DNA from: Clostridiales bacterium | GTDB taxonomy: Bacteria > Bacillota > Clostridia > Lachnospirales > WQUN01 | Direction: 5' to 3' | Length of the DNA stretch: 35,670 bases | NCBI GenBank assembly: GCA_031263155.1 | Contig: JAISGK010000066.1 | Coordinates: 1 to 35,670, forward strand | Shown: piece by piece, positions 1 through 35,670 of the stretch | Layout: every line of letters starts with the position of its first letter | Numbering within the stretch: position 1 is the first letter of the stretch | Notes under the pieces: model-generated | What the model was told of the DNA's origin: nothing | Databases searched by the model: none | The model's input: the letters and a program-made list of their open reading frames with translations, nothing else | Program-made: the position numbers and the translations under genes

Positions 1-134
1 CAATCATATGTGCTGGTAGTTAAGCCCGTTTGTTTCGAAAATTGAAAGGATACTCACCTTTCGATCAGTTTCATGATTGCTTATTTTGCAATAAGAGTTC
101 TTACTGGGTCAAGCATAGCGCTAAAGCGTGGGGC

Positions 135-163
135 TTTACGGCACTTTTGGTAAGTTGTAAAAT
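135..163 (+). promoter_or_regulatory. Possible sigma-A promoter for the ProX-like/HD gene pair
   Basis: TTTACG at 135-140 and TAAAAT at 158-163 are separated by 17 bases in an AT-rich stretch about 95 bases before the first gene. The hexamers are only moderate matches. Bases 1-134 hold no gene I can support; they contain two small hairpins (41-49 with 57-65, and 80-85 with 90-95) without a following T-run. Confidence 0.35.
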
Positions 164-259
164 AAATTGTCCTAAATAAAAATGTTCCAATTCACGCCAT
201 TTTCTGGTAAGCTGAAACCACAACAATACAGCGAGAGACAATGAAGGAATTGGAACAAC

Positions 260-787
260 ATGACAATAACAAAAGTAGTCGCGATGACTAAAAAAGAAGA
301 AGTCTACACTGCGCTTGACGGCCTGGGAATAGAATACCGTAAGGTTGACCACCCGCCGCTGTTCACGGCGGCGGATAATGAGGTTTACCGCATCAATATC
401 GGTGTGGTTATCTTCAAGAACCTGTTTTTGCGCAACAAGGATAAAAGCCGGTACTACCTGCTCTTCTTGCCGCTTGATAAGCGGGCTGATTTGCGGCTTG
501 CGGCTGAGTTGCTTGGCGAAACCCGGTTCAGTTTCGGCAACGCGGAGGAACTGTACGCAAAACTGAACATTCAGCCCGGCTCGGTATCATTCCTAAACGT
601 CATTGGCAAACCGGACACTGATATTACTTTCCTGATGGACAGCAGCGTGAACAGCTACGACTTAATCGGCGTTCACCCAAATGACAACACCGCCACGGTG
701 ATATTTGCGCCGCAGGAGATCCCGAATATTTGGAAACATTATGGCGCTCAGTACAGATACTTGGACTTGGGGGTTCGGAATGACTGA
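260..787 (+). CDS. ProX/YbaK-like aminoacyl-tRNA deacylase (prolyl-tRNA synthetase-associated domain)
   Basis: The 175-residue protein looks like a free-standing prolyl-tRNA synthetase editing domain of the YbaK/ProXp-ala type. In that family such proteins hydrolyse alanine wrongly attached to tRNA-Pro in the cytoplasm. Visible family signatures are the HPPLFT segment near residue 33, KNLFLRNK near residue 54 with the catalytic-type lysine, a PGSVSFL segment near residue 114 and GVHPNDNTATV near residue 145. The length is normal for the single-domain family. ATG 260 follows an AAGGAA-like site at a long spacing; ATG 284 (Met-Thr-Lys-Lys-Glu) is an alternative start that would drop eight residues. 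The stop overlaps the next gene's ATG by 8 bp, suggesting translational coupling. Family assignment is firm; tRNA specificity is inferred. Confidence 0.85.
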   Translation: MTITKVVAMTKKEEVYTALDGLGIEYRKVDHPPLFTAADNEVYRINIGVVIFKNLFLRNKDKSRYYLLFLPLDKRADLRLAAELLGETRFSFGNAEELYAKLNIQPGSVSFLNVIGKPDTDITFLMDSSVNSYDLIGVHPNDNTATVIFAPQEIPNIWKHYGAQYRYLDLGVRND

Positions 788-1394
788 CGAACTAAAAAAA
801 CAACTGCAATTTTTATCCGAAGTTGACAAGATGAAAAGCGTATATCGGCAAACTATGCTTGCGGACAAATCTCGTGAAGAAACCGATGCGGAACACTCGT
901 GGCATTTCGCGCTGATGGCGGTTACTCTTTTCCAGTATGCCGGCTTTGATGGAGTGGACATTAACCGAGTTGTGAAAATGGCGCTCGTTCATGATTTAGT
1001 CGAAATCTATGCCGGGGACACGTCCGCCTATGATGTGAAGGGTTACGAAAGCAAGGGAAAACGGGAAAAAGAGGCGGCGGATAGGTTGTTTGCTTTGCTT
1101 CCGAGCGAGCAAGGCGCAGAGTATCGATCTTTGTGGGAAGAGTTCGATTTGATGGAAACACGGGACGCAAAGTACGCCGCCGCCATTGACAGACTGCAAC
1201 CGTTCCTCAGCAATTACCTAACCAATGGTCACACATGGGTTAAGCACGGCGTTTTTGCAGAGCAGGTATACCAGCGCATGAACCCAGTCAAAACAGCGTT
1301 GCCGGACTTGTGGGAATTCGTGGAGTTCGTAATCCGCGACAGTTGCGAAAAGGGATACATTAAAAATTTTTCTGCTCCCGCATCAGACAACTAA
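780..1394 (+). CDS. HD-domain phosphohydrolase, YfbR-like (COG1896 type)
   Basis: The 204-residue protein is an all-alpha HD-domain hydrolase. The metal-binding pattern is visible as His39 in AEHSW, His71-Asp72 in ALVHDLVEI, Glu75 and Asp80, with a later Asp in the DRLQP segment. Relatives such as E. coli YfbR are 5'-deoxynucleotidases that remove phosphate from dNMPs; the exact substrate here is not readable from sequence. I chose ATG 780, which overlaps the end of the upstream gene, because upstream in-frame sequence (from 705) is an arginine-rich shadow of that gene. The last 15 codons include one arm of a large inverted repeat that reaches the S10 promoter. It is probably cotranscribed with the tRNA editing gene. 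Confidence 0.85.
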   Translation: MTDELKKQLQFLSEVDKMKSVYRQTMLADKSREETDAEHSWHFALMAVTLFQYAGFDGVDINRVVKMALVHDLVEIYAGDTSAYDVKGYESKGKREKEAADRLFALLPSEQGAEYRSLWEEFDLMETRDAKYAAAIDRLQPFLSNYLTNGHTWVKHGVFAEQVYQRMNPVKTALPDLWEFVEFVIRDSCEKGYIKNFSAPASDN

Positions 1395-1425
1395 AATCAA
1401 CAATAAAAATTTTTTCGTATCCCTT
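1350..1425. repeat. Long imperfect inverted repeat spanning the HD gene 3' end and the S10 promoter upstream region
   Basis: The arm at 1350-1371 reads AAGGGATAC, then three bases, then AAAAATTTTT. The arm at 1405-1425 is its reverse complement (AAAAATTTTT, two bases, GTATCCCTT). Nine plus ten bases pair across a 33-base loop. The right arm ends in the first two bases of the S10 -35 hexamer, and its A/T tract occupies the position of an UP element. Confidence 0.75.
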
Positions 1426-1452
1426 GCGCTAGAACTTATTTTATTGTATAAT
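1424..1452 (+). promoter_or_regulatory. Main promoter of the S10-spc-alpha superoperon
   Basis: TTGCGC (1424-1429) is followed after exactly 17 bases by a perfect TATAAT (1447-1452). An A5T6 tract at 1405-1415 lies where an UP element would bind the alpha-subunit C-terminal domain. Transcription should begin near 1459, leaving a leader of about 140 bases before rpsJ. This is the only strong promoter I see for the 15-kb gene cluster. Confidence 0.8.
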
Positions 1453-1496
1453 CCTCTGGTTGCTATAAACAAGGCGTTTTTTTCCACAGGCTCATG

Positions 1497-1571
1497 ACAC
1501 ACACGGCAATGTGTAGCGGCAATCTCTCAGATTGCTTTAGCATTAACCCGGTTGCCCATTCGCATGAGGCA
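1497..1571 (+). promoter_or_regulatory. Structured 5' leader of the S10 operon
   Basis: Three hairpins can be drawn. ACAC 1501-1504 pairs with GTGT 1511-1514. GCAATCT 1519-1525 pairs perfectly with AGATTGC 1529-1535 around a 3-base loop. TGCC 1553-1556 pairs with GGCA 1568-1571. GGCAA 1518-1522 can instead pair with TTGCC 1552-1556, so the leader has mutually exclusive folds. In several bacteria S10 leaders are bound by L4 for autoregulation; whether that holds here is inference. Confidence 0.45.
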
Positions 1572-1598
1572 GTATATTATCCCCCAAAGGAGGTAATC

Positions 1599-1910
1599 AT
1601 GGCAAGCTCCAAGATTCGCATTACATTAAAAGCCTATGACCACAAACTTATCGATCAATCTGTAGCACAAATTATCGAAACGGCAAAGCGTACAGGCGCA
1701 AAGGTATCGGGCCCTATTCCACTGCCCACCCGCAAAGAGGTTATTACTATTTTACGAGCGGTCCATAAATACAAAGACAGTCGTGAGCAATTTGAAATGC
1801 GAACGCATAAGCGCCTCATAGACATCATTATGCCTACACAGCGCACAGCCGACGCCATCTCGCGTTTGGATATGCCAGACGGCGTGGATATCATGCTAAA
1901 GATCACCTGA
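1599..1910 (+). CDS. rpsJ: 30S ribosomal protein S10
   Basis: The 103-residue product is S10, a protein of the small-subunit head that also binds NusB during transcription antitermination. It shows the family text [15 protein letters not shown] near the N-terminus, SGPIPLPT near residue 50 and [12 protein letters not shown] near residue 68. The length is standard. ATG 1599 is chosen because AAAGGAGG ends at 1593, five bases before it; in-frame sequence back to 1494 belongs to the leader. It is the first gene of the superoperon. A 14-bp unit including its last codons and stop is duplicated directly downstream. Confidence 0.97.
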
Positions 1911-1926
1911 TTAAAATCACCTGATT
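1902..1926 (+). repeat. Short tandem duplication at the rpsJ stop codon
   Basis: ATCACCTGATT occurs at 1902-1912 and again at 1916-1926, a 14-bp period. The first copy carries the last two sense codons and TGA stop of rpsJ; the second is noncoding. Confidence 0.85.
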
Positions 1927-1986
1927 GGTGCCGTTCAAGGATGTTCGTAATAGTGCTCGATCGTGCCCGTGTGAGGAGGAATCGTT

Positions 1987-2610
1987 ATAAAAAAGGCAAT
2001 CATCGCGCGCAAGCTGGGTATGACACAAATCTTTAGCGATAAAGGAGAACTGTTGCCTGTTACCGTTTTAGAGGCCAGCCCTTGCGTGATAGTACAAAAA
2101 AAGACCGTGGATAAAGATGGTTACAGCGCTGTGCAGGTGGGCTTCGGCGTCGCCAAAAAAAAATCGGTCAACAGCCCCGCCAAAGGGCACTTCGATAAGG
2201 CGGGCGTTTCGCCTGTAAAAATACTTAAAGAGTTAAAACTGGATAACGTGGATAGCCTTAACGTGGGTGACGAAATAAAAGTGGAAGTATTTGCGCCCGG
2301 CGATAGGGTGGACATTAGCGGCGTGAGCAAAGGCAAAGGCTATCAGGGCGCTATAAAACGCTGGGGTCAGCACAGAGGGCCTATGACGCACGGCTCCAAA
2401 TACCATAGGGGCCTTGGCTCTATGGGCAGTGGTACAACGCCTGGCCGCGTAAAAAAAGGCAAGCATATGCCCGGCCATATGGGACATGTGAATGTTACCA
2501 TACAAAACCTCACGGTTGTTAAAGCCGAAGATAATGTCTTGCTCGTTCGCGGGCCTGTACCCGGCGCGAAAAATTCTGTTGTTATTGTAAAATCTACCGT
2601 TAAATCATAA
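1987..2610 (+). CDS. rplC: 50S ribosomal protein L3, apparently starting at ATA
   Basis: L3 binds 23S rRNA near the peptidyl transferase centre and helps start 50S assembly. The conserved N-terminus (Met)[15 protein letters not shown] is fully encoded from 1987, but the codon at the Met position is ATA. AGGAGG at 1974-1979 is seven bases upstream, the ideal distance. The frame is closed by TGA at 1972, and no ATG, GTG or TTG lies between it and ATG 2020, which would remove 11 conserved residues and sit 40 bases from the binding site. The 207-residue length is normal. The central glycine-rich extension ([14 protein letters not shown], about residues 133-146) that reaches toward the catalytic centre is intact. 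A base-call error (ATG read as ATA) is the main alternative. Confidence 0.93.
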
Positions 2611-2631
2611 AGTCGGAAAGGAGGCGGAGGA

Positions 2632-3252
2632 ATGGCAACTGTACCCGTTTTTAATCAGGCTGGCGGCGAGGTCGGCACTATGGAATTGCCCGATGGCATA
2701 TTCGGCGTTGAAGTAAACGAGCATGTCGTGCATATGTCCGTCGTGCAATATTTGGCAAATCAACGGCAGGGTACCAAAAGCACCAAAACCCGCGCCGAGG
2801 TACGCGGAGGCGGTCGCAAACCATGGCGGCAAAAAGGTACGGGTCGCGCGCGGCAAGGTTCTACGCGCTCACCGCAATGGACGGGCGGCGGCGTTGTATT
2901 CGCGCCAAAACCGAGGGATTTTTCCGTTCGCCTTAATAAGAAGGAAAAACGCCTCGCGCTTAAATCCGCGCTTACATCAAAAGTGAATGACAAACGGTTT
3001 ATCGTGCTTGATCAATTGGCGCTAAACCAGATAAAAACAAAAGATATGAAGCAGGTATGTGATAACCTTAAACTGGAAAAGGCGCTTATAGTCATCAATG
3101 GCGTTGATAGGAACGTCGCGCTCTCCGCGCGCAATTTGCCCAAGATTAAAACCGCTGCGGTTAACACCATTAATGTATACGATATCCTCAAGTACGATAC
3201 TTTTGTTGTCACTAAAGAGGCTGTGCAGAAAATGCAGGAGGTGTACGCGTAA
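2632..3252 (+). CDS. rplD: 50S ribosomal protein L4
   Basis: This 206-residue protein is L4, whose long loop lines the nascent-peptide exit tunnel. The loop is recognisable at about residues 45-95, with [19 protein letters not shown] and the following [11 protein letters not shown]. In E. coli L4 represses its own operon by binding the S10 leader; in Gram-positives an L4-binding leader has also been described, so it is the natural candidate ligand for the folded leader upstream. GGAGG at 2620-2624 precedes ATG 2632. Its TAA stop shares one base with the rplW ATG. Confidence 0.97.
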
Positions 3253-3551
3253 TGGCGGATCTTAAATATTATGATATATTGCTCAAACCGCTTGTAACAG
3301 AAAAATCGATGAGCATGATGGCGGGAAAGCGTTATGCCTTTTATGTTCACCCCGACGCCAACAAAACCCAGGTGAAAGAGGCTGTGGAAAAGCTCTTTGA
3401 CGGCACGAAGGTGCGCAAGGTAAACACCATGAATCTGGAAGGCAAAACAAAACGCCGCCGATATGTGGCGGGAAAAACCGCCGCGCGCAAGAAGGCAATA
3501 GTTCAACTGACCGATGACAGCAAAGAAATAGAGATATTCCAGGGTATGTAG
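3252..3551 (+). CDS. rplW: 50S ribosomal protein L23
   Basis: The 99-residue product is L23, positioned at the tunnel exit where trigger factor and signal recognition particle dock. Family features are YYDILLKPLVTEKS at the N-terminus, the FYVHPDANKTQVKEAVE segment and VRKVNTMNLEGK. The start ATG overlaps the last base of rplD, so translation is probably coupled; an AGGAGG lies inside the end of rplD. Length is normal. Confidence 0.96.
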   Translation: MADLKYYDILLKPLVTEKSMSMMAGKRYAFYVHPDANKTQVKEAVEKLFDGTKVRKVNTMNLEGKTKRRRYVAGKTAARKKAIVQLTDDSKEIEIFQGM

Positions 3552-3559
3552 TTTGCTCA

Positions 3560-3606
3560 AGTTTGGATTAAAATTTAGATTAAGTTTGTATTAAGATTTA
3601 AATCAA
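3560..3606 (+). repeat. Four degenerate 11-12 bp tandem units between rplW and rplB
   Basis: Units AGTTTGGATTAA (3560-3571), AATTTAGATTAA (3572-3583), GTTTGTATTAA (3584-3594) and GATTTAAATCAA (3595-3606) lie head to tail in the 71-base gap. They end just before the rplB ribosome binding site. Confidence 0.65.
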
Positions 3607-3622
3607 GAAGGGAGAGAGGCCC

Positions 3623-4456
3623 GTGGGCGTAAAACGATATACTGCGTACACCCCTTCACGCCGTCACATGACTGTTTCAGATTTTGCCGAGATTACAAAG
3701 TCTAAGCCCGAAAAAAGTTTGGTAGTTCACCTGAAAAAGTCGGCAGGGCGTAATGCCCAAGGCAAAATAACGGTTCGTCACATCGGCGGCGGTGAAAAAA
3801 AGAAATATCGCGTCATAGATTTTAAGCGTAACAAGGATGGCATACCCGCCAAGGTAAAAGCCATAGAGTACGATCCTAACCGCTCGTCTAACATCGCCTT
3901 ACTGTTTTACAACGATGGCGAAAAGAGATATATTCTCGCGCCAAACGGACTAAAAGTGGGCGACACCATTGTTAGTGGAAATACCGCCGAGATTCGCGCG
4001 GGTAATTCGCTGCCCCTAAAAAATATCCCCATTGGCGCCGAGATACACAACTTGGAGATGAAACCCGGCGCGGGAGGCCAACTGGTGCGCAGTGCGGGCA
4101 ATGTCGCCCAGCTTATGGCAAAAGATGTAAAATACGCGACAGTGCGTTTGCCATCGGGCGAAATGCGCATGTTGCCCATAGAATGTCGCGCTACCCTAGG
4201 CCAGGTAGGAAACTTGGATCACGAGTTGATAAACGTGGGTAAAGCAGGCAAAAAGCGTCACATGGGTATTAGGCCCACGGTGCGCGGTTCTGTAATGAAT
4301 CCAAACGACCACCCACATGGCGGCGGTGAAGGCAAAGCGCCCGTCGGTCGCTCCGCGCCCAGCACCCCCTGGGGCAAGCCCGCGCTCGGCTTAAAAACGC
4401 GTAAACGTAAAAAAGCGTCCAATAAAATGATAGTACGCCGTCGCGGTAAGAAATAA
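3623..4456 (+). CDS. rplB: 50S ribosomal protein L2
   Basis: L2 is a core 23S rRNA-binding protein needed for subunit association and close to the peptidyl transferase centre. The 277-residue product has the family length. The C-terminal signature [18 protein letters not shown], containing the conserved histidine region, is at about residues 226-243, followed by the basic tail [20 protein letters not shown]. Translation starts at GTG 3623 after GGGAGAG; the resulting N-terminus ([12 protein letters not shown]) matches the family. An AT-rich repeat gap precedes it. Confidence 0.97.
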
Positions 4457-4465
4457 GGAGGGATT

Positions 4466-4750
4466 ATGAGCAGGTCTCTTAAAAAAGGCCCGTTTGCGGA
4501 TGGGCATTTAATGAAAAAAGTAGAAGAGCAAAACAATGCGGCCAATAAGGCGGTGATCAAAACCTGGTCTCGCAGATCTACCATTTTCCCGCAGATGATC
4601 GGGCTTACCATCGCCGTTCATGATGGACGTAAGCATGTTCCGGTATACATCACCGAAGATATGGTGGGTCACAAGTTGGGCGAGTTTGCGCTAACAAGAA
4701 CTTACCGCGGCCATGGCAAGGACGCCGAAAAGCGTTCCAAGGCCAGATAA
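4466..4750 (+). CDS. rpsS: 30S ribosomal protein S19
   Basis: The 94-residue product is S19 of the small-subunit head, which pairs with S13 and contacts tRNA. The start [17 protein letters not shown] and the segment [22 protein letters not shown] are diagnostic. It begins nine bases after rplB behind AAGGAGG. Length is normal. Confidence 0.97.
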
Positions 4751-4759
4751 GGAGCGAAC

Positions 4760-5149
4760 ATGTCAAAAGGACACAGAACACAAATAAAAAAGGATCGTAA
4801 CGAGGAGTACAAAGACTCTAGACCGCAAGCCCACCATATGTTTGCGCGCGTTTCAGACACCAAAGCGCGCATAGTGCTGGATCAGATAAAAGGCAAAGGC
4901 ATAGGCGACGCGCTTGCTGTTTTGCGTTACTCACCCCGCTACGCTTCGTACCTTATAGAGAAAGTATTAAAATCGGCTGTAGCTAACGCCGAAAACAACT
5001 TGGATATGGATGCTAGCACCCTATTCGTGGAAGAAGTGAGAGCCAACTCTGGTCCGACCATGAAGCGTATAAAACCCCGGGCGAGGGGTCAGGCTTACCG
5101 TATACACAAACGAACAAGCCACATATCCGTTATACTAAACTCGCGATAG
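4760..5149 (+). CDS. rplV: 50S ribosomal protein L22
   Basis: L22 lines the exit tunnel opposite L4. The C-terminal hairpin signature [18 protein letters not shown] is present at about residues 97-114, and the core has [12 protein letters not shown] and ANAENNLD. At 129 residues it is about 15-20 residues longer than many homologues because of a polar N-terminal extension ([20 protein letters not shown]) before the conserved core. An internal ATG at codon 27 would give a shorter form, but GGAG at 4750-4753 fits the upstream start. Confidence 0.95.
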
Positions 5150-5159
5150 GAGGTTATTC

Positions 5160-5816
5160 ATGGGGCAAAAGGTTAATCCGCACGGGTTAAGGCTGGGCAT
5201 TGTAAAAGAATGGGATTCCGTTTGGTACGCGGAGAAAGACTTTTCTAAATATTTGGTAGAGGATAACTTGCTGCGCAAGTACATTAAAAAAAGATTGTAT
5301 CAAGCGGGCATTTCGCGCATTGGAATTCAGAGAACGACAGATCGCGTTAGAATAACGATCCACACCGCAAAGCCGGGCATCATTATCGGGCGCAATGGAC
5401 AGGCAATAGATGATCTGGCCAAGCAGCTTCAAACCATGACAGACCAAAAAGTTATGGTTAATGTAGAAGAGATCCGACGCCCCGAGTTAGACGCGCAGCT
5501 TGTTGCGGAAACGATCGCGCGGGATCTTGAAGAGCGTATTACCTTTCGCCGCGCCATGAGGCAGGCTATGACGCGCACTATGAAGCTGGGCGCGAAAGGC
5601 ATGAAAGCCGCAGTGGCCGGTCGTTTGGGTGGGGCGGATATAGCGCGTACCGAGCAGTACCACGATGGCACGATCCCGCTGCAAACCCTGCGCGCCGATA
5701 TAGATTACGGTTTTGCTGAGGCGGATACGACATTTGGCAAGATCGGCGTCAAAACGTGGATTTATAAAGGCGAGGTGCTTCCTAAAAAGCCCAAAAGAGA
5801 AAGAGAAAGAAAATGA
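5160..5816 (+). CDS. rpsC: 30S ribosomal protein S3
   Basis: S3 shapes the mRNA entry channel and contributes to ribosomal helicase activity. The protein opens with [14 protein letters not shown] type II KH domain carries the GXXG loop GRNG at residues 77-80, and the C-terminal domain has the [21 protein letters not shown] segment. Length (218) is standard. The AGGAGG directly before ATG 5160 overlaps the end of rplV. Confidence 0.97.
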
Positions 5817-5861
5817 TTTCGCAAAATCAAAGTTTTAAATAACGAAGGGAGCAAGCGACAC

Positions 5862-6305
5862 ATGGCGCTTATGCCTAAAAGGGTAAAGAGACGCAAACAG
5901 TTTCGCGGTCGTATGAGAGGACGCGCGCTGCGCGGTAACAAGATCACATACGGAGATTTTGGATTGGTCGCACTTGAACCCAGCTGGATAAAATCAAACC
6001 AAATAGAAGCCGCCCGTGTTGCCATGACGCGTTTTATAAAGCGCGGCGGTAAGGTTTGGATAAAGATATTTCCTGATAAACCCGTTACCGAAAAGCCCGC
6101 CGAAACCCGAATGGGCAGCGGCAAAGGCTCGCCGGAATTTTGGGTGGCTGTGGTAAAACCCGGCAGAGTTATGTTTGAGTTGGGCGGAGTTGAAGAGTCA
6201 CTTGCAAAGGAGGCTTTGCGTCTCGCGGCTTACAAGCTGCCTATTAAGTGCAAGATTGTCTCTAAGGCAGATCAGGAAGCGGAAGGTGATAGCATTGAAA
6301 ACTAA
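5862..6305 (+). CDS. rplP: 50S ribosomal protein L16
   Basis: L16 organises the A-site region of the large subunit and contacts aminoacyl-tRNA. The 147-residue protein begins [18 protein letters not shown] and contains [13 protein letters not shown], the [19 protein letters not shown] segment and the loop [21 protein letters not shown], all typical. Its 3' end overlaps the start of rpmC by 11 bp, giving a coupled pair. Confidence 0.97.
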
Positions 6306-6507
6306 AAAGTATCTTGAAGATATACGCGGCAAAACGCTGGATGAGTTGGTGGATGAGTTGACTAACGCAAAGAAAGAACTTTTTAACCTGCGTTTTCAAA
6401 ATGCCACCAACCAGCTAGATAACACTTCACGTATACACGACGTGCGCAAAAACATAGCTAGAATTCAAACCATTATTACACAAAAAAAAATGGGCATTGC
6501 GGAATGA
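6295..6507 (+). CDS. rpmC: 50S ribosomal protein L29, TTG start
   Basis: The 70-residue product is L29, a two-helix protein at the tunnel exit beside L23. The sequence [20 protein letters not shown] followed by [17 protein letters not shown] is diagnostic. TTG 6295 is chosen: GGAAGG at 6281-6286 is eight bases upstream and the product then has the normal length. GTG 6286 is a possible alternative adding three residues. The gene overlaps the end of rplP by 11 bp. Confidence 0.92.
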
Positions 6508-6547
6508 TAGAGCGCGATAAGCGTCTCGCCTTTAGAAAGGAACCTAT

Positions 6548-6802
6548 ATGGAGCGAAATTTACGCAAAACCAGAACAGGCAGGGTAATAAGCGACAAGAT
6601 GGACAAAACCATCGTCGTTGCCGTAGAAAACAATGTAAAACACCCTCTGTATGGAAAAATTATGAAGCGCACGTATAAATTAAAAGCGCATGACGAAAAA
6701 AACGAATGCGCCATTGGCGACAGAGTGCGCGTTATGGAGACAAAGCCACTTAGCAAAGAAAAAAGGTGGAGAATGGTTAGTATAGTAGAAAAAGCGAAAT
6801 AA
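6548..6802 (+). CDS. rpsQ: 30S ribosomal protein S17
   Basis: S17 is an OB-fold primary binder of 16S rRNA. The 84-residue product contains [24 protein letters not shown], the [20 protein letters not shown] core and the [19 protein letters not shown] signature, all expected. It starts at ATG 6548 after AAAGGAA and is separated from rpmC by 40 bases. Confidence 0.96.
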
Positions 6803-6819
6803 CTTCGGAGGTATTTTGC

Positions 6820-7188
6820 ATGATTCAGCAAGAAACAAGATTGTCGGCGGCGGACAATTCTGGCGCGAAAGAATTGTTGTGTATTCGCGTGTTGGGCGGT
6901 TCGCGGCGCAGATATGGCAACATTGGCGATATTATCGTTTGTGCGGTTAAAAATGCAACTCCCGGTGGCGTGGTCAAAAAAGGCGAAGTGGTTAAAGCTG
7001 TTATTGTACGCACGGTTAAAGGCGCCCATAGGCCGGATGGTTCGCACATCCGCTTCGATGAAAACGCGGCCGTGATTATAAAAGAAGACAAAACGCCCAG
7101 AGGCACCCGCATTTTCGGCCCTGTGGCAAGAGAACTGAGAGAGAAGCAGTTTACAAAAATTCTTTCGCTGGCCCCAGAAGTGTTGTAG
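6820..7188 (+). CDS. rplN: 50S ribosomal protein L14
   Basis: L14 lies at the subunit interface and forms bridge B8. The 122-residue length is exact for the family. Signatures are the N-terminal [20 protein letters not shown], the [13 protein letters not shown] segment and [36 protein letters not shown] site precedes ATG 6820. Confidence 0.97.
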
Positions 7189-7198
7189 GAGGCGCGTA

Positions 7199-7522
7199 AT
7201 GGTTAAAGTTAGGCTCAAAAAAGGCGACAATGTGAAGATTATAGCCGGTAAAGACAAGGGAAAGCAAGGCAAGGTGCTTTTTATAGACAGGGACAAAAAC
7301 CGCGCAATAGTGGAAGGTATTAACATCGTTATGAAGCACGCCAAACCCAGCCGCACTAACCAGCGTGGCGGTATAGTCTCAAAAGAATCTCCCATTCACG
7401 TGTCCAATTTGATGTATATGCATCACGGTAAACCCACGCGTATAGCATATAGGTTAATCGAAGGCGATAAAGGCTTTACCAAGCAGCGTGTCGCGGTTAT
7501 TACTGGCGAGGTTATTGATTAG
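7199..7522 (+). CDS. rplX: 50S ribosomal protein L24
   Basis: L24 is a KOW-domain protein that initiates 50S assembly by binding the 5' end of 23S rRNA. The KOW motif is visible near the N-terminus as [21 protein letters not shown], followed by [14 protein letters not shown] and the IHVSNLM segment. The 107-residue length is normal, and GGAGG ends a few bases before the start at 7199. Confidence 0.97.
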
Positions 7523-7530
7523 GAGGCAGC

Positions 7531-8076
7531 ATGAACCGTTTAAGAGAAATCTACGAAACCCAGTTTGTAGACGCCCTGGTTAAAAAATTCGGCTATAAAA
7601 ACAGGCTTCAAGCGCCGCGAATCGAAAAGGTCGTTGTCAACATGGGCTTGGGCGAAGCAAAAGACAACGCCAAAGTAATAGAATCCGCGGTGAGTGATTT
7701 GTCCATTGTCACAGGGCAAAAACCTGTTGTAACAAAGGCAAAAAAATCTGTCGCCGCGTTTAAGTTGCGCGCGGGTATGCCTATCGGCTGTAAAGTCACG
7801 TTGCGCGGAGAACGTATGTACAGTTTTGTCGATAGGCTCATAAATATCGGGCTGCCGCGCGTGCGTGATTTTAGAGGCGTAAAACCCAACGCTTTTGACG
7901 GTAGGGGCAATTATTCGCTGGGGATTCGTGAGCAACTCATTTTTCCCGAGATCCAGTTCGACAAAATCGATAAAATACGAGGGATGGAAATTGTATTTGT
8001 GACGACCGCGAAGACGGACGAAGAGGCGCGCGAGCTTCTTACCTTGTATGGTATGCCGTTCGCGAGGGTCCAATAG
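7531..8076 (+). CDS. rplE: 50S ribosomal protein L5
   Basis: L5 binds 5S rRNA and contacts P-site tRNA in the central protuberance. The 181-residue protein shows [18 protein letters not shown], the [20 protein letters not shown] segment, the [15 protein letters not shown] strand and [18 protein letters not shown]. Length and spacing (8 bases after rplX, AGGAGG) are typical. Confidence 0.97.
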
Positions 8077-8085
8077 GAGGCAAAA

Positions 8086-8271
8086 ATGGCGAAAAAATCT
8101 ATGATAATTAAGCAGCGGCGCAAGCCTAAATTTTCTGTTCGCGCGTATTCTCGATGTAAAATATGCGGACGGCCTCACGGCACACTGCGCAAGTATGGAA
8201 TATGCCGCATATGTTTTAGGGAACTTGCATATAAGGGTCAAATCCCTGGCATCCGCAAGGCAAGCTGGTAA
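8086..8271 (+). CDS. rpsN: 30S ribosomal protein S14, zinc-binding type
   Basis: The 61-residue product is the short zinc form of S14. Two CXXC pairs (Cys24/Cys27 and Cys40/Cys43) form the zinc site within [11 protein letters not shown] and [11 protein letters not shown]. The C-terminus [11 protein letters not shown] is the family signature. This form is usual in Bacillota and other Gram-positive bacteria; zinc-independent paralogues, when present, lie elsewhere. Confidence 0.97.
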
Positions 8272-8291
8272 TAGCGGAAGGAGGAATTTTC

Positions 8292-8687
8292 ATGTCAGAT
8301 CCTATCGCCGACATGCTTACGAGGATAAGGAACGCGAACTCGGCACGTCATAACACGGTAGACATACCCTCATCACGCACGAAAACGGCCATTGCGAACA
8401 TACTGGTCAGCGAGGGCTATATAAAAAGTTACGAGGTTTTGGAAGACGGGGTTAAAAAGACGATTCGCATAACACTTAAGTATGGTAGGGATAAAAACGA
8501 AAAGGTGCTTGCGGGCCTAAAGCGCATAAGCAAACCCGGACTTAGGGTATACGCGGGTGTGGACGACATGCCGCGTGTATTGGGCGGTTTGGGAACGGCT
8601 ATCGTTTCGACCAACAAAGGCGTCATTACCGATAGCCAGGCGCGAAAATTGGGTGTTGGCGGGGAAGTACTGGCGTTTGTTTGGTAG
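8292..8687 (+). CDS. rpsH: 30S ribosomal protein S8
   Basis: S8 is a primary 16S rRNA binder and, in E. coli, the translational repressor of the spc operon. The 131-residue protein opens with [19 protein letters not shown] and ends with the conserved [22 protein letters not shown], including the rRNA-binding GGEVL region. AAGGAGG precedes ATG 8292. Confidence 0.97.
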
Positions 8688-8706
8688 TACGCTAAAGGAG
8701 GGTAAT

Positions 8707-9249
8707 ATGTCACGAATAGGCAAGCTCCCAATAGGCATACCCGCCGGAGTCACGGTAACGATTGACGAGGGCAACAACGTCACCGTAAAAGGTCCAAAAG
8801 GTACGCTGAGCAGGGCGCTATCAAGCGAGTTAACTATAAAACAGGAAGACGGACGCGTAATAGTTGAACGTCCCAGCGATCTTAAACGTCACAAGTCGTT
8901 ACATGGCCTGACCCGCACGCTCATTAGCAATATGGTAGAGGGTGTGACAAAAGGCTATACAAAAAACCTGGAAATAATAGGCACAGGATGGAGAGCGGCG
9001 AAAAACGGCGCCAAGCTGACGCTTAACCTCGGCTACTCTCACCCCGTAGAGATGCCCGACCCCGAAGGCATATTAACAGCGGTAGAAGGCACAACAAAGA
9101 TATCCATCACAGGCATAGATAAAGAAAAAGTTGGCCAGCACGCCGTGAACATTCGTGGCAAACGCGAGCCGGAGCCATACCTGGGCAAGGGTATTCGCTA
9201 CGCGGGTGAAAAGGTGCGCCGCAAAGAAGGTAAGACAGGTAAGAAATAA
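8707..9249 (+). CDS. rplF: 50S ribosomal protein L6
   Basis: L6 sits near the GTPase-associated region of the 50S. The 180-residue product begins [19 protein letters not shown] and has the duplicated L6 fold ending in [24 protein letters not shown] 8707 is chosen because AAAGGAGGG lies directly upstream and it gives the canonical N-terminus; in-frame sequence back to 8557 is the rpsH shadow. Confidence 0.97.
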
Positions 9250-9292
9250 CCATGGAATTAACTCTGTAAACGTATAGAAAAGGAGCTTATTG

Positions 9293-9661
9293 ATGATCCA
9301 TAAGCCGTCACGCAGTGTAAGCAGGCAAAAACGTCATTATCGGTTGCGCCATCATCTTTCCGGGGCGCCGGAACGCCCCAGGCTGGCAGTATTTCGTTCC
9401 AACAAGCATATATACGCGCAAATAATTGACGACACCGTGGGGAAAACACTGGCGGCAGCCTCTACGCTCGATAAGGATATCGCAACGTCGGCAGGTAAAA
9501 CATGGAATGTGGAAGCCGCAGCGGCAGTAGGCAAAATCGTGGCCCAAAAGGCTATGGCCAAAGGTATTGGAACCGTTGTGTTCGATAGGGGCGGTTATAT
9601 TTATCACGGCAAAGTAAAAGCGTTGGCTGACGCGGCAAGAGAAGCCGGGCTTGTGTTTTAG
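9293..9661 (+). CDS. rplR: 50S ribosomal protein L18
   Basis: L18 binds 5S rRNA with L5. The 122-residue protein contains [14 protein letters not shown], the [21 protein letters not shown] core and the C-terminal [24 protein letters not shown] signature. ATG 9293 is chosen over the adjacent TTG 9290 because AAGGAG at 9280-9285 gives a seven-base spacing. A 43-base gap after rplF shows no obvious element. Confidence 0.96.
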
Positions 9662-9675
9662 GATAGGAGGGTAAT

Positions 9676-10179
9676 GTGAAAAAAATTGATCCCAATTCTT
9701 TGGACCTAAAAGACAGGGTCGTTACAATCAATCGCGTCACCAAGGTTGTTAAAGGCGGGCGCACATTCAGATTCGCCGCGCTGGTTGTCGTGGGCGACGA
9801 AAACGGTCATGTAGGCGTCGGTTTGGGTAAGGCCGCCGAGATTCCCGAAGCCATTCGCAAGGGCAAAGAAGACGCCAAGAAACATCTCATTTTTATAGAA
9901 CGGACAAAGGAAGACAGCATTTTTCACAAGATAGTGGGGCAGTTTGGAAGCGCGAGCGTGTTGCTTAAGCCAGCCCCCGAAGGCACAGGCGTTATCGCGG
10001 GCGGGTCTGTTCGCGCCGTATTGGAGCTTGCCGGTTTGCGTAACATCGTGGCCAAATCCATCGGCTCGCACAATAAAAGAAACGTCGTTAACGCCGCCGT
10101 AGAAGGTATGCTACAGCTCAAAACACCCACTCAGGTCGCGAGGCTGAGGGGGAAGTCTATAGAAGAAATCTTAGGCTGA
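9676..10179 (+). CDS. rpsE: 30S ribosomal protein S5
   Basis: S5 takes part in decoding accuracy and mRNA entry. The double-stranded RNA-binding-like N-domain carries [23 protein letters not shown] at about residues 10-32 and the [16 protein letters not shown] helix; the C-domain has GSGNP-equivalent text [18 protein letters not shown] 9676 starts the 167-residue product after GGAGG; an out-of-frame ATG-TGA at 9674 overlaps it and is ignored. Confidence 0.96.
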
Positions 10180-10195
10180 GAAAGGGGAGATTCCA

Positions 10196-10384
10196 ATGGC
10201 GAAAAATATCAAAGTAACCCTGGTGCGTTCCCCTATAGGCTCGATCCCAAAACACAGAAAAACGATAGAGGCCCTGGGGCTTAACAAGCTTAATTCATTC
10301 AACATCCACAAGGACAACGGCGCGATACGCGGCATGATAAAACTGGTGAGACACCTGGTAACGGTCGAGGAGGTCGCGGAATGA
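10196..10384 (+). CDS. rpmD: 50S ribosomal protein L30
   Basis: The 62-residue product is bacterial L30. [25 protein letters not shown] and the [15 protein letters not shown] segment fit the family. Its stop overlaps the rplO start as ATGA, so the pair is probably translationally coupled. Confidence 0.96.
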
Positions 10385-10824
10385 AATTGGGAGAACTAAA
10401 ACCGGCTGTTGGCGCAAAAACAAAAGATTTTCGTCGTGGTCGCGGTCACGGATCAGGCAACGGCAAAACGGCGGGCAAGGGTCACAAGGGCCAAAAGGCG
10501 CGCAGCGGCGCGGGCGGCAAGGTGGGTTTTGAGGGCGGACAGCTTACATTGTATCGTCGCTTGCCCAAGCGCGGCATGATTCGCCGCAATTTTAGAAAAA
10601 GAATAGTGGCGATTAACCTTAGGCACCTTAATGTGTTTGACGAAAGCGCGGTAGTAGATATCGCGGCGCTTCAATCTAAAGGGTTAGTGTCCAATCCGCG
10701 CGACGGTGTGAAGATTTTGGGCGAAGGTACAATAGATAGAAAATTGACGGTACGAGTGAACTTTTTCAGCTCATCCGCAAAGGAAAAGATTGAGGCGGCG
10801 GGCGGAACAGCTGAGGTGGTATAG
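10381..10824 (+). CDS. rplO: 50S ribosomal protein L15
   Basis: L15 is a late-assembly 23S rRNA binder. The glycine-rich basic N-terminal tail is visible at about residues 15-50 ([24 protein letters not shown]), followed by [16 protein letters not shown]. Length (147) is typical. It overlaps rpmD by four bases at its start and secY by one base at its end, so three genes are tightly coupled. Confidence 0.96.
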
Positions 10825-12104
10825 TGTTCAAGATGTTGGCCAACGCGTGGAAGATAAAGGATATACGCAAAAAACTGCTGTTTATTTTGCTCATCCTTTT
10901 CATCTACCGTTTGGGTTCGCACATTCCGCTGCCGGGTATTGATCTAGCCGTACTAAACGCCTATGTAAATGGCGATACATCCGTTTCCAACATTTTCACG
11001 CTTATAGCGGGCGGCGGTGTCGGTTCTATATTTGCCATGGGTATCGGGCCATACATTACGGCGTCGATTATTATGCAATTGCTTACGGTAGCCATTCCAA
11101 AGCTAGAGCAGATGCAAAAAGAGGGCGAAGACGGACGTAAAAAGATTCAGCAGATCACGCGCATCGTCTCTGTCGGATTATCGTTCGTTCAAGCCGGCGC
11201 GACTGTTTATGGCTATGTTTATACACAAAATGGAAGTCTGTTTCATTACTCCCATTTTTTGGTGTACGCGGTGGCGGTTCTTGCCTTGGTTACGGGCACA
11301 ATCCTTATCATGTGGATGGGTGAGCTGCTGACCGAAAAGGGCATCGGTAATGGCTCGTCATTCATCATTTTCGCAAATATTTTATCCGGCTTGCCTATAG
11401 GGGCGCAGTCTTTATTGCTTATGGTGGCCCCTGATGTAGAAAATCCGGTGGCAGGTTGGATAACGCTGCTCGTTCTTCTTATCGTTTTTGCCGCGCTAAT
11501 AGCGTTTGTCGTGCTAATTCAGGACGGAGAGCGCAGGATACCGGTGCAATACAGCCGCAAAGGCGGCGGACGGCAGATGTACGGCAATCATACGTCATTC
11601 ATTCCTCTTAAGGTCAATATAGCTGGTGTAATGTCCATCATTTTCGCCATATCGTTATTGCAGTTTCCGCAGCAGCTGTCGGGGTTTTTCCCCAACAGCG
11701 AAGTGCTTGTGCGCATAGTAAGTATTTTGTCGTTACGTAACTGGATAGGCGTGGTTATATACATGGTGCTCATTTTCATGTTCACGTTTTTCTACACCTC
11801 GTTTGCGGTTAATCCTGTGGAAATGGCGCAAAACATGAAAAATAACGGCGGTTTTATCCCGGGTATTCGCCCGGGCAGACCGACCAGCGATTTCGTGTCA
11901 AAGTCTATAGACCGCTTAAGTTGGATAGGGGCGGGCTTTTATTGCCTCATCGCGCTGGCGCCTATACTGGTTCAAGCGTTCACTGGCGTGCAGGCAAGCT
12001 TTGGCGGTACGACGCTGTTGATCGTAACAGGCGTTGCGTTGGAGTTTGTAAAACAACTGGAATCGCAATTGTTGATGAGGCATTACAAAGGCTTTCTTAG
12101 CTGA
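10824..12104 (+). CDS. secY: Preprotein translocase subunit SecY
   Basis: The 426-residue polytopic membrane protein is SecY, the channel subunit of the Sec translocon, which works with SecE, SecG, SecA and ribosome-bound SRP substrates. Ten hydrophobic helices can be counted. Family features are the N-terminal RLGSHIPLPGID, the plug-region IFAMGIGPYITASIIMQLL, the LTEKGIGNGSSFIIF helix and the cytosolic loop PVQYSRKGGGRQMYGNHTSFIPLKVN with its basic residues. GTG 10824 shares one base with the rplO stop. It is directly followed by map without the usual adk. Confidence 0.97.
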   Translation: MFKMLANAWKIKDIRKKLLFILLILFIYRLGSHIPLPGIDLAVLNAYVNGDTSVSNIFTLIAGGGVGSIFAMGIGPYITASIIMQLLTVAIPKLEQMQKEGEDGRKKIQQITRIVSVGLSFVQAGATVYGYVYTQNGSLFHYSHFLVYAVAVLALVTGTILIMWMGELLTEKGIGNGSSFIIFANILSGLPIGAQSLLLMVAPDVENPVAGWITLLVLLIVFAALIAFVVLIQDGERRIPVQYSRKGGGRQMYGNHTSFIPLKVNIAGVMSIIFAISLLQFPQQLSGFFPNSEVLVRIVSILSLRNWIGVVIYMVLIFMFTFFYTSFAVNPVEMAQNMKNNGGFIPGIRPGRPTSDFVSKSIDRLSWIGAGFYCLIALAPILVQAFTGVQASFGGTTLLIVTGVALEFVKQLESQLLMRHYKGFLS

Positions 12105-12138
12105 TTTGTATCTATGTTAAATAAGACCGGGGGACGGC

Positions 12139-12900
12139 ATGGCCATTATTGTTAAAAACCCGCAGCAAATTGAATATATGCGCGAAAGCAACCAAATCGT
12201 AAAACGTACACATGAGTTGCTGGAAAGATATATTCGTCCAGGCATTACGACGGGAGAGCTGGACGCCATAGCGGAAGAGTATATCATCAGCCAGGGGGCC
12301 ACTCCCTCTTTTAAAGGATACAAGGCCCATGCGGATATCGGCTTTCCCGGCTCGATATGCGTATCGATCAACGAAGAGGTCATTCACGGCATACCCGGTA
12401 TAAAGCAGGTTAAAGACGGCGATATTGTCAGTATAGATATAGGAGCGTATAAAAACGGGCATCACGGTGACGCCGCGCGCACGTTCGCGGTAGGCGACGT
12501 GCTGCCCCTGTACCTCAAACTGATAGAGGTTACGAAGCAATGCTTTTTTAACGGTATAGACTGCGCGCGTGACGGCGGGCACTTGCATATGATAGGTGCC
12601 GCCGTACAGGACACTGCCGAAGCTGCGGGTTTTAGCGTCGTGCGTGAGTTTGTAGGGCATGGCGTGGGGCAAAACATGCACGAGGATCCGAGCATACCCA
12701 ACACGAGGCAGCCGGGTCGAGGGCCGCGCCTGCTAAAGGGCATGACGCTTGCCATCGAGCCGATGGTTAACCTGGGCAAGGCGGACGTTAGGGTGCTCAA
12801 AGACAAGTGGACGGTTGTAACAAAAGACGGCAAACGCTCAGCTCATTATGAAAACACCATACTTGTGACCGACGGCGCGCCGGAGATTTTATCGCTATGA
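12139..12900 (+). CDS. map: Methionine aminopeptidase, type I
   Basis: The enzyme removes the initiator methionine from nascent proteins. The five metal ligands of the pita-bread fold are all present: Asp100, Asp111, His174, Glu207 and Glu238; His83 and His181 match the catalytic histidines of the E. coli enzyme with a constant offset. Length (253) is normal and there is no N-terminal zinc extension. It starts 34 bases after secY. Its last four bases overlap the next gene as ATGA. Confidence 0.97.
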   Translation: MAIIVKNPQQIEYMRESNQIVKRTHELLERYIRPGITTGELDAIAEEYIISQGATPSFKGYKAHADIGFPGSICVSINEEVIHGIPGIKQVKDGDIVSIDIGAYKNGHHGDAARTFAVGDVLPLYLKLIEVTKQCFFNGIDCARDGGHLHMIGAAVQDTAEAAGFSVVREFVGHGVGQNMHEDPSIPNTRQPGRGPRLLKGMTLAIEPMVNLGKADVRVLKDKWTVVTKDGKRSAHYENTILVTDGAPEILSL

Positions 12901-13178
12901 CGAAAGGCATTATAACATCAGGCATTATGACGCAAGACATGGTTGGAAGAATAGTAATAAGCAAGACTGGGCACGACAAGGATTGCGCTTACGTTGTTAT
13001 AAAAGAGCGCGACAGACTTGTGACGCTGGTAGACGGCGCAAAGCGTACCTTCTCCAATCCCAAGAAGAAGAATAAGCTGCACATTATGAACACGAACTCG
13101 TTCGTCGATGATATTGCCAATTGTGAAGACGGCGAGATTAGGAAGGTGTTGTTGCGCTTTCGAAAGGGGGAGGTTTAG
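12897..13178 (+). CDS. KOW-domain RNA-binding protein (L14e-like)
   Basis: The 93-residue protein resembles the small KOW-domain proteins found between map and infA in many Clostridia. The KOW-like segment is GRIVISKTGHDKDCAYVVIKE at about residues 17-37, followed by the VDGAKRTFSNPKKKNKLHI segment typical of this group. Its role is unproven; location inside the ribosomal operon and the basic surface suggest a ribosome-associated function. ATG 12897 overlaps map; ATG 12927 (Met-Thr-Gln-Asp-Met) would give a shorter product closer to the usual N-terminus. Confidence 0.8.
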   Translation: MTKGIITSGIMTQDMVGRIVISKTGHDKDCAYVVIKERDRLVTLVDGAKRTFSNPKKKNKLHIMNTNSFVDDIANCEDGEIRKVLLRFRKGEV

Positions 13179-13181
13179 TCA

Positions 13182-13400
13182 TTGTCTAAAGACGATGTGA
13201 TAGAGGTTAACGGCAAGATTATCGAAAAGCTGCCCAACGCCGAATTTATGGTGGAGCTTGAAAACGGGCACAGGATACGCGCGCACATTTCTGGAAAGCT
13301 GCGTATGAACTTTATTCGCATAATACCCGGCGATAAGGTAAAAGTGGAAATGTCGCCCTACGACCTGACCAAAGGCCGTATTGTTTGGCGCGATAAATAA
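13182..13400 (+). CDS. infA: Translation initiation factor IF-1, TTG start
   Basis: IF-1 is an S1-like OB-fold protein that occupies the 30S A site during initiation. The 72-residue product has the canonical text [40 protein letters not shown] and the ending [13 protein letters not shown]. The start codon is TTG 13182 behind GGGGGAGG; no in-frame ATG exists before residue 24. It begins three bases after the KOW gene. Confidence 0.97.
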
Positions 13401-13457
13401 AGGGATCGAAAACGTTGATTTAGAGCTTGCCGGTCAATCCCGAAAGGAGCGGTTCCA

Positions 13458-13571
13458 TTGAAAGTAAGGCCGTCTGTTAAAAAAATGTGTGAAAAATGCA
13501 AGATAGTACGGCGCAAAGGCGCGGTGCGCGTAATTTGCGAAAACCCGAAACATAAACAAAGGCAAGGATAG
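13458..13571 (+). CDS. rpmJ: 50S ribosomal protein L36, TTG start
   Basis: This 37-codon gene encodes the zinc-ribbon protein L36. The CCCH zinc ligands are Cys11, Cys14, Cys27 and His32, within [18 protein letters not shown] and [13 protein letters not shown], which are diagnostic. TTG 13458 is preceded by AAAGGAG at 13444-13450. The 57-base gap after infA contains a weak dyad (GGGAT/ATCCC at 13402-13440) but no clear promoter. Confidence 0.95.
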
Positions 13572-13583
13572 GGAGGCGAACCA

Positions 13584-13952
13584 ATGGCTCGTATCGCAGG
13601 CGTTGATCTGCCAAGAGAAAAGCGAGTTGAAATAGGCTTAACGTATATTTATGGGATCGGACGCCCCGGATCTAACAGGATATTGGCTGCGGCCAATGTT
13701 AGCCCCAACACGCGCGTGCGCGACCTTACAGATGATGAAGTGGCGCGCATACGCGACATCATTGACAAACAACAGGTAGTGGAGGGCGATCTGCGCAGAG
13801 AGGTGGCCCTTAACATAAAGCGGCTGGTCGAAATCGGATGCTACAGGGGTATTCGCCATAGACGCGGCTTACCCGTGCGAGGGCAGCGTACCAAAACAAA
13901 CGCCCGCACACGCAAGGGTCCTAAGCGCACCGTTGCCAATAAGAAGAAATGA
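13584..13952 (+). CDS. rpsM: 30S ribosomal protein S13
   Basis: S13 sits at the top of the head and forms bridges to the 50S and P-site tRNA contacts. The 122-residue product contains [25 protein letters not shown], the [26 protein letters not shown] signature and a lysine-rich tail. In E. coli it heads the alpha operon; here it continues the transcript 12 bases after rpmJ with GGGAGG. Confidence 0.97.
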
Positions 13953-13961
13953 GGTATATAA

Positions 13962-14363
13962 ATGGCAAAAAGGACTATTAAAAAAACTACCACCCGCAGG
14001 CGCCGTGAAAAAAAGTTTGTCGATAGGGGTCAGGCTCATATACAATCAAGTTTTAACAACACCATTGTTACCGTTACAGATACGGCGGGCAACGCCCTTA
14101 GCTGGGCAAGCTCCGGCCAACTGGGCTTTAGGGGTTCGCGCAAATCTACGCCCTATGCCGCGCAAATGGCGGCGGACACTGCCGCCAACGCCGCAAAGGA
14201 GTTTGGGCTGCGTTCGGTAGAAGTGTATGTAAAAGGGCCGGGCAGTGGGCGTGAGGCCGCTATAAGAGCGTTGCAGGCGGCGGGTTTGGAGGTCACCTTG
14301 ATAAAAGATGTGACGCCCGTACCGCACAACGGTTGCAGGCCCCCAAAACGCAGGCGCGTATAG
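13962..14363 (+). CDS. rpsK: 30S ribosomal protein S11
   Basis: S11 lies on the platform near the E site. The 133-residue product shows [22 protein letters not shown], the [14 protein letters not shown] segment, [24 protein letters not shown] and the conserved end [12 protein letters not shown]. It begins nine bases after rpsM. Length is normal. Confidence 0.97.
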
Positions 14364-14376
14364 TAAGGAGGGAAAT

Positions 14377-15009
14377 ATGGCCAGATACACAGGTCCTGTC
14401 TGTCGGCTTTGCCGCAGGGAGGGTGAAAAACTTTTCTTAAAAGGCGAAAAATGCTCTAAAGCTTGCTGCCCCATGAATAACGTCAAGCGCGCGGTTTCGC
14501 CGGGCCAACATGGCACATCACGCCGCAAGGTTTCCGAATACGGTATGCAGCTTAGAGAGAAGCAAAAAGCAAGGCGTGTATACGGTGTGCTTGAGGCTCA
14601 GTTTCGCAATTACTTTGCCAACGCCGATCGTGTGCCCGGCGTTACGGGCGAAAACCTGCTTCGCTTGCTGGAACTCAGGTTGGACAATGTCTCTTATCGC
14701 CTGGGGCTGGGGCGCTCGCGCACAGAGGCGCGTCAGGTCGTTCGCCATGGGTTGCTACGCGTTAATGGTAAAAATGTCAACATTCCATCTTATCAAGTCA
14801 AAGTGGGCGATGTGATTGAGGTGCGCGATAAAGCTAAAACCGCGCAGCGTTTTAAGGATATTACCGAGGTTACAGCCTCGCGCGTTGTGCCCGCCTGGCT
14901 TGCCGCCGACGCGAGCAACCTGCGCGGTGCCGTGTCGTCGCTGCCCACAAGGGATCAAATAGATACCAATGTGAGAGAAACGCTAATAGTTGAGTTGTAT
15001 TCTAAATAA
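14377..15009 (+). CDS. rpsD: 30S ribosomal protein S4, zinc-binding type
   Basis: S4 is a primary 16S rRNA assembly protein and a decoding-fidelity factor. The 210-residue product carries an N-terminal cysteine cluster (Cys9, Cys12, Cys26, Cys30/31), which marks the zinc form, and an S4 RNA-binding domain at about residues 98-160 ([45 protein letters not shown]). In B. subtilis rpsD is monocistronic and autoregulated; here it lies in the alpha part of the superoperon between rpsK and rpoA. Confidence 0.96.
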
Positions 15010-15022
15010 TAAGCAATGGATC

Positions 15023-15057
15023 ATGGTTATTCCTTTTGTAGAGTTGGACATAACCAT
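15023..15057 (+). promoter_or_regulatory. Hairpin between rpsD and rpoA
   Basis: ATGGTTAT (15023-15030) pairs perfectly with ATAACCAT (15050-15057), and TCC 15031-15033 extends the stem with GGA 15046-15048 across one bulged base. No T-run follows, so it is not a classic terminator. The 107-base gap is the longest inside the superoperon. Confidence 0.6.
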
Positions 15058-15116
15058 TGATAATAATCATGGTCGATGTTGGCTGTGGTTTGCTTTTGTA
15101 CGTAAGGAGGTTCTGA

Positions 15117-16070
15117 ATGTTCGAGTTTGAAAAGCCACGAATAGATATTGAGTCGCCCGATGGCAGGTTTGGTCGTTTTGTTGTAGAGCCGTTGCAGCGT
15201 GGTTACGGTACTACCATTGGTAATTCTTTAAGGCGTATTTTGTTGTCTAGTTTGCCAGGCGCGGCGGTAAGCAACATCAAGATTGATGGCGTGCTGCACG
15301 AGTTTAGCGTTATACCCGGTGTCAAGGAAGATGTAGCGGAGATTATATTGAATTTGAAAGACTTGGCTATACGGTATGAGAGCGAGAGTGACGAGCCTAA
15401 AACGGCTCGCTTTGAGGCAACGGGCGCTGGCGAGTTGCTGGCGAAAGACATGAAGGTAGATTCTTCCATAACCATTATGAACCCCGATTTGCACATCGCT
15501 ACGCTTGATAACGACGACGCGAAGCTGGGTATTGAACTTACCATTACGCGCGGGCGAGGCTATGTTGGCGCGGACAAAAATAAAAAGCCCGATCAGGCGA
15601 TAGGCATTATTCCCGTTGACTCCATTTACACACCCGTGCGCAAGGTAAATTACGTTGTAGAGGATACTCGGGTGGGGCAGATTACCGATTTTGACAAGCT
15701 AACGCTTGAAGTGTGGACAAATGGGACGATAACACCAGACGACTCCGTTAGCATGGGCGCCAAGATATTAACCGAACATATGAACCTTTTTTTGGATTTG
15801 TCTAACAATCTTGCGGCTGCCGGCGGCGGATCTGCGGACAAACAAGAGGGTAACAAAGCCAAAGTGTTGGAAATGAGCATAGAGGAACTTGATTTGTCTG
15901 TGCGATCATATAATTGCCTTAAGCGGGCAGGTATAAATACTGTGGAAGATTTGGCTAACAAAACGGAAGAAGATATGATGAAGGTACGCAACCTAGGGCG
16001 TAAATCTTTAGAAGAGGTTTTGAAAAAGATGGCCGATTTGGGGCTTGCCCTAAGTCCCAGTGATGACTAG
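15117..16070 (+). CDS. rpoA: DNA-directed RNA polymerase subunit alpha
   Basis: The alpha subunit dimerises to nucleate RNA polymerase assembly, and its C-terminal domain binds UP elements and activators. The N-terminal domain has [28 protein letters not shown] at about residues 21-48. The C-terminal domain, about residues 250-310, has the helix-hairpin-helix text [20 protein letters not shown] and [12 protein letters not shown]. Length (317) is standard. TAAGGAGG ends five to six bases before ATG 15117. Confidence 0.97.
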
Positions 16071-16087
16071 AAAAGGTGGGAATGTAA

Positions 16088-16624
16088 ATGGGCGGTTATC
16101 GAAAGCTCGGCCGCACGTCGAGCCAGCGCAAGGCGATGTTGCGTAATTTGACCACAAATCTATTGTACCACGGTAAAATAAGAACCACAGAGACGCGCGC
16201 CAAAGAGGTTCGCCGCCAGGCAGAACGCTTGATAACGCTTGCGGTGCGTGAGCGCGACAATTTTACTGAAGAGACCGTCACCGCTCTTGTACCCCAGAAG
16301 GATAGCGCTGGAAACCGTGTGAAACGCGAAGAGAATGGCAAGCGGGTGACAGTGTATAATAACGTGGAGCGCAAAATACAAAAGGATATGCCCTCGCGCC
16401 TTAACGCGCGTCGCAAGATTTTATCTAACCTGTACCATGTGACGGAAGTGCCTAAGGATGGGAGAAAGAAGCGTTCTATGTCCAAATCCATAGACATGGC
16501 CGCCAAACTGTTTAATGAAATTGCCCCGCGCTATACAAACCGCCCCGGCGGGTATACGCGCATAATTAAAATTGGCCCGCGCAGGGGCGACGCCGCCGAA
16601 GAGGTCATAATAGAACTGGTATAA
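16088..16624 (+). CDS. rplQ: 50S ribosomal protein L17, long form
   Basis: L17 lies at the tunnel exit side of the 50S. The N-terminal [24 protein letters not shown] and the C-terminal [22 protein letters not shown] are canonical. At 178 residues it is about 60 longer than the usual 113-130; the extra sequence lies at about residues 55-135 and is charged ([20 protein letters not shown], then a stretch before [11 protein letters not shown]). Similar long forms occur in some Clostridia. It is the last gene of the superoperon, followed by a strong terminator. Confidence 0.96.
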
Positions 16625-16633
16625 ACACAGTAT

Positions 16634-16658
16634 AAAAAGGACGAAAACGTCCTTTTTT
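16634..16658. terminator. Bidirectional rho-independent terminator after rplQ
   Basis: AAAAAGGACG (16634-16643) pairs with CGTCCTTTTT (16648-16657) around an AAAA loop, with T-runs on both strands. It closes the superoperon on the plus strand and can also end the convergent SWIM/SNF2 transcript on the minus strand. Confidence 0.92.
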
Positions 16659-16688
16659 GTTTGCGATAACCGATGTCGGGCGCGCAAT

Positions 16689-17468
16689 TTACCGCCGCCT
16701 CCGCCGTGGAGCCTTCGCCGCCTCCGTTTGTGGAGCGGCGTTGTTAATCCCAAATATCCGCCCCACATCGCCATCGGCGATAACACGTTTGGACTTCTTG
16801 CCTGTGTTTGCGAGCATGTTTTGCATTTTTTCCTCAATTGATTTCTTGATAAGCTCACTTGGGTCAACCCCGCGCAGTTTGAAGAACAACAGCGGGTCGG
16901 AGTCAAGCCTGTTGCCAATCCCGTACAACGCGGCGGCAACGTGCTTGCACATATGCGTTCCGTACTGGTCAGGGCAGCTGCACGTGAATTTTATCTCTTT
17001 CGGAGCGGGGAACAATCCGTCGGCCTGCCGCATAAAGATGTCGGAGAGCTCTTGCGGGAACTTGCCCTCAGTCAGCGCGGCGATGTTTTCCACGCGCTTG
17101 GCGCTGGCATTTACGATTTTACGCCATGTCTTTTCTGATAACTTATTGATGTTGATTGTTAGCTTATACAGGCTCGAGCCCTGTACCTGCGCGGATACCT
17201 CGCCCTCGGCAATTTGCAGGTCAAGCACGAAACCATTTTTGCAGTACGCCGAACCTCGTTGTATGCGGTTTTGGAAGTCCGCGTAGTGCGCAAAATTGTC
17301 GCACCAAGCGCGCCCCCACCAAGTAGTGGTGATTCTGTTGCCCTCAATAACCACAGGCGCGATATTTGGATTTTTTTTGCGAAGCTGTGCAAGTTTCTTC
17401 TGCGCGTCAGCGCGTTTTTTAGCTACAGGGATGTATTCTCCCCATCCAAATCCATAGCCGTAGCTCAT
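16689..17468 (-). CDS. SWIM zinc-finger protein
   Basis: The 259-residue protein contains a SWIM zinc finger, Cys163-X-Cys165 and Cys174-X-His176 within FTCSCPDQYGTHMCKHVAAAL. SWIM domains are thought to bind DNA or proteins, and in bacteria are often encoded beside SNF2-family ATPases. An N-terminal region rich in Lys (residues 16-34) precedes a conserved-looking TTWWGRAWCDNFAHYADF block at about 47-65. The C-terminus is an Arg/Pro tail. ATG 17468 lies one base after the SNF2 stop and its GGAGG binding site is inside the SNF2 gene, so the two are cotranscribed and probably act together. The biological role is unknown. Confidence 0.87.
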   Translation of the reverse strand: MSYGYGFGWGEYIPVAKKRADAQKKLAQLRKKNPNIAPVVIEGNRITTTWWGRAWCDNFAHYADFQNRIQRGSAYCKNGFVLDLQIAEGEVSAQVQGSSLYKLTININKLSEKTWRKIVNASAKRVENIAALTEGKFPQELSDIFMRQADGLFPAPKEIKFTCSCPDQYGTHMCKHVAAALYGIGNRLDSDPLLFFKLRGVDPSELIKKSIEEKMQNMLANTGKKSKRVIADGDVGRIFGINNAAPQTEAAKAPRRRRR

Positions 17469-17469
17469 A

Positions 17470-19998
17470 TCACGCCTCCAATCGGAATAGGTTCATTAAT
17501 TCGGCGTTTGACATTTCCGTCACCCAGTTTTCGCTGGATGAGGCGGAGATAACATCGCTTGCGAGCTTTTGCTTTGACTCTATCATTTGGTCGATTTTTT
17601 CCTCTATCGTCCCTGTGGTGATGAACTTATGCACCATTACGTTTTTGGTTTGCCCTATGCGGAAAGCGCGGTCTGTGGCTTGGTTCTCAATGGCGGGGTT
17701 CCACCAACGGTCGAAGTGGATTACGTGGTTGGCCGCTGTGAGATTCAGCCCTACACCGCCTGCTTTCAGCGACAGCACCATAAACGGAACGTATTCCGTA
17801 TTGAATTGCTCAACGATTGCGCCGCGTTTTTTCGGCGTCGTTCCGCCATGGATAACTAACCCTTTGCGACCGAACAGCGTTTCCAGATAGCGTGAGAGCG
17901 GCTCGGTAATTTCGCGGAATTGGGTGAATACAAGAACGCTCTCGTGCTTGTCGCGTATTATTTCACAGATCTCGGCAAGCGTCGCAAACTTTCCGCTGTG
18001 TTTGGGATCAAACACGTTCTGACCGTTGAACTGATCCGGGTGGTTGCATAACTGCTTAAACTTCATAATCGCCGCGAGTATTCTGCCTTTACGCTCAATA
18101 CCTGTTGTTTCTTCTTCAATTAAACCGCGTTCCAAGTCCTTAACAAGCGCGTTGTACAGCGCGATCTGCTTTTTTGTAAGCGTTGTAAACTGCTTAATCT
18201 CATTCTTGTCGGGCAGGTCGGAGATAACCGACTTGTCCGTTTTAAGCCTACGCAGAATAAACGGCGAGACCGCGCCGCGTAGTTTGGAGTAGCCTTCGGG
18301 GGCCTCTTTCAGTTTTTTCGTAAAGCTCGTAAACTCCTTCGTTGTGCCTAGCAACCCCGGGTTAAGGAAGTCAAACAGCGACCACAAGTCCGCTAGGCGG
18401 TTTTCAATGGGCGTGCCCGTCATCGCGATGCGAACGTTGCTATCGAGTTTTTTAACGGCTCTCGTTTGCTTGATACCGGGGCTCTTTATGGCTTGCGCCT
18501 CGTCCAGAATCAACAAGTCCCACACAACGGCGGATAAACCTTCAAGCCGCGCCACCATGCCATATGTAGTGACGAACAAGTCGCACTCATCCAATATGAA
18601 GTCTATTTTCGTACCATGAATAACGCGTACCCGCAGGTTCGGAGCGAATTTCTCCGCCTCTTTTTGCCAATTTACGAGCAAGGACGCGGGAACGACAAGC
18701 AGCGTCTTTGTACCAGGCTCCACTTCGCGCAGTTTATCCAGCAGAGCCAATATCTGGATGGTTTTGCCAAGCCCCATATCGTCCGCCAACAGCGACCCGA
18801 AACCCATCCGACGCATGAATGTTAGCCAGTTTAGCCCGGTTTGCTGATAATGCCGAAGCGCAGCCCTGAAATCGTCAGGGGCGGCAACTGGCTCTATCTC
18901 GCCGGGCTGTGTCATTTTGCTAAACACAGAGCGCAGCCATTCGCCGTTTGTGACTTGTACCTCCGTATCGGCGATATCTTCTACCACATCGGCGATACCC
19001 GCTTGCAGCTTGATAGCCTCGGCAAATGTGAGTTCGCCGCGCTCGCCGACTCTATCTAACGCTTCAAGCAGTTGCCTTATGCGCTCCCGGTTGACTTCTA
19101 CCCACTTGCCTTTAAGGAACGCCAAGCCGTTGTCCTCGCCAAGCAGGGCTTCAAGTTCTTCGCGCGTTAGCTCCGTGTCGCCAAAATACACAGACGGCGA
19201 AAACGCAACCAGCGACTGCATACCCAAAACAGATGGCTCATTTGAGCCCAGCGACAGCGACAAGCGCGACTTTGCCTTGCGTTTCCAAAAGTCAGGTATG
19301 CGGCAGATAATGCCGCAGTCCTCATACAGCGGCACTTCCCGCAGGAACGTGTACGCGTCTTCCGGTTGGAATTTCAGTGGGCTGAACAGTTCACCGCTCT
19401 CCACTAAATCTGAGATTAGCGGGCTATCGTTGGCGGCTTTGCTGACCGTAGAGAGCAAGCCCAGCAAGGCGGATTGATCCGCATCGAATTCCTCCAAGGC
19501 GCGTTTTAGCGGCAGATGCTGAACTACGTCGCCCTGTTTTGTGGAGTAGGTAGCCATAAACGCGAACGGGAAGTCGTCCTCTTTCGTCTCCACGAGATGG
19601 AAGAATACCCGTCCGCTAACTGTAAGAGCGGTATTTTTTGATTTGAGATAGTCCGCCGCCGCGCCGTCAAACGCCGCAAGCTCGGTATTAAAAACGCCCA
19701 CCAGTTGGTTATAGACGCTCTCAATCCAGTTTAGGCTGACGAACTCCGAACCAAGCACATAGGGCAGTTCGCGAAGCAGTTCAAAGTCGCGCACGGCGTC
19801 AAACTTTGGCGCAGTGCGGGTTAATTCAATGTCCGGGTCATGCCGAACGCTGTCAAGCAGCGATTTCGCAATGCTGACAAGAAACCGCAAAGCAGGTTCA
19901 TCCGGTACGGCGTTATCATAAGCGAGGTTATACAATTGCGAATATGACAGTTCGCCGCCGTCAACCGTATAACCCTGCGGGGTTAATATTAGCTGCAT
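17470..19998 (-). CDS. SNF2-family DEAD/DEAH-like ATPase (HepA/RapA-like translocase)
   Basis: The 842-residue protein is a SWI2/SNF2 double-stranded DNA translocase. The ATPase core starts near residue 385: Walker A LADDMGLGKTIQ with Lys412, Walker B LILDEAQAIKSP (DEAQ at 499-502) and motif III MTGTPIENRLADLWSLFDFL. The helicase C half has VLVFTQFREI, HGGTTPKKRG, LSLKAGGVGLNLTAANHVIH and the terminal ATDRAFRIGQTKNV motif. The first 380 residues form a divergent SNF2-associated region with no SWIM motif of its own. The partner SWIM protein is encoded next. Possible jobs include chromatin remodelling-like clearance of DNA-bound proteins, transcription recycling or defence; the sequence does not decide. 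Confidence 0.92.
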   Translation of the reverse strand: MQLILTPQGYTVDGGELSYSQLYNLAYDNAVPDEPALRFLVSIAKSLLDSVRHDPDIELTRTAPKFDAVRDFELLRELPYVLGSEFVSLNWIESVYNQLVGVFNTELAAFDGAAADYLKSKNTALTVSGRVFFHLVETKEDDFPFAFMATYSTKQGDVVQHLPLKRALEEFDADQSALLGLLSTVSKAANDSPLISDLVESGELFSPLKFQPEDAYTFLREVPLYEDCGIICRIPDFWKRKAKSRLSLSLGSNEPSVLGMQSLVAFSPSVYFGDTELTREELEALLGEDNGLAFLKGKWVEVNRERIRQLLEALDRVGERGELTFAEAIKLQAGIADVVEDIADTEVQVTNGEWLRSVFSKMTQPGEIEPVAAPDDFRAALRHYQQTGLNWLTFMRRMGFGSLLADDMGLGKTIQILALLDKLREVEPGTKTLLVVPASLLVNWQKEAEKFAPNLRVRVIHGTKIDFILDECDLFVTTYGMVARLEGLSAVVWDLLILDEAQAIKSPGIKQTRAVKKLDSNVRIAMTGTPIENRLADLWSLFDFLNPGLLGTTKEFTSFTKKLKEAPEGYSKLRGAVSPFILRRLKTDKSVISDLPDKNEIKQFTTLTKKQIALYNALVKDLERGLIEEETTGIERKGRILAAIMKFKQLCNHPDQFNGQNVFDPKHSGKFATLAEICEIIRDKHESVLVFTQFREITEPLSRYLETLFGRKGLVIHGGTTPKKRGAIVEQFNTEYVPFMVLSLKAGGVGLNLTAANHVIHFDRWWNPAIENQATDRAFRIGQTKNVMVHKFITTGTIEEKIDQMIESKQKLASDVISASSSENWVTEMSNAELMNLFRLEA

Positions 19999-20072
19999 AA
20001 AAGTTATCGCTCCTTCTATCTGCCAGTTATCGCATATTTTATGTACACTGCGTCGCGATACTCGTTGTTCGC

Positions 20073-20101
20073 ATTATAATTTGATAACGCGAATAATGCA
20101 A
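20073..20101 (-). promoter_or_regulatory. Promoter of the SNF2-SWIM operon
   Basis: Reading on the minus strand, TTGCAT (plus 20096-20101) is followed after 17 bases by a perfect TATAAT (plus 20073-20078). The leader to ATG 19998 is about 65 bases. It lies back to back with the aminotransferase promoter in a 226-base divergent gap. Confidence 0.75.
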
Positions 20102-20150
20102 GATCTTTTCCCGCTTTTTAAAACATTTTGAAGCCCTTATAATAAACGTA

Positions 20151-20179
20151 TTGACTTAATGTTGGCGATCCGATACATT
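20151..20179 (+). promoter_or_regulatory. Promoter of the aminotransferase-glmS unit
   Basis: TTGACT (20151-20156) and TACATT (20174-20179) are separated by 17 bases, about 45 bases before ATG 20225. The -35 is one base off consensus. Confidence 0.65.
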
Positions 20180-20224
20180 ACATGAATAAAAGCTAAAATT
20201 TCCGCGAGGAGTTGACGATATTTA

Positions 20225-21394
20225 ATGTTGGATATGTCACGAGGCAAACCTTCGGCGCAACAGCTTGCGCTTGCCAATGATATGTTAACTATATTGGGCC
20301 CGAATGATTGCGTGACCGAGAATTTAACAGACGCGCGCAACTATGGCGGGTTGGATGGTATTATGGAGATGAAGCGCATTTTTGGTCAAATGCTTAATAC
20401 ACCGGCGGAAAGTGTCGTTGTTGGCGATAACTCCAGCCTTACTATGATGTATCATATGATCGCCGCGTGTATGTTCGACGGTGATGAAGCATGGGCAAAG
20501 CAAGGGGAGCGGGTTAAATTTCTTTGCCCCGCGCCGGGGTATGACAGGCATTTTGCCATTTGCCAAAAATTTGGCATAGAGATGCTCCCTGTGCCCCTCA
20601 ACGACGACGGGCCTGACATGGACATTGTAGAACAGATTATCTCGCGGGATGCCAAGATAAAAGGCATGTGGTGCGTGCCTGTGTACTCCAACCCGACGGG
20701 GATTGTATATTCTGACGAGGTGTGCGGGCGCATCGCGGCCCTGCAACCAGCGGCGCGTGATTTCAGGCTGTTTTGGGACAACGCTTACTGCGTTCACAAT
20801 TTCGCGGAAGACAGGCCGCAGCCGTTCGATATATTAAGGCTTGCGACAAACCCGGACATGCCGGTGCTGTTTACCTCGTTTTCCAAAATTAGCTTCGCGG
20901 GGGCCGCAGTGGCGGCGCTTGCCGCGTCGGAGGCAAACCGTAGTAAATACCTTAACCATATAAAGATCATGACGGTGGGCTGCGACAAGCTCAATCAACT
21001 GCGCCACGCACGATATTTTAACAACCTTGACGGCGTGCTTAATCACATGCAAAAGATGGCGGCTATAGTGCGGCCAAAGTTTGAAGCTACACTGGATATA
21101 TTGAGCGGATTGGAAGATATCGCTGACTGGACGCGGCCAAAGGGGGGCTATTTCATCAGCTTTAACGCGAAACCGGGGCTGGCGGTAAAAATCGTCGCGG
21201 AGTGCAAAAGACAAGGGGTCATCATGACCGAAGCGGGCGCTACGTTCCCATATGGAAACGATCCGCTTGATAAAAATATACGCATAGCCCCAACATACCC
21301 AAGCTTGGACGAATTGACCCAGGCCATGAAGATTTTTAGCCGCGTGGCGCGGCAAGAGTCACAAAAAATTGTAACGCGGGGCCTGTGCACCTGA
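20225..21394 (+). CDS. PLP-dependent aminotransferase, PF12897-like fold type I
   Basis: The 389-residue protein is a fold-type I PLP enzyme. The Schiff-base lysine is Lys221 in TSFSKISFAGAAVA, the substrate-binding SNPTG is at 155-159 and the cofactor-binding Asp/Tyr are in FWDNAYCVH near 183-191. The opening LDMSRGKPS matches the aspartate/alanine-type aminotransferase group of PF12897, whose members usually have about 30 more residues before this motif. Here the frame is closed by TGA at 20213, so the N-terminal arm is missing. GAGGAG at 20206-20211 is 13 bases from ATG, longer than ideal. Substrate is unknown. It is 41 bases upstream of glmS and likely cotranscribed. Confidence 0.85.
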   Translation: MLDMSRGKPSAQQLALANDMLTILGPNDCVTENLTDARNYGGLDGIMEMKRIFGQMLNTPAESVVVGDNSSLTMMYHMIAACMFDGDEAWAKQGERVKFLCPAPGYDRHFAICQKFGIEMLPVPLNDDGPDMDIVEQIISRDAKIKGMWCVPVYSNPTGIVYSDEVCGRIAALQPAARDFRLFWDNAYCVHNFAEDRPQPFDILRLATNPDMPVLFTSFSKISFAGAAVAALAASEANRSKYLNHIKIMTVGCDKLNQLRHARYFNNLDGVLNHMQKMAAIVRPKFEATLDILSGLEDIADWTRPKGGYFISFNAKPGLAVKIVAECKRQGVIMTEAGATFPYGNDPLDKNIRIAPTYPSLDELTQAMKIFSRVARQESQKIVTRGLCT

Positions 21395-21435
21395 TAAGAT
21401 ATAGAACATATGGGAAATATTGAGGGGGTTCGTAT

Positions 21436-23343
21436 ATGTGTGGCATTGTTGGATATATAGGGAGCAGCGCGGCCGTTCCGATATTGGTTGATGGATTAAA
21501 GCGGCTGGAGTACCGCGGGTATGACTCAGCGGGCGTTACCATTATTGAAAATGGCGCGCTTAAAACTGTAAAGTGCAAAGGCAGAATCTCCGTTCTTGAG
21601 CAAAAATTGGCGGGACTTGAATTATTGGGAATGATACATTCGGGGATTGTGGACGCCGATTCCGGCGATACAAGCCCTGTTGTTAGCGTGGGGATTGGGC
21701 ATACGCGCTGGGCTACGCATGGCGAACCTTCAGACAAAAATTCGCACCCGCATACAAGCGCGTCGGGACGCATAAGCGTTGTACACAACGGTATTATCGA
21801 AAATTATCAAGAGATACGTAGGTATCTAAAGAATAAGGGTTATGACTTCTACACCGAGACCGATACAGAGGTTATACCAAATCTTATAGACTATTACTAT
21901 CGCGGGAACCTGGAAGAAGCTGTAACCAGGGCTGTATCCCGCATGACGGGCGGTTACGCGCTGGGCATTATCGCGATGAACGAGCCGGATAAAATAGTAG
22001 CCGTGCGCAAGGACAGCCCTCTCATAGTGGGCGTGGCGAATAACGGCGGCTTTATAGCATCGGATGTATCCGCTCTGTTGCCTTATACGCGCGAGGTATA
22101 TTATCTGGACGATAACGAACTGGCGATTATGAGCCGCGAAGACGGGAAGGTTAATATAAGCTTTGCCACATCGGATGGGGAACCGATTGAAAAAGAGATA
22201 AACAGGGTAACATGGTCGGTGGCCGCCGCCGAAAAGGGCGGATTTGAACATTTTATGCTCAAAGAGATTCATGAGCAGCCCAGCGCGATAAAAGACACAA
22301 TGACGGGGCGCGTGGGCGCGGGCGAGCCTGTTGTTATAGACGGGCTTAACCTCAGCGAAAATGATATAAAGAATATAGAGAAGATATTTATTGTAGCGTG
22401 CGGCACAGCGTACCACGCGGGCTTGGTGGGCAAGAGCGTTATAGAGAAAATGACGGGCATACCCATTGAAACGGATATTGCCAGCGAGTTTCGCTATCGT
22501 GACCCAATAATACCCAAAAACACGCTGATGATAGTGATTAGCCAATCGGGCGAGACGCTGGATACCCTGGTCGCGCTGCGTGAGGCAAAGAAAAAGGGAG
22601 CGGCTACGCTGGCGATTGCCAATGTGGTAGGTTCGACCATAACCCGTGAGTGTGACAGCGTGATCTACACATGGGCGGGGCCGGAGATAGCGGTTGCGTC
22701 AACAAAGGCATACACCACGCAGCTTGTCGCGCTGGTTACTATTGGGCTGTACTTCGCGCAAGCGCGCGGAACGATTCCAAGCGAAGAAGCGGAATATATA
22801 AAATCTGAAATGATAAAATTGCCAGAAAAGGCGCAAACCCTGCTTGAGATGAAAGATACCCTGCAAAAATTCGCCTCGCGCACCTACAATCACCACGACA
22901 TGTTTTATCTTGGGCGCGGGCTGGATTACGCGCTCGCGATGGAGGGCGCTCTTAAACTTAAGGAAATTTCATATATACACACGGAAAGCTACGCCGGGGG
23001 TGAGCTTAAGCACGGCACAATAGCCCTAATAGAAGATGGTTCGGTCGTTATCGCAATGGCTACGCAGGAATACCTGCGGGAAAAAATGATTTCGAATATA
23101 GTAGAGGTCACATCACGCGGTGCCAACGTGTTGGGATTCACCATGAAGGGTAAAGATGGCGTGAGTGATTCACGAGTGCCGGGCGTGGCACGCGAGGTGT
23201 TTGAGATACCGTGGACACATTCGTGCCTGGCCCCCATACTGGCTATAATACCGCTGCAATTGTTTGCGTACTATATAGCGGTATTGCGTGGCTGTGATGT
23301 GGATAAACCGAGAAATTTGGCAAAATCGGTAACAGTAGAATAA
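21436..23343 (+). CDS. glmS: Glutamine-fructose-6-phosphate aminotransferase (isomerizing)
   Basis: GlmS makes glucosamine-6-phosphate from fructose-6-phosphate and glutamine, the first step to UDP-GlcNAc for peptidoglycan. The 635-residue protein starts MCGIVGYIG with the Cys2 nucleophile of the glutaminase domain, followed by GHTRWATHGEPS and VHNGIIENY. Two SIS sugar-isomerase domains follow, with CGTAYHAGLVGKSVIE, the SQSGETLDTLVALR phosphate loop and the C-terminal KPRNLAKSVTVE. Only 41 bases separate it from the upstream gene, too little for a glmS ribozyme. It feeds the pathway in which murA, nearby, also works. Confidence 0.97.
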   Translation: MCGIVGYIGSSAAVPILVDGLKRLEYRGYDSAGVTIIENGALKTVKCKGRISVLEQKLAGLELLGMIHSGIVDADSGDTSPVVSVGIGHTRWATHGEPSDKNSHPHTSASGRISVVHNGIIENYQEIRRYLKNKGYDFYTETDTEVIPNLIDYYYRGNLEEAVTRAVSRMTGGYALGIIAMNEPDKIVAVRKDSPLIVGVANNGGFIASDVSALLPYTREVYYLDDNELAIMSREDGKVNISFATSDGEPIEKEINRVTWSVAAAEKGGFEHFMLKEIHEQPSAIKDTMTGRVGAGEPVVIDGLNLSENDIKNIEKIFIVACGTAYHAGLVGKSVIEKMTGIPIETDIASEFRYRDPIIPKNTLMIVISQSGETLDTLVALREAKKKGAATLAIANVVGSTITRECDSVIYTWAGPEIAVASTKAYTTQLVALVTIGLYFAQARGTIPSEEAEYIKSEMIKLPEKAQTLLEMKDTLQKFASRTYNHHDMFYLGRGLDYALAMEGALKLKEISYIHTESYAGGELKHGTIALIEDGSVVIAMATQEYLREKMISNIVEVTSRGANVLGFTMKGKDGVSDSRVPGVAREVFEIPWTHSCLAPILAIIPLQLFAYYIAVLRGCDVDKPRNLAKSVTVE

Positions 23344-23377
23344 AGTCGTTCCATTATTTTTATTATATAAGCTTTTT

Positions 23378-23409
23378 GCCGGGCGAAATCACGACGCGTC
23401 CGGCTTTTT
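23378..23409 (+). terminator. Terminator of glmS, overlapping the plsY 3' end
   Basis: GCCGGGCG (23378-23385) pairs with CGTCCGGC (23397-23404, one G-U pair) around an 11-base loop and is followed by five Ts on the plus strand. The right arm and loop include the last codons and stop of plsY on the opposite strand. There is no matching T-run on the minus strand. Confidence 0.6.
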
Positions 23410-24027
23410 GAATGTCAGTTTTGATTCCGTCCCGCTCATCAATCGCTCTATGTTTTCTCTATGCCGCACGAGCGCCATACCCGCGAGAAACAGAGCGATA
23501 ACGCCAATTTCAGGCCCGTGGCGAAATACGAACGTAAGCACGGGAAACAGCGCCAAAATTATGATAGACGCAAGCGATATAAACCGCGTGCACAGGATAA
23601 CGATCACGAGAACCCCGGCTGCAATTAAGAAGATACGCAAGTCTATAGCCGCCATTACCCCCAGCGACGAGGCGATGCCCTTGCCCCCCTTAAACTTCAA
23701 AAAAACCGGGAAATTATGCCCCAAAACAGCGCCCAGCCCGGCGTACATACCCAAACTCAATCTCAACTCAAATATATCATAACTATTTGGAGCAAGCCAT
23801 TTTGCCAGCGCGAAACCAACAAAGCAAGCCGCTAGCGCTTTGAGAAAATCGCCGATAAAAACAAGAGCGCCTGTAGAAAAGCCTAAAACGCGTATCGCGT
23901 TAGATGTGCCAGAATTACCGCTGCCGTGCTCCCGTATGTCTATATGTTTTGTAAGCTTACCCGCAATATAGGCAAATTGAATACAACCGAACAAGTACCC
24001 CACAGCCATTAGCAATAATCTTATCAT
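23389..24027 (-). CDS. plsY: Glycerol-3-phosphate acyltransferase PlsY
   Basis: PlsY transfers acyl groups from acyl-phosphate to glycerol-3-phosphate in the membrane, the first committed step of phospholipid synthesis in most Gram-positives. The 212-residue protein has about five hydrophobic helices and the family motifs HGSGNSGTSNAIRVLG near residue 34 and LGHNFPVFLKFKGGKGIASSLG near residue 102. The first motif reads GSGNSGTSN where most members have GSGNPGATN or close variants. Its ATG overlaps the der stop as ATGA, the widely conserved der-plsY arrangement. Confidence 0.95.
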   Translation of the reverse strand: MIRLLLMAVGYLFGCIQFAYIAGKLTKHIDIREHGSGNSGTSNAIRVLGFSTGALVFIGDFLKALAACFVGFALAKWLAPNSYDIFELRLSLGMYAGLGAVLGHNFPVFLKFKGGKGIASSLGVMAAIDLRIFLIAAGVLVIVILCTRFISLASIIILALFPVLTFVFRHGPEIGVIALFLAGMALVRHRENIERLMSGTESKLTFKKPDAS

Positions 24028-25355
24028 GGACCCTCCTGCTTTTTCCTGTTGCGAATAACGAATCGTATCGGCGTACCTACAAAACCGAACGCCTCCCTAA
24101 ATTGATTTTCTATATAGCGTTGGTACGAAAAATGCATGAGCCGAGAGTCGTTGACAAACAAGACGAACGTGGGAGGCTTAACGGACACCTGTGTAGTATA
24201 GTATATCTTAAGCTGCCTTCCTTTATCCGACGGGGGTTGGGTAACCGCCGTCGCCTCTGTGAGCACCTCGTTTAGCACGCCTGTAGAAATGCGTGTATTG
24301 TGGTTAAGGTGCGCCATAACGATAAGCTCAAACAGCTTGTTGATGCGCAATCCCGTTTTCGCGCTAATAAACAGCTTGGGCGCGTAAGACATAAAACTTA
24401 GCTCGTTGTCTATGTCGCGCATATATTTATTGATGGTCTTGTCGTCCTTTTCGATAGAATCCCATTTATTAACTACAACAACGAAGGCTCTGCCTTTTTC
24501 GTGGGCCATGCCCGCGATTTTGCTGTCTTGTTCTGATATGCCGTCATTGGCGTCTATCAGCATCAAGCATACATCGGCTCGCGCGACCGCCGACATAGAC
24601 CTGACGGCGGAATAACGTTCTACATTCTCCTTTACCCTACCCTTTTTGCGCAAACCCGCCGTGTCGATAAAAATGTATCGCTGCCCATCCTTTTCGAATT
24701 GAGAGTCTACCGCGTCACGGGTGGTGCCGGGCACGTCGCTCACTATCAGCCGCTCTTCCCCCAGAATTTTATTGATAAGGGTAGACTTGCCCACATTGGG
24801 CTTGCCGATAACCGCCACGCGTATGGTGTCGTCCTCGTCACTCTCATCATCTTTTGGATCGGGAAAAAATTTCACTATTTCGTCCAACAAATCCCCAATG
24901 CCCAACCCTTGGGCGGCGGAAACAGGTATGGGCTCGCCAAGGCCCAATTTGTAAAACTCATAAGCGTCGGGCAAACCGGATATCATGTCGTCTATTTTGT
25001 TGGCGCATACTAACACGGGCTTTTTTGTTTTTCGCAGCATATTGGCCACATCTGTATCGGCCTCTATCGGCCCTGTTTTGCCGTCGGTAACGAGCAAAAC
25101 GACATCGGCGACATCCATCGCAAGCTCCGCCTGCGCCATTACCCGCTTTATCAAAACATCGTCCGATTCGGGGTCTAATCCCCCCGTGTCAATAATGGTA
25201 AATTTGTAGCGCAGCCATTCCGCCTCGGCATATAGGCGATCACGGGTTACACCCGGGGTATTCTCTACTATAGCCAGCCTTTTGCCCGCGATTTTGTTAA
25301 ACAGAGTCGATTTGCCTACATTGGGGCGTCCGACTATAGCTAATATAGGTTTCAC
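24024..25355 (-). CDS. der: Ribosome biogenesis GTPase Der (EngA)
   Basis: Der is an essential double GTPase for 50S maturation. The 443-residue protein has two G domains in tandem: the first with GRPNVGKSTLFNK at about residue 8, DTGGL and NKID; the second with GKPNVGKSTLINK near residue 184, DTAGLRKKGRV and NKWD. A KH-like C-terminal domain follows, with FVLFVNDSRLMHFSYQRYIENQ near residue 400. Length is normal. It is cotranscribed with plsY. Confidence 0.97.
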   Translation of the reverse strand: MKPILAIVGRPNVGKSTLFNKIAGKRLAIVENTPGVTRDRLYAEAEWLRYKFTIIDTGGLDPESDDVLIKRVMAQAELAMDVADVVLLVTDGKTGPIEADTDVANMLRKTKKPVLVCANKIDDMISGLPDAYEFYKLGLGEPIPVSAAQGLGIGDLLDEIVKFFPDPKDDESDEDDTIRVAVIGKPNVGKSTLINKILGEERLIVSDVPGTTRDAVDSQFEKDGQRYIFIDTAGLRKKGRVKENVERYSAVRSMSAVARADVCLMLIDANDGISEQDSKIAGMAHEKGRAFVVVVNKWDSIEKDDKTINKYMRDIDNELSFMSYAPKLFISAKTGLRINKLFELIVMAHLNHNTRISTGVLNEVLTEATAVTQPPSDKGRQLKIYYTTQVSVKPPTFVLFVNDSRLMHFSYQRYIENQFREAFGFVGTPIRFVIRNRKKQEGP

Positions 25356-25382
25356 GCGTATTCATCCTTGTTAGTGGAATTA

Positions 25383-25412
25383 ATTATGGACAAGTCCAAC
25401 TATTGCCTCCAA
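25383..25412 (-). promoter_or_regulatory. Possible der promoter with an internal dyad
   Basis: On the minus strand TTGGAG (plus 25407-25412) and CATAAT (plus 25383-25388) are 18 bases apart. TGGAC-AA-GTCCA at 25387-25398, an inverted repeat with 5-base arms, starts at the edge of the -10 and fills part of the spacer. The -35 is weak. No convincing plus-strand promoter for murA was found in the same 131-base gap. Confidence 0.4.
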
Positions 25413-25486
25413 TGATAGCACACTTTAGATTATAACTCAATCTTTTCATGGCGATACTATCAATATTCGTGATGAGGAGGGCCCAA

Positions 25487-26764
25487 GTGAAATATATTAT
25501 ACAAAATGACAAACCACTCAAGGGAATTGTAAAAGTCTCGGGATCAAAAAATGCCGTGCTGCCAGTGATGGCGGCAAGTATACTGACCGACGGCGCGGTG
25601 ACCATAAGGGATGTTCCATGTTTATCTGATGTGCAAACCATGGAGAGTATGCTGCAAGCGTTAGGGGTAAAGGTTAGGTATGATAATAAGGCTGGCGTTA
25701 TAAATCTGTCTGTGCCGGAGCGACTGGAGCATGAAGCGCCATATGAATTGGTATGCAAAATGAGGGCGTCATTTTTGGTGATGGGGCCCTTGTTGGCGCG
25801 GTTGGGCAAAGTAAATGTGCCGCTGCCCGGAGGCTGCGCCATTGGATCGCGCCCGGTCGATCTGCATCTGAAAGGTTTTACCGCGCTTGGCGCGGAGATA
25901 GTGCAGGAGCACGGATTTGTCAGCGCGCAGACAAAAAAATTGAGGGGCGCGAAGATATATTTGGACTTTCCCAGCGTGGGCGCGACGGAAAATATAATGA
26001 TGGCCGCGACGTTGGCGGAGGGAATGACGGTAATAGAAAACTGCGCCGTCGAGCCAGAAATTGTAGACCTGGCCAATTTTTTAAACAGCGCGGGCGCTCA
26101 GATACGTGGCGCGGGAACAGGCACAATACGCGTAACCGGCGTTAAGCGCTTGAATGGAACGGATCACACCGTAATACCAGACCGCATAGAGGCGGGCACG
26201 TTTATGATAGCCGCCGGCATTACCAGAGGTGATATTACCGTTACCAATGTTGTGGCGGATCACCTAAAATCTCTTATCGCGAAATTAAAAGAGGTAAATC
26301 TGCTGGTAGATGAAGACGGCGACGGCATACGTGTTATTGGCGAGGGGCGAAAACTTAGGGCGACAGATGTTAAAACATTGCCATACCCCGGCTTCCCAAC
26401 GGATATGCAGGCGCAGTTTATGTGCTTGCTTACAAAGGCGGAGGGCGCGAGTATTGTGACGGAGACCCTGTACGAAAACAGATTTATGCATGTAGGCGAG
26501 CTTAAGCGCATGGGCGCGGATATAAAAATAGAGAGCCGAAGCGCTGTGATAGAGGGGGTGCCGGAGCTGACCGGGGCGCAAGTGAAGGCTACAGATTTGC
26601 GCGCGGGCGCGGCGCTTGTGCTGGCAGGGTTAAGCGCCAGCGGCAGTACAGAGATAAGCGATATTTACCATATAGAGCGTGGGTATTGCGAGCTGGATAC
26701 CAAGCTAAATAGCTTGGGGGCGCATATAATCCGCGTGGGGCAGGGAGAGGAATTGATTAAGTAG
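25487..26764 (+). CDS. murA: UDP-N-acetylglucosamine 1-carboxyvinyltransferase (MurA)
   Basis: MurA transfers enolpyruvate from PEP to UDP-GlcNAc, the first committed step of peptidoglycan synthesis. The 425-residue protein shows [11 protein letters not shown] with Lys21-Asn22, and the catalytic cysteine, the fosfomycin target, as Cys117 in [15 protein letters not shown]. The [10 protein letters not shown] motif is near residue 305. GTG 25487 is chosen because GAGGAGG ends six bases upstream and the product then begins KYIIQ as in the family; the in-frame ATG at 25448 adds 13 unrelated residues. Bacillota often carry two MurA paralogues; which this is cannot be told here. Confidence 0.95.
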
Positions 26765-26792
26765 CCCCTATCCAGCTGCGGAGGAATAAACC

Positions 26793-26933
26793 TTGGACGA
26801 ATTGTTAGTGTTGAAACAAAGCAGTGGGCATGATCTCGTAGGGGCGCACAGTGTGTATAGACCGAAAGAGTGTACACATTGCGCGCCCGGGCCTCGACCC
26901 GCCGCCCGGTTACCCGATATCGGCGAGGTATAA
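26793..26933 (+). pseudogene. Small ORF running into a GTAGGGG repeat; possible gene remnant
   Basis: GGAGG at 26780-26784 is followed at normal distance by TTG 26793 and the frame MDELLVLKQSSGHDLV, which then enters the inverted-repeat element at 26838 and stops at 26931. Only the first 15 codons precede the repeat. This could be a gene start cut off by insertion of the repeat, or chance. I recognise no family. With the rest of 26765-27082 it is the only coding potential I see between murA and the kinase gene. Confidence 0.25.
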
Positions 26934-26971
26934 AAAGCTTCCAAAAAGGCGAGCGCAATGCGCGCCCCTAC
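26838..26971. repeat. 134-bp GTAGGGG-type inverted-repeat element
   Basis: The ends are perfect 10-bp inverted repeats, GTAGGGGCGC (26838-26847) and GCGCCCCTAC (26962-26971). The left part also folds on itself: GGGCGCACAGTGTGTA at 26842-26857 pairs at 14 of 16 positions with 26875-26890. No transposase and no clear target duplication is present. Repeats with GTAGGGGCG ends are known to me as dispersed intergenic elements in Clostridia genomes; this is recall, not a search. Confidence 0.75.
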
Positions 26972-27082
26972 AACGCATTGTGAAAATGCACGTTTAGAGG
27001 TTCAATTAATTACTCCCACTTACGGTTTCTCCAAAAATGGATTCCCACGTGATCTTCCTTCCATTAAAATATTTACAGGCTA

Positions 27083-27730
27083 TTAGCCACATCGCCGAGG
27101 CAATTCTACCGTAGCGACGCAACCGCCCTCGTCGAGGTTTCGTATGGTAAATTTGCCTCCGTGCTGTGCGACGGTATTGCGGCAATAGCGCAAGCCCACG
27201 CCTGTTCCGTTCGCCTTGGTTGTAAAAATCGAACCGCCAAGTTTTGTCTCATCTAAACCCGTGCCGTTGTCTCTTATAAGCACACGAATGAAGTATGGCT
27301 CTACAATCACATCCGCCTGTATCCTGCCGCCATCGGGCACAGCCTCCACCGCGTTGTTAAGTAGATTGCTAAACACCAGTAACATTTTTTTGCGCATTCC
27401 TACAAAGCTGCATCTACCACTTCTGGGACCCTTAAACTTTATGCTCTCATAGTTGTTTTGATATTCTCTAAAAAGATCCCGCAACATTCCCGTCACATCA
27501 AATTCTTCTTCGCGCTCATCAGCGCGGCTTAAATGTATCAAGTCCAGCACCAGTTGATTTATCTTAAACAATTCCCTCTCAATAACAGCGCAATTCTTGC
27601 CGTACCTGCTCTCTGTGTCGCTGATCTTTATGATGTCCAAGTTTGCCAGAGCAAGTTGCAGTGGGTTTTTTATCTCATGCGCTATGGTGGCGGCTGTCTC
27701 CTCGAAAGTCTCGTAGCTTTGACCCCACAT
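27083..27730 (-). CDS. Soluble sensor-less histidine kinase
   Basis: The 215-residue protein is only a kinase core. The phospho-acceptor is His18 in IAHEIKNPLQLAL, a HisKA helix pair runs to about residue 75, and the ATPase domain has the N box NLLNNAVEA (122-130), G1 DNGTGLD (154-160), the F/G2 segment FTTKANGTGVGL (169-180) and a normal end. There is no PAS, GAF or transmembrane segment, and no response regulator in the window. The core resembles sporulation kinases (KinA/B type). It lies 54 bases downstream of the MPN-LysM membrane protein gene on the same strand and may receive its signal from that protein. AAAGGGG precedes ATG 27730. Confidence 0.88.
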   Translation of the reverse strand: MWGQSYETFEETAATIAHEIKNPLQLALANLDIIKISDTESRYGKNCAVIERELFKINQLVLDLIHLSRADEREEEFDVTGMLRDLFREYQNNYESIKFKGPRSGRCSFVGMRKKMLLVFSNLLNNAVEAVPDGGRIQADVIVEPYFIRVLIRDNGTGLDETKLGGSIFTTKANGTGVGLRYCRNTVAQHGGKFTIRNLDEGGCVATVELPRRCG

Positions 27731-27784
27731 GTAAATTTTCCCCTTTACTCATACCGGTTCTAGTAGATACACTTGTTCGTCATA

Positions 27785-28993
27785 TTATTCGGGTATTTTT
27801 ATAACTGTACCCGAAACGATCAGGTTTGGATCGGTAATGTTGTTGTACTGCATAATACTGTCTACCATGTCGGTCGTACCGAAAAATTTAACCGCTATGG
27901 AGTTAAGCGTGTCGCCGGCTTTTACCGTATATGATGATGGCCGTGGCGTGCTTGATGGTATAGGCGTCAATGTGACCGCGCCGTTTTCTTCAATTACTGT
28001 AGCCGGAATAGTGGGTGTGCCCGCACCGTCAGTTGCCGTCCCGTTTGGCGTCGGGCTGCTCAAGATTTGCTCGCTGCCCGCAAACACGGATTGCGCGCTG
28101 TTGCTTATATTTTGCGCGAGATTTTGATAGCTGGCCAGCAACACTGACGTTTGCCGCTCTAGAGTCGCTATTCTATCCTGATTTTGAATGAGTCCCGCGC
28201 CCATTATAAACGACACAATAAAGAGCACAGCCGACAGACCTACCAATAAATTAAGCATTCGTCTTTGATCGGGCTGCTCTTTGCGCGGTATGCCGCGCGA
28301 GCGCAGCACAGCCGGAGCGGGCAGATGCTCACGATCCCCCCTCTTGGCAGTGTGACTTTCGCGATCTCCTATCCGATCATACTCACCTAATTTTTCATCC
28401 TTATCAGACATAGAGCCATGTATAACAGCCGGCATATCGTTAAAATCCATCCTGTTTCGCACCATGTATTCGTGCATGGCCTCATTCTTGTCGTAGTATA
28501 TGAAATAGCCTTTGCTCTCTTCCAGGGTCATGCCGCTTTTTGTGTATGTATAAAACGCGTTTGTCTTTTCTATTGGATCCATTATAAACATTACTTGATA
28601 TTTCTTTTTAAAGTGACCTATATGTACGTCAATGTAACCGCTATTGAGGTAGACGCCATAGCTGGGCTGGCTTTGCATCCATCCGACGATTTTTTGACCA
28701 GGGAAGTATTGCTCCACGCACGTTTGCGCGTATTCCATGGAGCGCTCAGTAAAAATTGTAAGGCCGTTACGCACTTCGGTGTACTTTCCCTGTACAGCTC
28801 CGTTAATGAATAAAATAGGTTGGCTGTCGATGACCATATACCGCCCTATCAAAATGGCTATCCGTTCCTGATATCCGCCAGCTTCCGCATACGCGTGGAG
28901 ATACGAGCAAACATAATCCTCCATATAGATACGCAGACCCTCACCAATAGAACCGATTTGTTTAATATTGGCTGGTAGCTCGCTGTGCTCCAT
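27785..28993 (-). CDS. Membrane protein: degenerate MPN/JAB-like domain, one TM helix, LysM
   Basis: The 402-residue protein has four parts. Residues about 20-155 resemble an MPN (JAB/JAMM) fold: ERIAILIG at 43-50, then KIVGWMQSQPSYGVYLNSGYIDVH at 101-124 and VMFIMDP at 134-140. In active JAMM proteases this is VGW-HSHP with later Ser and Asp; here both histidines are glutamine (Gln107, Gln109), so metal-dependent peptidase activity is unlikely. A charged linker (195-245), a single hydrophobic helix (246-267), a short coiled-coil-like stretch (268-300), a Thr/Pro-rich spacer (310-352) and a LysM domain (354-400, SYTVKAGDTLNSIAVKFFG) follow. The predicted topology is N-terminus inside, LysM outside on peptidoglycan. 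GGAGG precedes the ATG. The MPN assignment is by motif reading only. Confidence 0.8.
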   Translation of the reverse strand: MEHSELPANIKQIGSIGEGLRIYMEDYVCSYLHAYAEAGGYQERIAILIGRYMVIDSQPILFINGAVQGKYTEVRNGLTIFTERSMEYAQTCVEQYFPGQKIVGWMQSQPSYGVYLNSGYIDVHIGHFKKKYQVMFIMDPIEKTNAFYTYTKSGMTLEESKGYFIYYDKNEAMHEYMVRNRMDFNDMPAVIHGSMSDKDEKLGEYDRIGDRESHTAKRGDREHLPAPAVLRSRGIPRKEQPDQRRMLNLLVGLSAVLFIVSFIMGAGLIQNQDRIATLERQTSVLLASYQNLAQNISNSAQSVFAGSEQILSSPTPNGTATDGAGTPTIPATVIEENGAVTLTPIPSSTPRPSSYTVKAGDTLNSIAVKFFGTTDMVDSIMQYNNITDPNLIVSGTVIKIPE

Positions 28994-29215
28994 TACAACT
29001 CCTCCTGATTACGATACTCCGCTTTATTTTGCATGCCCTTGGTACATGTCTATGCAAGACAAGCAAAATATATCACAATAAATATAAAATAAATAGGAAA
29101 TCATGTTGAATGGCAAAAAAATAATACCTCATTCGTCAACAATATAGTGCGGCATTCGTGTATAAACAGTATAAAACTACATTAAAACCACAACCAAATT
29201 ACTACAGAATTTTTT

Positions 29216-29247
29216 GTAGATTTGATTCTCTAAAATAGGATAAAATA
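29216..29247 (+). promoter_or_regulatory. Possible sporulation (sigma-F-like) promoter for yyaC
   Basis: GTAGA (29216-29220) and GGATAAAATA (29238-29247) resemble a sigma-F -35 and -10 with a 17-base spacer, and YyaC is a sporulation gene in Bacillus. Each element has mismatches, and no good sigma-A pair was found. Speculative. The remaining 28994-29215 is AT-rich with nothing else I can name. Confidence 0.25.
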
Positions 29248-29267
29248 TTAGCATAGAGTTCTAACAA

Positions 29268-29306
29268 TTAACAACAATCATTAACAACAATCACGAACAA
29301 CAATCA
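29268..29306 (+). repeat. Three tandem 13-bp units upstream of yyaC
   Basis: TTAACAACAATCA occurs at 29268-29280 and 29281-29293, followed by CGAACAACAATCA at 29294-29306. A partial unit precedes at 29261. The last unit merges into the following hairpin. Confidence 0.88.
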
Positions 29307-29346
29307 CCAAGCTATAGGCAAGTGACAAATCACCTGCTTGGGTGAT
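29303..29346 (+). promoter_or_regulatory. Nested hairpin just before the yyaC ribosome binding site
   Basis: ATCACCAAGC (29303-29312) pairs with GCTTGGGTGAT (29336-29346) with one bulged G. Inside it, GCAAGTGA and TCACCTGC can pair around CAAA with one mismatch. It ends eight bases before GGGAGG at 29355-29360. Confidence 0.6.
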
Positions 29347-29366
29347 ATACAACCGGGAGGAAACCT

Positions 29367-30011
29367 GTGAGCGAAACACATTACATCAACGCCGCCGATG
29401 CGCCTGCGGCGCAAAAAGTCGGTATCATTTTGGCAGACTGTTTTCAAAAATATTCGTTTGATCATATGGTTTTTTTGTGCATAGGCACAGACAGGGCAAC
29501 GGGCGATAGCTTAGGACCAATAGTCGGTTACAAACTTAAATGCACACTTGCTGAACAGTTGCTTAACGCGGAAAACGGCAAAGCGACACATACTAACACC
29601 GTATCGTTAACACAAGCCCATATCAGCACCGTGTCAGTGTTTGGCACATTAGAAAAACCCGTACACGCCAAAAATATAGAACAAACATTGGATTATATAA
29701 AAGCCGTGTTCGATGACCCATTCATCGCCGCTATAGACGCCAGCCTGGGCAGAACCGAAAACGTAGGGTATGTCACTATATCAGAGTCGGCGTTGGCCCC
29801 TGGCGCGGGATTATCCAAAGACTTACCCAGCGTGGGACGCGTTTCTATTACTGGCATAGTAAACGTGGCCGATGGCATGGATTTTTCCATTTTGCAAAAC
29901 ACTCGCCTACATCTTGTGATGAAGATGTCAGAGGTCATACACGATGGAATACTCGCCGGGCTAAAAAGATTTTTTGCCAACGCTGGCAATTCTGGCGAAT
30001 TTATAGTATAG
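29367..30011 (+). CDS. yyaC: Sporulation protein YyaC (Gpr-like fold)
   Basis: The 214-residue protein belongs to the YyaC family, related in fold to the spore germination protease Gpr and to hydrogenase-maturation proteases. The signature FLCIGTDRATGDSLGPIVGYKL lies near residues 36-57, FIAAIDASLGRTENVGYV near residue 118, and a PGAGLSKDLPSVG segment near residue 148. It is found in spore formers and its substrate is not known. GTG 29367 is preceded by GGGAGG six bases away. Upstream lie three 13-bp repeats and a hairpin; downstream is the permease gene, 30 bases away. Confidence 0.92.
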   Translation: MSETHYINAADAPAAQKVGIILADCFQKYSFDHMVFLCIGTDRATGDSLGPIVGYKLKCTLAEQLLNAENGKATHTNTVSLTQAHISTVSVFGTLEKPVHAKNIEQTLDYIKAVFDDPFIAAIDASLGRTENVGYVTISESALAPGAGLSKDLPSVGRVSITGIVNVADGMDFSILQNTRLHLVMKMSEVIHDGILAGLKRFFANAGNSGEFIV

Positions 30012-30041
30012 TGAACTCAAAATCACAGATCGGGGTGTAAG

Positions 30042-31184
30042 GTGCACAAGTTTTATGCACGTCACAAAGATAAAATCGACAAAATTGTTTTTGTATTGTC
30101 ATTATTGATATTAGTTTATCTATTTTTTACACACCTGTTCGATCTGTTTTCTCCCTTTGTTTTTGGCTTTATTTTTTCACTTGTTTTGTTCCCTTTGCGC
30201 AAATTGATGTGCGATAAATTTAAGATGAACAAGGGGTTCGCGTCATTTCTTTGTCTGCTGTTGCTTATTATCGCGCTAACGGTTGTCAGTGTCACAGTTG
30301 TCAACAAAATAATATCGCAGGCACGCTCGTTTGTCCAGAGTGTTCCCTTTTATGTAAATGAATTGACTTCTTTGTGGCAGAGATTACAAACAGCGCTACA
30401 GGATCTTCTCATAATGATACCCGAAAGCATAAAGGAATTGTTTACCGACGGAGATTTTATACCCAAACTTACATCCAGTGTGGGTAGCTGGACGACAGGC
30501 GGCACGTTAAATGTCGTAAGCAACATACCCGCGTTTTTTGTGAATATGCTGTTGTGTTTCATCTCGTGCTTCTTTTTTTTGCGCGACCGCGAGCGGATGT
30601 TCGCGCTTCTTAAATCCAAAACGCCCAGCTGGATTGCCCATCATGCCGTTGCTATCAAAAAAGGCATGATATTTGCCATATTTGGCTATATAAAAGCGCA
30701 AGCGATACTCATGTCTATAGTGGCGTGTATAGTTATCATAGGGCTTATTATTTGCGGGTATCCGTACGCGCTGTTTGTCGGCATTTTGATCGCGCTGCTT
30801 GATATGCTCCCATTGTTTGGCAGCGGCGCGGTTTTGTGGCCATGGGCGTTATACTCGTTCGTATCGGGCAATGTAACAATGGGCATAGGCTGCCTTGTGA
30901 TATACCTTATTATATTCATCACCCGGCAGACGCTGGAGCCGCGCATACTGGGCAGTCAAATAGGCATACACCCGCTGCTCACCCTTGTTGCGCTGTACGT
31001 GGGTTTACAGTTATTTGGCGCGGTGGGATTGATTTTGGGGCCCGCGCTGGTGATCATGGTACAGGCGGTGTATCGTTCGCAAAAGGCAAGCGATGTCGCG
31101 CCCGATGCCAGCCAAGAAGATCTTCAATCGGGAGATATATCTTATATAACAGAAGAGGGGGAAGACAATGCAAACAATAAGTGA
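30042..31184 (+). CDS. AI-2E (PerM/YdiK) family membrane permease
   Basis: The 380-residue protein has about eight hydrophobic helices arranged as in the AI-2E/PerM family, with the C-terminal block IALLDMLPLFGSGAVLWPWALY and the TRQTLEPRILGSQIGIHPLLTLVALYVGLQLFG signature near residues 300-332. Family members export diverse small molecules or ions, and in Bacillota some are produced during sporulation; transport of autoinducer-2 should not be assumed. GTG 30042 follows GGGG. The hydrophilic acidic C-terminal tail overlaps hflX by 17 bp, so the operon yyaC-permease-hflX is tightly packed. Confidence 0.88.
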   Translation: MHKFYARHKDKIDKIVFVLSLLILVYLFFTHLFDLFSPFVFGFIFSLVLFPLRKLMCDKFKMNKGFASFLCLLLLIIALTVVSVTVVNKIISQARSFVQSVPFYVNELTSLWQRLQTALQDLLIMIPESIKELFTDGDFIPKLTSSVGSWTTGGTLNVVSNIPAFFVNMLLCFISCFFFLRDRERMFALLKSKTPSWIAHHAVAIKKGMIFAIFGYIKAQAILMSIVACIVIIGLIICGYPYALFVGILIALLDMLPLFGSGAVLWPWALYSFVSGNVTMGIGCLVIYLIIFITRQTLEPRILGSQIGIHPLLTLVALYVGLQLFGAVGLILGPALVIMVQAVYRSQKASDVAPDASQEDLQSGDISYITEEGEDNANNK

Positions 31185-32472
31185 TCGTCGCGAACGATTT
31201 GTGCTTGGCGCGGTACAAAGCGACATGTCTCAAAGCGACAGTTTAAACGAACTGGCGCTGCTTGTCGATACAGCCGGAGGCGAGGTGGCGGCTACTGTGG
31301 TACAAAATTTAAGATCCTCTCACCCCACGCATTATTTCGGCAAGGGAAAGCTGGATGAAATAAGAAGCCTAATGGACGAATTGAATATCGCGGCCGCGCA
31401 AAACGACGAAGAAGATTCTGTCCGGGACAGCGTAAGCCTGGCCCAAGGCAGCGTAAGCCTGACCCAGGACAGCGTAAGCCTGGCGATTGACGACGAATTA
31501 AGCGCAACCCAACAGCGCAACATTGAAGAGGCGTTAAACTGCCAAGTGCTGGATCGCACCAGCATCATACTTGATATTTTTGCAAGCCACGCGGTAACCG
31601 CCTCTGGTAAGGCCCAGGTAGAGGCGGCGCAGCTTAAGTACCGCTTGTTACATCTTACAGGGCGCGGGGTAGAGATGTCTCGCCTGGGCGGCGGCATAGG
31701 GACCCGCGGACCGGGCGAAAAAAAGCTGGAGACAGATAAGAGGCACATACGCGCAAGGTTGGCGCAGCTTGGTGACGAACTAAAAGAGATCGCGCGCCAA
31801 GGCGAGGTTATACGTAAAGGACGCAAATTGCCCGTAGTGTCACTGGTCGGTTATACCAACGCGGGCAAATCCACATTGATGAACATGATAACCGGTTCTC
31901 ATTTACCAGCGCAGGATAAGCTGTTCGCGACACTTGATACCACCATACGCGCGTCCGGCGCCGGCAACAGCAAATTTCTGCTTGCTGACACCGTCGGCTT
32001 TATCAACAAACTACCCCATCATTTGATAGACGCCTTTAAAGCCACGCTTGACGAATTAAAGTTTGCCGACATACTACTGCATGTGGTTGACGTGTCCAAT
32101 ACTGGCTATATTAAACAAATGGATGTTGTAAACAAAACCCTTCACGATCTGGGTATACGTAATGAGCATGTGATAACCGTGTTTAACAAAGCGGATAAGT
32201 TGGAATCGCCGCCCGCGAGGCAGGACGGCGTCGTCGTGTCGGCCTCGACAGGACTGGGTATAGACACCCTGCTGGATCTGATCGACAATACCTTACAGAA
32301 CCTGCGAAAGCATGTAGCCGTAATTATTCCATACAGCCAGGGTCGATTTATAAGGCTTATTTACGATGGCGGCGAAGTGCTGGATGAGAAACATTTGGAA
32401 AATGGTACGTACATCGAAGCGTATGTGGACGCTGAGACAGCCGGACGGTTGGTGGGTTTTAGTTCGCCATAA
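31168..32472 (+). CDS. hflX: GTPase HflX
   Basis: HflX is a ribosome-splitting, 50S-binding GTPase that rescues stalled or heat-damaged ribosomes. The HflX domain has HPTHYFGKGKLDEI near residue 52, the DDELSATQQRNIEEAL segment near 108 and the glycine-rich SRLGGGIGTRGPGEKKLETD near 171-190. The G domain has GYTNAGKST (228-236), FATLDTT and DTVGFINKLPHHL, NKAD and SAS. Between residues 80 and 107, just before DDELS, there is an insertion encoded by three 21-bp tandem repeats giving (D/G)SVSL(A/T)Q. The start ATG has GAGGGGG upstream and overlaps the permease gene. Confidence 0.96.
   Translation: MQTISDRRERFVLGAVQSDMSQSDSLNELALLVDTAGGEVAATVVQNLRSSHPTHYFGKGKLDEIRSLMDELNIAAAQNDEEDSVRDSVSLAQGSVSLTQDSVSLAIDDELSATQQRNIEEALNCQVLDRTSIILDIFASHAVTASGKAQVEAAQLKYRLLHLTGRGVEMSRLGGGIGTRGPGEKKLETDKRHIRARLAQLGDELKEIARQGEVIRKGRKLPVVSLVGYTNAGKSTLMNMITGSHLPAQDKLFATLDTTIRASGAGNSKFLLADTVGFINKLPHHLIDAFKATLDELKFADILLHVVDVSNTGYIKQMDVVNKTLHDLGIRNEHVITVFNKADKLESPPARQDGVVVSASTGLGIDTLLDLIDNTLQNLRKHVAVIIPYSQGRFIRLIYDGGEVLDEKHLENGTYIEAYVDAETAGRLVGFSSP
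31426..31488 (+). repeat. In-frame 3 x 21-bp tandem repeat inside hflX
   Basis: Units at 31426-31446, 31447-31467 and 31468-31488 share the core CAGCGTAAGCCTG. Their translation is DSVSLAQ, GSVSLTQ and DSVSLAI (residues 87-107). The unit length keeps the reading frame. Confidence 0.92.
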
Positions 32473-32510
32473 AGACGCTCTGGCAGATCTAATGGCACAG
32501 CGCGTGACTC

Positions 32511-32543
32511 GAACTCGTGCCGAACTCGTGCCGAACTCGTGCC
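32511..32543 (+). repeat. 3 x 11-bp perfect tandem repeat between hflX and the YigZ-family gene
   Basis: GAACTCGTGCC occurs three times without a break at 32511-32521, 32522-32532 and 32533-32543, immediately before the next gene's ribosome binding site. Confidence 0.95.
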
Positions 32544-32557
32544 GAGGGAGAGAATGG

Positions 32558-33217
32558 TTGAGCATGAAAGAAGGTTTTTTAACACTGCGACCGTGCGAGG
32601 CGCGATATGAGGACAGAAAATCGGTGTTTCTCGCTATGGGGGCGCGGGCTGACAGCGAAAGTGACGCCCTGGATCTATTGGAAAAACGCAGGGTACAAAT
32701 GCCAGACGCGTCGCATCATATTTATGCCTGGCGCTTGGGTATGCCATCCGCCCCGCGTGAGCGTTTTTCGGACGACCGCGAACCGAAGGGCACCGCCGGT
32801 TTGCCCGCGCTGTACGCCATGCGAGGCGCTGGCGTCACTAGCGCGGTTATCATAGTGACCCGATACTTTGGAGGCGCCCTGCTGGGCACAGGAGGGCTTA
32901 CGCGCGCCTACGGCGCGGCGGCAAAACTAATCTGCAAACCTCAAAACATTATAGGTATGAAATGGTGTGGACGCGTACTCATCACGATAGACTACGTATT
33001 TTTGGGTAAGGCGCAGTATTATATCGCGCAGCGCAACTATCATGTCGAGTCGATCGAGTATGCGGATAACGTGCGGCTAACGCTAGTTATTTGGGCTGAG
33101 GAAACAGAAAGCCTGTCGCGATCTGTGGCGGACATAACCAGCGGCGCGGCAACTGTAGAAACGGTGGATGAATTCTACCACCATTTAGAGAACGATACCG
33201 ACAGCGGCATTGTGTGA
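32558..33217 (+). CDS. YigZ/IMPACT (UPF0029) family protein
   Basis: The protein of about 219 residues is of the YigZ/IMPACT type, an RNA-binding-like fold linked in eukaryotes to Gcn2 control; the bacterial role is unsettled. The signature is clear: YEDRKSVFLAMG near residue 16, RFSDDREPKGTAGLPAL near 67-83 and VTRYFGGALLGTGGLTRAYGAA near 98-120, then a C-terminal UPF0029-type ferredoxin-like domain. TTG 32558 has AGGGAG seven bases upstream; ATG 32564, two codons later, is an alternative. In-frame sequence further upstream is a shadow of hflX and the 11-bp repeats. Confidence 0.88.
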   Translation: MSMKEGFLTLRPCEARYEDRKSVFLAMGARADSESDALDLLEKRRVQMPDASHHIYAWRLGMPSAPRERFSDDREPKGTAGLPALYAMRGAGVTSAVIIVTRYFGGALLGTGGLTRAYGAAAKLICKPQNIIGMKWCGRVLITIDYVFLGKAQYYIAQRNYHVESIEYADNVRLTLVIWAEETESLSRSVADITSGAATVETVDEFYHHLENDTDSGIV

Positions 33218-33245
33218 CGCCTTTGAGCGCCCATAGACCTGATGT

Positions 33246-35450
33246 TCATTTCTCCGGGTCAAATACATATGCTATCACGCATTTTGGCCATTGCCATTCT
33301 TTGCCCACAAGCGTTTTGTAACCTACAAAATCCGCCCACAAAACAAGTTCCGCCCCTTGCTTGCCATTGCGCGCGGCGTATCCGTTCTCCACATTAACCC
33401 ACAAGTCCATCTCAACGACTGCGGTCTTGTAGCCATCCGCGTAAAAATTGCGCAAAACGATTTCATCATCTTTCACCCGCACATTTCCATGCCATTCTCC
33501 ATCGTTTAGGTAGACAGCCCTATCCATATCTCCGTATAGAGTGGACTTATGTTCTCCCATTATATCTTTTTTTAGAATAGGGTTTACATTGTCCGCCCTG
33601 ATTATTTTTATTTTATGAAAACGCGCTCCGCACTCACCGGCGCCGCGCCGCAAAACGAGCCGCGCCGTGCGTGACGACCACCACGAGCTCTCTGACACCT
33701 CTTTCAGGGTTACGCGCGCCGCGTGCACGCCACGTTCCGCTTCAACCCCGACTGCTTGCCTATGGTCAATCTTGTCTTCTTGACCATGGTCGGCCCTATT
33801 TGGTCGCCCATGGCTATTGCCAGAGACAAGGCGCGTATTCACATTTTCGGCGGTAAGCGCCGCATCCCAATGGGCGCGCCTTGCTACAAGCAGTGATTGA
33901 TGAGTCACGTGCCCGCCTGCCACTATGGGTGAATCGTCTTCGCCGCGAGTCAGCCGCTCATCTTCCCCATCGGACACCAAGAGGGCTATATCTTCGTGAG
34001 GGCGATCCTCATCGGCGTATATCATCAGGTTTTCCACCCATAGAGAGGTCGCCAACTGATCCGACGGATTATATTTATCGCTTAGCACGAGGATGATCTG
34101 GTCGTCGCGCGGTACGGTTTCAAGATTATCTGTTGCGTTTAGCTTATCATAAGAGTGGCGCTCATACCATCCGACGTATACGATAAAATCTTTGTCAAAC
34201 CTGATGCCACTTAGGGATGTCGCTCTTAACAGGCCGTTTTTGATATTGTTTTGAATCCATTTGGTATAGTCTGTGTCCAGCGCGCCGTAACCCGCTTCAC
34301 CGATTTTTTTCCACCCGGCTTTATTATCGTTACTGTCCAGACAAACCTGCAAAAATCCGTTACCGCTGTTTTGATCCATCTGAATTTTCCAATCATCATT
34401 TGTATCGCTTGGGTCGAGATCCGCCCAATTGTTTACAAAGTGGTACCCCTCGGGCAGGGTCAGGTAAATCTTTTCACCCGGGCGCAATGCCCCGGCAAAA
34501 ACCTCTTTTATCTGAATGGGCGCCAATTCCCAAAAATCATGAGCCTCCGCCACGTCGCCATCTAGCCTGGACTGAGTAAATTCTGTACGCACATTGGCCG
34601 CCAGCAGGGTTTGAGGGGAAATGCCTGCGGGAATTCCATCGCCGCCAAGTCCTATTTGTATTTTTACATCTTGCTCACCGCGCGCGCGAATGGCCAATGG
34701 AATGATTATTGCGCGGCTTTCTGTAGCGGCACAGTTTTCAAGTATTGTTACGACGGCTTCGCTTAGGTCATATTTGCATACGACCAGGCTGTACGCGACT
34801 TCGGCCTCGACTCCGGCTCTAAAATATATCCCATGCTTTGCTTTGGCGTCAGAGTGGGCGATGGCTTGCGGTTCTGTCACACCGGGTACAAAGAATCCCA
34901 TTTTCTGATCATACGTAGAGGCAAAACGCGTATCGTCTACAAAATCTCCGGGCATCTCCCCACCCCAAGAGGCTATCGGCGCTGGCGACAGGCTTGCCCA
35001 ATCGTTCAACGCGCCGCGCATTGGCATATAGCTTGCTGACGCGGGAGACTTTTCCATTATCCCAAGCAATTCCAACGACGCGCGTTTAATGTTAAGCCCG
35101 CGATTGGGTTCGCTTGAGCTGCTCGTGTTATGACGAAAGTACCACTGGGCGTTGTGCAGCTTTAGAGAAAACTGCTGACCCGTCAACACGTCGCCGGCAA
35201 GATGAATGATCAGCTCCGAACACTTTGTAAAATAGTCTGGCGCATAGTCATTATCATGGGCATTTTGTTCCGTGTAGCGCCGCGCCTCAGTTCCCTCGCT
35301 CGGTTGCTCCACAAGGGCGGTGTTGGCTGCTACAGTGGGAATATTGTTTACCTCGACTCTCGAAATAGCGTATGCGGGCAGCGCGGCACAGAAGAAAATC
35401 ATTTTCGCCGCCGACAATAACAATAAGAACAGCACAAGTTTATTTTTCAT
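33246..35450 (-). CDS. Large secreted protein of unknown function
   Basis: The 734-residue product starts with a clear signal peptide (MKNKLVLFLLLLSAAKMIFF, then cleavage probably after ALPAYA near residue 28). The mature part is polar and looks beta-rich, without transmembrane helices, sortase motif or repeats. The stretch IKEVFAGALRPGEKIYLTLPEGYHFVN in the middle third resembles a segment I associate with clostridial surface proteins that carry copper-amine-oxidase-like stalk domains, but that C-terminal domain is not visible here. ATG 35450 is chosen over 35495 because AAGGGAG lies seven bases upstream and the signal peptide starts there. It is monocistronic in the window, 28 bases from the convergent YigZ-family gene. 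I do not recognise a function. Confidence 0.8.
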   Translation of the reverse strand: MKNKLVLFLLLLSAAKMIFFCAALPAYAISRVEVNNIPTVAANTALVEQPSEGTEARRYTEQNAHDNDYAPDYFTKCSELIIHLAGDVLTGQQFSLKLHNAQWYFRHNTSSSSEPNRGLNIKRASLELLGIMEKSPASASYMPMRGALNDWASLSPAPIASWGGEMPGDFVDDTRFASTYDQKMGFFVPGVTEPQAIAHSDAKAKHGIYFRAGVEAEVAYSLVVCKYDLSEAVVTILENCAATESRAIIIPLAIRARGEQDVKIQIGLGGDGIPAGISPQTLLAANVRTEFTQSRLDGDVAEAHDFWELAPIQIKEVFAGALRPGEKIYLTLPEGYHFVNNWADLDPSDTNDDWKIQMDQNSGNGFLQVCLDSNDNKAGWKKIGEAGYGALDTDYTKWIQNNIKNGLLRATSLSGIRFDKDFIVYVGWYERHSYDKLNATDNLETVPRDDQIILVLSDKYNPSDQLATSLWVENLMIYADEDRPHEDIALLVSDGEDERLTRGEDDSPIVAGGHVTHQSLLVARRAHWDAALTAENVNTRLVSGNSHGRPNRADHGQEDKIDHRQAVGVEAERGVHAARVTLKEVSESSWWSSRTARLVLRRGAGECGARFHKIKIIRADNVNPILKKDIMGEHKSTLYGDMDRAVYLNDGEWHGNVRVKDDEIVLRNFYADGYKTAVVEMDLWVNVENGYAARNGKQGAELVLWADFVGYKTLVGKEWQWPKCVIAYVFDPEK

Positions 35451-35521
35451 AGCAATCTCCCTTGGATAACAAACAGGCAATAAAAAAATGCCCATATGGT
35501 ATTGTTTGCCACAAGGTAATG

Positions 35522-35550
35522 TTTATACGTTTAAACGTCCGTTTTCACAA
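35522..35550 (-). promoter_or_regulatory. Promoter of the secreted-protein gene with a palindrome in the spacer
   Basis: On the minus strand TTGTGA (plus 35545-35550) and TATAAA (plus 35522-35527) are 17 bases apart, about 70 bases before ATG 35450. The 12-bp perfect palindrome ACGTTTAAACGT at 35527-35538 fills the -10 side of the spacer, where a repressor could block RNA polymerase. Confidence 0.6.
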
Positions 35551-35580
35551 AAGTCTAAGAGCGCCGGTATAACCGCATTC

Positions 35581-35670
35581 GTAGGGGACGGCGTCCTCGA
35601 CGTCCCGTTTCCCAGCCCCGACATTCCACGGTTCCCATTTGATGTCTCGTTGCCCTCGTTGTCGGAAACC
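35581..35670. repeat. Second GTAGGGG-type repeat, cut by the window end
   Basis: The segment begins GTAGGGGACG and folds locally (GGGACG 35585-35590 with CGTCCC 35601-35606). Its start matches the first seven bases of the element at 26838, and it continues to the window edge without a visible right end. No gene is seen here. Confidence 0.45.

Follow-up and report, generated by a model that had tools for sequence, protein, structure and literature searches.

With a probability of roughly one half, we propose that two adjacent genes on the analysed stretch of DNA (35,670 nucleotides, hereafter the window) encode the two partners of a signalling module in sporulating Lachnospirales, in which a pseudo-JAMM platform feeds an orphan histidine kinase acting on Spo0A. 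The pair probably represents a control input to sporulation that has not been described before. Its components are of known kinds and their combination is new: in the open literature (most subscription papers and the 66-gene signature list being outside the scope) we found neither a combination of LysM, JAB/MPN and kinase nor a sporulation signature naming such a protein, and LysM is absent from PMC1779556. The pair and its surroundings comprise the following features.

27785..28993, minus strand: pseudo-MPN membrane protein of 402 aa with one transmembrane helix and LysM (ORF, Pfam, fold, orthologues in 183 of the 245 Lachnospirales genomes surveyed)
28454..28966, minus strand: cytoplasmic MPN (JAMM-fold) domain, residues 10-180 (AlphaFold2 model, PDB matches Rpn11/CSN5/BRCC36)
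28664..28675, minus strand: degenerate JAMM motif QSQP, residues 107-110, where HxHP is expected (sequence, alignment of relatives)
28865..28867, minus strand: Glu43, the JAMM catalytic Glu position, kept in most relatives (alignment)
28187..28258, minus strand: single transmembrane helix, about residues 246-269, N-in/C-out (hydropathy 2.4, K/R bias; conserved in relatives)
27944..28186, minus strand: extracellular helix, then a low-complexity linker rich in Pro/Thr/Ser, residues 270-350 (model, sequence)
27791..27931, minus strand: LysM domain, residues 355-401 (Pfam PF01476, E 3e-11)
27083..27730, minus strand: soluble histidine kinase core of 215 aa without input domain (HisKA and HATPase_c over cut-off; 29-sequence alignment)
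27515..27700, minus strand: HisKA dimerisation/phosphoacceptor domain, phospho-His at residue 18 (27677-27679) (Pfam, alignment)
27095..27388, minus strand: HATPase_c domain with N, G1, F and G2 boxes (Pfam, alignment)
28994..29366, no strand assigned: divergent intergenic region common to the MPN-LysM gene and yyaC (Spo0A-box motif scan, suggestive)
29367..30011, plus strand: yyaC (spore protease YyaC family), divergent neighbour (TIGR02841, 185 bits)

Both open reading frames had been named in a preliminary description of this DNA and lie at the coordinates stated there, with 54 bp between the MPN-LysM gene and the kinase gene. Their neighbours in the window encode MurA, YyaC, YtvI and HflX; there is no response regulator among these, and neither a UBL nor a dedicated E1 gene among the genes adjoining the pair. 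The yyaC neighbourhood and the JAMM-LysM origin presented below had been missed by that description. It should be added that another ORF of the window, of 749 aa (33246-35495, minus strand), gave zero Pfam or NCBIfam matches.

The N-terminal domain of the first protein is barely recognisable from sequence alone, with a weak Pfam match to JAB at residues 86-124 (E 0.035, under the curated cut-off) and a phmmer match of residues 34-163 to CSN5 (E 0.015-0.04), and its fold was assigned from the AlphaFold2 model and PDB searches. The model, built with 14 homologues, reached a pLDDT of mostly 78-92 over residues 10-170 and continued as a helix up to residue 300, with low confidence beyond. In the PDB the domain matched Rpn11 (Foldseek E 4e-9), CSN5/6, BRCC36 and archaeal Rpn11 (Z 16.3 and rmsd 2.5 over 138 residues to the Caldiarchaeum protein, 6fno), that is, the MPN alpha/beta fold that the preliminary description had proposed for comparison with structure predictions. 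Its assignment of one transmembrane helix and an extracellular LysM was likewise borne out: six K/R residues precede the helix and two follow it, in agreement with the positive-inside rule, and the LysM domain scored 43.5 bits against a cut-off of 20.9.

The second protein passes the Pfam cut-offs for both of its domains and carries the intact motifs of a HisKA kinase (H18, N-box at 122, DNGTG at 154, GTGVGL at 175). Only 17 residues stand ahead of the phospho-histidine, which leaves no room for an input domain, and the protein has neither the sensory input nor the transmembrane region of a classical sensor kinase, as the preliminary description had stated. The H, N and G2 residues are invariant among 29 aligned relatives. 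A shortened ATP lid or an altered G1 box was seen in some lineages (L018, L024 and L052), and there the second protein may be a phosphatase or phosphotransferase.

In the window protein the sequence Q107-S-Q109-P takes the place of the JAMM HxHP, both His having been changed to Gln as noticed earlier, and Glu43 is the only residue kept of the full motif (E, HxHP, S, D). Across an alignment of 91 relatives, a complete JAMM site was confined to a separate group, found mostly in clostridial orders other than Lachnospirales, and to a pair of additional copies carried by a genome from the same family as the window (L061, L062); intact HTHP was seen only in the group tied to ubiquitin-like operons. 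In Lachnospirales orthologues Gln nearly always replaces the second His (Asn, Arg, Thr, Met or Gly in the rest) and His itself never occurs there, the first position is occupied by Gln, Tyr, His, Leu or other residues, and the Ser and Asp positions are altered in most relatives. Glu43 is retained as a rule. On these residues the domain is classified as a pseudo-JAMM and predicted to be catalytically dead. That it could still be an enzyme with an unusual site, using Glu and Gln as ligands to cut a ubiquitin-like or other substrate, is highly improbable: the retention of Glu43 and the HTQP motif with its single His in L053, L055 and L058 would fit an active site, but the order as a whole has lost the second His, variation is free at the first His and at Ser/Asp, and the window genome has no detectable Prok-RING_1 and E2. 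Two of the HTQP members (L053, L058), which have Ser/Thr and Asp as well and lie outside the kinase-linked subclade, plausibly mark a trail of decay of the JAMM site. Separately, a second MPN-TM-LysM lineage with GVR/GIR replacing HxH was observed in families f72 and f84 (L079-L081, L086, L087) and is probably an independent origin of the dead version. In one locus (L047, genome G013) the MPN-LysM gene is broken, with an in-frame TGA and two frames that overlap; this is a pseudogene or else an error of assembly.

The provenance of the protein is indicated by its intact relatives. All six sampled genomes with intact JAMM outside the order had a Prok-RING_1 protein beside the JAMM gene, and the operons checked encoded a RING-zinc-ribbon protein, E2 (UQ_con, also fused to FHA), a trypsin-like protease, a YukD-like UBL and E1 (ThiF). 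Among genomes with a changed motif or weak match, Prok-RING_1 was found in 1 of 11, elsewhere in the genome; among genomes without the protein, a weak match was found in 1 of 39. The window genome, 92% complete, had zero matches to Prok-RING_1 and UQ_con (E2) at the thresholds used. Furthermore, a branch with support 96/81 divides the Lachnospirales pseudo-MPN group from the intact-JAMM relatives in a tree whose root is not fixed. Since the intact relatives sit in ubiquitin-like operons and the window genome is devoid of RING and E2 matches, the window protein would be a descendant or paralogue kept without such a system; judged by these residues and neighbourhoods, it most likely came from a deubiquitinase-like enzyme, and we infer direct inheritance. 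As an observation in its own right, the operons with membrane JAMM-LysM proteins (L101, L102, L103, L104 with tandem JAMM, L105, L110 and L061/L062) often contain two JAMM copies flanking Prok-RING_1, together with E2-FHA fusions and a trypsin-like protease, and the presence of LysM suggests envelope substrates.

The distribution of the pair was surveyed in 245 genomes of the order with completeness of at least 90%. The MPN-LysM gene was present in 183 of them and the short kinase clade in 70, all 70 of which also had MPN-LysM. In 53 of the 70 the kinase lay directly downstream on the same strand, and in one more (G032) a contig end separates the two genes; a few cases are blurred in this way (G032, G024, G009). 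The distance between the genes had a median of 5 nt, with several overlaps of 4 nt (38 loci, some being the same record twice). A pairing conserved with such tight spacing in dozens of genomes does not look accidental, and that the two are chance neighbours without functional relation is very hard to credit: the genes are separable and kinase-less families exist, but the spacing is kept across many families and the kinase wholly depends on the presence of MPN-LysM. The linked kinases fall in one subclade of the MPN tree (support 99/65), which also holds kinase-less members (L014, L027, L040, L041, L045, L046, L048, L056); the simplest reading of this topology would be one gain of the linkage and several losses.

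These counts uphold the preliminary description in part. Its own condition for refutation, separate genes in most genomes, has a mixed outcome: the two genes adjoin in most genomes that have the kinase, yet most MPN-LysM genes are without an adjacent kinase, and 113 of the 183 genomes with MPN-LysM have no kinase of this clade. The MPN-LysM protein is thus older and wider in distribution than the pair, and its dead MPN domain, which had been cast as a component of the module, cannot be there for the kinase only; there must be an older partner or role, independent of the kinase in many lineages. A short kinase of similar type is encoded elsewhere in the genome in families f7, f14, f17 (one genus), f21 and f22, and in the loci read it adjoined a HIT-family gene. 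Seven such loci (L096-L099, L134-L136) have input-less kinases of approximately 240 aa beside the HIT-family gene, with MPN-LysM elsewhere in the same genomes; these kinases are possibly a relocated or ancestral form of the linked one.

The link of MPN-LysM to sporulation is strong. Both MPN-LysM and Spo0A were present in 168 of the 245 genomes and neither in 56, while 15 had MPN-LysM only and 6 Spo0A only (odds ratio 105, Fisher p 4e-34; kinship was handled only via comparisons within f22 and f5). Flagellin, used as a patchy control, had an odds ratio of 0.42 with Spo0A, weakly in the opposite direction. Within f22, nine genomes had MPN-LysM, the short kinase and Spo0A, and nine had none of the three. 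Ten of the 15 MPN-only cases were f5 genomes with decayed copies: where Spo0A is missing in this family, the MPN copies are badly decayed, with E 1e-8 to 1e-21 versus the usual 1e-36 to 1e-54. In genus g46 of f5 (G259, G552, G561, G587, G610, G615, G620, G627), poor-scoring copies persist without Spo0A, as if decaying after sporulation loss. Among the genomes of the kinase clade, 68 of 70 were in the Spo0A list as well, the exceptions being G469 and G600.

Six genomes of g270 (L118-L123) have a cluster of divergent yyaC, MPN-LysM, kinase and spo0A, in which spo0A follows the kinase directly in one genome (G501) and a small ORF in the other five. The regulator was identified as Spo0A by TIGR02875 over the cut-off; the linkage is probably one evolutionary event. 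The small ORF appears CYTH-like by eye. One other spo0A locus, from another family (L114), has an upstream gene that is spoIVB-like by eye. Together with the order-wide co-occurrence, the g270 cluster sustains the connection to Spo0A that the preliminary description had suggested. A genuine two-protein kinase receptor with another response regulator as target, its correlation with sporulation being indirect, is quite unlikely: the window has no response regulator beside the pair, and its genome has two Spo0A-family matches (one at C43 and one split in two at C38), leaving room for other targets, but the regulator behind the kinase in g270 is Spo0A and no other regulator recurs beside the pair in the loci read.

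The co-occurrence could also mean a role within the spore programme and not upstream of Spo0A. MPN-LysM might be a structural or morphogenetic sporulation protein, for instance a wall anchor in the membranes of septum or engulfment, co-regulated with yyaC, acting after commitment, with the kinase being a later addition in one clade that only monitors or fine-tunes it. Its association with Spo0A also holds in kinase-less families, the kinase-linked clade is nested within an older kinase-less range, and yyaC, a member of the B. subtilis sigma-F regulon as listed in PMC3416734, lies divergently beside it in most families of the order, including that of the window. Upstream sequences lean weakly in the other direction. 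Exact Spo0A boxes were found in 8 of 59 MPN-LysM upstream regions versus 8 of 225 controls (p 0.007, uncorrected), seven of these eight being in the same orientation at -77 to -135; the enrichment, seen in several families, is suggestive only, and the window upstream region has only one-mismatch matches. There was also weak sigma-A-like enrichment upstream of MPN-LysM, with no sigma-F- or sigma-G-like enrichment there, as against weak sigma-F-like enrichment upstream of yyaC, in promoter matching that is too weak to settle the timing of expression. Moreover, the clustering of the kinase with spo0A in g270 points to initiation. On this balance, we consider the post-commitment structural role rather unlikely, the strongest nonetheless of the readings weighed against the signalling module.

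For the signalling module acting on Spo0A, the following mechanism may be envisaged. LysM would anchor the protein in peptidoglycan, and the transmembrane helix with a conserved juxtamembrane helix would pass tension or ligand state inward. The dead JAMM domain, derived from the JAMM-LysM enzyme of ubiquitin-like operons, would now be a protein-binding platform for the orphan kinase and perhaps also for a second, older partner. The state of the wall or of the sporulation septum would in this way set the kinase activity, and the kinase would control Spo0A by phosphorylation or dephosphorylation. Contact between the two proteins, the LysM ligand, the direction of signalling and phosphotransfer to Spo0A are what we infer here. 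Built upon the clostridial orphan kinases (PMC11210211) and MPN-minus scaffolds, this model is the most economical. The fuller account is offered tentatively: a deubiquitinase-like enzyme of a bacterial ubiquitin-like pathway, deprived of its metal site, would have turned into the receptor at membrane and wall for a split histidine kinase, and this kinase would decide through Spo0A when Lachnospirales sporulate. If true, sporulation initiation in a major gut order would have an input of a new class. The pair provides a concrete candidate for Spo0A input in an order dominant in the gut and termite gut, and the MPN-LysM gene, as a marker tracking spo0A in the order, could help to predict spore formation from genomes.

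The pathways that activate Spo0A have yet to be characterised in dozens of clostridial families, and the orphan kinases that phosphorylate Spo0A in Clostridia include CAC0323, CAC0903, CPR0195, CPR1953/1954 and C. difficile PtpA-C (PMC11210211). Like these, the window kinase is an orphan HisKA-HATPase_c protein with no cognate regulator alongside in the window and with a link to sporulation; most of them, however, have their own sensor part (PAS, TM, Cache, HAMP) (PMC11210211), whereas the window kinase is a bare core accompanied by a separate membrane-wall protein. CapK+CapS, a kinase-repressor pair ahead of Bub, Bil and CBASS operons (PMC13373217), resembles the pair in placing a GHKL kinase near bacterial ubiquitin-like genes, but its HTH-STAS-GHKL build, cytoplasmic repressor substrate and immune operons are unlike the window kinase.

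Bacterial ubiquitin-like operons are known as E1/E2/JAB operons (PMC1779556) and as the Bil and Bub systems (PMC13373217). Several of the JAMM-TM-LysM proteins of clostridial ubiquitin-like operons have the same build as the window protein (N-terminal JAMM, TM, C-terminal LysM) and are its nearest intact relatives in sequence and tree; their JAMM residues are intact and their neighbours are RING, E2, E1 or UBL genes, while the window protein, its metal site lost, sits beside yyaC and the kinase. The eukaryotic MPN-minus subunits CSN6, Rpn8 and those of eIF3 are metal-less MPN scaffolds, and in a similar way a JAMM protein from a ubiquitin-like system of bacteria has apparently become a signalling platform here. 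The eukaryotic subunits are soluble parts of large complexes without LysM, TM or a kinase partner.
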